From contig JACRIE010000022.1 of the NCBI GenBank assembly GCA_016220165.1, positions 17,009-81,008 of the forward strand: DNA of 64,000 nucleotides. The letters are read 5' to 3'. Origin of the DNA: Candidatus Peregrinibacteria bacterium. GTDB lineage: Bacteria; Patescibacteriota; Gracilibacteria; UM-FILTER-43-11; JACRIE01. Position numbers and translations under genes: made by a program. Shown here one piece after another: positions 1 through 64,000 of this stretch (position 1 is its first letter; each line of letters starts with the position of its first letter). The notes under the pieces are model-generated. The model was not told where the DNA came from and searched no databases. It saw only the letters and a program-made list of their open reading frames with translations.

Positions 1-1791
1 GTGCTGGAAGAGAAAAAAGCGCCGTTTTACCAATGGTTCGTGGGTGGAAAATGTAACATCGTGGAGAACGCGCTTGACCGACATATTGGCACGCCCATTG
101 AACGAAAAAACGCGATCCTATGGGAAGGAAATTCAGGAAAATCCAAAAGGTTTACCTATGGACAGCTCTATCGTGCCGTCAATCGGATGGCCAACGGCCT
201 CAAGCACCTGGGGGTTGTCAAAGGCGATCGCGTCGTGATCTATTTGCAGAACATTCCGGAGACCGCGATCAGTATGCTGGCCGCAGCGAAGATCGGCGCC
301 GTGCATTCCGTGGTGTACGGCGGTTTTTCCGCGCATGCCCTCAAAACGCGTGTTGAAGACGCGGAGGCAAAAGTCGTGGTCACCTCGGATATCGGATATC
401 GCCGGGACAAAACCATCGATATGAAATCGATCGTCGATGAAGTGTTGCAGGGATGTAAATGCGTACAAAAAGTGATCGTGGTGAAACAAAATAATGAACC
501 AACACCCACGGCAAAAAAACGCGGTAGTCGTAGGGACACGCCACGGCGCGTCTTCCCCGAAACCCATATGGAACCGCATCGCGACGTCTTTTACAACCAT
601 TTGATCGCGCACGAATCCGAAGAATGTCCGACAGAAAGAATGGATGCGGAAGACCCATTGTTTATTTTGTACACCTCGGGTACCACGGGGACTCCAAAAG
701 GCGTTGTCCACGTGCACGGCGGCTACATGGTGGGCATCCATAAAACATTTCAAACTGTTTTTGATATCCAATCAAAGGATACCTTCTGGTGCACCGCAGA
801 TCCCGGATGGATCACGGGCCACAGTTATACCGTGTACGCGCCGCTCATGGCCGGCATCACCACAATCCTGTTTGAGGGTGTGCAGGACTATCCGAAGCCC
901 GATCGCCTCTGGAACATGGTGGAAAAATACAACGTAACCATTTTCTACACAGCGCCCACGTTGATCCGGGCGCTCATGCGCTACGGAGATCAATGGCCTA
1001 AAAAACACAATCTCAACTCTTTGCGCCTCCTCGGTTCCGTGGGCGAACCCATCAATCCAGAAGCATGGCGCTGGTACTACACAGTAATCGGCCAAAAAAA
1101 GTGTCCTATTATGGACACATGGTGGCAGACGGAAACCGGTATGTTTATGATCACGCCTTTTGTTACCATGTCGCTCAAAGCCAGTTCTGCCACCAAACCT
1201 TTTCCCGGAATTCAGGCCGAAGTCGTGGATGCACAAGGCAAAAAGGTAGCTCCTGGAAAAGGCGGATATTTGGTTATCAAAAATCCATGGCCTGCCATGC
1301 TTCGGACCATTTATAAAAATCCAAAACGCTATTTAGAGACCTATTGGAAAAAAATTCCCGGCTGGTACCTAACCGGCGACATGGCCCACAAAGACAAGGA
1401 CGGCTATTTTTGGATTCAGGGACGTTCTGACGACGTGCTCAAAATCGCGGGACACCGCATCGGCAGCGTCGAGGTGGAAAGCGCGCTCGTATCGCATCCA
1501 TCCGTGGCCGAAGCCGGCGTCATCGGAAAACCCGATCCCGTCAAAGGCGAAACTATCAAGGCATTCGTGGTATTAAAAAAAGGCGTCTCCATCGGAGCGC
1601 GTCATGGCGAAGAGTTGAAAGAAAAATTAAAAAATCATGTTCGCCATGAAATCGGTCCGATTGCGGTCATGGAAGAAATCGAATACATCGACCAGCTTCC
1701 AAAAACACGAAGCGGGAAAATCATGAGGCGCGTGCTCCGCGCGCGCGAACTCGGCCAAGACGCCGGAGACGTAAGCACACTGGCGGATTGA
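1..1791 (+). CDS. acs: Acetyl-CoA synthetase, AMP-forming (5' end may be truncated by the window)
   Basis: ILYTSGTTGTPKGVVH, CTADPGWITGHSY, WWQTETG, GRSDDVLKIAGHRIGSVEVE and KTRSGKIMRRVLRA motifs; ORF begins at base 1. Confidence 0.93.
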   Translation: MLEEKKAPFYQWFVGGKCNIVENALDRHIGTPIERKNAILWEGNSGKSKRFTYGQLYRAVNRMANGLKHLGVVKGDRVVIYLQNIPETAISMLAAAKIGAVHSVVYGGFSAHALKTRVEDAEAKVVVTSDIGYRRDKTIDMKSIVDEVLQGCKCVQKVIVVKQNNEPTPTAKKRGSRRDTPRRVFPETHMEPHRDVFYNHLIAHESEECPTERMDAEDPLFILYTSGTTGTPKGVVHVHGGYMVGIHKTFQTVFDIQSKDTFWCTADPGWITGHSYTVYAPLMAGITTILFEGVQDYPKPDRLWNMVEKYNVTIFYTAPTLIRALMRYGDQWPKKHNLNSLRLLGSVGEPINPEAWRWYYTVIGQKKCPIMDTWWQTETGMFMITPFVTMSLKASSATKPFPGIQAEVVDAQGKKVAPGKGGYLVIKNPWPAMLRTIYKNPKRYLETYWKKIPGWYLTGDMAHKDKDGYFWIQGRSDDVLKIAGHRIGSVEVESALVSHPSVAEAGVIGKPDPVKGETIKAFVVLKKGVSIGARHGEELKEKLKNHVRHEIGPIAVMEEIEYIDQLPKTRSGKIMRRVLRARELGQDAGDVSTLAD

Positions 1792-1813
1792 TCCTCTTGT
1801 CAGGTGTCAGATG

Positions 1814-3526
1814 TTATCTTTGCACCACGGTAATCTCTTTTGGATCCGATTGAATCGCGTTTTTGTTGCGGTCACGGATACCCTTCATTGAAATCCTATA
1901 TTGCTCTAAGGGTTGGCTTGTGATACCGGAAAGGCTAAGACGCGTGACTGCCTGATCCGTTGAAACGCTTTCGATTTTTACCGTGTCTGTCGTGGGACTG
2001 ATCGCGTTTATGTCCTGGATCGTGTAATTCGCGGGATTATTCACGCTCACGTCATCCATCGGTTCGCTCCATAAAAGACTAATCTGACTCAGGGTGTCGA
2101 ACTTTTGTTCCAGAACGTAAGGAGGGGTAGTATCCGGCTGAACATGTAGCGTCAGATCGGTATCGCCCAGCAAAGAACCGCGCCAAAAAGCTTTGTCCTC
2201 GCGCGCGTCGAAGATATCGCTCTCCAGCATCGAGTCGCGGGGGCCCGTGATAGCCACGAGATAATTCGTGCGATCCGCGGATTGTTTGGTCAGACGCAAT
2301 CGATAATCGCTGCCTGAAAAAAGATTCCTCGGCAGCGTGTAATCATACGTCCACTCCGCGCTGGGTTTTTCATCCGTGAGTTGCACAACCGTGCCGATCA
2401 TTTGAAATTGAGAAGTGAGTTCAATTTTGCTTCCATCCGGCATATAAGAAATCGTGTATCCAACCGGTAAAATCACGCGCAAATAGCCGCGGTAAGGATC
2501 ACTGTAACTGTTGAGCTTTCCCGGAAAATTGAGTTCCACTTTCAAGTGCGCGGTCGGAACGGGCGTGCTGAGATCAACATAATATTCCGCGTTTTTAAGT
2601 AAATAACGATCCGCTTTTTTGCTACCAAGATTCGCGAGATTGAGTCCCAAAAAATCGCTTCCCATACTCTGAAGGCGCGATTCCGTAATCGCGCCGGGAT
2701 ACGTCAGCGCGTTCCCCCATCCGCGCGCGATAACCTTCGCTTCCAACGCGGGCTTTTTGAACCAAAAATAAAGATCTTTTTGGTCTATGGCGCTGGATAA
2801 AACATTGCGAGTGCGAAAAGGACTCCAAAACATTTTAGAAGTCAGGCTTTGAGCGAGTTCTTTTAAAACATCCTTTCGACTCGCGAGCGCGGCAAGGTTG
2901 TGGCGATCGACATTCCCGACCTGAAATTCAAGAAAAGAAAACAGGTTCTTTGAATCAACGGATTGATTTTTAATCGACACCGAGCCCAATTCTTTAAGTA
3001 AGTCTTCAATCACCTTGAAATTCATCACGACGACGCCATCAATGTCGCTCGAAGGGAATTTCTTTTGATAAAAATCAACAATCGTTTTCGCCGCGTCAGG
3101 AAAATTGGGATCCCAATTCGCGTCGCGAAAAGTATATCCCTGATACCATTCGTTTTTTAGAAGTTCCTCTTGGGGATAGGGCGGTGTGACGTAAGAAGAC
3201 GTGTCCACTTCATAGGAATTATGGAACGAAAACGACGTAGGAATCCCAAAAAGCAGATTCAGATTCGCGTACGCAGTCACAAATCCGCCTCCGGGTCGCA
3301 GTTCGTCATTATTCTGGAACACAATAAGATATTCTTTGTAGCCGAACGCTGAATCCCAAAAATGATTAACAAAAAAACGAAACCGCTCTAAAAAAACATA
3401 AAACCCAAGCAATAAAAAAACGAGAACGCTTCCTAAAATTATTAAAAAAGGCCAACGCCGGGAAGGGGGTCTTGGTATGAGGAGCGACCGTCTTGTAGCG
3501 GCAAATTTTTCCAATGAATATTTCAA
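1814..3526 (-). CDS. DUF4012-type membrane-anchored protein
   Basis: N-terminal TM segment followed by YLIVFQNNDELRPGGGFVTAYA and RDANWDPNFPDAAKTI, typical of DUF4012 proteins; Ig-like C-terminal region. Confidence 0.75.
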   Translation of the reverse strand: MKYSLEKFAATRRSLLIPRPPSRRWPFLIILGSVLVFLLLGFYVFLERFRFFVNHFWDSAFGYKEYLIVFQNNDELRPGGGFVTAYANLNLLFGIPTSFSFHNSYEVDTSSYVTPPYPQEELLKNEWYQGYTFRDANWDPNFPDAAKTIVDFYQKKFPSSDIDGVVVMNFKVIEDLLKELGSVSIKNQSVDSKNLFSFLEFQVGNVDRHNLAALASRKDVLKELAQSLTSKMFWSPFRTRNVLSSAIDQKDLYFWFKKPALEAKVIARGWGNALTYPGAITESRLQSMGSDFLGLNLANLGSKKADRYLLKNAEYYVDLSTPVPTAHLKVELNFPGKLNSYSDPYRGYLRVILPVGYTISYMPDGSKIELTSQFQMIGTVVQLTDEKPSAEWTYDYTLPRNLFSGSDYRLRLTKQSADRTNYLVAITGPRDSMLESDIFDAREDKAFWRGSLLGDTDLTLHVQPDTTPPYVLEQKFDTLSQISLLWSEPMDDVSVNNPANYTIQDINAISPTTDTVKIESVSTDQAVTRLSLSGITSQPLEQYRISMKGIRDRNKNAIQSDPKEITVVQR

Positions 3527-3570
3527 TTAAAATCCATATAATGATAGTTGAAAATTAATCTTGAGCAAGC

Positions 3571-4152
3571 ATGAACATCGTTGACCTGATCAAGACACGC
3601 CGCAGTGTCCGAAATTATCAACAAAAACCTGTTCCAAAAGCGCTTTTTCAGCAAGTTCTGGAAGCGGGTATTTGGGCGCCGTCAAGCCGCAATCAACAGC
3701 CCTGGCGCTTCATTGCCATGAGCCATCCCGACAAACGGAATGAGCTCGCGCGCGAGGCTAAAATTCAGCTCGCCGAGTTCCTGGAAACACAAGAAGCCGC
3801 GTCCAAATACGGCGCGCCTGCGGTGGAACGCTTCAAAAAACGGGCGACGGGCGAAGGAGACACCCTGCTCTACAACGCCCCCGTCATCCTGTTCGTCATA
3901 CAGACAAAACCGGTCGACAGCGATCTGGATTACGGACTATGCCTCGAAAACATGATGCTCTGCGCGCACGGCATAGGACTGGGAACCTGTCCCATCGGCC
4001 TCGCGATTCCGCTCAATAATTCAAAAACAGCGCGGGAAATACTGAAGTTAAAAACACCCGAAAAAATCGTCCTGGCATTATCTCTGGGTTTTCCCGATGA
4101 GGCGCCGTCACCGACTGAACGTCGTCTGGACGTTATCCAATGGGTAGAATAA
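3571..4152 (+). CDS. Nitroreductase family protein
   Basis: IKTRRSVRNYQQKPVP, WAPSSRNQQPWRF, LGFPDEAP. Confidence 0.88.
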   Translation: MNIVDLIKTRRSVRNYQQKPVPKALFQQVLEAGIWAPSSRNQQPWRFIAMSHPDKRNELAREAKIQLAEFLETQEAASKYGAPAVERFKKRATGEGDTLLYNAPVILFVIQTKPVDSDLDYGLCLENMMLCAHGIGLGTCPIGLAIPLNNSKTAREILKLKTPEKIVLALSLGFPDEAPSPTERRLDVIQWVE

Positions 4153-4200
4153 ACTACAGAAGGCGATGATCCCTATCTTCGTCTTCTGTAAAAAATATAA
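4153..4200 (+). terminator. Probable intrinsic terminator hairpin after nitroreductase
   Basis: TACAGAAG...CTTCTGTA inverted repeat followed by A/T-rich AAAAAATATAAAAA. Confidence 0.45.
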
Positions 4201-4203
4201 AAA

Positions 4204-5154
4204 ATGAAAAAAGATTTGAATTCAATGATGTGTAGCCATCGTAGCACGATCGCGGTTGTGGGCACCGGCATGGTGGGCTCTTCCTTTGCCTATGCCGCGC
4301 TCATCCGCGGGCTCGCCGCCGAAATCATTCTCATCGACGCCTCTGAAGAACGGGAGCAGGGTGAAGTGATGGATTTGGCGCATGGACTCATCGGAAGTGA
4401 AACGGGCAACGTGCGCGGTGGACAGCTTAAAGACTGCCAACAGGCTGACATCATCGTCATCACGGCAGGCGCGGCGCAAAAACTGGGAGAAACCCGTCTG
4501 GATTTGGTGAATAAAAATGTGGGAGTCCTAAAATCCATTATTAAGGGTATGGGGGATCTTCGTCCAAGCGCCATTGTCGTTATTGTTTCAAATCCCGTCG
4601 ACATTTTGACGTACATGGCTCGCAAACTCATCCGACTGCCTGAAAATCAAATTATTGGAACTGGAACCTCTTTGGACACGGCTCGCTTCCGCTACCTTAT
4701 CAGCCGGGAGCTGAACGTCAACTTGCATAACGTCCATGGTTATATTTTAGGAGAACACGGCGACAGCGAAGTTCCTGCCTGGAGTTTGACCACGGTTGGA
4801 GGCGTGAAAGCCACGGAACTGCTTTCCGCCGCGCAACAAAAAAAAATTTTTGAAGGCACCAAAAACGCGGCCTATCAAATCATTCAACGCAAGCAGGCCA
4901 CCTATTACGGCATCGGAATCACGATCGTAGGATTGGTGGAACGCATAGTCTACGACCAAAAATCAATCGTCCCAGTCTCCGTCAACCCGAAGGGCCTGTA
5001 CGGCATCCGCGACATCTCCATAGGAATCACGGCCGTTTTGGGCGTTCAGGGAATCAAAAAGGTATGGGAACTCCCCTTGAGTGTCAGCGAAAAAAAGAAA
5101 CTCGTTCAATCGGCCGCCGCGCTAAAGGCGATCTTAAAAAAGATCAAGTTGTAA
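4204..5154 (+). CDS. ldh: L-lactate dehydrogenase
   Basis: VGTGMVGSSFAYA Rossmann motif, AAQKLGETRLDLV (Gln at the substrate-specificity position, as in LDH), GEHGDSEVPAWS active site. Confidence 0.9.
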   Translation: MKKDLNSMMCSHRSTIAVVGTGMVGSSFAYAALIRGLAAEIILIDASEEREQGEVMDLAHGLIGSETGNVRGGQLKDCQQADIIVITAGAAQKLGETRLDLVNKNVGVLKSIIKGMGDLRPSAIVVIVSNPVDILTYMARKLIRLPENQIIGTGTSLDTARFRYLISRELNVNLHNVHGYILGEHGDSEVPAWSLTTVGGVKATELLSAAQQKKIFEGTKNAAYQIIQRKQATYYGIGITIVGLVERIVYDQKSIVPVSVNPKGLYGIRDISIGITAVLGVQGIKKVWELPLSVSEKKKLVQSAAALKAILKKIKL

Positions 5155-5170
5155 AATAATAATTTTATTG

Positions 5171-5203
5171 TATAATAGCCTACTATTTCTATAGTAAAGG
5201 CTA
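5171..5203 (+). promoter_or_regulatory. TATAAT -10 box overlapping an inverted repeat TAGCC-TACTAT-TTCT-ATAGTA-AA-GGCTA
   Basis: Consensus -10 at 5171-5176; IR 5176-5203 ends on the A of the ATG start. Confidence 0.5.
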
Positions 5204-6213
5204 TGTCTCCCTCCACCTGCTCACTTTTCCCAGAAAGAACCCCGCTGCTCTGCCAAAGGCATGCAGTGGCAGAAATAAGCCAGGGGACTTGTGTGCAAGA
5301 ATGTCGGATAGCTCTTGAAGAAGCCCTAAGAAGAGGATCTGCAGAAGCTACCGATCCTCAAAATTTTTGGCGGAACGCACACGACGGCCTTATCGAAAAA
5401 TTAGAAGACAGCCCTCTGAGAGACGCGCTGATTGAAGAAGTGGAAAGCATACGCCTTGGACTCCTGACGGCGGGAGATCCTGTATGCCAAAGGCTATCTC
5501 TAAAATCACACCGCGCAGCGATTCTCGATTTTTCCTATACGGACGCGCAAAGAGCATTAAAAAACACGGCAAAACTATGCTTTGACAGTGGAAATTATCA
5601 CCAGGGAATACAATGCATCGCCCGACTTCTCAGTTGCGGCCAACATCTGATCGCGGACATCGGAACCATGGGGGCGGCAATGAACGGAGCCCATCAGACA
5701 AACCGTCATCCCGAGGCGCTTAGGCTGGCAATACATTGCGCTCAAATAGAAGAAACGTATACATCGCTGGGAATTGCGGCACAGTCTGCCGCACAACTAA
5801 GGCTTGATGGAATTGCCCTGCGCTACGCAGAAAGGCTATTGGAAAAAAGATTCGAAAAGCCGACCCTTCAACTGGCGGCCCAGGCGGCCCGCCGTCTTAA
5901 AAAATGGAAAACGGCATTCCTATTAATCAATCAAGGGCTCTCATATAAGGATAACTCACGCGGATATCAAAAGCTAATGATTGAAATGCTGCTACATTCC
6001 GGCTGGGTTCCGGAGCCAGGACTCGCCCGGCAACTGAGCAGAATAGACCTGACGAACATTGTAAACGGTTTAAGATCCGGAATCAACGAATCGGGAATCA
6101 ATCCGAATTTACTTCTGGTGATCTCAATATTGTATCGAACGCTTGGCAGAGAAGAGGAGGCGAATCGATTTCAGAAACGACATGAACGTCGTTTCGCCGC
6201 CGTGTCGTTATAA
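5203..6213 (+). CDS. Hypothetical helical-repeat (TPR-like) protein
   Basis: Long ORF with a good promoter-like upstream region; Ala/Leu-rich helical repeats. Confidence 0.6.
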   Translation: MSPSTCSLFPERTPLLCQRHAVAEISQGTCVQECRIALEEALRRGSAEATDPQNFWRNAHDGLIEKLEDSPLRDALIEEVESIRLGLLTAGDPVCQRLSLKSHRAAILDFSYTDAQRALKNTAKLCFDSGNYHQGIQCIARLLSCGQHLIADIGTMGAAMNGAHQTNRHPEALRLAIHCAQIEETYTSLGIAAQSAAQLRLDGIALRYAERLLEKRFEKPTLQLAAQAARRLKKWKTAFLLINQGLSYKDNSRGYQKLMIEMLLHSGWVPEPGLARQLSRIDLTNIVNGLRSGINESGINPNLLLVISILYRTLGREEEANRFQKRHERRFAAVSL

Positions 6214-6275
6214 TATTTCCAGATGAAAAAAACCCATGCGTCTGCTAGCATAAAAGACGACTTCGCTTTTTTCAT

Positions 6276-9128
6276 ATGTTCAAAAAAACCTTTGTCGTTC
6301 TCGACATCGAAACCACCGGCCTCTATCCGGAAAGCGACGACATCATCGAGGTGGCGTGTATTCGCTATGAGCAGGGAAAGGAAGTCAGCCGTTTCGATTC
6401 GCTAATCAAAATCGACAAAGAAATCCCGCCGATTGTCTCTCTCATCACAACGATTCAAAACACAGATTTAGTAGACGCGCCCTTGTGGGAAACCGTAAAA
6501 CTTGAAGTTCAAAAAATCGTACGGGGCGCGCACATCATCGGCCACAACATCAATTTTGACGTGGGATTTTTGAAAAAAAAGGGCATCGATTTTGAATCCA
6601 GCGTTCTTTTGGACACGGTGCCGTTGGCCCAAATCGCCTTCCCGACCGCGGTCAGTCACAGTTTAGAGTCTTTGACGGACGAACTCGATATAAAGCACAC
6701 GGCCAAGCACCGCGCCATGAGCGATACCGAAGCCACGCTCGACCTGTTTAAAAAAATCTGGAAAAAAATCGACGGTCTTCCGAAGCCGATCATCGATGAA
6801 ATCAAAGACTGCGTCCGCCGAAGCGAGTGGGGCATGGCAATATTTTTCGACGAAATCCGCGGGAAAGCGCGGGCGACGTCCGACAAATGTAGCTACAAGG
6901 CATGCCTTGTAGCTACCGGAACGTCGGCGCCGCCCCGCGGATTATCCGTGGCCGAAGTTTTCAACGAAAACGGTTTCCTCTCGCAGGCATGGGACCATTA
7001 CGAATCGCGGCCTCAGCAAAAACAAATGGCTACAGCGGTCGCGCACGCCTTCGAACACGAATATCATTTGATTTGCGAAGCGCCCACGGGCGTTGGAAAA
7101 TCGCTCGCCTATTTAGTGCCGGCCGCTGAAATCGCGCTAAACAAAAAACAGCGCGTCGTGATCGCGACCCACACCATTACGCTCCAGCATCAACTCTTTG
7201 AGAAGGATCTTCATCATCTGCACCAGATCTATCAACAATCAGCCCCCATCACTTCTTGCCCCCCTGAGCCTGCCCTGAGCAGGGTCGAAGGGAAGGGGGG
7301 TTTGGGTGGTTTGTCTCCCCTCAACGTCGCAGTGCTCAAGGGGCGCGGCAACTATTTATGCCTTCAGCGCCTGCGCGAATTCAAAAAAAGGTCTCGTTTC
7401 AGTCCGTCCGAGATCACGTTGCTCATCAAAATTCTCGCGTGGCCGTGGATGAATCTAGGAGGCGATTTGGCGGATATGACCCTCACGCGCGAGGAGCGCA
7501 TTGTGTGGGATTTTGAACTGTCCGCGGCCAGCAAAGCCATTCATGGCGGCAAGTGCTGCAAAAATCCGGACTGTTATTTTCAGCAGGCGCTCAAAGCGAC
7601 GCAGGACGCGCCCATCGTCATTGTAAATCACGCGCTCTTAATGGCGGATCTCGTTATGGGCGGAGGACTACTTCCCGAATACAAGTACCTCATCATCGAC
7701 GAAGCGCACCATTTTGAAGAAGTGGCAACGAAGAGCTACGGAAGAACCGTGACTCAGGAAAACCTGACCATTCCGGAAAAATCGATCGTGGCGCATTTGG
7801 GACAACTAAAAAGGAATTACTCGGAAACGCTTTTCGGGCAACAATCCTGTTTTCAGGAAATCGAACCATTGCTCTCCGGGGCAAATGATCTTTTGCAAAA
7901 AACAGACAATATCTTTAGCTTAATTTCACTCTTCGTCAACACGCATGTAATGCCGTCGAAGTATCAGGAAAGCCTTTTGATTGATCGCGCGATCATGACG
8001 AGCGGAGAGTGGCTGAATCTCGGAGATTCCGTTCAAAAACTGATTGAAGCCACTCAGGAGTGGATCCGAAAAATCGAATATTTTTCCGACAAGCTGGCAG
8101 GCGCCGCGTCTAAAGATTTTCCGGAATGCGATGAATTCAGCGAAGAACTGAATCAGGAAATCGCCATTCTTAAAGAACAATTGGCGCAACTGCATCCGTT
8201 CTTTTTGCCAGTGGAAACGCCGCGCGATATTCGCTTTTTTTCGTGTAACGACAGCGGCGCCGTCGTTCTCACATCGCTACCGATACTCGTGGGAGAAAAT
8301 CTTAAAAAGGACCTCTACGCTTCCAAAAAATCGATCCTTCTGACATCCGCTACTCTTAGTACTCCTTTATTCGCCGATGACGCTCCTGATGTCGCTCAAA
8401 AACCGTTCGACTATCTTCGTAAAATGCTAAGTTTAGATGAACACTTCGAAGAACTGATTCTCGACTCGCCCTTCGACTACGAAAAACAGGCGCTCATGAT
8501 TCTTCCAACGGATTTACCCGACGTGCGGAGTCAAGACAGTCTCGCGCCCGTGGCCGAACTCATAAAACAGGTGGCCGAAGCGACACAGGGACGTATGTTG
8601 GGACTTTTCACGTCTTATCGCACGATTGAAAATCTTTATCTCAATCTCGTGATTCCGCTCCAAAAAAAAGGAATCAGTGTCCTTGCGCAACGCTTTAGCG
8701 GAGGCCGTAATAAAATTCTGCGCGCGTTTCTGAATAATCCGGAACATTCCATTCTTCTCGGCACCAGCAGTTTCTGGGAAGGCATCGACATCCCCGGTGA
8801 CGACCTCAGTTGCGTCATGATCCATAAACTCCCGTTCGATATTCCGAGCGACCCGCTGCATAAAACGCGAAGCCAATGGTTCTCCAATGGTTTTTATCAA
8901 TACACCATGCCGCGCGCGATTCTGCGCTTTAAGCAAGGTTTCGGCCGTCTCATCCGCTCCAAAAAAGACGTGGGCATCATGATCATGCTGGACAGCGCGC
9001 TCACCAAAAAAGATTACGGGCAATTCTTCCTCAAAAGTTTGCCAAACGTGCCCGTGGAAAAAATAAAATGCGCCGAAATCCCCGCGTTGATCAAGGAGTG
9101 GCTGAAATTACAAAGAAGTGACGAGTGA
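6276..9128 (+). CDS. dinG: DnaQ-like exonuclease / DinG-family helicase fusion
   Basis: N-terminal VVLDIETTGLYPESDDIIEVA exonuclease motif; EAPTGVGKSLAYLVPA Walker A; DEAHH; TSSFWEGIDIPG; QGFGRLIRSKKD. Confidence 0.9.
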   Translation: MFKKTFVVLDIETTGLYPESDDIIEVACIRYEQGKEVSRFDSLIKIDKEIPPIVSLITTIQNTDLVDAPLWETVKLEVQKIVRGAHIIGHNINFDVGFLKKKGIDFESSVLLDTVPLAQIAFPTAVSHSLESLTDELDIKHTAKHRAMSDTEATLDLFKKIWKKIDGLPKPIIDEIKDCVRRSEWGMAIFFDEIRGKARATSDKCSYKACLVATGTSAPPRGLSVAEVFNENGFLSQAWDHYESRPQQKQMATAVAHAFEHEYHLICEAPTGVGKSLAYLVPAAEIALNKKQRVVIATHTITLQHQLFEKDLHHLHQIYQQSAPITSCPPEPALSRVEGKGGLGGLSPLNVAVLKGRGNYLCLQRLREFKKRSRFSPSEITLLIKILAWPWMNLGGDLADMTLTREERIVWDFELSAASKAIHGGKCCKNPDCYFQQALKATQDAPIVIVNHALLMADLVMGGGLLPEYKYLIIDEAHHFEEVATKSYGRTVTQENLTIPEKSIVAHLGQLKRNYSETLFGQQSCFQEIEPLLSGANDLLQKTDNIFSLISLFVNTHVMPSKYQESLLIDRAIMTSGEWLNLGDSVQKLIEATQEWIRKIEYFSDKLAGAASKDFPECDEFSEELNQEIAILKEQLAQLHPFFLPVETPRDIRFFSCNDSGAVVLTSLPILVGENLKKDLYASKKSILLTSATLSTPLFADDAPDVAQKPFDYLRKMLSLDEHFEELILDSPFDYEKQALMILPTDLPDVRSQDSLAPVAELIKQVAEATQGRMLGLFTSYRTIENLYLNLVIPLQKKGISVLAQRFSGGRNKILRAFLNNPEHSILLGTSSFWEGIDIPGDDLSCVMIHKLPFDIPSDPLHKTRSQWFSNGFYQYTMPRAILRFKQGFGRLIRSKKDVGIMIMLDSALTKKDYGQFFLKSLPNVPVEKIKCAEIPALIKEWLKLQRSDE
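6889..6916. repeat. 28-bp perfect palindrome inside dinG
   Basis: GTAGCTACAAGGCA|TGCCTTGTAGCTAC. Confidence 0.9.
7259..7300. repeat. GC-rich repeat element in-frame inside dinG (encodes PPEPALSRVEGKGG)
   Basis: CCCCCTGAGCCTGCCCTGAGCAGGGTCGAAGGGAAGGGGGG; a form commonly seen as intergenic repeats in environmental bacterial genomes. Confidence 0.7.
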
Positions 9129-9232
9129 CCAGTCACGAGAAAATTTTCTACTCGTCTCTCGCCTGCCCCGAGCTTAGTCGAGAGGTCACTCGTCACTTAC
9201 TACTCGTCGCTCGTCCCTCGTCACTAATAGTA
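9117..9232. repeat. Inverted heptad array, TGACGAG/CTCGTCA family, with embedded CCTGCCCCGAGCTTAGTCGAGAGG
   Basis: AAGTGACGAGTGACCAGTCACGAG...GTCACTCGTCACTTACTACTCGTCGCTCGTCCCTCGTCAC. Confidence 0.8.
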
Positions 9233-10420
9233 TTTCCTCCCATTCAGTTCCTCTGGAAAATATTCCTGTCCGCTGCTGTCTTGAAGCGGCGTGTATTTGT
9301 AATCTTTCCCGTATCCCAAATCCTTCATAAGATCCGTAGGCGCGTTGCGTAAGTGGAGCGGCACGCCTAAATTTCCGAATTGTTCAACGTCCGCCTTGGC
9401 CTTGTTGTAGCCCTGATACGCCGCAATCGATTTTTTGGCGTGGGCCAAATAAATCACGAGTTGCGCCAAGTGAACGCTGCATTCCGGCATGCCAAGCTTA
9501 TGACATGTGTCAAACACATTGTTCGCCAAAACGGTCGCGAAGTTATCCTCCACGCCCACATCTTCCGCCGCGAAGCGAAGCAAGCGGCGCGCGATGTAGA
9601 GCGGATCCTCGCCAGCCTCGAGCATGCGGGCCAGCCAATACAGGCCGGCGTGGCCATCGCCCCCGCGAAGGGATTTGTGGAGCGCGGAAATGATGTTGTA
9701 ATGTTCCTCGCCGTTTTTGTCGTACAAAAGGTTCGATTTTTGAACCACCTGCTTCACGAGTTCCGACGTAACATTTTTCTGCTGTTTGGCGCAGATCTCG
9801 AGCGTCGTGAGCGCCGCGCGCGCGTCTCCATTGGACAAATGAGTGATCAGATGGAGAGTATCCTCATCAATTTTGATTTTTTCTTGGCCTAAACCATGGG
9901 TTTTATTCGTCAGCGCGCGGCGAAGAATCTCAAGTAGATGCGCTTCGCTCAGGCGCTTGAGAACGAACACGCGCACCCGTGAAAGCAGCGCCGAAATCAC
10001 CTCGAAACTCGGGTTCTCCGTGGTCGCGCCGATGAGCGTGATGAGTCCATGCTCCACATGAGGAAGCAGCGCGTCCTGCTGGGCCTTATTCCAGCGATGA
10101 ATTTCGTCCACAAAAAGAATCGTACGTATGTTCAAACGCTTACTCTCTTCGGCGCGTTCGATCGCCGCGCGAAGATTTTTGATGCCGCTCCCCACGGCGC
10201 TGAGTTCGATAAAATCCGCTTTTGTTTTCTCGGCAATGATATGCGCGAGCGTAGTTTTACCGCTCCCCGGCGGCCCCCAAAAAATTGAACTGGGCGCTTC
10301 GCCCTTTTCAATCGCCTCACGAAGGAAGGCGTTTGCGCCAACCAATTCCTCCTGTCCAAAAAAATCCGCAAGCGATCGCGGCCGCATACGCACGGCGAGC
10401 GGTGAAGTTGAATCAGTCAT
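9224..10420 (-). CDS. rarA: Replication-associated recombination protein A (RarA/MgsA AAA+ ATPase)
   Basis: MRPRSLADFFGQEELVG, FWGPPGSGKTTLAHIIA, TILFVDEIHRWNKAQQDALLPHVE. Confidence 0.93.
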   Translation of the reverse strand: MTDSTSPLAVRMRPRSLADFFGQEELVGANAFLREAIEKGEAPSSIFWGPPGSGKTTLAHIIAEKTKADFIELSAVGSGIKNLRAAIERAEESKRLNIRTILFVDEIHRWNKAQQDALLPHVEHGLITLIGATTENPSFEVISALLSRVRVFVLKRLSEAHLLEILRRALTNKTHGLGQEKIKIDEDTLHLITHLSNGDARAALTTLEICAKQQKNVTSELVKQVVQKSNLLYDKNGEEHYNIISALHKSLRGGDGHAGLYWLARMLEAGEDPLYIARRLLRFAAEDVGVEDNFATVLANNVFDTCHKLGMPECSVHLAQLVIYLAHAKKSIAAYQGYNKAKADVEQFGNLGVPLHLRNAPTDLMKDLGYGKDYKYTPLQDSSGQEYFPEELNGRKYY

Positions 10421-10435
10421 ATTCTGGATTTGTCA

Positions 10436-10467
10436 TTCTGCCCCGTAGCACCGTGCGGGGTCAGGAT
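10436..10467. repeat. Palindromic element CCCCGTAGCACCGTGCGGGG upstream of rarA
   Basis: TCTGCCCCGTAGCACCGTGCGGGGTCAGGA; GCAC/GTGC and CCCC/GGGG arms. Confidence 0.5.
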
Positions 10468-10600
10468 CTTAAAATAAGGTATTGCATTCTTATTATATAT
10501 CATTATTATAGTAAACGTTTGTTCACTAATCAAAATTCGATTCAGCTCATCTTGACCCTGAGAATCATACGAATGGGTCAACCGCAATTTTTTTATTTGA

Positions 10601-10635
10601 TTTTGTAGCTACAAAAGAATAGTCTGTAGCTACAG
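10601..10635. promoter_or_regulatory. Two tandem TGTAGCTACA palindromes upstream of hicA
   Basis: TTTTGTAGCTACAAAA (10601-10616) and CTGTAGCTACAG (10624-10635), 18 nt before the hicA ATG. Confidence 0.6.
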
Positions 10636-10653
10636 AATCCGCGCTTATCCTAT

Positions 10654-10896
10654 ATGTCACGACATGAAAAGCTAATTCAAAAATTTACCGAACGACCAAA
10701 ATCTCTGAGATACCATGAAATTGAATCGATATTATTGTATCTGGGATTCACAAAAGACCGCGGCAAAGGAAGCCATGTGTGTTTTAGACATCCCCTGGTC
10801 AAAAGAGACGTCACTATTCCTGTCCACAATAATGACTGTAAAACTATTTATAAAAAAGAAACTGCTAAAATAATAAAAATTTATTTTTCATTATGA
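10654..10896 (+). CDS. hicA: HicA-like mRNA interferase toxin
   Basis: GFTKDRGKGSHVCFRHP...VTIPVHNN: GSH active-site motif and PVH strand of the HicA fold. Confidence 0.8.
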   Translation: MSRHEKLIQKFTERPKSLRYHEIESILLYLGFTKDRGKGSHVCFRHPLVKRDVTIPVHNNDCKTIYKKETAKIIKIYFSL

Positions 10897-11255
10897 AAAA
10901 ATCTAAAAAATCAGTTCATTTTATCATGGTCGGCAAAAAAAAATATGAATACAGTATTGAGTCTCTCAGTAAAAAAATAGTATTTTTTGAATGCGATGCC
11001 GCCAATATAGGCCAACAATTTTTAACCGAGGATATACCCGCTCTCTTAATTGATCTCCCTGAACTGATCATAGGCCGAAAAGAATACGAAAAAAAACAGA
11101 ATCAGGTTCTGCGCTTCCGCTGCAGCGCGAAAGAACGAAGGGAGATCGAAAAAAGAGCTATTCAAAAACGCTTCCCGAACATTTCCGCTTTCATAAGAGC
11201 CCTGGCGCTCACAGGGGAATTCAAACCGCCGATTCGACAAAAAACCAACCTCTAA
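10893..11255 (+). CDS. HicB-like antitoxin with C-terminal ribbon-helix-helix-like region
   Basis: 4-nt overlap with hicA; HicB-like N-terminus; VLRFRCSAKERREIEKRAIQKRFPNISAFIRALAL RHH-like tail. Confidence 0.6.
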   Translation: MKKSKKSVHFIMVGKKKYEYSIESLSKKIVFFECDAANIGQQFLTEDIPALLIDLPELIIGRKEYEKKQNQVLRFRCSAKERREIEKRAIQKRFPNISAFIRALALTGEFKPPIRQKTNL

Positions 11256-11305
11256 AACCCTTGATTCTTTTATAATTTCGTGTTAAAAAGCGGGAGAATT
11301 TTACC

Positions 11306-11554
11306 GTGAAAATGATGAAAAACGCTGATCAGAAAGAGAGAAATATAAAGAGAAAAGTGGGAATCGATCTCCTTCAAACCGCCTTGGAATTCGGGGTGAT
11401 CATCGGGATCCCGCTCATTATTTTCCTGGGAATTGGCCTGCTCCTAGACAAAACCTATCATACCGTACCGATCTTCATTATAGTAGGGATGTTTGTGGCC
11501 TTGGGCATCTCAACCTACGCTCTCTATAAAAAAATCAGTGAAATTCTAAAATAA
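11306..11554 (+). CDS. AtpZ/AtpI-like small membrane protein
   Basis: Two TM helices, first gene of the atp operon. Confidence 0.7.
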   Translation: MKMMKNADQKERNIKRKVGIDLLQTALEFGVIIGIPLIIFLGIGLLLDKTYHTVPIFIIVGMFVALGISTYALYKKISEILK

Positions 11555-11556
11555 GC

Positions 11557-12297
11557 ATGGAAATCTTTCTTAACGCGGAAAAAGTAGGGCAAATCGGATC
11601 TTTCGTCATCACCAATACCTTGGTCGCCTCCACCTGTGTGGTTCTTTTCTTGGTTATTGTGGCCATAAAAATTTTTAGGTCAGGATATGACATCAAAAAT
11701 CGATTTTATAACTTTGCGGAAATGCTGATCGAAGGCTTCATGTCAATCATTGAAGGCGTGGTGGGGCGCGGCATAGTGGCCAAACAGATTTTCGGCGTCA
11801 TCGTTACTTTCTTCCTTTTTGTAATATTTAATAACTGGTTTGGTATCTTCCCGGGCATGGGATCCGTCGGAATAAAAGAAGTCGAAGAAGGAAAAGAAGT
11901 TTTCGTCCCACTCCTTCGCTCCGCCAACAGCGACCTCAACATGACATTGGCGATCGCCCTTGTTTCCGTTTGCTTCATTCAAATCATCGCGATCAAAAAT
12001 ATCGGAATAAAGTCCTATCTTCACAAATTCTTCAATTTTACGAATCCGATTCTGTGTTTTGTGGGTCTTCTCGAAATTATCAGTGAATTAGTCAAAATTT
12101 TTTCATTCTCTTTCCGTCTTTTTGGAAATATTTTTGCCGGCGACGTTCTTCTGATCGTGATGTTTAGCCTCGTCCCATGGATAGCGCCCATCCCGTTTAT
12201 GGGAATCGAAATGTTCGCGGGATTCATTCAGGCGCTGATCTTCTCGATGCTCACACTCGTGTTTATTAAAGTTTCCGTCTCTCACGAAGAATATTAA
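11557..12297 (+). CDS. atpB: ATP synthase subunit a
   Basis: FSFSFRLFGNIFAGDVLL and GFIQALIFSMLTLVFI motifs. Confidence 0.93.
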   Translation: MEIFLNAEKVGQIGSFVITNTLVASTCVVLFLVIVAIKIFRSGYDIKNRFYNFAEMLIEGFMSIIEGVVGRGIVAKQIFGVIVTFFLFVIFNNWFGIFPGMGSVGIKEVEEGKEVFVPLLRSANSDLNMTLAIALVSVCFIQIIAIKNIGIKSYLHKFFNFTNPILCFVGLLEIISELVKIFSFSFRLFGNIFAGDVLLIVMFSLVPWIAPIPFMGIEMFAGFIQALIFSMLTLVFIKVSVSHEEY

Positions 12298-12306
12298 CGC
12301 GACGAT

Positions 12307-12372
12307 CGACAATTGACCTTTGACTTTTGACTTTGAATTTAGGTCAAACGTCAAATGTCAGGTGTCAAATGT
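12307..12372. repeat. Inverted heptad array, TGTCARR family
   Basis: CGACAATTGACCTTTGACTTTTGACTTTGAATTTAGGTCAAACGTCAAATGTCAGGTGTCAAATGTT. Confidence 0.85.
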
Positions 12373-12390
12373 TAAAAATTTATTTTATAA

Positions 12391-12618
<228 letters not shown>

Positions 12619-12638
12619 GGATCGCTGGGCTTTTTTCT

Positions 12639-12653
12639 GGCTAACAGTTAGCC
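12639..12653. repeat. GGCTAAC-A-GTTAGCC hairpin between atpE and atpF
   Basis: Perfect 7-bp arms with 1-nt loop. Confidence 0.7.
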
Positions 12654-12681
12654 GCTTCTTAGCTAATCGCTATTAAAATAT

Positions 12682-13191
12682 ATGGATCAAATTTTTGAAA
12701 AGTTCGGCTTACACCTGAATTTGTTGATCGCTCAGATCATCAACTTTGGCGTCCTCTTCTTTGTCCTTTATAAATTGGCCTATAAACCGATTCTCAAAGT
12801 CCTGGATCAGCGCAGGGAGAAAATCGAAAACAGCCTGAAGCAGGCTAAAGAAATTGAAGAGAGGACCCTTCGTCTTGAAGAAGATATCAAAAAAAGATTA
12901 GCGGAAACAAAACAGCAGGCGGAAGGAATCTTGGCTGAAGCCAAAGAAATAGCCGAAAAAGTCCATAATGACGGAATGACTAAAACCAATCAGGAGATAG
13001 CGGTCATGCTCGCGAAAACTAAGGCCGATATCGCTCAACAAAAAGAAGGAATGATGACCGATATTAAAGACTACGTTGTACAGACCAGCGTTGAAGTGGT
13101 TAAAAAGATCCTCAGTGAAAAATTGGATGAAAAAACACGGGAACGTGTCGTCATCGATTCTATTAGGGAACTTGCTTCCAGTAAAAAATGA
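12682..13191 (+). CDS. atpF: ATP synthase subunit b
   Basis: N-terminal TM followed by a charged coiled coil; operon position. Confidence 0.9.
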   Translation: MDQIFEKFGLHLNLLIAQIINFGVLFFVLYKLAYKPILKVLDQRREKIENSLKQAKEIEERTLRLEEDIKKRLAETKQQAEGILAEAKEIAEKVHNDGMTKTNQEIAVMLAKTKADIAQQKEGMMTDIKDYVVQTSVEVVKKILSEKLDEKTRERVVIDSIRELASSKK

Positions 13192-13733
13192 ATCTTAAGC
13201 CAAAAATCCTAGCACAGGCGTTCTGGGAAATGATCTGGGAGAAAGGCGATGAGTCTGTCTCTCATACATTGAATGGTCTTCGGGTCTTCTATAATCTCTA
13301 TTATTTAGATCAAAACGCTCACGATTTCTTCAGCCATCCGCGCATCGCGCTTCAGGAAAAATCAAAAATAGCTCAGGATTTCTTGTCATCATTAAAAATG
13401 ACTGAGACGGCTCAGCGTTTTTTGGCGCTGCTGCTGGCAAAACAACAGCTACAGGATCTTCCTGTCATTCTCGCTCATCTGCAAAGACTTAGAAATCATC
13501 ATTTCTCTGTCGCTTCGGTAAAAGTCTCTTTCGCGACTCTCCCCTCAGAAGGGCAACGAAAAGAGTTGGAGGAAGAAGTAAAAAAAGTTACCAAAGCGAC
13601 TCGCATCGAATGGAGTGAGACAGTAGATAAAACGCTCCTGGGGGGAGTCGTGCTTCGCGCTGAAGACAACGTCTGGGACGCTTCCCTCCGATCCAAACTC
13701 AAAAAGGTACAAAAAAATCTTTGTAGCACTTGA
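13188..13733 (+). CDS. atpH: ATP synthase subunit delta
   Basis: Operon position; LLGGVVLRAEDNVWDASLRSKL C-terminus. Confidence 0.88.
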   Translation: MNLKPKILAQAFWEMIWEKGDESVSHTLNGLRVFYNLYYLDQNAHDFFSHPRIALQEKSKIAQDFLSSLKMTETAQRFLALLLAKQQLQDLPVILAHLQRLRNHHFSVASVKVSFATLPSEGQRKELEEEVKKVTKATRIEWSETVDKTLLGGVVLRAEDNVWDASLRSKLKKVQKNLCST

Positions 13734-13769
13734 GCGCTTAAAAAATTAATCTTTAATCGTCAATCGAAT

Positions 13770-15275
13770 ATGACCACGAACGCTAAAGAAAAACTGAATA
13801 TCATCTTAGAGAACATCAAGTCTCAATTAAGTGGAACCGATCTTTCGTCTAAGATCGAAGAAGTGGGTTATGTGACCGAGGCGAATGATGGCGTGGCTCG
13901 TATTTACGGCCTCAAAAACGTCATGATGTCCGAAATGGTGGAGTTTGGAGACACCGGCATTTTTGGCTTGGCTCTAAACCTCGAAGAAGACAGCATCGGC
14001 GTCGTTGTATTGGGGGACTATGAAAAAATTGCCGAAGGCATGGAAGTTCGCCTCACCGGCAAAGTGCTACGGGTGCCCGTGGGCGAAGCCATGATCGGAC
14101 GCGTGGTAAATGCGGTCGGGTTGCCGATTGATGGAAAAGGACCTATTAAAACTCAAACGTTTTACCCTGTCGAACGCATCGCGTCCGGCGTTATTTCCAG
14201 AAAGGGGGTCGATACGCCGCTTCAAACAGGCCTCAAAGCGATCGATAGCGTGATCCCGATCGGACGCGGCCAACGAGAGCTCATTATCGGAGACCGCCAA
14301 ACCGGAAAAAGCGCTATCGCGATCGACACAATCATCAATCAAAAGGGGCAGAATATCATCTCGATTTACGTCGCCATCGGACAACGCAAATCTAAAATCG
14401 CCCGTATTGTGCATGAACTGGAGAGAAGAGGCGCTATGGAGCACACGATCGTTGTGGTCGCCACGGCCTCGGATCCGGCGCCTTTAAATTACATCGCTCC
14501 GTACGCGGGTTGCGCCATGGGAGAATATTTTATGGATAAAGGGAAAGAATCGCTCGTCATCTATGACGACCTCAGTAAACATGCCGTGGCTTATCGCGAA
14601 ATGTCACTTTTGCTCCGCCGTCCCCCGGGGCGTGAGGCATACCCCGGAGATGTATTCTATCTTCACAGCCGCCTCCTGGAACGTTCCGCCAAAATGAGTG
14701 AAAAATTTGGAGGAGGATCATTAACCGCTTTGCCCATTATCGAAACTCAGGCTGGCGACGTGTCCGCCTATATCCCCACGAACGTTATTTCAATCACGGA
14801 CGGGCAAATCTATCTTGAATCCGACCTGTTCTATAAAGGTATTCGCCCCGCGGTCAACTCCGGCCTTTCGGTCTCCCGCGTCGGTTCCGCCGCTCAAACC
14901 AAGGCCATGAAAAAAGTGGCCGGTCGCCTGCGCCTGGATCTCGCTCAATTCCGAGAGCTGGAAGCGTTCGCTCAATTCGGATCGGATTTGGATGAAACCA
15001 CGCGCAACAAGCTCGAACGCGGAAAACGTTTGGTCGAAATCTTAAAACAAAAACAATTCGAACCGCTCCCCTTCGAAAAACAGGTCTGCCTCATTTACGC
15101 GGCCGTCAACGGCTTCATGGATTCAGTCGAAGTGGCCAAAATCGCCGATTACGAGAAAAAACTTTACGAAAAACTCGACACCGTCCATCTTGCTTTCGCT
15201 GAAAAACTAAAAAAAGAAAAACAATTCACGGACGAAATCGAAAAAGAACTAAAACAGATTATCGCATCCATGTAA
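13770..15275 (+). CDS. atpA: ATP synthase subunit alpha
   Basis: [40 protein letters not shown]. Confidence 0.97.
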
Positions 15276-15280
15276 TAAAA

Positions 15281-15383
15281 CACCTGGCACATAACTGATG
15301 ACATCTGACAAAATTCTTTGATTTAAAAAGTCAGGTGTCAAATGTCAGGAGTCAGGTGTAAAAATTTTATCCGATAAAATTTT
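15281..15383. repeat. Inverted heptad array (TGTCARR) plus AAAATTTTATC-C-GATAAAATTTT palindrome abutting the atpG ATG
   Basis: Array 15281-15360, palindrome 15361-15383, ATG at 15384. Confidence 0.85.
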
Positions 15384-16298
15384 ATGGCCAAAGATCTCGA
15401 CATTCGCCGGCGCATCAAATCCGTGAAGAGCACGCGCTCGATCACGAAAGCCATGCAGATGGTGTCTGCCAGCAAAATGAGGAAAGCGCAGGAACAAGCC
15501 TTAAAAACGAGAAATTACGCCTTAAAATCTCTTGAAATTCTAGCCACAATTTCAGGAAAAATTACGGATTATCCACACTATTTATTGGCTCGGCCTGAAA
15601 AAAAGCGCTGCCTCATGCTCCTAATCACTTCCAACAAAGGATTGTGCGGCTCGTTGAATGCCAATGTCATGAGAAAAGCATTCGATTTCGTTGAATTCAT
15701 GAAAAGTAATAAAGGCGTCGAGGCGGAAGAAGTTGATTTTGTGACCCTTGGAAAAAAAGGAAGAGACATGCTCTTCCGTGCCGGAAAAAAAGTCATTGCT
15801 GATTTTTCGGATCTTGGCGAAAGCCTCTCTGTTCTCAATATAGGGGCCATCACCAAACTCATTTTTGGCGAATTTCAAACTCAAAATTACAGCCGCATTT
15901 ACATCGCCTACAGCCATTTTGTTTCTGTTCTTTCGCAAAAACCCGTTGTGAAGAGACTTTTGCCGCTCGATAAGGGTATTTTGGAATATTTGGAAGAAGT
16001 CCTGAATAAAAAAAAGGAAGATTTACAAAGAGATTCCTATGAGTATCTTGTTGAACCGAATCCAAAAGAACTATTAGAGGATCTGCTTCCGCGACTCGTA
16101 GAGATTCAAATATTCCAATCCTACCTGGAAGGCTACGCATCAGAACAATCCGCGCGCATGGTAGCCATGAAAAACGCCACCGAAGCCGCCGGCGATCTGA
16201 TTGAAGATCTCACGCTCACATACAATAAAGCCCGCCAAGCAGGCATCACGCAGGAGATCTCCGAAATCGTGGGCGGTGTTGAGGCGCTTAAAAAATAA
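15384..16298 (+). CDS. atpG: ATP synthase subunit gamma
   Basis: IRRRIKSVKSTRSITKAMQMVSASKMRKA; TYNKARQAGITQEISEIVGGVEAL. Confidence 0.95.
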   Translation: MAKDLDIRRRIKSVKSTRSITKAMQMVSASKMRKAQEQALKTRNYALKSLEILATISGKITDYPHYLLARPEKKRCLMLLITSNKGLCGSLNANVMRKAFDFVEFMKSNKGVEAEEVDFVTLGKKGRDMLFRAGKKVIADFSDLGESLSVLNIGAITKLIFGEFQTQNYSRIYIAYSHFVSVLSQKPVVKRLLPLDKGILEYLEEVLNKKKEDLQRDSYEYLVEPNPKELLEDLLPRLVEIQIFQSYLEGYASEQSARMVAMKNATEAAGDLIEDLTLTYNKARQAGITQEISEIVGGVEALKK

Positions 16299-16318
16299 TC
16301 CGAAACTCGTTACTCGTA

Positions 16319-16344
16319 ATCACTAAGTGATCCCTTTGGGACTT
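16319..16344. repeat. 26-bp dual mini-palindrome repeat (copy 1, inverted relative to copies 2 and 3)
   Basis: ATCACTAAGTGATCCCTTTGGGACTT. Confidence 0.9.
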
Positions 16345-16362
16345 CTAATCTGTAACTTGTAA

Positions 16363-17757
<1,395 letters not shown>

Positions 17758-17767
17758 TTTACATTTC

Positions 17768-17805
17768 TTCCTGAAGGCGAGGATATATATCCTCGCCTTC
17801 AGGAA
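17768..17805. repeat. 38-bp perfect palindrome between atpD and atpC
   Basis: TTCCTGAAGGCGAGGATAT|ATATCCTCGCCTTCAGGAA. Confidence 0.95.
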
Positions 17806-17813
17806 TCAAAATT

Positions 17814-18275
17814 ATGTCCGAACAAACCTACATTACCCTCGATCTCGTAACGCTTGAAAAAACCCTCTTTCAGGGAAAGGTCAAAGAAATCATCGCGCCC
17901 ACAAAAAGCGGAGAAATCGCGGTTCTTCCGAATCACATTCCGCTGGTCACAGCGCTCCAGGCCGGCGAACTGAAATTAAAAGTGAACGAAGGAGAAGGCA
18001 TCTATTCTCCGGACATGATTTTCATCGCGATCTCAGGGGGCTTCATGGAAGTAAAACCGGACAGCGTGGTCAACATCATCGCCGACAGCGCTCTGAGGGT
18101 CGATGAAATCGATGAAAAAAAGGCGCTGGAGGCCAAAGAAAAGGCCGAACAGTTGCTCCGAGAACATGCCGCGGGCATCGCCCGCATGTCCGATCAGGAA
18201 TTCGCCAGAGCCGCCGCGCAAATCGAACGTGCCGCCGCGCAACTCAAAGTCTTTCGCCGCAAACGACACAAATAA
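17814..18275 (+). CDS. atpC: ATP synthase subunit epsilon
   Basis: APTKSGEIAVLPNHIPLVTAL. Confidence 0.92.
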   Translation: MSEQTYITLDLVTLEKTLFQGKVKEIIAPTKSGEIAVLPNHIPLVTALQAGELKLKVNEGEGIYSPDMIFIAISGGFMEVKPDSVVNIIADSALRVDEIDEKKALEAKEKAEQLLREHAAGIARMSDQEFARAAAQIERAAAQLKVFRRKRHK

Positions 18276-18290
18276 TCAATAATTTTCAAA

Positions 18291-18360
18291 AAGCTTTTAG
18301 CGATTAGCTCTTAGCTATTAGTCAGAGCTAAAAGCTAGAAGCTAACAGCTAAAAGCTAAT
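18291..18360. repeat. Inverted heptad array, TTAGCTA family
   Basis: AAGCTTTTAGCGATTAGCTCTTAGCTATTAGTCAGAGCTAAAAGCTAGAAGCTAACAGCTAAAAGCTAAT. Confidence 0.85.
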
Positions 18361-18391
18361 CTGCTATAATAATTCCGCCTAATCTTTTGCT

Positions 18392-19318
18392 ATGTCTGAA
18401 ACAATCGATGTCATTATCATCGGCGCCGGCCCGGCGGGTTACACTGCGGCGCTCTACGCCAGCCGCGCCAACTTAAAGGTGTTCTGCCTGGAGGGCTGGC
18501 AACCGGGTGGACAGCTCACCACGACCACCGTGATCGAAAATTTTCCCGGGTTTAAGAATGGAGTGGATGGAAACGCGCTCATAAAAGAAATGCGCGCCCA
18601 GGCGGCCCGCTTCGGCACGGAATACGACACTGCGGAAGTGGCACGAGTCGATTTTTCTCATAGGCCCTTCGAAGTTCGCACCGAATCACGGGAATATCAC
18701 GCCAAAGCCGTCATCATCGCCACAGGAGCGCGTCCTCGGATGCTGGGGATTCCCTCTGAACAGCGCTTGTGGGCCAAAGGCGTAAGTTCCTGCGCCACAT
18801 GCGACGGCTTCTTCTTTCGCGGAAAAACCGTGGCCATTCTCGGTGGCGGCGATTCCGCCATGGAAGAAGCGAACTTCCTGACGAAATTCGCCGTCAAAGT
18901 CTATCTGATCCATCGCCGCAGCGAATTCCGTGCCTCAAAAATCATGATCGACCGCACCAAGAACAACCCCAAAATCGAATTCGTGCTGAACAAAACCGTC
19001 GAAGAAGTGCTCGGCGAGCAACGCGTTACCGGTTTACGACTGAAAGACGCTCAAACGGGCGAGCCAAGTGAGCTGAAGCTGGATGGCATGTTCCTGGCCA
19101 TTGGCCACGTCCCGAGCACGCAAATTTTCAAAGGACAGATCGCCATGGACGAGGAAGGCTATATCGTGCCACAAAAACACACCATGACCAATGTCGAAGG
19201 AATTTTTGCCGCTGGAGATTGCGTGGATCATCGTTACCGACAGGCAATTACCGCCTCCGGAGACGGTTGCCGCGCCGCCATTGACGCGGAACGCTGGCTG
19301 GCGGCGCGAACCCTGTAG
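18392..19318 (+). CDS. trxB: Thioredoxin reductase
   Basis: GAGPAGYTAALYASRANL, SSCATCDGFFFRGKTVAILGGGDSAMEEA. Confidence 0.93.
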   Translation: MSETIDVIIIGAGPAGYTAALYASRANLKVFCLEGWQPGGQLTTTTVIENFPGFKNGVDGNALIKEMRAQAARFGTEYDTAEVARVDFSHRPFEVRTESREYHAKAVIIATGARPRMLGIPSEQRLWAKGVSSCATCDGFFFRGKTVAILGGGDSAMEEANFLTKFAVKVYLIHRRSEFRASKIMIDRTKNNPKIEFVLNKTVEEVLGEQRVTGLRLKDAQTGEPSELKLDGMFLAIGHVPSTQIFKGQIAMDEEGYIVPQKHTMTNVEGIFAAGDCVDHRYRQAITASGDGCRAAIDAERWLAARTL

Positions 19319-19338
19319 GCGTGATTCGCGAATCGCGC

Positions 19339-19701
19339 CTATTTTTTCGGCAACGCCGCCTTCACCTTTTCCATGACCGCTTTGAAAGCTTCTGGTTGCT
19401 GAATCGCGAGCTCGGAGAGCATTTTGCGATTGAGCGCGATGTCCGCCAGCTCCAAACCATAAATAAAACGGCTGTATTGGATACCATTGGCGCGGCATGC
19501 CGCGTTGAGACGGATAATCCACAATCCGCGATATTCGCGTTTCTTCAGACGGCGATCGCGATACGCGTTTTGGCCCGCATGGGCCACAGCCTCTTTCGCG
19601 ACTTTAAATACATTCTTACGACGATTGCGATAACCCTTGGAAAGCTCCAAAAGTTTTTTATGCCGGCGATGAGAAGCGACTCCTCGTTTAACTCGGGTCA
19701 T
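19339..19701 (-). CDS. rplT: Ribosomal protein L20
   Basis: TRVKRGVASHRRHKKLLELSKGYRNRRKNVFKVA. Confidence 0.95.
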   Translation of the reverse strand: MTRVKRGVASHRRHKKLLELSKGYRNRRKNVFKVAKEAVAHAGQNAYRDRRLKKREYRGLWIIRLNAACRANGIQYSRFIYGLELADIALNRKMLSELAIQQPEAFKAVMEKVKAALPKK

Positions 19702-19712
19702 ACATGAAAAAA

Positions 19713-19928
19713 TTACAAATTAGGAAGAACACGACTAAGCGCTCTTTTATCAATAGAAGAATTAACAAAAGCCTTCCTGGAAAGGCGTTTCTGACGGCGA
19801 GACTTCTGCTGTAATAAATGATTGTGACCCGCTTTTTGGGAAACAAATTTACCGCTGCCGGTCTTGCGAAAACGCTTCTTGGCACCGCTAGCGCTTCTTA
19901 TTTTTCCGACACGTGCTTTTCCTGGCAT
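19713..19928 (-). CDS. rpmI: Ribosomal protein L35
   Basis: KRFRKTGSGKFVSQKAGHNHLLQQKSRRQKR. Confidence 0.9.
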   Translation of the reverse strand: MPGKARVGKIRSASGAKKRFRKTGSGKFVSQKAGHNHLLQQKSRRQKRLSRKAFVNSSIDKRALSRVLPNL

Positions 19929-20018
19929 AATATTTTAGTTACAAGTTACAGATTACCATTCGGTCATGAGCTCATGGTCGAAGGACAAGTTACGAGTGAC
20001 GAGTTTCTAGTTTCGAAT

Positions 20019-20528
20019 TTACTTTATCGGGTTCAAAATCATGAGAAGTTGGTTTCCCTGGAGTTTAGGCGCCTGCTCAATCGTGGCGACCGATTCCAGC
20101 ATTTTATAGAACAAATTCATCTTTTCGATTCCCAGATCGCGGTGGGCCATTTCACGGCCGCGGAAAATGAGAACGACGCGGATTACATGCCTTTTTTCAA
20201 TGAATTTTTGCGTTTGGCGCGCCTTAGTTTCCAAATCATGGGTATCCGTGCGGATACTGAGACGAATAGTTTTAGGTTCCACCTGCTTCTGCTGGCGCTT
20301 TTGCTTTTTTTCTAATTTTTTCTGTTTATAAACAAAGTTGCCAAAATCCAAAATCTTACAGACCGGCGGTTTGGCCAAAGGAGCGACTTCAACCAAGTCC
20401 AACCCCTTTTCAGAGGCCATTTGAAGAGCTTGAGGAGTTGCCACCGTTCCAACGGTTTCACCCCCTTCATTGATCAAAAGGACCTCAGGGACACGAATTT
20501 CAGCATTAATGCGAAAGCGCTTAGAAAT
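20019..20528 (-). CDS. infC: Translation initiation factor IF-3, probable AUU (non-ATG) start
   Basis: Conserved IF3 N-terminus RISKRFRINAEIRVPEVLLINEGGE is encoded upstream of the ORF-track ATG (20477); no in-frame ATG/GTG before an upstream TGA; ATT at 20528-20526. Confidence 0.85.
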   Translation of the reverse strand: MSKRFRINAEIRVPEVLLINEGGETVGTVATPQALQMASEKGLDLVEVAPLAKPPVCKILDFGNFVYKQKKLEKKQKRQQKQVEPKTIRLSIRTDTHDLETKARQTQKFIEKRHVIRVVLIFRGREMAHRDLGIEKMNLFYKMLESVATIEQAPKLQGNQLLMILNPIK

Positions 20529-20582
20529 ACGGAAAAAATGAAGAATTAAAAAAAGCTTTCAAATTTTAAGTAAAAAAGGGCT

Positions 20583-20840
20583 TTAAGTCAAGAGCCACGC
20601 GATTCCTATTTCCGCGAGATCCAAAAGAAAAAAGGCGATCAGGGGTGAAAAATCAATCATGCCGGTATTCGGGAGTAACGATCGGATCACTCTCAAAAAG
20701 GGATCCGTGGCCTCATAAATGAAGCGAGTGAAGCGCCCCGGAGAGGCAGAAGAACGAATCCAGGACATCAAAACGCGCACCAGAATGGCGTATTTCAGGA
20801 TTTTGATGACATTGAGGATGAAAATCAGAAAAAATTGCAT
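20583..20840 (-). CDS. YggT family membrane protein
   Basis: VLMSWIRSSASPGRFTRFIYEATDPFLRVIRSLLP. Confidence 0.85.
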   Translation of the reverse strand: MQFFLIFILNVIKILKYAILVRVLMSWIRSSASPGRFTRFIYEATDPFLRVIRSLLPNTGMIDFSPLIAFFLLDLAEIGIAWLLT

Positions 20841-20864
20841 GAATTTCCCGAATTTAATTCGTAA

Positions 20865-21548
20865 TTACATCATAATAACGGCTCCCATTCGACCCGTATC
20901 GCCGGCACGGGCGGAAAAACAAAGGTCATGGGAAGACTGGGTGCAGACTTTCATTAATTCAATATGGGAAGGAGGCACGCCTGCCTCATGCAATTCTGCT
21001 TGAGTAAACGCCCATAAATCAACATGATTCTCGGAATTAATGTATGGCGAAAAACGGGGCGGCAGTTCACGATGAGGATCGGTAAACGTGGCACAGCACG
21101 GCCCCAATGAAGGCCCTGCAGCGACCAGAAGATCTTCCTGGCGAGAGTCAAAATCCGCCACAAGCGTCCGGATCACGGTGGCGATAATATCCGCCACCAA
21201 ACCGCGCCAACCCGCGTGCACGGCCGCGATCACGTGTTGCGTTGGGTCATAGAACAAAAGCGCCTGGCAATCCGCCACTTTGATCATTAGGGGGACGCCT
21301 TTGAGCTGAGTAATCAAAACATCCGCTTCGGGCATCTCAGACAGAGGAGCAACCGTGTTTACGACATGAATCTTGTTTCCATGAACTTGTCGCAAAAAAT
21401 GCGGCTCCGTTGGAAGGCTCAGCTCACGCTGAAGCTTTTTAATGGTGTCCTGAAAACCATTTTCGTCGCTATTCAAAGACCCAAAGTCCTTGGTGGTCAT
21501 CCCCTGCACAACCTCCGGGAAGCCGTTGAATATCTTAAAATCAATCAA
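20865..21548 (-). CDS. pgeF: PgeF/YfiH-type multicopper polyphenol oxidase family (purine nucleoside phosphorylase)
   Basis: QVHGNKIHVV, ADCQALLFYDPTQHVIAAVHAGWRGLV, CTQSSHDLCFSAR. Confidence 0.88.
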   Translation of the reverse strand: MIDFKIFNGFPEVVQGMTTKDFGSLNSDENGFQDTIKKLQRELSLPTEPHFLRQVHGNKIHVVNTVAPLSEMPEADVLITQLKGVPLMIKVADCQALLFYDPTQHVIAAVHAGWRGLVADIIATVIRTLVADFDSRQEDLLVAAGPSLGPCCATFTDPHRELPPRFSPYINSENHVDLWAFTQAELHEAGVPPSHIELMKVCTQSSHDLCFSARAGDTGRMGAVIMM

Positions 21549-21600
21549 AGTCAGGTGTCAGTTTTGTCAGTTGTCAGATGTTATGTGTCAGGTGTAAGTC
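21546..21600. repeat. One-armed heptad array, TGTCARR family
   Basis: AGTCAGGTGTCAGTTTTGTCAGTTGTCAGATGTTATGTGTCAGGTGTAAGTCAG. Confidence 0.8.
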
Positions 21601-21603
21601 AGA

Positions 21604-22380
21604 TCATAGTTGTTGTAACATCATCTGCGGTATCCTCTTAATCAATTCATAAGCCGTCAGGTTCGCCTGGAGTTCAATGAGATTTTCAGCACACACCCCA
21701 AGGATGTTCGTGGCGGTTTCCGCCGCTTCCACGGGCGTCATTTTCTGCGCCATTAACCCTGCGATAAAACCAGCCAAAACGTCTCCGGTTCCACCCACGG
21801 TCATAAAAGCGTTTCCCGTCTCGTTGATCGCGATCGTTTCCTTATTGGCAATGATGTCCTGAGGCCCTTTACACACGATCGTTGTCTTGTAGAAAGCCGC
21901 CCACTTTTGAACCGTTTCGGGCGTGGCGTCTTCCCCCGTCATCCGCTTGAACTCGCCGCGATGCGGCGTGAGAACTGAAATCGCGGGGAATGACGGAGAG
22001 TCGATCAGAGCGCCACCGTCAATCACCACCGGACGCTTGAGCTCGGAGAAGAGTCGCTTAAGAGCTTTGACGGTTTTGGGAGTTGAATCGAGTCCGGAAC
22101 CAATCGCCACTACATCTACTTTTTCGCTCCACTCCAAAATTAAATCAACGTCTGAAAGACCCAATTCCTCTTCCCTAAAGGCGTGGAGGATAAAATTAAG
22201 CGAGTACGTTTTGGCAGCCTCGATGTGCCGCGGCGGCAAAAAGGGAAAAATAAGGTCAACGCCGGAAGACTGGGCTCCCAAGGCGCACAAAATAGGCGCT
22301 CCGTGATAAAGCGAGCTGCCGCCGATCACCATTACTTTGCCGTTATCGCCTTTGTGAGAATTCGGGTCGCGTTTAAGCAT
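21604..22380 (-). CDS. nnrD: ADP/ATP-dependent NAD(P)H-hydrate dehydratase
   Basis: RDPNSHKGDNGKVMVIGGSSLYHGAP, LTPHRGEFKRM, GGTGDVLAGFIAGLMAQ. Confidence 0.85.
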   Translation of the reverse strand: MLKRDPNSHKGDNGKVMVIGGSSLYHGAPILCALGAQSSGVDLIFPFLPPRHIEAAKTYSLNFILHAFREEELGLSDVDLILEWSEKVDVVAIGSGLDSTPKTVKALKRLFSELKRPVVIDGGALIDSPSFPAISVLTPHRGEFKRMTGEDATPETVQKWAAFYKTTIVCKGPQDIIANKETIAINETGNAFMTVGGTGDVLAGFIAGLMAQKMTPVEAAETATNILGVCAENLIELQANLTAYELIKRIPQMMLQQL

Positions 22381-22402
22381 AATTTTAGGAATGAGTGACT
22401 AG

Positions 22403-23284
22403 TCACTTCTTAAAGGGATTAAAAGGAACAATTTGCACTTCGGGCTCCAATACAACACGGAACTTCTTAAAAACTTTTTCTTGGATTTTCTTTGCCAACG
22501 TAACAATATCTTTCGTCGTGGCGTTGTCCGTGTTTAAAATCCAGTTCGCGTGTTTTTGAGAAACAATCGCGCCGCCTTCACGCATGCCTTTGCAACCAAC
22601 CTGTTCGATGAGCCATCCCGCCGAGGGGAATTCGCCCGGATTCTTAAAGAAACTACCGCAGGATTTCCCCGAGGGCTGTTTTAAAACGCGACTTTTGATC
22701 ACCTCATTAATGCGCCGTTGCGCTTGAACTTGAGGCTGGGGCTCGAGCTTAAACGTAGCCGCCAGAACAATGTCCTTTCGCCCTTTGAGCACGCTGGAGC
22801 GGTAGGCAAATTGAAAATACTGCGGCTGAACAATTGTCGGGAAGCTGTTTTGCTCCTCCAAAATCATGGAGTGCATCAACCGATCCTGAAGCTCACAGCC
22901 GGGGACGCCCGCGTTGCCGTAAATCGCGCCGCCGATACTTCCCGGAATGCCAGCCAGCTCCTCGAATCCGCTCAAATTGAGCTTGGCCGCGGCATGAATG
23001 AGCTGGGTAAGCGGCACGCCGCTTTCCACGGTAACAATCGGCCCCTGGAAATGCATTTTGAGCATCTGATTGTAGACCACAAGCCCCTGGAACCCCTCGT
23101 CTGCGAAAAGAACATTGCTTCCAAGTCCCAACATAAAAAAGAGAATCCCCTTTTTCTTGGCGAATTCACGAAGATAATACATCTCTTCGCCGCTACGAGC
23201 CTCGGAAAAAAATAAGGCGGATCCGCCGATTCCGTAGGTCGTGTAATTCCCGAGGACGACGTTTTGCTTGATTGCAAGCTCCAT
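22403..23284 (-). CDS. murB: UDP-N-acetylmuramate dehydrogenase
   Basis: YTTYGIGG, LGLGSNVLFADEGF, GIPGSIGGAIYGNAG, SCGSFFKNPG. Confidence 0.92.
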   Translation of the reverse strand: MELAIKQNVVLGNYTTYGIGGSALFFSEARSGEEMYYLREFAKKKGILFFMLGLGSNVLFADEGFQGLVVYNQMLKMHFQGPIVTVESGVPLTQLIHAAAKLNLSGFEELAGIPGSIGGAIYGNAGVPGCELQDRLMHSMILEEQNSFPTIVQPQYFQFAYRSSVLKGRKDIVLAATFKLEPQPQVQAQRRINEVIKSRVLKQPSGKSCGSFFKNPGEFPSAGWLIEQVGCKGMREGGAIVSQKHANWILNTDNATTKDIVTLAKKIQEKVFKKFRVVLEPEVQIVPFNPFKK

Positions 23285-23290
23285 ATGCCC

Positions 23291-23716
23291 TTATTTTAAC
23301 GTTTTTTGTGAATAAAGTAAAAGGGCTGAAATAAAATTCAAAACAATATAAAAACAAAGAATCACCAAAAAGGGAAATACAAAAAATAACCACCATTCTA
23401 TCGACAAAATCGCACGATATAAAACATAAATCATTGCCGACAGAAATAATATAAAAATAACCAATAGAAGCATGCCGCCGTACTGTTTACGGACTATCCA
23501 TAAGGCATGAAGAGGAAAGCGCTCCTGCAAATAATATTTACGAAAAATAATGAACATAATCCGATGAAAGAAGGCGGCTAGGATACCGAACATCGGACTA
23601 AGAATAGAGCCTATAAGAAAATTGAAGTTCAATGATAATAGAATTCCCATAAAACCAATCCATGAGACCAGAAAAGTCAACGAAAAAATAAGGTCGCTCA
23701 ACCTGAAAAAAGCCAT
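23291..23716 (-). CDS. Hypothetical multi-TM membrane protein
   Basis: ORF with several hydrophobic helices between murB and gltX. Confidence 0.5.
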   Translation of the reverse strand: MAFFRLSDLIFSLTFLVSWIGFMGILLSLNFNFLIGSILSPMFGILAAFFHRIMFIIFRKYYLQERFPLHALWIVRKQYGGMLLLVIFILFLSAMIYVLYRAILSIEWWLFFVFPFLVILCFYIVLNFISALLLYSQKTLK

Positions 23717-23789
23717 TTATTCATCGTTTCATAAAATTATATTTTCTTTGATTTTAATTTCTATCTGATAATTTTTATCGTATCCCATT

Positions 23790-25238
23790 CTACAATTTCC
23801 CAAGCGCAAACTCCAAGCGTTTTAACGTCTCCTCCTTTCCAAGATACACCATCAGCGTGGCAAAATTGGGCGATCGTTCCGCGCCCGAAAGCGCCGCGCG
23901 GATGGGCCAGAGCACCTGACCGTTTTTGAGCCCAAGCGCGGGCACGAGCGCCATCATGGCATCGGATAAAACTTTAGTTTTAGCGCTGTCGCCAACATCC
24001 CAATCGATATCGCGGACCGCCTCAATCGCCTTTTGAAAAACCGTCTTAGCGATCTCGGGCGTGACTTTAAATTTCTCGTTCAAAATCAATGAAGGGCTGT
24101 ACGCCGGCAACGCTTCAAAAAAGACACGAAGTTCCGACGCGATATCGCTGAGCTTTTTAAAACGTCCTTCAAAATCAGGATCTTTTAAAATCTTTTTAAT
24201 CAAGTCTGTATTTTGAGTCGGAATCTTGCCTTCAAAAAATTTAAAATATTTTTTAAAAAATCCATCCACGTCTTCCTGAATCGCTTTTTTGATGTATTCG
24301 CCGTTGATCCAGTCCAACTTTTTAATGTCAAAAATCGCGCCGCCGTGATGCACTCGCGAGAGGTCAAACGCCACGATCAGCTCGTCCATCGAGAGGATTT
24401 CTTTACCCTCCGGATGACTCCAGCCCACCAACGCCAAAAAATTAACGATCGCCTCGGGAAGATAGCCTTCAGCCAAATAATCGTTGAGCGATACCTTATT
24501 TTTCCGCTTGCTCATCTTCGTGCGATCCTCGTTTAAAATCAGCGGCAAATGCGCGAACTCCGGAATATCCCAACCGAACGCGCGGTAAATCAGAATTTGC
24601 TTGGGCGTGTTGGAAATATGATCCTCTCCACGGATCACATGGGTAATTTTCATGTCGTGGTCGTCCACCACCACGGTGAAGTTATAGAGGCAGTCATCCA
24701 GTCGTCGCGCAATCACAAAATCATCGAATTCCTTACTGGAAAACACGGTCTCGCCACGAATCAAATCCTTGAAACGCAACTCTTGATCTTGTATCACGCG
24801 CAGGCGTATTACCGCCGATTCACCCGCTTTCACTCGCGCGGCGCTAGCCTTGGGATCAAGTGTGCTACAGGCGCCGTCGTAGCGCGTCGGAAATTTTTTG
24901 GCAGTCTGTTCTTCGCGCATTTTGTCGAGGCGTTCTTTACTGCAAAAACAATAATACGCCGTATTTTTTTTCAGTAATTCTTTGAGATATTTTTTATAAT
25001 TTTCTGTCCGTTCGCTCTGCCGATAAGGCCCTTCGTCCCACGTGATCCCAAGGAGATTGAGGCCGTGGACGATGTCGTCTTCATACTCCTTTTTACTGCG
25101 CTCCTTGTCCGTATCCTCACTGCGAAAAACGATCTGCCCTTTTTCATGCCGCGCGAAAAGATAGTTGTACAGTGCCGTACGAGCGGTACCGATGTGCAAT
25201 AAACCAGTTGGGGACGGTGGGATTCGGACTCTTATCAT
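23790..25238 (-). CDS. gltX: Glutamyl-tRNA synthetase
   Basis: RIPPSPTGLLHIGTARTALYN (HIGH), KMSKRKNKVSL (KMSKS). Confidence 0.96.
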   Translation of the reverse strand: MIRVRIPPSPTGLLHIGTARTALYNYLFARHEKGQIVFRSEDTDKERSKKEYEDDIVHGLNLLGITWDEGPYRQSERTENYKKYLKELLKKNTAYYCFCSKERLDKMREEQTAKKFPTRYDGACSTLDPKASAARVKAGESAVIRLRVIQDQELRFKDLIRGETVFSSKEFDDFVIARRLDDCLYNFTVVVDDHDMKITHVIRGEDHISNTPKQILIYRAFGWDIPEFAHLPLILNEDRTKMSKRKNKVSLNDYLAEGYLPEAIVNFLALVGWSHPEGKEILSMDELIVAFDLSRVHHGGAIFDIKKLDWINGEYIKKAIQEDVDGFFKKYFKFFEGKIPTQNTDLIKKILKDPDFEGRFKKLSDIASELRVFFEALPAYSPSLILNEKFKVTPEIAKTVFQKAIEAVRDIDWDVGDSAKTKVLSDAMMALVPALGLKNGQVLWPIRAALSGAERSPNFATLMVYLGKEETLKRLEFALGKL

Positions 25239-25247
25239 AAAAATTAT

Positions 25248-26609
25248 TTAAATAGTTTGTTTTTCAATTTCCTCTTCCACTTTGCGTTTAGCATCCTCTA
25301 AAAGCGCCTTCGATTTTCTGCGCGCTTCATGCGATTGACGGACAAGAGCCGAAATCTGCTGCTGAACGGGTAACGGCAATAATGGAACCAAAACATTTTT
25401 GATTTGTTCCGGCTTCCAGTGCTGAATAATCGATCCTCCGGCATCGCGCTTAGCCTGCATCTGCCCGATGATGGAGTTGATGCATAAGGCCAGGTATTCA
25501 GGGTCAACTTCCTCATTCTTGATTTTAAGCCGCATAATTCCGCCCGAGTTAATGCCTTTTACCGATTCTTTCAATACATAAGCAATCCCCGGCGTTGCGT
25601 CTTTGCTGAGCAGAATTTCTCCTTCCTTCGGCTCATAATCCTTTCGGAGTTCCTGATATAATTTTTCACTCAGATATTTCTGGCTATTGTCCGTCAGACC
25701 CTCTTTTGAAAGATTACTGACCCGTATAAAAAGTTTATCTCCTTCTTCATAGGCTTCGCTCCCCGGTTCCACGCCTTTTTTCATTGTCACAAGATCGCCC
25801 AATTTTGCAGGTTGATGCCTTTGGATAGCTGAAAACAGCTTTCTGAATTTCGGATCAAAGTAATCCGCGTCAATCCTCTCCGCCGCCCTGACCTCAGAAA
25901 ATCGGACGATGCCAAAAAGGCCAGCGTGCTCCTCAAAATCAGTGAGACCGAGTTCACTGAGAAGCAAAACGACGGCCTGAGAATACAAATTTTTTGAATC
26001 GTTGCAACTCCTCAATCCCTGTTTTACTAAATCTGCAATTAACCCTTGCCATTTAGGTATAGATATAAATAAACGATTTTTTATTTTTTCTAAGGCAATA
26101 TGTGTTTGAATTTGACCAGTTGTTTCTCGCTCAATTTGAAATTGGCCAAATTTTGAATTCAAAAAGGCAATCAAAAAAAAGGGATCAATTAAACTCTGGT
26201 CATGAATATGCACTCTGGCAACATCCTGATCTATGTTAGCTGGCAATACATCATCGCTAACAATGCCAACCGAACCGATGGTGCCTGCTGTAGAAATTAG
26301 AATATCTCCGAATTCTAGAGCTGAACGTAAATTTTTCCGATTTGTTTCTTCTGCTAATCTGTCAGCCCCATCGTCATTCACCAGCCAATGCGAGACGCTC
26401 TTGGCCGTTAAATGTCGGATACTGCTTAAGGGATCTACAATGTGATACCCATGCTGACCATCGGTTATAAAGGCCAATTTTCCCAAGGATACTTCTCCAA
26501 TTGCCTTCAATTTTTTCCCAAAAACTAAGTACTCTGGTTGGTAATACTCTGCATCTATCCGATGCGCGCCCTCGAGCTGTGATTTTAGGATGATGGAACA
26601 AATGATCAT
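25248..26609 (-). CDS. hsdS: Type I-like restriction specificity subunit (two TRDs)
   Basis: Two repeated half-modules, each beginning RIDAEYY/RIDADYF and ending in helical IKNxL...PLPxQQQI conserved regions. Confidence 0.85.
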   Translation of the reverse strand: MIICSIILKSQLEGAHRIDAEYYQPEYLVFGKKLKAIGEVSLGKLAFITDGQHGYHIVDPLSSIRHLTAKSVSHWLVNDDGADRLAEETNRKNLRSALEFGDILISTAGTIGSVGIVSDDVLPANIDQDVARVHIHDQSLIDPFFLIAFLNSKFGQFQIERETTGQIQTHIALEKIKNRLFISIPKWQGLIADLVKQGLRSCNDSKNLYSQAVVLLLSELGLTDFEEHAGLFGIVRFSEVRAAERIDADYFDPKFRKLFSAIQRHQPAKLGDLVTMKKGVEPGSEAYEEGDKLFIRVSNLSKEGLTDNSQKYLSEKLYQELRKDYEPKEGEILLSKDATPGIAYVLKESVKGINSGGIMRLKIKNEEVDPEYLALCINSIIGQMQAKRDAGGSIIQHWKPEQIKNVLVPLLPLPVQQQISALVRQSHEARRKSKALLEDAKRKVEEEIEKQTI

Positions 26610-26611
26610 TT

Positions 26612-28573
26612 TTACTTTAAAAAATTAAATCTCTCTTTCCTCCCGAACTCCAAAAACCCTTCCGCAATCTCGTCCAAATCATGATCCAGGACTTTGTGTC
26701 CTCTCATATCACGGACAAAATTGCCGTTCGGATCTTTTTTGTAAACATAGTCGCCGGAGTTGTCTTTGCCCGCCTTTTTTGAAACGGCCATGAAGATGGG
26801 GTAATCGGGCTGCGGATCGCCCACTTCACCACCCCACTTTTGAAGGAAGAGGACGCTCGTTTTGGTGCCCGTATGGGGTTTGAAAGTATTGCCGTGCAGG
26901 CCGACCACCGCGAGAATGCGCACTTTTTCAAAGAGGTACTGGCGCACGTATTCCATGTTGGTGTTATTCAGCACGCCCTGCGGGAGCACAATGGCCATGC
27001 GGCCGCCGGGGCGGAGCATGTCGAGAGTACGCTCGATGAAGAGGATGTGGCGCTCGATCTTGCTGACGAGCTTTCCGCGTTTTTTACCAAAAAAATACTG
27101 GCGTAAAAGCCCTCCATCTTTGATCTCACCTGCAAAAGGAGGATTGGTGAGAAGAACGTCAAAACCGAAATAATGGAAAGTGCGTCTATTCTCGGCGGCG
27201 TCAGCTGAATTTTCCATGGGCAACAACCGCTTCTGCAGTTCGCTACGGGCATGCAGAAGGATTTGTGATTCACCCTGCCATTCACGCGGATCAAGACTGT
27301 TTAGCTTGAACATGTGCGAGCGCCCGTCGCCGGCGATCAGCATAAGCGCGCGGGAAACGCGCGAGATTTCCTCGGCAAAATCAATGCCCCAGATGTATTC
27401 TTTCGCATATTCTCGCTTGGACTCTTCGCTATTACCAAGATGTTTTTCATTCACATAATTCATGGCCTGAATCAAAAAACCGCCTGAGCCTGCGGCAGGA
27501 TCAATCACATATTCATCCCTTTTTGGATTCAGCATTTTAACCGCCATCGAAATGGCGTGACGGGGAGTAAAATACTGGCCTTTTTTGCCTTTTGCCACCT
27601 CAGGAATCAAATATTCAAACGCCTCGTCAATAATAGAAAGATCTGAACCAAACAAGCGGGTTTTCTCAAGCTCAGCCACCACGATAGAAAGATGCTCAGG
27701 CGAAAGGCTGATGTTATCCTGTTCGTGGAATGTATTAGGCCATTTTTTGATCGCTTTTTTAAAAAGATCATTGATGACCGCGTAAGTTTTAGACGGATCT
27801 TTATATTTTCGGAAAAATACCTCATGATCCGGCCGGCTTAGACGCGCTTCATTTTCATCAAATAATTTGGCGTAAATTAACTTAAAAACTTCGGTAAAGA
27901 CATCAACGCCCGCGTTCGCCAGCACCAGCTCTTCCATACTCTCGACAATTTTCTTAAGTTCGGTTTTGCTAGTCGTATATTCAAACAGGGTCTTTTTGGA
28001 CTCCAGAAGATCATCAATCGTCTGACTGGCTTTTGGCAGATCGGGCAAAGTGTCATCAAATTCCTTGGGATAAGGACGGTACAGGATGATCCGCTGGACG
28101 CCATTAGACCAAAAACCAATTTCCGCCCCTTCGGCACTCAGATAACTTTTCAACTGTTCTATCCCCTTCTTTTCGGACGGAGATTTCACTTCAATAATGA
28201 TATAAGGAGTGATTTTATCCGACTTATAAATAATGATGTCGGCCGCCTTTGCATGAATCTCGCGCCCAAAATGAATACTTTTTTCGGTATCAATACGGTC
28301 AATTGGATATCCATATGAGCGGGTCAACTTATAGAGCCAAAGCTGACGGATAATTTCTTCCGGCTTCCCCTTGCCCTTATTTTCATTCAGCACTACCTTT
28401 TTCCCTCCCGATTTCAAATCTTTTACAAAAAATTCTCCCTGTTCTTCCTCGGTAATTTCAAGAGCCTCATCAAAATTGATTCCATCAAATTCTTTTAGGC
28501 CGTAAGCCATATCCGGATCATGGAAGATTTTATCCAGAATTTCCAGGGTCTTGTTTAACTTTTGAGTGGGCAT
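26612..28573 (-). CDS. Fusion of HsdR_N-like PD-(D/E)XK nuclease domain and N6-adenine DNA methyltransferase
   Basis: N-terminal KAADIIIYKSDKITPYIIIEVKSPSEKKGIEQLKSYL; C-terminal DPAAGSGGFLIQAMN and LLTNPPFAG methylase motifs. Confidence 0.82.
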   Translation of the reverse strand: MPTQKLNKTLEILDKIFHDPDMAYGLKEFDGINFDEALEITEEEQGEFFVKDLKSGGKKVVLNENKGKGKPEEIIRQLWLYKLTRSYGYPIDRIDTEKSIHFGREIHAKAADIIIYKSDKITPYIIIEVKSPSEKKGIEQLKSYLSAEGAEIGFWSNGVQRIILYRPYPKEFDDTLPDLPKASQTIDDLLESKKTLFEYTTSKTELKKIVESMEELVLANAGVDVFTEVFKLIYAKLFDENEARLSRPDHEVFFRKYKDPSKTYAVINDLFKKAIKKWPNTFHEQDNISLSPEHLSIVVAELEKTRLFGSDLSIIDEAFEYLIPEVAKGKKGQYFTPRHAISMAVKMLNPKRDEYVIDPAAGSGGFLIQAMNYVNEKHLGNSEESKREYAKEYIWGIDFAEEISRVSRALMLIAGDGRSHMFKLNSLDPREWQGESQILLHARSELQKRLLPMENSADAAENRRTFHYFGFDVLLTNPPFAGEIKDGGLLRQYFFGKKRGKLVSKIERHILFIERTLDMLRPGGRMAIVLPQGVLNNTNMEYVRQYLFEKVRILAVVGLHGNTFKPHTGTKTSVLFLQKWGGEVGDPQPDYPIFMAVSKKAGKDNSGDYVYKKDPNGNFVRDMRGHKVLDHDLDEIAEGFLEFGRKERFNFLK

Positions 28574-28589
28574 TTTTTAAAATTTTAAA

Positions 28590-29231
28590 TTATTTTATGG
28601 GTTTCCAGTAACTATTTTTCAAAACCGAAATCACTTTCCCCTCCATTATGACCTCATCGGTAAAAAGCTGAATTTTATATTTTGGATTTTCCGGCTTTAG
28701 ATATAAATAGGGCGGCTTATCTTCAGAAATAAAGCGTTTTACCGTGGTCATATTATTTCCTATACGGGCCAAAACGATATCACCCGAAGCAAATTCTTTA
28801 TGACTTTGAACGAGAACAATATCGCCATGATCAATACCAGCGTTAATCATAGAATCCCCGCAGATCCGAAGAAGAAATATGTTCTCTTTAAGCTGCGCAA
28901 GCTCCGAAGAGACCATTTGCCACTCGCCAGATATTTCAATCGTTTCAATAGGCGCTCCGGCATGAGTCACACCCAGAAAAGGGGCCAGAGGGGATTTATT
29001 CAGCAATTGATAAGCAAGAGGTAATAGCGCAATACTGCGCGCCGCGGATCCATTTTTCTTGATAAAACCTGCTTTTTCTAGTTTTATCAAAAGATCAATA
29101 ACCGACTGATTAGAAACAACATTGAGGGATTGCTTCATTTCCTCAAAACTGGGCGGATAACCGGTATTTTTAATATACCGATAAAGAAAAAGAAGAAGGT
29201 CTTTTTGCCTAGGGGTGATAGTGGTTATCAT
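28590..29231 (-). CDS. lexA: LexA-like S24 family repressor (start reassigned to the internal Met)
   Basis: MITTITPRQKDLLLFLYRYI N-terminus; HAGAPI cleavage-like site; CGDSMINAGIDHGDIVLV Ser; TTVKRF Lys. Confidence 0.82.
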   Translation of the reverse strand: MITTITPRQKDLLLFLYRYIKNTGYPPSFEEMKQSLNVVSNQSVIDLLIKLEKAGFIKKNGSAARSIALLPLAYQLLNKSPLAPFLGVTHAGAPIETIEISGEWQMVSSELAQLKENIFLLRICGDSMINAGIDHGDIVLVQSHKEFASGDIVLARIGNNMTTVKRFISEDKPPYLYLKPENPKYKIQLFTDEVIMEGKVISVLKNSYWKPIK

Positions 29232-29237
29232 GCCACG

Positions 29238-29266
29238 AATATACCCGACCATTTAGTCGGGTTCAA
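29238..29266 (-). promoter_or_regulatory. Predicted promoter-operator of the lexA/RM operon
   Basis: Minus strand TTGAAC-(CCGACTAAATGGTCGGG, 17 bp)-TATATT-CGTGGC-ATG; ACCCGAC/GTCGGGT inverted repeat fills the spacer. Confidence 0.7.
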
Positions 29267-29327
29267 TTAAAATTGAATGACAAAATTAAAAAAAATCGCG
29301 AAATATCATAGGATCCGCCATCGGACT

Positions 29328-29996
29328 CTAATAGGCTTCCACCGCAACCTTGTTCATCTTAATATCCGTGAGCGGCTTATCATTCGCGTCGCGTTCGGCA
29401 TTGACGATTTTGTCCACCGTGTCCATGCCTTCGAACACCTGCCCGAATACGGTATGCTTGCCGTCCAGCCAAGGCGTGGCCTGCGCCTGAACGATGAAGA
29501 ATTGGCTTCCGTTGGTGCCAGGGCCTTTGTTGGCCATACTAAGCGCGCCTTTGATATTTTTGAGATTGGGAGTGAACTCGTCCGCGAAATCCTTGCCCCA
29601 AATACTCGCGCCGCCCGTGCCTGTGCCCGTGGGATCGCCGCCCTGGATCATAAAATCAGGGATGACCCGATGAAAAATCAAACCGTTATAATAGCCCTTC
29701 GACGCGAGTCCGAGGAAGTTTTCCACGGCCTTGGGCGCGAATTGCGGAAATAAGCGGATTTTGATCGTCCCGTCCGTAGTTTCCATGATCACGATCTGTT
29801 CGCCCTTTTTGGGCATGTCGGCTTGCTTAAAATCGCTCATAACGGTGTCCTGGTTAACTTGGCTTTCCTGCGGCGAGCCTTGATAAAATTTATTGATGTC
29901 ATCCTCGGGCGACGACGCGCAGGCGCTTAATAAGAGTAATGCCAAACCCGAAATAAAGGCAAAAAGAAAAAGTGATTTCTTAGATCCAATTTTCAT
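29328..29996 (-). CDS. Cyclophilin-type peptidyl-prolyl isomerase lipoprotein
   Basis: Lipobox LLLLSACASS; FHRVIPDFMIQGGDPTGTGTGG; MANKGPGTNGSQFFI. Confidence 0.92.
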   Translation of the reverse strand: MKIGSKKSLFLFAFISGLALLLLSACASSPEDDINKFYQGSPQESQVNQDTVMSDFKQADMPKKGEQIVIMETTDGTIKIRLFPQFAPKAVENFLGLASKGYYNGLIFHRVIPDFMIQGGDPTGTGTGGASIWGKDFADEFTPNLKNIKGALSMANKGPGTNGSQFFIVQAQATPWLDGKHTVFGQVFEGMDTVDKIVNAERDANDKPLTDIKMNKVAVEAY

Positions 29997-30017
29997 AAAA
30001 AATAAATTAAATAAACT

Positions 30018-30554
30018 TTATGTCGCTGGCGTCACGAGATAAGGCAAACAAGTCCCTGCGTCAAGAACTGAATCACAATCAGAACTATCTGCCTTTTGAC
30101 CAGTCAAAGTCGGAGGCGTTTCCCCTTTGGTAACCACATAGGCGAGATCATTATCCTTACCGGCATCATTTTCGAGTGTGGCCGCTAAAATATAATTGGA
30201 GCCGCTTACTTTATATCGATATTTCTGCCCTACTGTTACTGGCTTTGGATCAGTGGGAACTTTAGATAAATATTTTCCTGTTAACTCAGTGGCGCTGATA
30301 GTATCGCCTGCTCCTGCCACAGGATAAGCGTTATTTTCCACAAAATACAATTCCAGTCCACTTTGTATTGACGTAAGATCCTGTTGTCGTCTGGAGTCCC
30401 TCGCCTTCGCAGTCTGTCCGCCCACGGCCGTGTAGGCCACCACCGAGAGAATCGCGATGATCGTGACAACCACCAGCAACTCCACGAGGCTGAACCCTTT
30501 ATTTCTTCTTAATTCGTAATTCGTAATTCTGTAATTCGTAATTGCTTTGTCCAT
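30018..30554 (-). CDS. Type IV pilin-like protein
   Basis: KGFSLVELLVVVTIIAILSVVAYTAVGG. Confidence 0.88.
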   Translation of the reverse strand: MDKAITNYRITNYELRRNKGFSLVELLVVVTIIAILSVVAYTAVGGQTAKARDSRRQQDLTSIQSGLELYFVENNAYPVAGAGDTISATELTGKYLSKVPTDPKPVTVGQKYRYKVSGSNYILAATLENDAGKDNDLAYVVTKGETPPTLTGQKADSSDCDSVLDAGTCLPYLVTPAT

Positions 30555-30620
30555 ATTTTTTCTTTTAAGGAATTGTTCTCAAAAATTATATTACGGGGGC
30601 TCCGTGAAGGCAATTTGATT

Positions 30621-31250
30621 CTAGAACACCTCATCCATCTCAATCTTTTTGCCAAAATTACCCACGGGGATCTCCGCATGGAGCGCCCATTTGGCTTTAT
30701 TGAACGCGCCAGTGCCCGAATGAGTGATCCGGTAATGCAGCGGCGCGTTCATGGATCGAAGCAGGAACGATGGTGGAGGAGAAGAGAGTAGCTGAAAGCT
30801 ATCCGCGTATTCTCCGGAAGGACACGAAGCGCCTCCATGCGGCTTAGGAGGATCTGTCACGATCATTAAATCACCCGCTTCCTCCCCGCACAAATTCCAA
30901 TGAACCGTAATAGTTCCGAGATCGCCGGATCCGCTCAAATCAAGAGTAGTACCGGCGCCGCTATCCAGCACGCCGTCAATCGTAGGCTGCCGCGTCATGG
31001 ACGCTTTAATTCCGTCAAAATCCAATGATGGAACTGGCCCTGGCGGATGAGCCTTCAAATAAGCCACATAACTCTCCAGGTACGCCTTTTGGCTGTGGTA
31101 CGCAATCGTATCCCGCTGGGCATCCCGCATCACGCCCAGGCGAACCGCCAAAAAAAAGAACGCGGTCGTAAGCGCCAAACCGATCGTCACAGTCCAAATG
31201 AGGATGCTACCCCTTCTTCGATTGAAAATTAAAAATTGAAAATTAGTCAT
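30621..31250 (-). CDS. Pilus-assembly-like (PilX-like) membrane protein
   Basis: Short basic leader RRRGS followed by TM ILIWTVTIGLALTTAFFFLAV; sits inside the pilin cluster. Confidence 0.5.
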   Translation of the reverse strand: MTNFQFLIFNRRRGSILIWTVTIGLALTTAFFFLAVRLGVMRDAQRDTIAYHSQKAYLESYVAYLKAHPPGPVPSLDFDGIKASMTRQPTIDGVLDSGAGTTLDLSGSGDLGTITVHWNLCGEEAGDLMIVTDPPKPHGGASCPSGEYADSFQLLSSPPPSFLLRSMNAPLHYRITHSGTGAFNKAKWALHAEIPVGNFGKKIEMDEVF

Positions 31251-33067
31251 AGTGGTGCATCTATTTTATATTCTTTTGTCTTCCCATTGCCAAAATCCAG
31301 GCCAATCGTAGCCTCAAGAATCTGATACGGCGCAACGCCATATTGATGGAAATTCAATCCAGTTACCGTAAAACCGCTCGTCGCATAATCGAATTGAGAA
31401 ATAGATCCCGGATCCAAATAGTTCAGACCACGAGAACTTCCTACACCGAAAGGAATAATCTGACCATCAAGACTGCTGGCCACATAGGCATCGGTGACTC
31501 CTGTAGGAAAATTCAAGCCAGTGTCTTTTACAACTTCGATCTTATCTTCAGCAGTACCAAGCACTCCATCCCCCTGGCGCAAGATAAAATACTGGGTCTG
31601 CACGATCGCGGGAGTCTGATCATAAATTTCCATTTTGACCGTATTGAACAAATTCGGCAATGTGGCTGTACCGGGAATAAAATTCAAATGCCATTCAAAG
31701 GGGTCTTCGGCGAACTCTTTAAAAAGTCGAATAATCGTGCCTGCTGGATAAGAATGAGTGGTTTCATTTTCAATAAAGTAGACATCGTTATTCTCTGGAT
31801 GATCTACCCTAGCCCAAGGCGAGCCGCTGCCAATCTTGAGATATTCTCCATTAGCATTAAAAATATTTTCTCCTCCTTGTACCGTCACAAATCCCAAAGT
31901 ACAAACTGGAGGACCTGAAGGCGCGGGATTAGTGCAATACGTAAGACTCGTATCTTGAGACAATGTCGTGCTAAAATCCGAGGTCATGGCATTACCGGAA
32001 AAACGATAAATCGCTTTATGTAAATCATTAAGACCTTCCGTGATGTCGCTAATGCCTGCGCTGCCATCCGGAAACGTAAAAGTGACTTTTGATATGTACG
32101 TTGGATTATCCAAAGTGAACGCAAAGTCATAACTTAAAAGCGTCCCCGGATCACTCACTTTTAAAACTCGTCCGCTGCCGCTGTCTGCGATATAAAGGCT
32201 ATTATCCTGAACCGAAAGACCTGTCGGCATATTGAGCTTGCAATAAAGCGCGGTATTATCGCAAGCAGTCGATTCTCCGCTACCCGCGATTGTCGTGACT
32301 TTTTTGTCAGCGATATTAATTTTTTTCACGAGATTATTCAGCGTATCTGCCACAAAAAGGGTTGGACTACTCCCAGTCGTACTATAGGCAATCCCCGTTG
32401 GAAAATTTAGACCGGAGGCAATCTCAGTAAACGTCGTTCCGGTTGCGTCAATTTTGACCACGCGGTTATTCCCGCTGTCCGTAACGTAAAAACTCGTCCC
32501 GTCCGTTATAATGTCCGTGGGCGCGCTGAGCCCGGAAGTAATCCAATCGATGCAAGCGCCACTTTCACATTTCTGAACCTTATTTTCTAACGGGAACACC
32601 ACGTAATAGATACTTCCATTCGCAACAAAACTCGAGGCATTCGTAACGCCGGAAAGAACCTCCGTCTCATCCGATAATCGTTTAATCTTACCTGCACCCG
32701 AATCCAAATAATTCCCGTCTTTAATGCCATTAAAAATCATCAGATCCTTGAAAGCTAGTTGGGTGCCGCTTTTAGCAATATAGTTAAAGGAAACAACACC
32801 TTTTTCGTCGCTCTGGAACAAGATGTTGGAGGCGCTGGAGCCGCCTGGGAGAACCGTCTTCACGTGTCGCAATTTTTCACGAAAAATTTCCCCCGACGTA
32901 AACTGCTGTTGAGAAATTTGCGTCTGTTCCTGAGCCTGGAGCAGATTATGAAACGTACTCGAAAAAAACGTGCTGAGTCCGAGCATGAGGATCGCCGTAA
33001 TCGCAACGGAGACGATCAGTTCTACGAGGCTGAAGCCTTCCTTTAATTTTAAATTTTCAATTTTCAA
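31247..33067 (-). CDS. Pseudopilin with NHL-repeat-like beta-propeller
   Basis: EGFSLVELIVSVAITAILML prepilin motif; repeated PTGLSV..SLYIADSGSGRVLKV / PTDIITDGTSFYVTDSGNNRVVKI blades. Confidence 0.8.
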   Translation of the reverse strand: MKIENLKLKEGFSLVELIVSVAITAILMLGLSTFFSSTFHNLLQAQEQTQISQQQFTSGEIFREKLRHVKTVLPGGSSASNILFQSDEKGVVSFNYIAKSGTQLAFKDLMIFNGIKDGNYLDSGAGKIKRLSDETEVLSGVTNASSFVANGSIYYVVFPLENKVQKCESGACIDWITSGLSAPTDIITDGTSFYVTDSGNNRVVKIDATGTTFTEIASGLNFPTGIAYSTTGSSPTLFVADTLNNLVKKINIADKKVTTIAGSGESTACDNTALYCKLNMPTGLSVQDNSLYIADSGSGRVLKVSDPGTLLSYDFAFTLDNPTYISKVTFTFPDGSAGISDITEGLNDLHKAIYRFSGNAMTSDFSTTLSQDTSLTYCTNPAPSGPPVCTLGFVTVQGGENIFNANGEYLKIGSGSPWARVDHPENNDVYFIENETTHSYPAGTIIRLFKEFAEDPFEWHLNFIPGTATLPNLFNTVKMEIYDQTPAIVQTQYFILRQGDGVLGTAEDKIEVVKDTGLNFPTGVTDAYVASSLDGQIIPFGVGSSRGLNYLDPGSISQFDYATSGFTVTGLNFHQYGVAPYQILEATIGLDFGNGKTKEYKIDAPL

Positions 33068-33561
33068 TTTTCAATTAATATGATCCGCTTCACGTCCACC
33101 GAATGCGGACCCGTATTGTCCGTCCATTCCACGCGCGACGTAACTTTATAAGCACTCGTTAAACCGGTCCCGTCAGCGAGAATTAATCGTCTGAAAACAC
33201 CTCCGATTAAAGGTTCTTGAGTATCTGCAAGGTTATAAGGCGCACTGGAAAGGTATTTCGTGCAAGGTGAATGGGCGCAAACAGGCTGAATAGCCGCGTA
33301 TCCAAGCCCTTCCGCGATCTCAATACCCTGATTCGCCCAGAAATAAGCGTCCGACTCTTTTTCCGTCGTATTCGACAGCATCAGATTGCTCGTTTGGAGC
33401 TTTATGACGCCAAAAACAATGAGTGCCAAAAAAACCATGGCGAACATGAGCTCGATGAGGCTGAAACCTTCTAGTGACAGGAGACGAGTGACGAGAAGTG
33501 AACGTTTCATTTTTATTTTATATTCAGCCGCTATTATATCTCGTTCCTCGTCACTAGTCAT
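33064..33561 (-). CDS. Prepilin-type protein
   Basis: EGFSLIELMFAMVFLALIVFGVIKL. Confidence 0.82.
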   Translation of the reverse strand: MTSDEERDIIAAEYKIKMKRSLLVTRLLSLEGFSLIELMFAMVFLALIVFGVIKLQTSNLMLSNTTEKESDAYFWANQGIEIAEGLGYAAIQPVCAHSPCTKYLSSAPYNLADTQEPLIGGVFRRLILADGTGLTSAYKVTSRVEWTDNTGPHSVDVKRIILIEN

Positions 33562-33624
33562 TTGTCACTAAAACATTGTAAAAACAGCCTTTTTTTGGTA
33601 TAATATTTAGATTCTTAAAAAACA

Positions 33625-33700
33625 CATGACAACTAACAACTGACACCTGACGTTGAAATGCATTTTATGGTCAATTGTCAGATGTCATATGTCAGATGTA
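33625..33700. repeat. Inverted heptad array, TGTCARR family
   Basis: CATGACAACTAACAACTGACACCTGACGTTGAAATGCATTTTATGGTCAATTGTCAGATGTCATATGTCAGATGT. Confidence 0.85.
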
Positions 33701-33704
33701 AATT

Positions 33705-34934
33705 ATGTCTTTACTCGATACATTTCAAAAAAAGGAAAAAGAGGAAGGCCAACTGCCGACAACGGATTTCGATGACGAAAAAATTCCGGGCCTCGTGGAT
33801 GAAATTTTCGCCGCGGCAATCAGCATACGGGCCAGCGATGTGCACTTCAAGCCCGTGGATGAGAAACTAAAAGTGTATTTTCGCGTGGATGGCGCGTTGC
33901 AGACCTTCCAGGAATTCGAAAAAATTTACCATCACCCCATCATCGCCCGTATTAAAATCATCTCGGGTCTCAAAATCGATGAACGCCGCTTGCCGCAGGA
34001 TGGCAAAAGCAGTTTTGCCACTGAAGGAAAGGAGGTCGATCTGCGCGTCTCCGTTCTGCCCACGAGTTTTGGAGAAAAAGCCGTCATCCGTATTTTGGAA
34101 AAAAATCCGGAAATGATCAATCTTCGGGACTTGGGAATGTTGCCGAATATCCTGCTCCGAATCGAAAAACATCTAAAAGCCACTTACGGTATGATTATGG
34201 CCGTGGGCCCAACCGGAAGCGGAAAATCGACCTCGCTCTTTTCCATGATTTCGACGTTTGACGCGACCAAGGTCAACATTTCGACTCTGGAAGATCCCAT
34301 CGAATACAAAATCCCCAACGTGACGCAGACACAAATCAACACGGACATCGGATTTGACTTCTCCGACGGATTGCGCACGCTCGTCCGCCAGGACCCCGAT
34401 ATCATCATGGTCGGTGAAATCCGCGACAAAAAAACAGCCTCGCTGGCGATCGAATCCGCGCTGACCGGCCACCTGGTCTTTTCCACGCTTCACACGAATA
34501 CGGCCGTGGGAAGCATCCAGCGCCTCCTCAACATGGAAATCGACCGCTTCCTGATCTCAACCGCGATCAAACTGATCATCTCTCAGCGACTGGTGCGCAA
34601 GGTGTGCAGTTATTGCCGCGAACCCTATGCCGTGCCGTCCAAGTACCACGAGCTGTTGCAACGGGAGACCGGCATGGATCCGGCGAAAGCCTTCTTTTAT
34701 AGAGCCAAAGGCTGTGAGCGCTGCCACAACATCGGCTACCACGGCCGTATCGGACTTTTTGAAGTTTTGGAAATGTCGCCCGTGATCGAAGAGATGATCG
34801 TGAAAGGCGTCACAAACCAGGAAATCGAAGCGCAAGCCGCGAAAGAAGGCATGATTCTCCTCAAAAAAGACGCGCTCTACAAAGCGGCCACTGGAGACAT
34901 TACGATTGAAGAAGCGATTAAGGTTATGACGTAG
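33705..34934 (+). CDS. PilB/GspE-family type IV pilus ATPase (N-terminally short)
   Basis: GPTGSGKSTSLFSMI Walker A, TLEDPIEY, VRQDPDIIMVGEIRD, STLHTNTA, CxxC...CERCHNIGYHGRIG. Confidence 0.92.
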   Translation: MSLLDTFQKKEKEEGQLPTTDFDDEKIPGLVDEIFAAAISIRASDVHFKPVDEKLKVYFRVDGALQTFQEFEKIYHHPIIARIKIISGLKIDERRLPQDGKSSFATEGKEVDLRVSVLPTSFGEKAVIRILEKNPEMINLRDLGMLPNILLRIEKHLKATYGMIMAVGPTGSGKSTSLFSMISTFDATKVNISTLEDPIEYKIPNVTQTQINTDIGFDFSDGLRTLVRQDPDIIMVGEIRDKKTASLAIESALTGHLVFSTLHTNTAVGSIQRLLNMEIDRFLISTAIKLIISQRLVRKVCSYCREPYAVPSKYHELLQRETGMDPAKAFFYRAKGCERCHNIGYHGRIGLFEVLEMSPVIEEMIVKGVTNQEIEAQAAKEGMILLKKDALYKAATGDITIEEAIKVMT

Positions 34935-34944
34935 GCTGCACCTA

Positions 34945-34975
34945 ACATTTGACAACTGACATTTGACAATTGACC
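34945..34975. repeat. Left 31-bp inverted repeat flanking the four-helix-bundle gene
   Basis: ACATTTGACAACTGACATTTGACAATTGACC. Confidence 0.8.
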
Positions 34976-34984
34976 GAATAACCG

Positions 34985-35362
34985 ATGAAAAAATTTCGCT
35001 TCAGAGAATTTCAGGTCTATAGAGATTCAAGAAAATTTAGTAGTAAAAATTTAAAATCTTTAACAAGGATTAAATTTCCTAAGGAGGAACAATTCTGCCT
35101 CACTTCACAGCTCTGGAGAGCTTTGGATTCAATAATATTAAATATCGCAGAAGGTTCCGATCGAGGTACGGACAAAGATTTCGCGCATTTTTTAAATACT
35201 TCACACACTTCTCTTAATGAAGTTGTCGCGTGTCTGGATGTCGCCTTAGATAGCAAATATCTTACAGAAAAAGAACATGATGAATGTCTTAAGGAATCAG
35301 AATTATTAGGAAATCAATTAACAGCATTCCGAAAAAGACTTCTGGATAATCCAACCAAATAG
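34985..35362 (+). CDS. Four-helix-bundle protein (23S rRNA intervening-sequence/S23 family)
   Basis: QLWRALDSIILNIAEGSDRGTDKDFAHFLNTSHTSLNEVVACLDVA. Confidence 0.85.
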   Translation: MKKFRFREFQVYRDSRKFSSKNLKSLTRIKFPKEEQFCLTSQLWRALDSIILNIAEGSDRGTDKDFAHFLNTSHTSLNEVVACLDVALDSKYLTEKEHDECLKESELLGNQLTAFRKRLLDNPTK

Positions 35363-35367
35363 GAACT

Positions 35368-36054
35368 ATGCCAAAAGTTAAAAGCCAGATATCAACGGTC
35401 AATTGTCAAATGTCAAAAGTCAAATGTGCGAACGGTTTTTCGCTCGTTGAACTCCTGATCGCCGTCGCCATCATCGCGATCATCAGCGTGGGATCTATGG
35501 CGAGTTTTAGCTTGGTCGGAGACATCGTTCGCGTAAAACAGGGCGCGGGACTCATCCAGGACATCATTCATCAAATGGATGGACAAGCGCTTCGTGGCGA
35601 GTATCAAAAAATGACAGTTCATTTTTTAACGAATTATTTAGTAATTGAGTATGAGCCAAAAGGCCTGGAATCCAATCTCTTAAAATGGGATTCAAATAAC
35701 ATCACGGCAACTCAAGGCGGGAATCTTTATAAATCGGATAGCGCTGGAAGACAGATTAGTATTAATGTGGTGCCTGCGGGATCGGTTCAAAACCTCGATA
35801 CAAATTTTCGAAATGCGAAAGAAGATGGTTGGCAATTTCAACTCAAAAATGGCAATCAATTTTCTGAAATCATTGCTCTGCGCCATTTCAACGTAAACCG
35901 CGACAGTCAGCAGACAAACCTACTGAGTCTCGATCCAAATACGGTCATTTTAACTGTGGAGGCGCCTTATGCAAAACATAGCGTCTCCGGCGGAAACACC
36001 CTGAAAATGCATGACGCCAAAGCAAACAAAGAAGAAACCATTGAAATAAAATAA
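35368..36054 (+). CDS. Prepilin-type protein
   Basis: NGFSLVELLIAVAIIAIISVGSMASFSLVG. Confidence 0.85.
   Translation: MPKVKSQISTVNCQMSKVKCANGFSLVELLIAVAIIAIISVGSMASFSLVGDIVRVKQGAGLIQDIIHQMDGQALRGEYQKMTVHFLTNYLVIEYEPKGLESNLLKWDSNNITATQGGNLYKSDSAGRQISINVVPAGSVQNLDTNFRNAKEDGWQFQLKNGNQFSEIIALRHFNVNRDSQQTNLLSLDPNTVILTVEAPYAKHSVSGGNTLKMHDAKANKEETIEIK
35397..35427. repeat. Right 31-bp inverted repeat (28/31 complementary to 34945-34975)
   Basis: GGTCAATTGTCAAATGTCAAAAGTCAAATGT. Confidence 0.8.
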
Positions 36055-36116
36055 GGATTTTAATTGGTTATTCATTCTCTTTTGTAATAAAATAATGAAG
36101 CTTTTTTGAGCTACAA

Positions 36117-36560
36117 ATGAAAATTCTAATCATCTACGGCACCACAGGCGGAAATACAGAAATGGCCGCGGAACAAGTGGCGGACGTGTTGCGTAAAAAC
36201 GGTCATACAGTGGAACTAAAGCGCGTGGAAAAAAGCACGCCGCAGGACGCGACATCAGCGGATCTCTGTATCCTCGCCTGCCCCACCTACGGCCACGGCG
36301 TTCTTCAGGAGCATTTTGTGCCATTCCATGCCGCCTTGAAACAAGCGGATTTGAAGGGAAAAAAGTATGCGGTTATCGGACTGGGAGATCCAAAATACGA
36401 CGCCCAATATCACGTGGAATCGGCGACCATTATAGAAGAAGCGATCAAGGGGGCAGGCGGTGAACTCGTCTGTCCAGCCCTCAAAATCAGTCGCTCCCCT
36501 GTCCCATTCCTCGACACGCTCATTCAAAAATGGGCCGAAGGACTTTCTAAACTATTATGA
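36117..36560 (+). CDS. Flavodoxin
   Basis: IIYGTTGGNTEMAAEQVA; CPTYGHG; GLGDPKYDAQYH. Confidence 0.88.
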   Translation: MKILIIYGTTGGNTEMAAEQVADVLRKNGHTVELKRVEKSTPQDATSADLCILACPTYGHGVLQEHFVPFHAALKQADLKGKKYAVIGLGDPKYDAQYHVESATIIEEAIKGAGGELVCPALKISRSPVPFLDTLIQKWAEGLSKLL

Positions 36561-38302
36561 AACGAACCGTTATTAAAGTCGCAGGCGAAAGCGGTATGGG
36601 TCTCCTCAGTGTGGGGAATATCGTCTCGAAAGCCCTCAAGGGAATGGGGTTCTATGTCGTATCCGACCGCGAATACCCTTCGCTCATCAAAGGCGGCCAC
36701 TCCAATCTTCAAATCGACTTCAGCGCCGAACCGCTCCACTCGCTGAGCAAATCGGTTGATTTCGTGATCGCCTTGGATCGGCCGGGATTAGTGGAATACA
36801 TGAATATCGTGAAACCCGGCGGCGTATTGATCCACGGATTCGAGCGTCATCAGAGCATCCCAAATCTGGAAACGCGGGCCAAAGAGCGCGGCATTCACAT
36901 GATCTACCTTCCAGCGCGCACGCTCGCCTACTCGCTCGGCGGCACGGAATTGATGGCGAACATGGTTCTTTTAGGACTTTTGTGGCGCCTCTTGGGATTC
37001 GATCTAAAACCATTAGAAACAGGGATTGAAAAACAGTTCGCGAATAAGCCGAAATTGCTCACAATCGATCTTCAATGCGTCCGCGTCGGATTTTCCGCCC
37101 AAGAAGGGAACGGGGGTTTTGTAGGGGCGTGCCATGGCGCGCCCACCCAAACCCCCGACACCATCCTCGTCAACGGCAACCAGGCGATCACGCTCGGCGC
37201 GATCCAGGCGGGCGTGCGCGCGTACTACGCCTATCCCATGAGCCCCGCGAGCTCGATCCTGACATACATGGCCGAATACGCGCGTGAAACAGGCCTGCTC
37301 GTGAAACAGGCCGAAGATGAGATCACAGCGGCGCAAATGGCCGTGGGATCGATGTTCATGGGCACGCGGGCCCTCGTCGCCACCTCCGGTGGCGGCTACG
37401 ATTTGATGACGGAAACCGTATCGCTCGCGGGCATGATCGAGACGCCGCTCGTGATCGTCATTGCCCAGCGGCCGGGGCCTGCTACCGGGCTTCCCACATG
37501 GAGCGCGCAAGCCGATCTGAATCTGGCCATCCATTCCGGCCATGGCGAATTCGCGCGCGTGGTCATCGGCGTCAGCGATCCCGCGTCGTGCTACGAATTG
37601 ATCCAGCACGCCATGAATTATGCGGATGAATTCCAGACGGCCGTGATCGTACTCACGGAAAAAACCATCTGCGAAATGCAGACGACCGTGCCGCCGTTTG
37701 AAGAAGGAAAAATTCCAATTAAGCGCGGTTTATTGGTAACAGACCCGAAAGAGCTCGAAACTCTCAAAGCTTCAGACCGTTTTAAAATCACGGAAAACGG
37801 GCTATCGAAACGATGGATTCCGGGAAGTGGCAAAACTTGGTTCTATGGCAACGGCGACGAGCACAAAGAAGACGGCGTGCTCACGGAAGAGGGCGCCGAA
37901 GTGAGCGCCATGATCGCGAAACGCATGAAAAAAATGGAGACGATCGAAAAAGCGCTCCCTGAACCAACAATCCACGGAGTTAAAAAGGGCGCCGCCATTT
38001 CATTTGTCGGCTGGGGTAGTAGCAAAAACGCCGTGCTCGACGCAATTCAAAACTGCAAAGAAAAAGGAATAACCGTAAATTATCTCCATTTCGATTACCT
38101 TTGGCCGTTCAAAACAGCCACGCTCACGCAGTTCTTCAGAGACAACCAAAACGTCCACCTGATCGAAGGAAACTATCAGGGCCAACTCGGCAACTTGATT
38201 GAAGCCTTACCCAATCTACGCTTCAAAGGCCGCCTTCTCCAATGGAACGGCCGCCCGTTTTGTATGGAAGACGTCACCGATTACATATCTCGTCACTCGT
38301 AA
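36557..38302 (+). CDS. 2-oxoacid:ferredoxin oxidoreductase, fused gamma-alpha subunit
   Basis: GESGMGLLSVGNIVSKAL, YYAYPMSPASSILTYMAE, QAEDEITAAQMAVGSMFMGTRALVATSGGG. Confidence 0.9.
   Translation: MKRTVIKVAGESGMGLLSVGNIVSKALKGMGFYVVSDREYPSLIKGGHSNLQIDFSAEPLHSLSKSVDFVIALDRPGLVEYMNIVKPGGVLIHGFERHQSIPNLETRAKERGIHMIYLPARTLAYSLGGTELMANMVLLGLLWRLLGFDLKPLETGIEKQFANKPKLLTIDLQCVRVGFSAQEGNGGFVGACHGAPTQTPDTILVNGNQAITLGAIQAGVRAYYAYPMSPASSILTYMAEYARETGLLVKQAEDEITAAQMAVGSMFMGTRALVATSGGGYDLMTETVSLAGMIETPLVIVIAQRPGPATGLPTWSAQADLNLAIHSGHGEFARVVIGVSDPASCYELIQHAMNYADEFQTAVIVLTEKTICEMQTTVPPFEEGKIPIKRGLLVTDPKELETLKASDRFKITENGLSKRWIPGSGKTWFYGNGDEHKEDGVLTEEGAEVSAMIAKRMKKMETIEKALPEPTIHGVKKGAAISFVGWGSSKNAVLDAIQNCKEKGITVNYLHFDYLWPFKTATLTQFFRDNQNVHLIEGNYQGQLGNLIEALPNLRFKGRLLQWNGRPFCMEDVTDYISRHS
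37112..37156. repeat. 45-bp palindromic element in-frame in the korA-like gene
   Basis: GGGGGTTTTGTAGGGGCGTGCCATGGCGCGCCCACCCAAACCCCC. Confidence 0.8.
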
Positions 38303-38312
38303 CTCGTCACTC

Positions 38313-39230
38313 ATGTCCTGTCCCAACAATCAATCATCGTACCTTCGCGAACTCGCGGCCAAAAAAAAGGACTTCATGGCCTATGAATCCACGGAAGTCA
38401 TGACGTGGTGCAGCGGCTGTGGCGACTACGGAATCCAAAAAGCATTGGAGCGCGCGCTCGTGCTCGAAGGAATCAAACCGCATGAAACGCTCCTCTGTTT
38501 CGACATCGGTTGCAACGGCAACGGCGCCGACAAAATCAACGGTTACACGCTTCACGGCCTCCACGGCCGCGTGGTGAGCGTCGCGGCCGGCGCGTGCCTT
38601 GCCAACCCGAAAATAAAAGTCATCGCCGAAGGCGGCGACGGCGGCACGTTTAGCGAAGGCATCAACCATCTCGTCCACTCTGTTCGCAGCAACTATCCCA
38701 TGGTTTTCATCCTGCACAACAACGAGAATTACGGCCTCACCATTGGCCAAGCATCCGCTCTGACGCGCAAAGGGCAGGCCATGAACGGCACGCCTGATGG
38801 AGTGGTACTGCAACCCATGAACACCTGCCAATTTGTGTTAGGACTGAACCCGACCTTCGTGGCGCGAGGATTCAGTAGCGACGTAAAACACATGACCGAA
38901 ATCATTCGCGCGGGTCTGCGTCACAAAGGGTTCGCTTTCATCGAAATCATGCAGTTGTGTCCCACATTTAATAAAGTCACGTCCGCAAAGTGGTTTTGGG
39001 ATCGCGTGCGCTATACAGACCAACAAAAAAATTACGACCCGACCAATCTCAAAAGGGCCCGTGAAGCGTCTGAAGATCTTGAAAAAGAGATCATGCTCGG
39101 CGTCTTGTATCAGGACAAATCGCGACCGAGCTTCCCTGAGCTCTTTGAGTCCCGAAAAGGCATTACGACCTCTTTGTCCGAAGAAGTTAGGCCTTATTCC
39201 ATAAAAGAATTAATTAAAAACTTAAAATAA
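38313..39230 (+). CDS. 2-oxoacid:ferredoxin oxidoreductase beta subunit (TPP-binding)
   Basis: WCSGCGDYGIQKALERAL, CFDIGCNGNGADKI, GDGGTFSEG; start chosen at MSCPNNQ after the korA stop. Confidence 0.9.
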   Translation: MSCPNNQSSYLRELAAKKKDFMAYESTEVMTWCSGCGDYGIQKALERALVLEGIKPHETLLCFDIGCNGNGADKINGYTLHGLHGRVVSVAAGACLANPKIKVIAEGGDGGTFSEGINHLVHSVRSNYPMVFILHNNENYGLTIGQASALTRKGQAMNGTPDGVVLQPMNTCQFVLGLNPTFVARGFSSDVKHMTEIIRAGLRHKGFAFIEIMQLCPTFNKVTSAKWFWDRVRYTDQQKNYDPTNLKRAREASEDLEKEIMLGVLYQDKSRPSFPELFESRKGITTSLSEEVRPYSIKELIKNLK

Positions 39231-39238
39231 AAGATCAT

Positions 39239-39823
39239 ATGTCTCATCAAATCAAAGATTTTAGCCATCTCATAGGCAAGCTCGAAGGTCTGAGCGCGCC
39301 TCAAATTGAAGCCCATCTGGGTCTTTACGCAGGCTACATTAAAAAACTCAACGAAATCGAAGGAAAACTCGCCAAGGCGGACCGTAGTCTTGCCAATTAC
39401 TCCTTCGGCGAGTACAGCGAACTCAAGCGCCGGGAAGTCGTCGCCTTCAACGGCGCCTATCTGCACCAGGCGTATTTCGAAAACCTGAGTGGCGGCAACC
39501 GCGGCAAAAGATCCGAGGCATTTGAGGAGGCAGTCATCGCCTCGTTCGGCTCCGTCGAGGATTACCTCAAAGACCTCAAGGCCTCCGGAATCTCAACCCC
39601 CGGTTGGGTGCTCACCACCAAGAATAAAGTGGACGGCATGCTCCACAACTACATCCTATTCGAGCACCACATCGGCTTGCCCGCCTATCAAGACATCGTC
39701 CTCGCGCTCGACTGCTGGGAGCATGCTTACATGATTGACTACGGAACCAAAAAAGCGGATTATCTGGAAACCTTCCTCTTAAATACTGACTGGAACGTGG
39801 TGAATAAACGGTTTAAAAATTAA
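39239..39823 (+). CDS. sod: Fe/Mn superoxide dismutase
   Basis: LALDCWEHAYMIDYG ligand motif; HLGLYAGYIKKLN. Confidence 0.88.
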   Translation: MSHQIKDFSHLIGKLEGLSAPQIEAHLGLYAGYIKKLNEIEGKLAKADRSLANYSFGEYSELKRREVVAFNGAYLHQAYFENLSGGNRGKRSEAFEEAVIASFGSVEDYLKDLKASGISTPGWVLTTKNKVDGMLHNYILFEHHIGLPAYQDIVLALDCWEHAYMIDYGTKKADYLETFLLNTDWNVVNKRFKN

Positions 39824-39828
39824 TTGAA

Positions 39829-40953
39829 ATGGACGACCTCTACAAAATTCTCGGCGTCGATAAAAAGACGGACGTATCGGAAATCAAGCGCGCCTATCGC
39901 AAACTGGCGCAAAAATATCATCCGGACGTCAGCGGCAAAAAGGACGCGGAGACCGAAAAAAAATTTAAAGAAATCAACCAGGCCTATGAAGTCCTGAGCG
40001 ATCCGCAAAAACGCGCCCAATACGACCAGTTTGGCTCCGTGGGCAACGGCCCGGCGGGCCCGGGAGGGTTCGATTTCAATGGATTTGATTTCGGAAATTT
40101 CAACGGCGCGTTCGATTTCGGAAGTTCTTTCGGCGACATTTTCAGCTCAGTTTTCGGAAGAGGAACACGGAGGGGGTCGGCCGGCCCGGAACGCGGGGAC
40201 GACATTGAAATCGCGATCAACGTCTCATTCGAAGAGTCCGTGCAGGGAACCGAAAAACCCATCGAATACTCCCGCCTCATTCTCTGCGCACACTGCAAAG
40301 GAAAAGGCGCTGAGCCCGGAAGTAAGATCGTGACCTGCCACACGTGCCAGGGCACGGGCCAACAGATACGTGTTCAACGCACGCCGTTGGGGCAAATCCA
40401 AACCGCCACCGTCTGCAGAACATGCGAAGGAAGCGGAGAAAAAGCCGACAAAAAATGTGCCAAGTGCCACGGCGAAGGAAGAACCCATGAACGCAATCGG
40501 ATCACCGTGAGGATCCCAGCCGGAATTTTTGACAAAGCCGCCATCCGCCTCAACGGAAAAGGAGAAATCGGTCGCCAAGGGGGCGAACCGGGAGACCTTT
40601 ACGTACACATCAAAGTCACTCCAAGCCGTGAATTTGAACGAGTAAAAGACGACATCCATACCACGCGAAAAATTCACGTGCTTCAGGCGATTTTGGGAGA
40701 CGAAATTCAGGTAAAAACCATTCACGGGGACGCCGCGCTTAAGATCCCGGCGGGGACGCCCGGCGGCAAAGTGTTCGAACTTAAAGGATATGGCGTTCCC
40801 AAGGTCGGCGCCGGCACGAAAGGCGATCATTTTATAAAAATAGATGTAGAAATCCCGACGAAGCTCTCTAAAAAAGACCGCGAGCTCTACGAACAGCTGG
40901 CAAAAGACGCGAAACTAAATATCAAACCGCAATCCAAAGGATTCTTTAATTAA
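39829..40953 (+). CDS. dnaJ: Chaperone DnaJ
   Basis: J-domain YHPDVSG, Gly/Phe region, four CxxCxGxG-type zinc repeats. Confidence 0.94.
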   Translation: MDDLYKILGVDKKTDVSEIKRAYRKLAQKYHPDVSGKKDAETEKKFKEINQAYEVLSDPQKRAQYDQFGSVGNGPAGPGGFDFNGFDFGNFNGAFDFGSSFGDIFSSVFGRGTRRGSAGPERGDDIEIAINVSFEESVQGTEKPIEYSRLILCAHCKGKGAEPGSKIVTCHTCQGTGQQIRVQRTPLGQIQTATVCRTCEGSGEKADKKCAKCHGEGRTHERNRITVRIPAGIFDKAAIRLNGKGEIGRQGGEPGDLYVHIKVTPSREFERVKDDIHTTRKIHVLQAILGDEIQVKTIHGDAALKIPAGTPGGKVFELKGYGVPKVGAGTKGDHFIKIDVEIPTKLSKKDRELYEQLAKDAKLNIKPQSKGFFN

Positions 40954-40955
40954 TT

Positions 40956-41053
40956 CGGATGGCGGCTCGTATCGTAGCTCGTATTGTGGGTCGAATTGTA
41001 TTGTAGACGACCATCCGAGCCACTATTCGAGCCGCCATCCGAGTCGCAATACG
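40956..41053. repeat. Inverted 12-nt-word array (CGAGCC/GGCTCG family), copy 1
   Basis: GGCTCGTATCGTAGCTCGTATTGTGGGTCGAATTGT...GTAGACGACCATCCGAGCCACTATTCGAGCCGCCATCCGAGTCGC. Confidence 0.85.
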
Positions 41054-41057
41054 AAAT

Positions 41058-41849
41058 ATGAATATTTTATTCATCGGCGATATCTTCGGGCGACCGGGGC
41101 GTGAGACGATCCAAAAAATCGTTTCGACCCTCAAAAAAGAACGAGCCATCGACCTCGTGATCGCGAATGGGGAAAACATGGCTCACGGAAAAGGGGTCAA
41201 TTTAAAAGCCTATCGGGAACTTGAGAAAGAAATCGATCTTTTTACAACGGGAAATCATACCTGGGCGGATGAAAAAATCCTAGCCGAAGTAAACAAAGAA
41301 AACACGAAAATCCTAAGACCCGCCAACTTCCCGCCGGGCAATCATGGCAAAGGGTTTCAGGTGATTGAAAAGGAAAGGCGTAAAATCCTCGTCATCAACC
41401 TGATCGGCCGCGTGTTTTCGAAGCATCATTACGACTGCCCCTTTCGAACCGTCGATGGAATTCTAAAACAATTTGAGCATAAAAAAATGGACGCCATTCT
41501 GATCGATTTTCATGCCGAAGCGACCAGCGAAAAAATCGCCATGAAGCACTTCGTGAATGGCCGCGTCACCGCGCTTTTTGGGACACACACGCATGTCCAA
41601 ACCGCCGATGCTGAAATTACGTCAGAAGGTATGGCTTACATGACAGATGTAGGAATGGTAGGGCCCGCCGACTCCGTTATTGGCATTGAAAAAAATGAAA
41701 TCGTAAAAAGTTTTATTTATCAAACTCCCTTTAAAATTGTCGTTCCGTCCGGACCTTGTATTTTCAATGCTGTTATGATAGAAGTGGATGAAAAAAAAGC
41801 TCATACAAAAGCCATTAGCCCGATTCATTTTTTTCTAAAAAATATCTAG
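41058..41849 (+). CDS. ymdB: TIGR00282/YmdB-family metallophosphoesterase
   Basis: NILFIGDIFGRPGRETI, NGENMAHGKG, TTGNHTWADE, GTHTHVQTAD. Confidence 0.9.
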   Translation: MNILFIGDIFGRPGRETIQKIVSTLKKERAIDLVIANGENMAHGKGVNLKAYRELEKEIDLFTTGNHTWADEKILAEVNKENTKILRPANFPPGNHGKGFQVIEKERRKILVINLIGRVFSKHHYDCPFRTVDGILKQFEHKKMDAILIDFHAEATSEKIAMKHFVNGRVTALFGTHTHVQTADAEITSEGMAYMTDVGMVGPADSVIGIEKNEIVKSFIYQTPFKIVVPSGPCIFNAVMIEVDEKKAHTKAISPIHFFLKNI

Positions 41850-41855
41850 CGCACT

Positions 41856-43112
41856 ATGAACACACCCTTTCAATCATTCAAAAGACAACACAAAGAAAGC
41901 CCTTCCGCTCCAAAATATGTGGGGCTGCTTATTCTGGTGTTTTTTGTATTCATCCTTGGATGGAATGTGGGCGCCAGCCACATGCGCATTCAGCTGGAAA
42001 AAGTGCAGAAAACCAACATTTATTCAGCGACCGACAGTCTCCTTCTGAAAAATATCGACATGGATCTTTTTTGGGACGCGTGGCAGATCCTCAATGACAA
42101 ATATGCTGATCCGGATTCCATAAATTATAACAAAATGTTAGATGGAGCTATTCATGGACTCGTTACCTCCTTTGGCGATCCTTACACAGCCTACATGAAC
42201 CCTAAAGAAAATCAGGAATTCCAAAATAATCTTGAAGGAATGCTGGATGGCGGCATTGGCGCGGAGCTTACTTTAAAAAACAATCAGCTAACGGTTGTAT
42301 CTCCGCTTAAAAAATCCCCGGCATCGCGAGCGGGTCTCCAGCCTGAAGATGTCATCATAAAAATAAACGGTCAGCCTTCCGGAAATTTCACCTTGGAACA
42401 AGCGGTGAATAAGATCCGTGGTCCGAAGGGTTCTCCGGTTACGCTCACAATTCTCCGAAAAAACACGGAAAAATCTTTCGAGATTCGTATAGTGCGGGAC
42501 GCCATTAATATCGACTCAGTGAATTGGAGGATGAAAGACAATATAGCGATTATCGAAATCAATCAATTCAGCAATAAAACACAGGAAGAATTTAGTCAGG
42601 CCATTAACAAAGCGCTCAGTAAAAGCCCTCAGGGACTTATCTTGGATCTAAGATTCAATGGGGGTGGCTATCTGGACAGTGCCGTGGCAATCGCCTCTGA
42701 ATTTATTGAAAAGGGGAAAGTCGTTACGATTAAAAAACGTGATCCTGCCGACGACGAAGTCATTTATGTTAATGGGAAAGCGCGCGTCACCACGCTTCCC
42801 ATGGTCGTGCTCATTAACAAAGGAAGTGCTTCCGCCTCTGAAATCGTTGCGGGCGCGTTACAGGATTATAAACGCGCCTATCTCATCGGGGAACAAAGCT
42901 TTGGAAAGGGAACCGTTCAGGAAGTAGACAATCTGATTGGCGGTTCAAGTCTTCGTGTTACTATCGCTAAATGGTATACGCCGAACGACAAAAATATTAC
43001 GGAAGTCGGTATCACGCCGAATTTAACCGTTGCACGCACAACCGACGATTTTCAGAAAGGTCGCGATCCGCAATTGGACGCCGCGTTTAAATATCTGAAC
43101 GAAAATCATTAA
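41856..43112 (+). CDS. ctpA: S41 family C-terminal processing peptidase
   Basis: PDZ GGIGAEL...SPASRAGLQPEDVI; LDLRFNGGGYLDSAV; NKGSASASEIVAGALQDYKRA. Confidence 0.93.
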   Translation: MNTPFQSFKRQHKESPSAPKYVGLLILVFFVFILGWNVGASHMRIQLEKVQKTNIYSATDSLLLKNIDMDLFWDAWQILNDKYADPDSINYNKMLDGAIHGLVTSFGDPYTAYMNPKENQEFQNNLEGMLDGGIGAELTLKNNQLTVVSPLKKSPASRAGLQPEDVIIKINGQPSGNFTLEQAVNKIRGPKGSPVTLTILRKNTEKSFEIRIVRDAINIDSVNWRMKDNIAIIEINQFSNKTQEEFSQAINKALSKSPQGLILDLRFNGGGYLDSAVAIASEFIEKGKVVTIKKRDPADDEVIYVNGKARVTTLPMVVLINKGSASASEIVAGALQDYKRAYLIGEQSFGKGTVQEVDNLIGGSSLRVTIAKWYTPNDKNITEVGITPNLTVARTTDDFQKGRDPQLDAAFKYLNENH

Positions 43113-43118
43113 ATAGGA

Positions 43119-43565
43119 TTATTTGAGGAGCTTTCCCAATTCTTCTTTAAATTCTTCCACGTCTTTAAACTGCCGATACACGCTGGCGAAACGGATGTAG
43201 GCGATGTGGTCGAGAGCTTTGAGCGCTTTCATGACATCTTCTCCGATCGTTTGGCTGGAGATCATTTTCTTATTGGCGCTCCAGCGCTCTTCAAGGCCGC
43301 TGATCATGTCGTCTATTTGATTTTGAGTGACAGGCCGTTTTCCACAGGCGATCCAGATGCCGCTTTCCAGTTTACTGCGATTGTAGGGCTCAAACGTCGC
43401 GTCCTTTTTCTTAACCATTAAACTCGCCATTTCAGCCCGCTCAAAGGTGGTGAAACGTCGGCCGCATTGATCGCATTCGCGTCGTCGTCGGATCACGCGC
43501 CCCTGCTCGGTTAGACGGGAATCGATCACCTTGGTATCCAGATTTTTACACTTGGGGCATTGCAT
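43119..43565 (-). CDS. nrdR: Transcriptional repressor NrdR
   Basis: CPKCKNLDTKVIDSRLTEQGRVIRRRRECDQCGRRFTTFER. Confidence 0.95.
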   Translation of the reverse strand: MQCPKCKNLDTKVIDSRLTEQGRVIRRRRECDQCGRRFTTFERAEMASLMVKKKDATFEPYNRSKLESGIWIACGKRPVTQNQIDDMISGLEERWSANKKMISSQTIGEDVMKALKALDHIAYIRFASVYRQFKDVEEFKEELGKLLK

Positions 43566-43570
43566 AATTT

Positions 43571-43664
43571 CGTATAGTAGCTAGAATAGTTGATCGGATA
43601 GTGGCTCGGATGGTCGTCTACAATTGGATCTACAATACGAGCTACGATACGAGCCGCTATTCGA
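43571..43664. repeat. Inverted 12-nt-word array, copy 2 (opposite orientation to 40956-41053)
   Basis: GTGGCTCGGATGGTCGTCTACAATTGGATCTACAATACGAGCTACGATACGAGCCGC. Confidence 0.85.
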
Positions 43665-44813
43665 TTATAATTTACGATACATTTCCAGCGCGAAGTTGTC
43701 TGTCATTCCGGCAACGTAATCCTTGACAAGGATAGCGCGAGGCTCGGTCCGATCCGCGCGCGGATCCAAAGGAATCGCTTCAAAATGATCCATAAAATAC
43801 GCGAAAAGAACCTGGATCGCTTTTTGACCGGTCAAATTATATTTGGTCACCCCTTCGGACTGATAAAAATGACTGTGGAGAAACATTTTAAGCTCATCAT
43901 TCATCATTTGCATCTCGGGCGAAAAGGCAATGAGCGGCGCGGCGGTTTGATAAACATCCTCAAGCGTCCGAATAAAATGATGATTAAGAAGCGCATCGCT
44001 GTGACGGCAGACATCATGAATCATGAGCTTAATCAAAGCGCTTACCGTCATCGAGATCCAAACCTCTTCACCCGGCTCCATGGTTACTCCCTCTTGGGCT
44101 TTTTTCCAGAGAGCGATTCCATTAAGTTTTTTAACAGTCAGAATTCCCGAACGTAATCCGTCGTCAATGTCATGATTTTGATAAGCGATCTCGTCGGCCA
44201 GATTCACAAGCTGGGCTTCCAGAGAAGCCATGGGATGATCAATCTCCACCCCTGAAGGCGCGGATCCAAATCCGCGCTTTGGGGGATGATCGTACGTCGT
44301 GCGGTGTTTGATGAGCCCGTCGCGGACCTCGTACGTCAGATTGAGTCCGATAAAATCGGCATACCGATACTCCAACCGCTCGACAATGCGCAGACTTTGC
44401 TCGTTGTGCTCAAAACGAAGGCCGTACGGCTGCATCATTTCATGAAGGGTTGTCTCCCCTGCGTGACCGAAAGGCGTGTGTCCCAGATCATGCGCCAAGG
44501 CGATCGTCTCGGCCAGATCTTCGTTGAGCCCAAGCGTCCTCGCCATGTCGCGGCTGATTTGCGCCACCTCCATGCTATGCATCATGCGTGACCGGTAGTG
44601 GTCGCCGTAATGCGCCACAAAAACCTGAGTTTTGCCCTTGGAACGACGAAACGCCTTGGAATGAATCACGCGATCACGATCGCGTTGAAAAGAAGTACGG
44701 GTAAGATCGGATTTTTCCGTATAAAAACGTCCGCGCGATTGCCCGCTTTTCACCGCATACGACGCCAAACGGGATACCTCCTGCGCTTCAAGTTGGGAAC
44801 GTGTAAAAATCAT
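43665..44813 (-). CDS. dgt: dGTPase-like HD-domain triphosphohydrolase
   Basis: RSRMMHSMEVAQISRDMARTLGLNEDLAETIALAHDLGHTPFGHAGE. Confidence 0.92.
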   Translation of the reverse strand: MIFTRSQLEAQEVSRLASYAVKSGQSRGRFYTEKSDLTRTSFQRDRDRVIHSKAFRRSKGKTQVFVAHYGDHYRSRMMHSMEVAQISRDMARTLGLNEDLAETIALAHDLGHTPFGHAGETTLHEMMQPYGLRFEHNEQSLRIVERLEYRYADFIGLNLTYEVRDGLIKHRTTYDHPPKRGFGSAPSGVEIDHPMASLEAQLVNLADEIAYQNHDIDDGLRSGILTVKKLNGIALWKKAQEGVTMEPGEEVWISMTVSALIKLMIHDVCRHSDALLNHHFIRTLEDVYQTAAPLIAFSPEMQMMNDELKMFLHSHFYQSEGVTKYNLTGQKAIQVLFAYFMDHFEAIPLDPRADRTEPRAILVKDYVAGMTDNFALEMYRKL

Positions 44814-44879
44814 TCTAAGATGGCCTTACAAGCGTATTTACGTTATCATATTTCCGTTGAATTTGTAATTGGGTTTTAA

Positions 44880-45467
44880 ATGCACGAACTTGAATTCCGT
44901 CGACAAATTTTGCACACGATTTATGGATTCGTTCTGGTAATCTTGCATTTTTACGGTTTTCTCCCCCTGCCTTTACTTTTTCTCATCATTTTAGGGGGGG
45001 CGCTAACATCATGGCTGGTTCTAAAGAAAAAAGCTTCCTTCGTGGAACGTTTGTTGCGAATTTTTGAACGCGAGCATCATCTTTTAAATTTCCCGGGGCG
45101 CGGCATGCTTTTTTTCACGATCGGCTCTTTTCTAGTACTATGGATTTTTGAAAAGACGCCGGAAACAGCCTATGCCGGAATTCTAATCTTAAGCGTTGGC
45201 GATTCACTGACCAATGTCGTTGGTCGGCAATGGGGGCGTATCAAAACTCGCCTCAATCCCCATAAATATCTGGAAGGAACGCTGGTGGGGATTTTGGGAT
45301 GCCTTCCTATCGCGTACTATTTTTCTCATAATATTTTTGCCGCCCTGGCGACCGCCTGCGTGGCTATGTTTCTGGAAATCCCGAATATCCGCATATTCGG
45401 CTTTGAAATCGACGACAATCTCATTATTCCCCTCGGAGCGAGTATTACCTTATCTTTTTTTACTTGA
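44880..45467 (+). CDS. Dolichol kinase / CDP-diglyceride-type membrane enzyme (SEC59-like)
   Basis: Multi-TM; GDSLTNVVGRQWGR...HKYLEGTLVGILG motif. Confidence 0.6.
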   Translation: MHELEFRRQILHTIYGFVLVILHFYGFLPLPLLFLIILGGALTSWLVLKKKASFVERLLRIFEREHHLLNFPGRGMLFFTIGSFLVLWIFEKTPETAYAGILILSVGDSLTNVVGRQWGRIKTRLNPHKYLEGTLVGILGCLPIAYYFSHNIFAALATACVAMFLEIPNIRIFGFEIDDNLIIPLGASITLSFFT

Positions 45468-45826
45468 TGCGAAATCAGATCTCAGGACAAAATGGGGAAG
45501 ATGTCGCGCTGGAATACCTGCGTCAAAAAGGCTATACAATCCTCGGGAGAAACTACCGGAAACGCTGCGGAGAGATCGATCTGATCGCCTTTGATCCGAC
45601 GAATAAAGAGCTGACATTCATTGAAGTTAAACTACGAAAAAATCTCGTCTTCGGAACACCTGAAGAATCAATCACGGCCAAAAAATGGCAACGGATCATC
45701 AAGACCGCGCAGTGGTGGCTTAATGAAAAAAAACGGGCGGAAACGCGCTGGCGAGTCGATCTAATCGCCATCGAATACATCAACGATAAAATAAATATCA
45801 ATCACATTCAAAATATCAGCCTATGA
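45464..45826 (+). CDS. YraN/UPF0102 family nuclease-like protein
   Basis: NGEDVALEYLRQKGYTILGRNYRKRCGEIDLIAFD...LTFIEVKLRK. Confidence 0.9.
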   Translation: MMRNQISGQNGEDVALEYLRQKGYTILGRNYRKRCGEIDLIAFDPTNKELTFIEVKLRKNLVFGTPEESITAKKWQRIIKTAQWWLNEKKRAETRWRVDLIAIEYINDKININHIQNISL

Positions 45827-46722
45827 ATCGATGGAAACAACTGCTCTTCGTGAGCCCCTTTCTTCTGGCGATCATTCTCATTATCGTCTGGTTCTACGTG
45901 CTCGATAAAGGGGATGTCCGCATTCAAACCAATGTGAGAAACGCCACAGTGGATAGTGAAAACAAAACGATTCCCTGTGTCAAAAAACAATGTCTTCTAA
46001 CATTAAAAACAGGGCCGCACCTTCTCACGATTAAAAAGGATGGCTATCATCCCGCCACCAAAGCAATAGGCGTGGAACGAAACAAGACGACAGACCTAAC
46101 GATCACCCTTCTTAAAATAGCACAATTGATTTCGGTCGAGGGAAGCCCAAGGTTCCCCGCCGCGGCGGGCGAGGGGAATTTGGTCTTTCTGGATCCCGCT
46201 GATAATCGCGTCAAAATACAAAAAAAAGAAGGCGTTAAGGTCATCACGAGTCTTATCAATATCAAAGGAGCTCTGACATTTTACACGTCACCTAGCGAAG
46301 AATGGACTATAGGACAAAATGGAGCCGACTTATATCTAATGAATATCATAAAAGGGACGCGTCAAAAAAAACCTCTTTCTGAAATAGCCTATAGCATCAA
46401 CTGGGCTCCTGATAATGCGGGAATTTTATACAACAATGAAGCCAAACAGATTTTTATGTTAAATACGACAGGAGAAACACGGCCTCTCAATGCTACAATC
46501 GACATCTCTTTGATAGGCTGGATTGATCCGCAGCGTTTTATTTATATTACGGTAGACAACGGATTAACCTCCATAAACGTTTTTGATATCTCTTCGGGTG
46601 TCACAGAACAACTAATAACTAAAACCAATTTTTTGATCGACGTCATTCAATGGGATGAAACACAAAAAACTACTTATTTTCATGAAAATAAAGAAAAAAA
46701 ATGGTATCGTTTAGAACTTTAG
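45823..46722 (+). CDS. PEGA-domain membrane-anchored protein
   Basis: N-terminal TM; VRIQTNVRNATVDSENK...LKTGPHLLTIKKDGYHPATKAIGVERN. Confidence 0.65.
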   Translation: MNRWKQLLFVSPFLLAIILIIVWFYVLDKGDVRIQTNVRNATVDSENKTIPCVKKQCLLTLKTGPHLLTIKKDGYHPATKAIGVERNKTTDLTITLLKIAQLISVEGSPRFPAAAGEGNLVFLDPADNRVKIQKKEGVKVITSLINIKGALTFYTSPSEEWTIGQNGADLYLMNIIKGTRQKKPLSEIAYSINWAPDNAGILYNNEAKQIFMLNTTGETRPLNATIDISLIGWIDPQRFIYITVDNGLTSINVFDISSGVTEQLITKTNFLIDVIQWDETQKTTYFHENKEKKWYRLEL

Positions 46723-46755
46723 GGATTTCTCTATCCTCAATAAAACATATATTTC

Positions 46756-47904
46756 ATGAAGGAGTCTAAAAAAACCGTCAGAATTTTCGCGCTTGCCTCT
46801 TTTTTAAATGACATGGGTTCGGACATGATCGCCCCGCTGTGGCCGGTTTTTGTCACAAGCGTGCTGGGGGCGAATATGGCTATCCTGGGCTTAATTGATG
46901 GCCTTGGAGAGGCCTTAATGTCTCTTTCTCAGGCTATTTCAGGATATATCTCAGATAGAATCAAAAAAAGGAAAGTGTTTGTGTGGTTAGGATATTGCTG
47001 TGGAGGTCTTTCGCGCGTCGGATATGCCTTCTCAACGGTATGGCAGGAGCTCATCCCCTTTCGAATACTGGATCGGGCGGGAAAAATGCGTGCGGCGCCC
47101 CGGGATGCCATTATTGCGGAAGTTTCCACTCATAAAAATCGCGGAAAAAATTTTGGAATTATAAGAATGATGGACAATCTGGGCGCAACCGTAGGCATTA
47201 TTCTTAGCATTCTTTTATTTCAATGGTTGAGCTATAAGCAACTTTTTCTCATCGCTTCGATCCCTTCAGTGGTAGCGGTACTCCTGGTGTTTTTTTTCAT
47301 AAAAGAAAAAAAAACATCTGAAACAAAAATTTTTAAAGGAATCAAACTAAAACATCTCACTAGAAATTTAAAGCTATTTTTCGGGATGAGCGCCTTATTC
47401 GCGCTCGGCGCTTTCAGCTATTCCTTTTTAATGATTTACGCGAATCGATTCGGCGTCAAGCCCATCGCTCTACCTCTGCTTTACCTTCTTTTTTCAGCCG
47501 TCGCATCGCTTGTCTCCATTGCGTTTGGGAAATTGGCAGATAAAAAGGGCCGAAAATTCGTGCTCTGGATCGCCTATGGGCTATGGGGCCTTGCATGCGC
47601 TAGCCTGATCATATCGCAGAACCTGATCATGATTATTATTGTGTTCGCTCTCTATGGCCTTCATAAAGGGGCTTTGGAACCTGTGCAGGCCGCGTTTGTC
47701 TCGGAACTGGCGCCTCCGGAATATAAAGCGAGCGTTCTTGGCGGCCTTCGAATGATCGTAGGACTTTGTGCGCTCCCCTCGTCGCTCCTCGCTGGTCTCC
47801 TATGGGATAAAAGTGGCCTCCTTAGCCCGCTATACTTTTCTCTGGGCCTCACCGTCCTCTCGCTCATCTTGTTGGCCTTCATCAAAGAAAAACGTACAAA
47901 TTAA
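46756..47904 (+). CDS. MFS transporter
   Basis: About 12 hydrophobic segments; FGKLADKKGRKFVLW motif. Confidence 0.85.
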   Translation: MKESKKTVRIFALASFLNDMGSDMIAPLWPVFVTSVLGANMAILGLIDGLGEALMSLSQAISGYISDRIKKRKVFVWLGYCCGGLSRVGYAFSTVWQELIPFRILDRAGKMRAAPRDAIIAEVSTHKNRGKNFGIIRMMDNLGATVGIILSILLFQWLSYKQLFLIASIPSVVAVLLVFFFIKEKKTSETKIFKGIKLKHLTRNLKLFFGMSALFALGAFSYSFLMIYANRFGVKPIALPLLYLLFSAVASLVSIAFGKLADKKGRKFVLWIAYGLWGLACASLIISQNLIMIIIVFALYGLHKGALEPVQAAFVSELAPPEYKASVLGGLRMIVGLCALPSSLLAGLLWDKSGLLSPLYFSLGLTVLSLILLAFIKEKRTN

Positions 47905-47943
47905 ACCACAATCGGGTCCGCTATCAGTAATTCAAAATACAAT

Positions 47944-48612
47944 ATGATCGACCTAATCCTTCATCTCGACGCCAACCTGATCGCCCTAGTACAGGCCTAC
48001 GGCCCCTGGGTCTATGCCATCGTATTCGCCGTAATTTTTTGCGAAACAGGACTCGTCGTCACGCCGTTTCTTCCGGGGGACTCGCTCCTATTCGCCCTCG
48101 GAGCGCTCGCGGCGACAAAGTCACTCAACCTGGGTTTGCTCCTGGTTCTTTTGGGCGCGGCCGCGATCCTGGGAGACACCGTCAACTACTGGATCGGACA
48201 TACGCTGGAGATCAAATTGGTTGAAGGAAAAAAAATACGATTCATCAAAGAGTCTCACCTAAAAAAAACCGAGGAATTTTACAAAAAATATGGCAATAAA
48301 ACCATCATCCTCGCGCGTTTCGCTCCGATCGTCCGGACACTAGCCCCTTTTGTGGCTGGCGTCGGTAAAATGAATTATTCGCACTTCCTCCTCTACAACA
48401 TCATCGGAGGCGCCGCTTGGGTCACGCTCTTTCTCTCGGGAGGCTATTTCTTCGGAAATATCCCATTCGTCAAAAAGAACTTCACGATGGTAATCTTGGG
48501 TATCATCTTCTTCTCAGTCCTTCCAGCGATAATCGAATACATCAAAAGCAAAAAGCGAACGAATATGCCTTCTACCGTTTCGACCACTGTGGAGCGCGAC
48601 GAGCGCGTTTGA
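47944..48612 (+). CDS. DedA family membrane protein
   Basis: [45 protein letters not shown]. Confidence 0.9.
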
Positions 48613-49021
48613 GACCGAACTTTTTGCGTTCTTTAATGCGGGCGTCGCGCGTCAGGAATCCGGCATGCTTCAAATCACGACGTAAAATGGGGTCAAACTG
48701 CAAAAGAGCTTTGGCAATGCCATGGCGCACCGCGTCAGCCTGAGAAGAAACTCCGCCGCCAATCACACGAGCTACCACATCAAATTGTTTGGTCGTGTTA
48801 GTAAGTTTTAAAGGGGCCTTCACGTTACCGATCAAAGCTCCAAAAAAATAGTCTTGAATGGGACGATCGTTAACTTCAATATTCCCCTTTCCATCTTGAT
48901 ATAAACGGACACGGGCAACCGACGTTTTGCGCTTTCCATTCGCGTAAAAATACTTCCATTTCCGCTCGGCGGGAACTTTTTTTTCAGAAACTTTTTCGAT
49001 TATTTTGGCCTTCTTGGGCAT
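48572..49021 (-). CDS. rpsI: Ribosomal protein S9
   Basis: [57 protein letters not shown]. Confidence 0.95.
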
Positions 49022-49049
49022 AATAGTCAGATGTTAAATTTCAAGTTAC

Positions 49050-49075
49050 AAGTCCCAAAGGGATCACTTAGTGAT
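49050..49075. repeat. 26-bp dual mini-palindrome repeat (copy 2)
   Basis: AAGTCCCAAAGGGATCACTTAGTGAT. Confidence 0.9.
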
Positions 49076-49096
49076 TACGAGTTACGCATTTAAATT

Positions 49097-49543
49097 TTAT
49101 AGGGTAACCGATTCAGGTTTTTGGGCGATATGCTCATGTTGCTCACCGGCATAAATCTTAAGTCGCTCCATAACAAAGCGTCTGGAACGATTGCGGGGGA
49201 GCATGCCGGAAACGGCATCCTGGAGAATCTTTGCGGGATTTGTTTTGCGAAGATCTCCCAATACCTCGCGATGTAGGCCATTCGGATAGCGCGTATGATG
49301 GAAATAATCTTTATCCAATTCCTTTTTACCGGTAACGTGAATTTCGCTCATGTTGATAACGACGACATAGGCGCCAACATCCACATGATGAGTAAAAATT
49401 ACCTTATTTTTACCGCGTAAAAGATCAACAACTTTAGTGGCTAAATGACCCAAAGTCTGTCCTTTGGCGTCAATTAAATACCATTGTTTTTCAGATTTTG
49501 TCTGAAGTTTGGGGAGCGTGGTCTTAGTCATAAATAAATTCAA
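49097..49543 (-). CDS. rplM: Ribosomal protein L13 (start may be 49531, MTKTTLPKL)
   Basis: YLIDAKGQTLGHLATKVVDLLRGK; NGLHREVLGDL; AVSGMLPRNRSRRFVMERLKIYAG. Confidence 0.93.
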   Translation of the reverse strand: MNLFMTKTTLPKLQTKSEKQWYLIDAKGQTLGHLATKVVDLLRGKNKVIFTHHVDVGAYVVVINMSEIHVTGKKELDKDYFHHTRYPNGLHREVLGDLRKTNPAKILQDAVSGMLPRNRSRRFVMERLKIYAGEQHEHIAQKPESVTL

Positions 49544-49546
49544 GAA

Positions 49547-49903
49547 TTATACGAAAGCAATTTGAGCTTTGATGGCGGCATCCCCTGGACGAAAGCCCAA
49601 ATGAGTAATGCGAACATAGCCGGATTTTCGATCCTTAAAACGAACCAATAACTCCTCAACCATCTTATAAGAAGCGCGTGGATCAAAAAGTTCGATATTT
49701 AAAGTACGATGAGCGTTTAGAGGTGTTTTTGCCTTTCTCGCGCGATCCATCAGGCGTTCAAAATAAGCCTTTAGTAATTTAGCCTTAGGAAGAGTTGTTT
49801 CGATCTTTTCATGCAGAACAAGAGACGCGGCCATAGTACGCAACATCGCCCTGGTTTGAGGACTATTACGGCTGATCCGCTTATTTTTAACTAAGTGACG
49901 CAT
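49547..49903 (-). CDS. rplQ: Ribosomal protein L17
   Basis: RISRNSPQTRAMLRTMAASLVLHEKIETTLPKAK. Confidence 0.94.
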   Translation of the reverse strand: MRHLVKNKRISRNSPQTRAMLRTMAASLVLHEKIETTLPKAKLLKAYFERLMDRARKAKTPLNAHRTLNIELFDPRASYKMVEELLVRFKDRKSGYVRITHLGFRPGDAAIKAQIAFV

Positions 49904-50004
49904 AAGATTTCAAAGTTCAGGATTCGTAAATATAAATAAAATTTTTTGACAATTAGCTTTTTGGAATTCTGATCAATTGTCAGATGTCAGTTCTCAGGTG
50001 TTCT

Positions 50005-50994
50005 TTAAGATTCTTCTCCCTCACTCATCAATTTCAATCCGCGTCCGGCGAGTGCGTCATCCACTTCACTCATTGCCTTCTTTCCGAAACCTCGGAAATT
50101 GGATAATTTGCTGGGAGTGCATTTGACCAACTGTTCGATCGAACCGATGCCTCCGTTGATCAAAGAATTAAGCGTGCGTGGAGAAAAATTAAGAATTTCG
50201 ATTGGTGTATAGGATTCCTTTTTGGATTCCTCTTCTTCTTCCACGCGCTCCAGCTCTTTCACTCGCTGAATATCCGCTTGGAATTCCGGTTCCACAGTTT
50301 CCCCTTCAATCGTGAAAAGATTAAAATAAGACGACAAAAGATCCGCGGCGAATTTTAAAGACTCTTCAGGCATCATCGAACCGTTAGTTTCGACTTCAAC
50401 AATCAATCGATCAAGATCAGTCATCTGGCCCACGCGCGTATTCTCAACATTATAGCGGACTTTCCGAACAGGAGAATAAAGAGCGTCAACCAAAATCAGC
50501 CCGATCTCCTGATCAAGCTTCTTTCGCAGGGAGACGGGGACATACCCCACTCCCTTCGTGATTGTGATATCCATAGCCACTTTTGCCTTTTTAGCGGTAA
50601 TGGTGGTGATATAGAGATCAGGGTTCAAAATCTCAATATCACTCGAATGCTGAATATCCTTAGCGGTAACGATACCTTCTTTTGTGGCTTTTAAATGAAC
50701 CACTTCTGGATCCTTGGTATGTTTTCGAACACAAAGCTGCTTAAGATTCAGAATAATATCCAAAACACTGTCTTGAACGCCTGGGAGAGTGGTGTATTCA
50801 TGCGTAACGCCCTCCATTTTAATAGCGCTTACAGCGGCCCCTGGCAGAGAAGAAAGAAGCACGCGACGAAGCGCGTTGCCCACGGTCATCCCATATCCGG
50901 AAGGAAGTGGTTCCATGACAAAACGTGCAAGATTTTTTCCAGAACTTTCGGTTTTAATTCTAGGTAAACCGATCTCTTCCTGAATAATATGCAT
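50005..50994 (-). CDS. rpoA: RNA polymerase alpha subunit
   Basis: FVMEPLPSGYGMTVGNALRRVLLSSLPGAAV; C-terminal alpha-CTD. Confidence 0.96.
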   Translation of the reverse strand: MHIIQEEIGLPRIKTESSGKNLARFVMEPLPSGYGMTVGNALRRVLLSSLPGAAVSAIKMEGVTHEYTTLPGVQDSVLDIILNLKQLCVRKHTKDPEVVHLKATKEGIVTAKDIQHSSDIEILNPDLYITTITAKKAKVAMDITITKGVGYVPVSLRKKLDQEIGLILVDALYSPVRKVRYNVENTRVGQMTDLDRLIVEVETNGSMMPEESLKFAADLLSSYFNLFTIEGETVEPEFQADIQRVKELERVEEEEESKKESYTPIEILNFSPRTLNSLINGGIGSIEQLVKCTPSKLSNFRGFGKKAMSEVDDALAGRGLKLMSEGEES

Positions 50995-51024
50995 GGAATG
51001 AAAATTAAAAAATAAAGGAGGGAA

Positions 51025-51630
51025 TTAACGAGAGTAAAACTCAACAATCAATTTGCTGTCCACGCTCTTTTCCAATTCATCTGCCTGAGGAATATCAGTA
51101 ATTTCGATCATCAAATTCTTAAGATCGACCTTCATCCATTTTGGAGAATAGTCTTTCAATTTTTCAAATCCCTGATAAAGCGGGGAAGTCTTTAGTTTTG
51201 GACGAACCTGGATCTTATCACCCGCCTGAACTTGGATAGAGGGAATATCGACGCGACGGCCATTGAGCAAAAAATGTCCATGCCCTACTTGTTGTCTGGC
51301 TTGCAAACGAGTGACGGCAAATTGAGAAACATACATCACGTTATCCAAACGCAGTTCCAAAAGACGCAAAAGATTTTCACCGCTCTGGCCGGGTTGTCGA
51401 ACGGCCTTTTTGTAATAATTATGAAATTGTTTTTCGGAAATGCCGAAAATACTGCGCGCCTTTTGTTTCTCGCGAAGTTGGCGGCCATATTCACTCAATT
51501 TAGCATAGCGTTCACCGTGCATGCCGGGGCGGGAACCGGAATTACGCATAATTTTGGTATACTTCTCGTTTCCAAAAAGATTGACTCCTTCTCGACGGCA
51601 TAAACGTGCTTTTGGACCTGTATAACGCAT
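51025..51630 (-). CDS. rpsD: Ribosomal protein S4
   Basis: RYTGPKARLCRREGVNLF; LELRLDNVMYVSQFAVTRLQARQQVGHGHFLLNGRRVDIPS. Confidence 0.95.
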   Translation of the reverse strand: MRYTGPKARLCRREGVNLFGNEKYTKIMRNSGSRPGMHGERYAKLSEYGRQLREKQKARSIFGISEKQFHNYYKKAVRQPGQSGENLLRLLELRLDNVMYVSQFAVTRLQARQQVGHGHFLLNGRRVDIPSIQVQAGDKIQVRPKLKTSPLYQGFEKLKDYSPKWMKVDLKNLMIEITDIPQADELEKSVDSKLIVEFYSR

Positions 51631-51688
51631 AGTAAATTGAAGATGATAAATTAATTTTTAATTTTCAATCTTTAATTTTCAATTAAAG

Positions 51689-52204
51689 TTAAACTCGACG
51701 GGCTTTCTTGCGACGGCATCCATTATGAGGCATCGCTGTAATATCAAAAATCGCATCCAGATCAAGCCCCGCGGCTTGGAGACCCCGAACCGCTTGTTCG
51801 CGTCCGGTTCCAACGCCTTTAATGAAAACTTTGAGGCTTTTTACGCCATAAGGAGCTAATTTTTCAACCACTTTTTCCGCTGTCACCTGGGCGGCGTAAG
51901 GAGTAGCTTTCCGGCTTCCCTTAAAACCAACCGATCCTGAACTGGCCGCGGCAATCAGCTCGCCATTAGGTTCTGTAATGGAAATAATCGTATTATTATA
52001 AGAAGCCATAATATAGGCATGCGCCTGAGAAACTACTTTGCGAACCCGCTTCTTGGCAACCTTTTTACCGGCAGGAACAGCTGCGGCTGGTGTGGCGGCA
52101 ATAGGCTTGTCCGCCGATCTGTCCGCCGTAGCGGGAGCGGAGGAGGAAGCTCCAGCGGAGGCGGAAGCGTCCTTAGGCTTGGGTTTGATTTCAGTCATAT
52201 CCAA
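51689..52204 (-). CDS. rpsK: Ribosomal protein S11 with Ala/Pro/Ser-rich N-terminal extension
   Basis: AHAYIMASYNNTIISITEPNGE...ITAMPHNGCRRKKARRV. Confidence 0.94.
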   Translation of the reverse strand: MDMTEIKPKPKDASASAGASSSAPATADRSADKPIAATPAAAVPAGKKVAKKRVRKVVSQAHAYIMASYNNTIISITEPNGELIAAASSGSVGFKGSRKATPYAAQVTAEKVVEKLAPYGVKSLKVFIKGVGTGREQAVRGLQAAGLDLDAIFDITAMPHNGCRRKKARRV

Positions 52205-52228
52205 TTACAAGTTACAAATTTCGAATTT

Positions 52229-52606
52229 TTATGTCTTGGATTCTTTAACGCGACCGCTGCCAACCGTCACGCGCTTGCCGCGCTTAGTGCGGGCATTGGT
52301 ACGAGTCCGCTGTCCACGGGCGGGAAGACGCCGACGATGACGATAGCCACGATAAGAACCGATTTCTTGCAAACGCTTAATGTCCGTGGCGATTTTACGT
52401 CTTAAGTCACCTTCTAATATCCATTTTGAAACCGTCTCACGGATACGATCGCCTTCTTCATCTGTGATAGCTTCAACGCGCTTATTTTTATCAATTTTTA
52501 ATTGATCCAGGATTTGGCGGCTCCGGGAGCGGCCAATGCCGTAAACATAAGTTAACGCGGCCTCTATACGCTTTCCTTTAGGTAAATTGATTCCGGCAAC
52601 ACGCAT
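52229..52606 (-). CDS. rpsM: Ribosomal protein S13
   Basis: RVAGINLPKGKRIEAALTYVYGIGRSRS; GYRHRRRLPARGQRTRTNARTKRG. Confidence 0.95.
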   Translation of the reverse strand: MRVAGINLPKGKRIEAALTYVYGIGRSRSRQILDQLKIDKNKRVEAITDEEGDRIRETVSKWILEGDLRRKIATDIKRLQEIGSYRGYRHRRRLPARGQRTRTNARTKRGKRVTVGSGRVKESKT

Positions 52607-52631
52607 TTCAAAATTTTATAAGATAAAATTT

Positions 52632-52710
52632 TTACATCTGACGCCTGACATTTGACATCTGACTTTGAAATGCTTTCTGGTCAAGTGTCATGTGTCAATC
52701 GTCAGACGTT
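52632..52710. repeat. Inverted heptad array, TGTCARR family
   Basis: ACATCTGACGCCTGACATTTGACATCTGACTTTGAAATGCTTTCTGGTCAAGTGTCATGTGTCAATCGTCAGACGTT. Confidence 0.85.
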
Positions 52711-52712
52711 CT

Positions 52713-52829
52713 TCAGCCTTGTCTTTGTTTATGCTTTTTGGATTTTGGGCAAATCACACGAACCACTCCTTTTCGACGGATGACACTGCACTTGTCACAA
52801 ATTTTTTTTACAGAAGCGCGAACTTTCAT
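52713..52829 (-). CDS. rpmJ: Ribosomal protein L36 (38 aa, absent from the ORF track)
   Basis: Manual translation [38 protein letters not shown]. Confidence 0.95.
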
Positions 52830-52841
52830 GGGCTTAAAAAA

Positions 52842-53132
52842 TTAAGAGGCGGAAGTAGAGAGAGGAGGAGGAATTTCTTGTTTAGGCTGAGGAATACCTT
52901 TATGACGATAAACAATCCGCCCTTTAGTCAAATCATAAGGAGTCATTTCGACCGTCACATAATCACCAGGAAGGATACGGATATAATTCATCCGCACGCG
53001 ACCTGATATATGAGCCAAAATCTCATGATTTTGATAATGGGGATCAAGAAGTTTTACCCGAAACGTAGTATTGGGAAGACATTCCAGAATCACTCCCTCT
53101 ACTTCAATCACTTCTTTGGTCATAAGTCGCAA
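52842..53132 (-). CDS. infA: Translation initiation factor IF-1 with C-terminal extension
   Basis: [54 protein letters not shown]. Confidence 0.93.
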
Positions 53133-53233
53133 AAACTCACAAAAGCGGACAGATTTTACACGATTAGAATGGGGGGCGCAAGAGAATTTTCGACTCTTTT
53201 TTCTAATCGATTTATGGCAAAAATAATAAGCGC

Positions 53234-53980
53234 TTAAGCAAGAATTTCAGCCCCCGTTTCAGTCACTAAGACCGTATGTTCAAAATGGGCTGAAAGACTG
53301 CGGTCGCGGGTAATAATAGTCCACCCATCCGAAAGAGTCTCGATCCCGCCGCTGCCCATAGCGGAAATAGGCTCAATAGCGATAGTCATGCCCGCGCGTA
53401 GTTGCGGTCCTGTGCCACGCTGTCCCGCGTTACAAATATCGGGCTCTTCGTGAAGCTGTCGCCCTACACCATGTCCCGTGCACTCAATAACCGGACTATA
53501 TCCTTGCCGTTCTAATACGCGCTGAATCGCCGCAGAGATGTCTCCGACAGCCACACCGGCTTTAATTTGTTTAATCGCCTGGTCAAGGGCTTCTTTGGTT
53601 ACGCGAACAAAAAAACGAACTTCAGGTGGCGCGGAGCCGATAATAACCGTTTTGCAGGCATCCGTATGAAAACCGCGGTAATAAACACCTGCGTCAATAC
53701 CAACGATATCGCCGCTTTTAAGCGCATAATCCGACGGGATCGCATGAACCACCTGTTCATTAACGGAAGTGCAGAGAGCCGCCGGATAGCCATGATACCC
53801 CTTAAAACTAGGCTCACCTCCGAGATCACGGATCATGGATTCAGCAAAAATATCCAATTCTCGCGTAGTCACACCCATTTTAGCTCGAGCGCAAGTGGCA
53901 TTCAGAACTTTTTGAAGAATCCTGCCCGATTCTCGCATAAGAACGATTTCCTCAGGAGTTTTAATATAAATAGGAGTCAT
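53234..53980 (-). CDS. map: Methionine aminopeptidase (start reassigned to [11 protein letters not shown])
   Basis: [42 protein letters not shown]. Confidence 0.94.
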
Positions 53981-53981
53981 T

Positions 53982-54623
53982 TTAGAAAAAAAATAGGGAC
54001 TCCGTCTTATGAAAAAGCTCTTGAGTAACCGCGGGAATAGGTTGCGCGCCATTAATCTCAGTCAGAAGCCCCTGAGAACGATAATGTTCCACGAGAGGAA
54101 TCGTTTCTTTATTGTAATTTTCTAAACGCTTTTGAATACTGGCCGTGTTGTCATCGGCGCGTGTAACCAGGGCCGCACCGCAAGTTTCACAAACATCCTT
54201 TGGGTAATCAGCGGGATAAACTGCCTTACACGCGGAACAAATGCGACGCTTCGTCAGCCGCTGAATGGCCTCGTCCTGGGAAATATGGATCAAGATACCG
54301 TGATAGGAACGACCGTGTCGCCGAAGAAGCGTTTCGAGAGACCGAGCCTGATCAAAGGTTCTCGGAATCCCGTCAAAAAGAATCGGGCGATCCACGGGGT
54401 GATGGGACAAAAATGACTCAACCACCTCCATAATCACCTCCGCGCTCACCAATTGGCCGCTTTCGACAATCGTCTTGATCTGATTGCCCAAAGAAGTGCC
54501 TGATTGAATCATTTTTCGCAATTCGCCGCCCATTTCAAAAACAGTGAGTCCGTATTTTTCCGCCAAAAGCTTCCCCTGAGTTCCCTTTCCGGATCCCTGA
54601 ATGCCGAATAATAGAATATCCAT
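53982..54623 (-). CDS. adk: Adenylate kinase
   Basis: ILLFGIQGSGKGTQGKLLAEKYG; LFDGIPRTFDQA; CxxC...CETCG zinc lid. Confidence 0.94.
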   Translation of the reverse strand: MDILLFGIQGSGKGTQGKLLAEKYGLTVFEMGGELRKMIQSGTSLGNQIKTIVESGQLVSAEVIMEVVESFLSHHPVDRPILFDGIPRTFDQARSLETLLRRHGRSYHGILIHISQDEAIQRLTKRRICSACKAVYPADYPKDVCETCGAALVTRADDNTASIQKRLENYNKETIPLVEHYRSQGLLTEINGAQPIPAVTQELFHKTESLFFF

Positions 54624-54629
54624 AAAAAA

Positions 54630-54696
54630 AGCTTTTAGCTCTTAGCGTTTAGCTTTTAGTCAGACTAATAGCTAAGAGCTGATAACTAAAAGCTAG
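54630..54696. repeat. Inverted heptad array, TTAGCTA family
   Basis: GCTTTTAGCTCTTAGCGTTTAGCTTTTAGTCAGACTAATAGCTAAGAGCTGATAACTAAAAGCTA. Confidence 0.85.
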
Positions 54697-55991
54697 TAGA
54701 GCTTATCGTAATCATGCATCACAAGCTGGGCATTGATTTGGCGCATGAGTTCAAGCACAACGCCAACCACGATAATCATTCCTGAGCCGGAAATAATCAA
54801 ATCTCCGGAAGAGAGGCTGGTATATCGTGTAAACAACATAGGAACTACCGCCACAATAGCAATAAATAAGCCTCCAAACAGATCCATACGATTCGATACC
54901 TTTCCTAAAAATTCGGCTGTTTGGCGTCCGGGACGAATGCCTGGAATAAAGCCGCCGCGTTTTTGGATGTCATCAGCGATTTTCTCGGGATTAAACGTGA
55001 CACTCACATAAAAATAGGAAAAGGCGATCACTAAGAGGAAGTACGATATCAAATAAATAGTGGTTGGATTATTCGTATTAAAATACTGGAGCAAAAAATC
55101 GGCAAACGCTTTCAGTTTTGGCGAAGCGGAGGCTTGAAAAAATTGGGCTAAAACCGAAGGAAAAGTGATAATCGAAATAGCGAAAATAATCGGAATCATG
55201 CCAGCCTGGTTGACGCGAATTGGAAGAAATGACTTTTCACCTTTGCCGCCCGTCGCGCGAGTGGCGTAAGTAATCGGAATATTTCGTTGAGCTTCTGTCA
55301 CGAGGACGACAAAAATCAACATGACGGCGGAAATGACAATAAAAATGAGAAAATCGATCATTTTACTGCTATCGCCCGCCTGAGCAACGCCCAACATGCG
55401 TCCGATTCGGGTAGGCATATCCGAAATGATGCCGGCAAAAATCAAAATAGAAATACCATTCCCGATGCCGCGTTCAGTAATCTGCTCTCCAAGCCACATA
55501 GAAAAAACAGTGCCCGCGGTAACCGTGATCATGAGGGGGAGCAAAACGCTGAAACTGCTAGCGTCCGGAATGAGCTGGCCATTGGCGCTACGGTTAAGAA
55601 GAAGGATCATGCCGTAAGACTGAAGAATCGCGAGCGGAATAGTAAGCCAACGAGTGTATTGATTGATCTTGCGTTGCCCCTCCATCCCTTCTTTGGAAAG
55701 AGCTTCGAGCGAAGGAATAACGACGGTCATTAGCTGAAGTATGATAGAAGCATTGATATAAGGAGAAAGTCCCATCAGCACGATGGAAAAATTTTCCATG
55801 CTTCCTCCTGTCAGCGCTGAAAAGACGCCTAAAAGGCTATTTTGCTCGAAGATTCGACGAAGAATAGTCACATTCACTCCCGGGAGCGTCAGATGCGCGG
55901 CCAGCCTAAAAACAAACAGTAAAAAAAGCGTGAAAAGAATTTTGGTTCGCAGGGTAGGTGAATGCCAAATTTCACGAAAATATTTAAACAC
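54693..55991 (-). CDS. secY: Preprotein translocase SecY (GTG start)
   Basis: LPGVNVTILRRIF; GLSPYINASIILQL; ITERGIGNGISILIFAGI; GGFIPGIRPGRQT. Confidence 0.95.
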   Translation of the reverse strand: MFKYFREIWHSPTLRTKILFTLFLLFVFRLAAHLTLPGVNVTILRRIFEQNSLLGVFSALTGGSMENFSIVLMGLSPYINASIILQLMTVVIPSLEALSKEGMEGQRKINQYTRWLTIPLAILQSYGMILLLNRSANGQLIPDASSFSVLLPLMITVTAGTVFSMWLGEQITERGIGNGISILIFAGIISDMPTRIGRMLGVAQAGDSSKMIDFLIFIVISAVMLIFVVLVTEAQRNIPITYATRATGGKGEKSFLPIRVNQAGMIPIIFAISIITFPSVLAQFFQASASPKLKAFADFLLQYFNTNNPTTIYLISYFLLVIAFSYFYVSVTFNPEKIADDIQKRGGFIPGIRPGRQTAEFLGKVSNRMDLFGGLFIAIVAVVPMLFTRYTSLSSGDLIISGSGMIIVVGVVLELMRQINAQLVMHDYDKLY

Positions 55992-56016
55992 AGTAGTACA
56001 AGTTACGAGTTACAAA

Positions 56017-56457
56017 TTACAGCACCTTTCCGCCGGCGGCGATGATCTTCTTTTTAGCCGTTTGAGAGATCCTATGAACACGAACGGTGAGCGGCTTATC
56101 CAAAGAACCTGTTCCTAAAATTTTAACAGGTGTTTCTTTTTGATTAATAAGCCCATGTTCGAAAAGGGTTTGAAAATTGACTTCCTGCCCTCCGGAATAT
56201 TTGTTTAAAGCTTGGATATTGACTACTTGATAGAGAATTTTTGTTGGACTCTTAAAGCCTTTTAATTTAGGGAGACGACGGATGAGAGGGGTTTGTCCTC
56301 CTTCAAATCCGGGACGCACAGGAGTGGAATGCTGACCCTGCCCCTTACAGCCACGTCCGCAGAAAGTCCCGCGACCGGAACCATTTCCGCGACCCACTTG
56401 ACGGCGGGGGCGTTTGGCCGCGCCGATCTTTGGTTTAAGTGAATGAAGTTGAATCAT
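56017..56457 (-). CDS. rplO: Ribosomal protein L15
   Basis: RRQVGRGNGSGRGTFCGRGCKGQGQHS. Confidence 0.94.
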   Translation of the reverse strand: MIQLHSLKPKIGAAKRPRRQVGRGNGSGRGTFCGRGCKGQGQHSTPVRPGFEGGQTPLIRRLPKLKGFKSPTKILYQVVNIQALNKYSGGQEVNFQTLFEHGLINQKETPVKILGTGSLDKPLTVRVHRISQTAKKKIIAAGGKVL

Positions 56458-56480
56458 ACATGAAGGGCGTTAGGGGAAAA

Positions 56481-57107
56481 CTATTCGGCAATCTTGGGGG
56501 CGGCAGGCGTTTCAGACGTATCTTTTTTGGAAGAAAGAGGTTTTTTGGATGAACGATTTTGGAAAGGCTTTTTAGTCATATCGGAAACAGGCGCTTTCTT
56601 CTCTTCATGTTTTTTCTGATCCTTCGGAGCCACAGGGCGGAGATTCTGCAAAGCCCGCATAACCGCTTGAGTGGTCACTACGCGATTGCTCGTTCCGTAA
56701 TTTTTACTCAAAACATTTTTAACACCGGCCAATTCCAGAATCTTACGAAGCGTGCCCCCTGCGATTACTCCGGTACCCGGAAGAGCGGGAAACATAACCA
56801 TTCGGGCCGCCTTATACTTAATTTTAACATCATGAGGGATACTATCATTTTTATTGATAGGAACTCGGATGAGCCTTTTTTTCGCGGAAGCGACGGCCTT
56901 TTGAACCGCTTTGGAAACCTCAGCGGCCTTACCGATACCCATCCCCACGCGTCCGCGTCGATCTCCGATGGCAACCGTAACGCGGAAGCGCAGACGGCGG
57001 CCTCCTTTAACCACGCGCGTGACACGATCTATTTGCAAAACTTCATCGTCAAACTCTTTCTTCTCTACCTCTCTCATTGCCGTCCGTTCATGGTTGTGTT
57101 TACCCAT
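56481..57107 (-). CDS. rpsE: Ribosomal protein S5
   Basis: VIDRVTRVVKGGRRLRFRVTVAIGDRRGRVGMGIGKAAEV (approx.); GTGVIAGGTLRKILELAGVKNVLSKNYGTSN. Confidence 0.95.
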   Translation of the reverse strand: MGKHNHERTAMREVEKKEFDDEVLQIDRVTRVVKGGRRLRFRVTVAIGDRRGRVGMGIGKAAEVSKAVQKAVASAKKRLIRVPINKNDSIPHDVKIKYKAARMVMFPALPGTGVIAGGTLRKILELAGVKNVLSKNYGTSNRVVTTQAVMRALQNLRPVAPKDQKKHEEKKAPVSDMTKKPFQNRSSKKPLSSKKDTSETPAAPKIAE

Positions 57108-57135
57108 TAGATATTAGAAATTAGATATTAGAAAT

Positions 57136-57483
57136 TTAAAAATGAAGTCCGCCTTCGCGAGCCCCTTCGGCCAAAATTTTCACTCGACCATGATAAAGAT
57201 AACCGCGACGATCAAAAACGCAACCGGTAATGCCAATTTTTTGAGCTGCCTTAGCCAAATCAAGACCTACAGTCTTGGCCAATTCCATAGGCTTAGCTCG
57301 TTTCATCTTCAGAGAAGAACTGCTGGCAAGAGTTTTTCCTTGTGTATCGTCAATCAATTGAGCTGAAATCTGACGGATACTACGGAAGACAACAAGACGG
57401 GGACGAGTGGGAGTGCCCGAAACTCTTGCCCGAATTCGGATATGCCTTCTGAGACGCTGCTGTGCTTTAAAATTTTTAATCAT
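57136..57483 (-). CDS. rplR: Ribosomal protein L18
   Basis: [48 protein letters not shown]. Confidence 0.94.
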
Positions 57484-57510
57484 GACTTTTTAAAATGGAT
57501 AATAATCGGA

Positions 57511-58077
57511 TTATTCCTTGACGCCGCTAGTAGCTCCTGCCGCCGCCTTGCCGGCCTTATGAGGCACATATTCGCCTACATAACGAATACCTTTACCCTT
57601 ATAAGGTTCTGGAGGGCGAAAACCGCGGATATTGGCAGCGACTTCACCGACAGCCTGGCTATCAGCCCCTTGGATAATCATAACGTTCTTATTCTCTTTA
57701 TCCATTTCAACCTTAATCCCCTGTGGTAAAAGATATTCAATCGGATGAGAGAAACCGAGATTCAATGTGACTTTTTGACCGGAAACCTGCGCGCGGAAAC
57801 CTACGCCGATAATCTCGAGTCTTTTTTCAAACCCGCGCGAAACTCCTGTCGCCATATTATTAATGAGCGCCCGAGCCAGGCCGTGCAAACAGCGATCCTG
57901 ACGCTCTTTACCGGAGCGTTTAATTATTATTTTGTTCTCAGTCTTGTCAACGCCAATGGTAAGGGGGCAATCATAAGAAAGAGTTCCTTTGGGACCTTTT
58001 AATGTGATTTTTTGGCCCTGAATCGTCGTTTCGACGCCTGCGGGGATAATGATGGGTTTCTTTCCGATGCGAGACAT
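57511..58077 (-). CDS. rplF: Ribosomal protein L6
   Basis: MSRIGKKPIIIPAGVE; AANIRGFRPPEPYKGKGIRYVGEYVPHKAGKA. Confidence 0.95.
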   Translation of the reverse strand: MSRIGKKPIIIPAGVETTIQGQKITLKGPKGTLSYDCPLTIGVDKTENKIIIKRSGKERQDRCLHGLARALINNMATGVSRGFEKRLEIIGVGFRAQVSGQKVTLNLGFSHPIEYLLPQGIKVEMDKENKNVMIIQGADSQAVGEVAANIRGFRPPEPYKGKGIRYVGEYVPHKAGKAAAGATSGVKE

Positions 58078-58104
58078 AATTTTTTACAAGTTACCAGTTA
58101 CAAG

Positions 58105-58488
58105 TTACCAAATCTCACAAATATATTCTCCTCCTGTCCCGTTCTTTCGAGCTTCCTCATCCGTGGTTACTCCATTGGAAGTGGAAATAATGCCAATTCC
58201 ATAGCCGTTCAAAACAGGAAAAATATCTTTACTTTTTACGTAAATTCTTTGACCGGGTTTACTGATACGCTTAAGATTAAGCTCTTTATATTGAGGATTA
58301 AAGGTAACCTTAATCTCTTCGCGCGGGCCATTCATCACCTTTTCATAGTCTTGAATAAACGCGCGCTTCTTCATAACTTCTAAAATATTCATTTTTAATC
58401 GGGAATAAGGCATAACAACGCCGCTTTGCCTGGCCTTTACGCCATTTCTTATACGTGTCAATAAATCAGCGATAGGATCTGTAACCAT
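58105..58488 (-). CDS. rpsH: Ribosomal protein S8
   Basis: DPIADLLTRIRNGVKARQ; GIGIISTSNGVTTDEEARKNGTGGEYICEIW. Confidence 0.95.
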   Translation of the reverse strand: MVTDPIADLLTRIRNGVKARQSGVVMPYSRLKMNILEVMKKRAFIQDYEKVMNGPREEIKVTFNPQYKELNLKRISKPGQRIYVKSKDIFPVLNGYGIGIISTSNGVTTDEEARKNGTGGEYICEIW

Positions 58489-58561
58489 AGCTATTAAATA
58501 ATTGAAAATTGAAAATTAAAGACTTGTCCTGAATAAAACTGAAGGATTGAAAACTGGGAAA

Positions 58562-58786
58562 CTACCAGCTGGATTTGGTAATACCGGCGATTTCTCCTTT
58601 GCGCGCGAGCTCCCGGAAGCAAATGCGACAGATATCAAAGAAACGCATATATCCATGGCTTCGACCGCAAAGTCGGCATCGGTTATAAACCCGCACCCAT
58701 TTAATAGTTTTTTTGCCTCGGGAAAGGGCTTCAAGATATTTTTTCTTCTTCCGCTGACAGCTGACAATAAGGGCAGTTCGTGCCAT
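58562..58786 (-). CDS. rpsZ: Ribosomal protein S14 type Z (start reassigned to [10 protein letters not shown])
   Basis: [43 protein letters not shown]. Confidence 0.94.
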
Positions 58787-58796
58787 AAAAATAAAA

Positions 58797-59336
58797 TTAA
58801 TCTTTTTTAAAAGGAAATCCGCAAGCCTTAAGCAAAGCAAGGCCTTTTTCATTAGTTCCTGCCGTAGTAACAACCGTGACCTGGACACCGTGGACGTTCA
58901 TAATATTATCAGGGTTGATTTCTGGAAAAACCAAGGCCTCTTTCATACCGATAGAATAGTTTCCATGGCCATCGAAAGAGCGTTTGGAAAGCCCCTGAAA
59001 ATCACGAACGCGAGGCAATACCACATGAATCAATCGATCTAGAAAATCAAACATTTTCCCTCCTCGAAGCGTTATCATGAGGCCGACAGGAACACCTTCG
59101 CGAAGTTTAAAGTTGGAAATGGCCTTGCGAGATTTGGTAACGACTGCCTTTTGGCCTGTTATTTTGGCAAGATTCTCGACAATTTCTGAAAAATCTTTGC
59201 TATTCCTCATAAAAGAGCCGATGCCAACGGAGACCTTGACCATCAAAATGCGGGGAACCGCCATGGAATTTTTAAGATTAAATTCTTTTTGAAGCTGAGG
59301 AATAACCGTTGTTTTAAAATGATGAGAGAAGGACAT
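58797..59336 (-). CDS. rplE: Ribosomal protein L5
   Basis: [33 protein letters not shown]. Confidence 0.95.
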
Positions 59337-59467
59337 AGAATGATTAATGTTTAATTTCCAATTTCTAATGTCTAAACTAAATTCGTATTCTTTGAAAATT
59401 TGAAATTAAATTTTTTGTTAGAAATTAGGATTTACCCCAACGGGGCCCCTTCGGGGGGAATTAAAAA

Positions 59468-59809
59468 TTACTTTTTTTTCTTATCTGCCTTGGTAATAGC
59501 TTGCTCAAGGGACTCATTGCACTTTTTGCAAACACGATATTTCTTCTTATTCTCAGGAATGCTATAGGCTACCCTGACCGCTTTTTTGCAGTTAGGACAA
59601 ATGACCATGAGATTGGAGACATCAAGAGGCGCCTCCGTTTTAATTCGTTCGCCCGCGCGCGTGGAAGTCTTGCGAACATGGCGAGTTCGTATATTGACCT
59701 TTTCGACGACGACCTTGTTCCGGTTAACATAAGTTCGGAGCACCTTTCCGGTTTTTCCCTTATATTTTCCCGCGATCACCAATACATTGTCATTAGCCTT
59801 TATCTTCAT
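59468..59809 (-). CDS. rplX: Ribosomal protein L24
   Basis: IKANDNVLVIAGKYKGKTGKVLR; APLDVSNLMVICP. Confidence 0.93.
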   Translation of the reverse strand: MKIKANDNVLVIAGKYKGKTGKVLRTYVNRNKVVVEKVNIRTRHVRKTSTRAGERIKTEAPLDVSNLMVICPNCKKAVRVAYSIPENKKKYRVCKKCNESLEQAITKADKKKK

Positions 59810-59844
59810 AATCTTCTAATCTTGAATAAATAATTTTATAATAG

Positions 59845-60213
59845 TTAGAGCACTTCGGGTGCGAGAGAGATAATCTTTTGAAAACCTGCTGTACGAATCT
59901 CGCGCGCGACGGGACCGAAAACGCGAGTCCCCTTAGGCAATAAATCGCCTCCGATAATAACGATCGCATTCTCATCAAAACGGATATAGGAACCATCGGG
60001 TCGACGAGCGGGAAACGTTGTCCGAACCACTACCGCGCGTTGCACGGAATGCTGTTTAACGACTCCTTTGGGAGAAGCTTGCTTGATAGCGACCACGATA
60101 ACATCGCCCAGGGTGGCATAACGGCGTCTGGAGCCGCCCAACACTTTAATACACATCGCCTTTTTGGCTCCGGTATTATCAGCAACGTTGAGAATAGTGC
60201 GTGTCTGAATCAT
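59845..60213 (-). CDS. rplN: Ribosomal protein L14
   Basis: [44 protein letters not shown]-like C-terminus. Confidence 0.95.
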
Positions 60214-60242
60214 ATAAATGGATAATTTTTAATTTCAGTTAT

Positions 60243-60268
60243 AAGTCCCAAAGGGATCACTTAGTGAT
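60243..60268. repeat. 26-bp dual mini-palindrome repeat (copy 3)
   Basis: AAGTCCCAAAGGGATCACTTAGTGAT. Confidence 0.9.
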
Positions 60269-60329
60269 TACCAATTGCAAACTTGTCCTGAATCCAGCCT
60301 GTCCTGGATTACATTGAAGGATTGAAGGA

Positions 60330-60560
60330 TTACGCATTTTTAATAACTTCCCAGCGCTTTAACTTGCTCAGGGGACGCGTTTCACGGATCGTCACCTTGT
60401 CTCCAATCGCATACGATGAGCTGTCTTTGCAGTGGGCATAAAATTTAGAAGAAACGGCGTAACGCTTTTTATATTTAGGGTGACTGACATAGCGATGAAC
60501 CATAACCACAAGGGTTTTTTGCATTTTATTACTGGTGACGATTCCGGTCTTGGTGCGCAT
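60330..60560 (-). CDS. rpsQ: Ribosomal protein S17
   Basis: GIVTSNKMQKTLVVMVHRYVSHPKYKKRY; GDKVTIRETRPLSKLKRWEV. Confidence 0.94.
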   Translation of the reverse strand: MRTKTGIVTSNKMQKTLVVMVHRYVSHPKYKKRYAVSSKFYAHCKDSSSYAIGDKVTIRETRPLSKLKRWEVIKNA

Positions 60561-60625
60561 AAATAGTTACAAATTATTTAGAATCCCACGCCTCGGGCGG
60601 GGTGACGAGTGACGAATGCTGATTT

Positions 60626-60958
60626 TTATTTTTTCTTAGCAATCGTTTTCTTGGTTATTTTTGTTGCCGTCTTTACCTTTTTAGTCTTCTTCTCCTCTTT
60701 CGCTTCTATCCGGCTTTCCGACGCTTCCCCGGATAATTTCTCGTCACTCGCCACTGACACCTTCTTATCATTTTGAGTCTGACGAAGCATGGTTAATACT
60801 TGCGCGATATAACGCTTATGCTTTGGGATGAGGCTCGTATCTTTAAGATGTTTTGTTTTCGTGCCCATATGGATTCGGAAGAGTTCCAAACGAGCATTCT
60901 CTAGTTCCAGTTGCAGTTCTTTGACCGTAGAAGTGTGTAATTCCTGAATGGATAACAT
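60626..60958 (-). CDS. rpmC: Ribosomal protein L29 with Lys-rich C-terminal extension
   Basis: ELQLELENARLELFRIHMGTKTKHLKDTSLIPKHKRYIAQVLTMLRQ. Confidence 0.85.
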   Translation of the reverse strand: MLSIQELHTSTVKELQLELENARLELFRIHMGTKTKHLKDTSLIPKHKRYIAQVLTMLRQTQNDKKVSVASDEKLSGEASESRIEAKEEKKTKKVKTATKITKKTIAKKK

Positions 60959-60974
60959 AGTTACAAGTTACGAG

Positions 60975-61391
60975 TTACAAATTTTTAGTGCAAAATCTAG
61001 TTCTGACGGGTAATTTACTTCCTGCAAGTTTAAGAGCGAGACGCGCGGATGCCTCGGAAATACCTTCCATCTCGAACAATACGGTTCCGGGCTTCACCAC
61101 CGCGGCATAAAATTCAACCATCCCCTTTCCGGCTCCCATAGGGACTTCAGCCGCCTTACAAGTAACCGGTTTATGCGGAAAAATACGAATCCAAATTTTA
61201 CCGCCACGTTTAATTTCATGAGTGACCGCGCGGCGAGCGGCTTCAATCTGGCGGGAAGTCACCTCGCCTCCTGTTTGTGCTTTAAGTCCGTATAAACCGA
61301 AAGTAAGACTATTGCAACGCTGAGCTTTCCCGCGGGTAAAGCCGCGATCACGGTGAGACTTTCTGAATTTTTGCTTAGTAGGTTGTAACAT
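60975..61391 (-). CDS. rplP: Ribosomal protein L16
   Basis: [57 protein letters not shown]. Confidence 0.96.
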
Positions 61392-61412
61392 AAGAATGAC
61401 AGCGAAAAAGTA

Positions 61413-62069
61413 TTATTTAACCTCGGCAATTAAGCGGTCTTTTTTAAAAACAAGTCCTTTATAAATCCATACCTTGACGCCAATCGCGCCATACGTGGTA
61501 AAGGCATGAACCTGGGCATAATCGATATCGGCCCTCAGCGTGTGAAGAGGAATATTCCCCTCTTTAAACGTCTCATCACGAGCGATTTCCACTCCATTAA
61601 GGCGGCCGGCCATCTGAATTTTGATCCCTTTGGCGCCGGCTTCGATAGCCTTCTGGATGGCCAATTTGCACGCCCGACGGTACGCGATGCGTTTTTCGAT
61701 CTGCGTGGCGACCATTTTGGCCAACAAAACAGCGGAAAGGTCTGGAGCTTTTACTTCCATAATATGAATATCAATTTGCTCTTTGAATTTCTTTTGAAGG
61801 AAATCGCGGAGGTCTTCGATGGCCACTCCTTGACGGCCGATAATAAGCCCTGGCTTAGCCGCGTGAATCGTAATCGTTACCTTCTTGACCGAACGCTCAA
61901 TCTCGATTTGAGTAAGCGCGGCGCTCTGTAATTTCTCGCGAATGAGTTTTTTAAGCTCTAAATCATTATGAAGGAATTTTGCAAAATGTTTCCGTGAGGC
62001 GAACCATCGCGAATCCCACGTGTAGATAATACCGAGCCGTAAGCTATTGGGGGTGACTTTCTGTCCCAT
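61413..62069 (-). CDS. rpsC: Ribosomal protein S3
   Basis: MGQKVTPNSLRLGIIYTWDSRWFA; GLIIGRQGVAIEDLR; GVKVWIYKG. Confidence 0.96.
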   Translation of the reverse strand: MGQKVTPNSLRLGIIYTWDSRWFASRKHFAKFLHNDLELKKLIREKLQSAALTQIEIERSVKKVTITIHAAKPGLIIGRQGVAIEDLRDFLQKKFKEQIDIHIMEVKAPDLSAVLLAKMVATQIEKRIAYRRACKLAIQKAIEAGAKGIKIQMAGRLNGVEIARDETFKEGNIPLHTLRADIDYAQVHAFTTYGAIGVKVWIYKGLVFKKDRLIAEVK

Positions 62070-62093
62070 CTGAAAAATTTATAAATTATAGAA

Positions 62094-62576
62094 TTATTGT
62101 TGCTCTTTTTTTGGTTCTTTTTTTTCAACTGCCTTCAATCTCTTTACAGAAATTTTTGCCGGTTTTTTGGCAACCTTAGGCTCTTTTACAACTTCTTTAG
62201 CGGATTTTTCTTCGGAAGGAATCTCCGTCGTAGAAGAAGGAGCGGGAGCTACCGAACTGCTCACCTCAACCCAGATATGAGAGGTCTTTTTGAGAAGTGG
62301 ATGCGTGCGCCCGCGGGAAATAGGGAGAGAACGTTTAAGAGTGGCGCCCTGTGTCACCACAATTTTAGAAACTATAAGGTCTTCGATTTTTTGATGAAAA
62401 TTATGTTGGGCGTTGGAAGCGGCCGAACGAATAACCTTATAAATAGTCTTAGCGCCCTTTTTAGGAAGAAACTTAAGAAGAGTGAGGGCATCGGTGACTT
62501 TTCGGCCACGAACCATCCCGGCCACTAAACTGGCTTTCTTAGGAGCGATCCTGGTTCCGCGTAAAATGGCTTTCAT
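62094..62576 (-). CDS. rplV: Ribosomal protein L22 with Lys-rich C-terminal extension
   Basis: RIAPKKASLVAGMVRGRKVTDALTLLKFLPKKGA; SRGRTHPLLKKTSHIWVEV. Confidence 0.93.
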   Translation of the reverse strand: MKAILRGTRIAPKKASLVAGMVRGRKVTDALTLLKFLPKKGAKTIYKVIRSAASNAQHNFHQKIEDLIVSKIVVTQGATLKRSLPISRGRTHPLLKKTSHIWVEVSSSVAPAPSSTTEIPSEEKSAKEVVKEPKVAKKPAKISVKRLKAVEKKEPKKEQQ

Positions 62577-62602
62577 AGTACAAATTTCGAGTTACGAATG
62601 GA

Positions 62603-62905
62603 TTACTTAGTGGGAGCGGCGGCGGTAGCGGCATCCGCCTTGGCGATCTTGCCGCCGTGAGCTTTGAATTTACGAGTAGGGGCGAATTCGCCGAGCTTGT
62701 GTCCAACCATATTCTCCGTGACAAAAACAGAAATATGGGATTTGCCATTATGGACGCCGAAGGTAAAACCTACAAAATCGGGAGTAATGGTGCAGGAGCG
62801 GGCCCACGTGCGGATCACTTTCTTGTCGCCGGATGCGTTGGACATTTGAACTTTTTTGAGAAGATTCAGATCAACGTAGGGACCTTTCTTTAAGCTGCGG
62901 CTCAT
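62603..62905 (-). CDS. rpsS: Ribosomal protein S19
   Basis: [65 protein letters not shown]. Confidence 0.95.
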
Positions 62906-62935
62906 CGTAAAATTTTACGAAATAAAATTTTTACT

Positions 62936-63006
62936 TTTGACAGTTGACCGTTGACAATTGACTTTTTGAATTTTAAGTCAAGTGTCAGGTGTCAAATGTC
63001 AATTGT
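62936..63006. repeat. Inverted heptad array, TGTCARR family
   Basis: TTTTGACAGTTGACCGTTGACAATTGACTTTTTGAATTTTAAGTCAAGTGTCAGGTGTCAAATGTCAATTGTT. Confidence 0.85.
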
Positions 63007-63839
63007 TATTTAACGCGTCTATCCTTATCAATCCATCGATTGGTGTACTTTCGTTTACGGGTCTTGTAGCCAAGCGTTGGCTGACCCCATGGCGTCATAG
63101 GATGAATATGCCCGATCGGACTGTGGCCTTCTCCGCCTCCATGGGGATGATCACAGGCATTCATGGCCTTGCCGACGACCGTGGGTCGAATACCCATATG
63201 ACGTTTACGGCCGGCCTTTCCGATACGAACGTTATTGTGATCAGGATTACTGAGAATACCAATCGTGGCGTAACAATTTTTGTGAACGAAACGGATCGCG
63301 CCGGAAGGCAAAGCGACTTGAGCGTAAGGACCTTCCAGTGAAGCCACCTTCCCCCAGGATCCGGCCGTACGGATCATTTGTCCTCCGCGTCCTGAAATAA
63401 GTTCCACATTATGGACATTGAATCCGGCAGGAATATTACCAATTTGCATGCAATTGCCTGGCTTAATTTTAATCTTTTCGCTGCACATAATGCGGTCTCC
63501 AACCTTCAACTCCTGAGGGCAAAGGATATAACGTTTTTCACCATCCGAATACTGAAGTAACGCGATAAACGTGGAGCGATTAGGATCGTATTCGATTGTC
63601 TTCACGACAGCGGGAATGTTCAATTTGTCAGAGCGCTTAAAATCGATGAGGCGATAATGACGTTTTGCGCCTCCGCCACGATGGCGGACGGTAATTTTGC
63701 CTTGGGAATTACGACCGCTTTTCTCAATAAAAGGCCTTAAAAGCGCCTTATGGGGTTTACGGGCGGTAAGTTCCTCATAAGTGAGGACGCTCATATTCCG
63801 TCTTCCCGGGGAAGTAGGTTTATAGATCTTGATCGGCAT
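63006..63839 (-). CDS. rplB: Ribosomal protein L2
   Basis: [15 protein letters not shown]-like N-terminus; [45 protein letters not shown]. Confidence 0.96.
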
Positions 63840-63869
63840 TTTTCAAATTACGAATTACGAATTACAAAT

Positions 63870-64000
63870 GGCTTTGTTGCACAAATATTTTTTTAGGAAT
63901 ATGACGTTCCGACCCCTGCTTTCCGTTATGCCGCCCTGAAGCTTTCCGGCATCCCGAGGGCGTTCATACGGTTGAGGGCCGATCCCATGATACGGGCTTC
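63870..64000 (-). mobile_element. Terminal part of a probable IS5-family insertion sequence, truncated by the window; transposase C-terminus at 63926-64000
   Basis: GGCTTTGTTGCACAAATA terminal-repeat-like end at 63870-63887; minus-strand translation EARIMGSALNRMNALGMPESFRAA* resembles IS5-family transposase C-termini. Confidence 0.6.

Follow-up and report, generated by a model that had tools for sequence, protein, structure and literature searches.

An A/T palindrome locked to start codons, with an adjoining array stem, as a recurrent element of one CPR class and a candidate signal for translation initiation

It is not settled how a start codon is chosen where there is no Shine-Dalgarno (SD) sequence, least of all in uncultured CPR bacteria, and the gene for the ATP synthase gamma subunit in a Peregrinibacteria genome raises it in a concrete form: what is the A/T palindrome that lies directly against its ATG? 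The window analyzed here is the 64,000-nucleotide stretch of contig JACRIE010000022.1 that contains this gene. On the forward strand, the palindrome occupies positions 15361-15383, with 0 nt between it and the atpG ATG at 15384 (atpG, 15384-16298, Pfam PF00231), and as RNA it is predicted to form an A/U hairpin of -2.5 kcal/mol with an in-context probability of 0.92. A predicted long stem-loop built from inverted TGTCARR-type arrays (15280-15359; RNAfold -30.6 kcal/mol, 24 pairs) ends 1 nt 5′ of it. Two further copies lie on the minus strand, each 3 nt from an ATG, at 52610-52632 before rpsM (uS13; 52229-52606, Pfam PF00416) and at 62909-62931 before rpsS (uS19; 62603-62905, Pfam PF00203), the latter with an in-context probability of just 0.30. 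Both are again preceded, 1 nt to the 5′ side, by a predicted long array stem-loop on the same strand, located at 52634-52709 (-33.7 kcal/mol, 29 pairs) and 62933-63003 (5′ boundary approximate; -24.7 kcal/mol, 25 pairs), respectively. A degenerate copy, AAAAATTTATTTTATAAACTTTT, is found on the forward strand (12374-12396) and ends 6 nt short of the atpE ATG at 12403 (ATP synthase c subunit; 12403-12618, Pfam PF00137). This copy carries 2 mismatches, does not fold alone, and is separated by a 7-nt gap from its own predicted long array stem-loop (12308-12366; -24.3 kcal/mol, 23 pairs). A first-pass annotation of the window had placed palindromes against the atpG, rpsM, and rpsS starts, and this placement is confirmed, with Pfam support for the gene identities (obtained for these four window genes only) and with 3 exact matches in the window versus 0 in 100 dinucleotide shuffles of it. 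The annotation also had the atpG coordinates right, drew the rpsM and rpsS intervals one base too long each, and correctly noted a looser version at atpE, which it ran on to position 12402 (12374-12402). Elsewhere in the window, on the minus strand (26612-28573), a single protein contains both HSDR_N and N6-methylase domains and is, by Pfam, a single-chain restriction-modification-like enzyme.

To place these copies in their genome, we searched for the pattern AAAATTTTA-N(1-6)-TAAAATTTT, in which a centre of 1-6 nt is allowed; the statistics rest on pattern searches of the whole genome and on 320 kb of sampled sequence. The 1.217-Mb genome holds 19 exact copies, compared with 0 for the reversed control pattern, and the total length is 23 nt in every exact match despite the variable centre allowed. 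When up to 3 mismatches are tolerated, 48 matches are found genome-wide versus 22 for the control, and among the 3-mismatch matches, 12 that lack a clear dyad were left out of the examination. The first-pass annotation had stated that its reading would fall if palindromes were positioned at random relative to start codons across the genome. The palindromes are not placed in this way: every one of the 19 exact copies and the 7 copies with a single mismatch, 26 in all, lies 0-4 nt before the ATG of a long ORF, and nine weaker copies examined, including that of atpE, lie -1 to +6 nt from the ATG. The commonest spacing between palindrome and ATG is 3 nt (16 copies), followed by 0 nt (7 copies). 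Dyads of the same 10+3+10 geometry and other sequence, surveyed in the 320 kb of sampled genome, form no family clustered at starts and are scattered and mostly intragenic. When starts are taken as a whole, the average pairing of their upstream regions is little different from that of shuffles. Chance or A/T composition is ruled out as the cause by the shuffles, the reversed-pattern control, and the start-locked position, and a feature common to all starts is likewise ruled out, as a start either has a clear 10+3+10 dyad or has none, and weak dyads are few. The palindrome composite is a real, discrete cis-element that recurs inside one CPR class.

The palindrome precedes about 35 genes in this genome, mostly housekeeping ones such as groEL, frr, glmS, purF, and mraY, so the earlier description of a unit belonging to ATP synthase and ribosomal genes was too narrow. 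By recognition of their sequences, we take the downstream genes to include atpG, atpE, rpsM, rpsS, rpsG, rplI, frr, prfA, alaS, hisS, dnaG, ssb, a rpoD-like gene, nusA, groEL, clpC, mraY, ftsA, glmS, purF, nadK, metK, gapA, glyA, ilvC, and trxA, along with others. A same-strand open frame ends 44-260 nt upstream of most element-bearing genes, and many copies are therefore probably operon-internal.

On the mRNA, the order of parts is a long stem, 0-2 nt, the A/U hairpin, 0-6 nt, and the AUG. The arrays 5′ of the palindrome consist of ~7-nt repeats of several types (TGTCARR, ATTAGAA, GTGACGA, ATTCAAA, TTACAAG), usually in inverted pairs, so that the RNA is predicted to fold as a long stem. This inverted pairing was missed in the earlier reading of the arrays; for most copies, only 0-2 nt separate the predicted stem from the palindrome. 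In folding predictions with a threshold of -8 kcal/mol, 26 of 35 own-genome copies have a hairpin that ends no more than 6 nt from the palindrome, mostly at 0-2 nt. The palindrome follows the consensus AAAWWUUUAY-NNN-RUAAAWWUUU, often with YYC as the loop, and is predicted to fold into a 9-10-bp A/U hairpin, mostly of -2 to -4 kcal/mol and near 0 for a few copies; the in-context hairpin probability is high in most copies and low in eight (L003, L016, L025, L026, L027, L029, L032, L034). Of the module of array, palindrome, and ATG first proposed, the modularity and the non-chance association survive and the tie to TGTCARR does not. A TGTCARR-specific unit is ruled out because several other array types adjoin the palindrome, and an inverted repeat, TGTCATTCTGAG...GAATGACA, can occupy the same place. 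At two loci of a relative that reads UGA as Gly (L215 and L216 of genome G121), this inverted repeat is the stem before the palindrome and no heptamer array is present, which suggests that the stem module is interchangeable. Intergenic DNA in general has a 7-nt periodicity, with a lag-7 identity of 0.323 versus ~0.275 at most other lags, and in the window and contigs C24, C26, and C65 of the same genome this periodicity is accompanied by many heptamer-like array families in the spacers. Among the spacers of at least 45 nt there, 33% are predicted to form a hairpin at least as strong as -18 kcal/mol, compared with 14% in dinucleotide shuffles, and these hairpins often end no more than 30 nt from the ATG, even where there is no palindrome.

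The exact palindrome also occurs in three further genera of the same order, and a degenerate search adds more. Of the sites fetched from order relatives, 22 are located at starts, 3-6 nt before the ATG, with the start of one (L173) being uncertain and perhaps GTG; the genes concerned include purF, glmS, groEL, frr, rplI, rpmI, rplT, dnaK, and trxB. Within the order, orthologous genes are occupied in 5 of 13 families (groEL, purF, glmS, frr, and rplI; p ~1e-4), and atpG orthologues of order-mates carry no such palindrome. The relatives' arms vary yet remain complementary (AAATTTTTATTTCATAAAAATTT, TAAAATTTATTCCATAAATTTTA), and in orthologues the array sequences differ, with the predicted stem still abutting the palindrome in most relatives. 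Several degenerate matches in order relatives lie off starts and (e.g., L137, L138, L148, L174, L176, L177) were treated as chance. A small uncharacterized protein starting MGEGD[FY][IM]P carries the element in three genera (L140, L147, L166). Genome G121, from a different family of the class, gives 21 matches versus 0 for the control, and its element-bearing genes form open frames only if UGA is translated as Gly (code 25). These genes presumably correspond to mraY, DHFR, lexA, ruvB, lgt, pyk, and groEL, which they resemble, and orthologous occupancy extends to this genome for mraY and groEL. The match count is close to control in A/T-rich family f15 of the class, and single exact matches in two genomes (G042, G090) do not lie 0-6 nt before a long ORF. 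A phylum-wide element is ruled out, with sporadic single matches only outside the class.

What, then, does the element do? The first-pass annotation had reported no SD sequence at these starts, and this extends across the sample, where SD-like tetramers are present at 4.3% of starts versus 7.9% for a control window placed farther upstream. The genome encodes a protein with four S1 domains. The 16S rRNA gene is absent from the assembly of this genome despite 98% estimated completeness, which is probably an assembly gap, and the anti-SD was accordingly judged from the 16S of relatives. In order-mates, the 3′ end of the 16S retains CCTCC or a close version of it, which counts against the initiation reading preferred below; just before CCTCC they vary GGATCA (GGAATA, GGATTA). 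In G120, a UGA=Gly sister of G121 that also carries the element, the 16S tail (L231) has CCACC in place of the anti-SD CCTCC.

On balance, we consider it rather probable that the composite is a tandem-hairpin RNA element through which translation of SD-less genes is controlled at the initiation step, either as an enhancer or as a gate. In essence, the element would be a cis-acting RNA in the mRNA leader or intercistronic spacer, where a variable long stem-loop, then the conserved A/U hairpin, and then the AUG would follow one another, filling the region 5′ of the AUG that usually holds the SD, and it would be read by the 30S subunit or by an RNA-binding protein. We infer the folding in vivo, the action on translation, and the identity of the reader from these sequence patterns. 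A bolder form of this reading, which we hold only tentatively and think unlikely in its full extent, is a new class of SD-independent signal: the long stem, stacked on the A/U hairpin, would position the 30S subunit on the adjacent AUG as a stand-in for the SD helix at selected housekeeping genes, and would be kept across the CPR class, in Peregrinibacteria and UGA=Gly relatives. The weakness of the hairpin alone (-2 to -4 kcal/mol), at a position where ribosomes usually need open RNA, counts against a role in initiation.

The main rival is a site that acts as DNA, and comparison of the two palindrome arms bears on it directly. In the own genome, 329 of 350 arm pairs are complementary, versus 313 on average and 327 at most for shuffled halves, and double arm changes number 11 versus 2.8 expected (sd 1.4; reached in 0 of 500 shuffles), with 0-3 in slid controls. 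Own-genome pair 5/19 covaries (Fisher p=2e-5). The 22 sites of relatives were partly picked for their palindromic look, which biases their covariation count, and the own-genome and G121 counts are unbiased. Compensatory changes thus exceed both shuffles and slid controls, as expected of an RNA hairpin, but mutation that keeps palindromes perfect could mimic them, and covariation is for this reason not proof of RNA pairing. The bases of pair 10/14 vary partly independently (C-A is common), which argues against RNA pairing, as do the near-invariant core TTTAY...RTAAA and the constant length, which a DNA-binding dimer would also fit. The loop provides a further distinction, as its C:G ratio stands at 42:9 for the own genome (p=5e-4 relative to the local background) and at 31:0 for the order relatives (p=1e-7), more than the local C/G bias accounts for. 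In groES-groEL, both in the own genome and in G018, a CIRCE lies upstream of groES, whereas the element occupies the groES-groEL spacer; in dnaK of G017, the element is part of the leader, downstream of a CIRCE in which a TATAAT is embedded. The element is thus not itself an HrcA/CIRCE operator (TTAGCACTC-N9-GAGTGCTAA), since groES and dnaK each have their own CIRCE site farther upstream in these loci. Taken together, the compensatory arms, the strand asymmetry of the loop, the upstream CIRCE, and the abutting single-strand stem favour RNA.

We therefore regard as unlikely, though still the best of the alternatives, a 23-bp dyad that a dimeric regulator or a nucleoid protein would bind as its operator and that may overlap the -10-like TAAAAT of a leaderless promoter, so that transcripts would begin at the ATG or close to it, with the upstream stem ending the previous transcript. 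The fixed 23-bp geometry, the near-invariant symmetric half-sites, and the A/T flanks would suit such a site, and leaderless mRNA would account for the tight lock to the start codon. The -10-like TAAAAT lies 3-9 nt before the ATG, compared with the 6-7 nt expected of a leaderless-gene promoter, but at 0-nt spacing it is just 3 nt away and it is lost in the arm variants TAAAAA and TAAATA. A symmetric operator also sits poorly with the strand-asymmetric loop and with an element inside HrcA-type transcription units, downstream of their CIRCE promoters. Moreover, the preceding stem is not an intrinsic terminator, since it is followed by AAAATTTT and then the ATG, with no T run. Of the translation-initiation or operator unit envisaged at first, the initiation-level role is thus the better reading and the operator the less likely one.

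mRNA processing or stability is a less probable account, in which a double-strand RNase would cut the 20-40-bp array stem, and the A/U hairpin, which would then form the 5′ terminus of the cut RNA, would protect or expose the downstream cistron, giving unequal expression within an operon. The long stems directly 5′ of the palindrome and the many probably operon-internal copies (atpE, atpG, rpsM, rpsS, and groEL, given the same-strand stops upstream) are consistent with this, but processing by itself leaves the lock of the hairpin 0-6 nt from the ATG unexplained, and palindromes without a strong adjoining stem exist (L013, L024, L029). A neutral or selfish short repeat spreading through intergenic DNA, functionless at starts, would fit the multi-copy, patchy distribution across genomes and the repeat-rich spacers but is very improbable, as 0 of 26 good copies lie away from starts, loops and arms differ between copies, unlike fresh copies of one mobile unit, flanking arrays differ, and orthologous genes in other genera keep the element.

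A sequence-defined, start-locked element shared across genera and two genetic codes offers a concrete test object for start-codon choice without an SD; if it is a regulatory switch instead, the housekeeping genes that carry it would form a regulon, in a group for which very few regulators are known. At the gathering score, Rfam gives no match in the window, and in 7 loci the sole sub-threshold match is a miRNA model far below the cut-off. The element is apparently undescribed in the open literature, where our search covered initiation in CPR bacteria, heptamer repeats, and hairpins close to starts and gave no account of it.

Several known systems share parts of this arrangement. In E. coli, a U/A-rich translational enhancer bound by S1 raises initiation at atpE and works with an SD. 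The element described here is likewise A/U-rich directly 5′ of atpE, whereas the E. coli enhancer has no conserved palindrome and is not multi-copy. RNA thermometers and similar 5′UTR hairpins gate initiation, and the weak A/U hairpin next to the AUG might do the same here; unlike RNA thermometers, however, the element has no SD to mask, housekeeping targets, and a sequence-conserved stem. SD-less starts in the same broad lineages are the subject of a study of SD-scarce bacteria, which names Peribacter (Peregrinibacteria) and SR1 (Absconditabacteria); the section consulted covers scarcity of SD and anti-SD use without a replacement element, whereas here an element is present (PMC10783764). The nearest described case, by its heptanucleotide arrays near starts, is that of the TAACTGA direct repeats of Beggiatoaceae, which lie just upstream of start codons, within several nucleotides of them and often without an RBS, and which are proposed in that study to be read post-transcriptionally by S1, Csp, or Csr (PMC4679880). 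The Beggiatoaceae repeats are direct and without predicted structure, whereas the arrays here are of other heptamers, inverted, stem-forming, and variable in sequence, and are joined to a conserved 23-nt A/T palindrome (PMC4679880).
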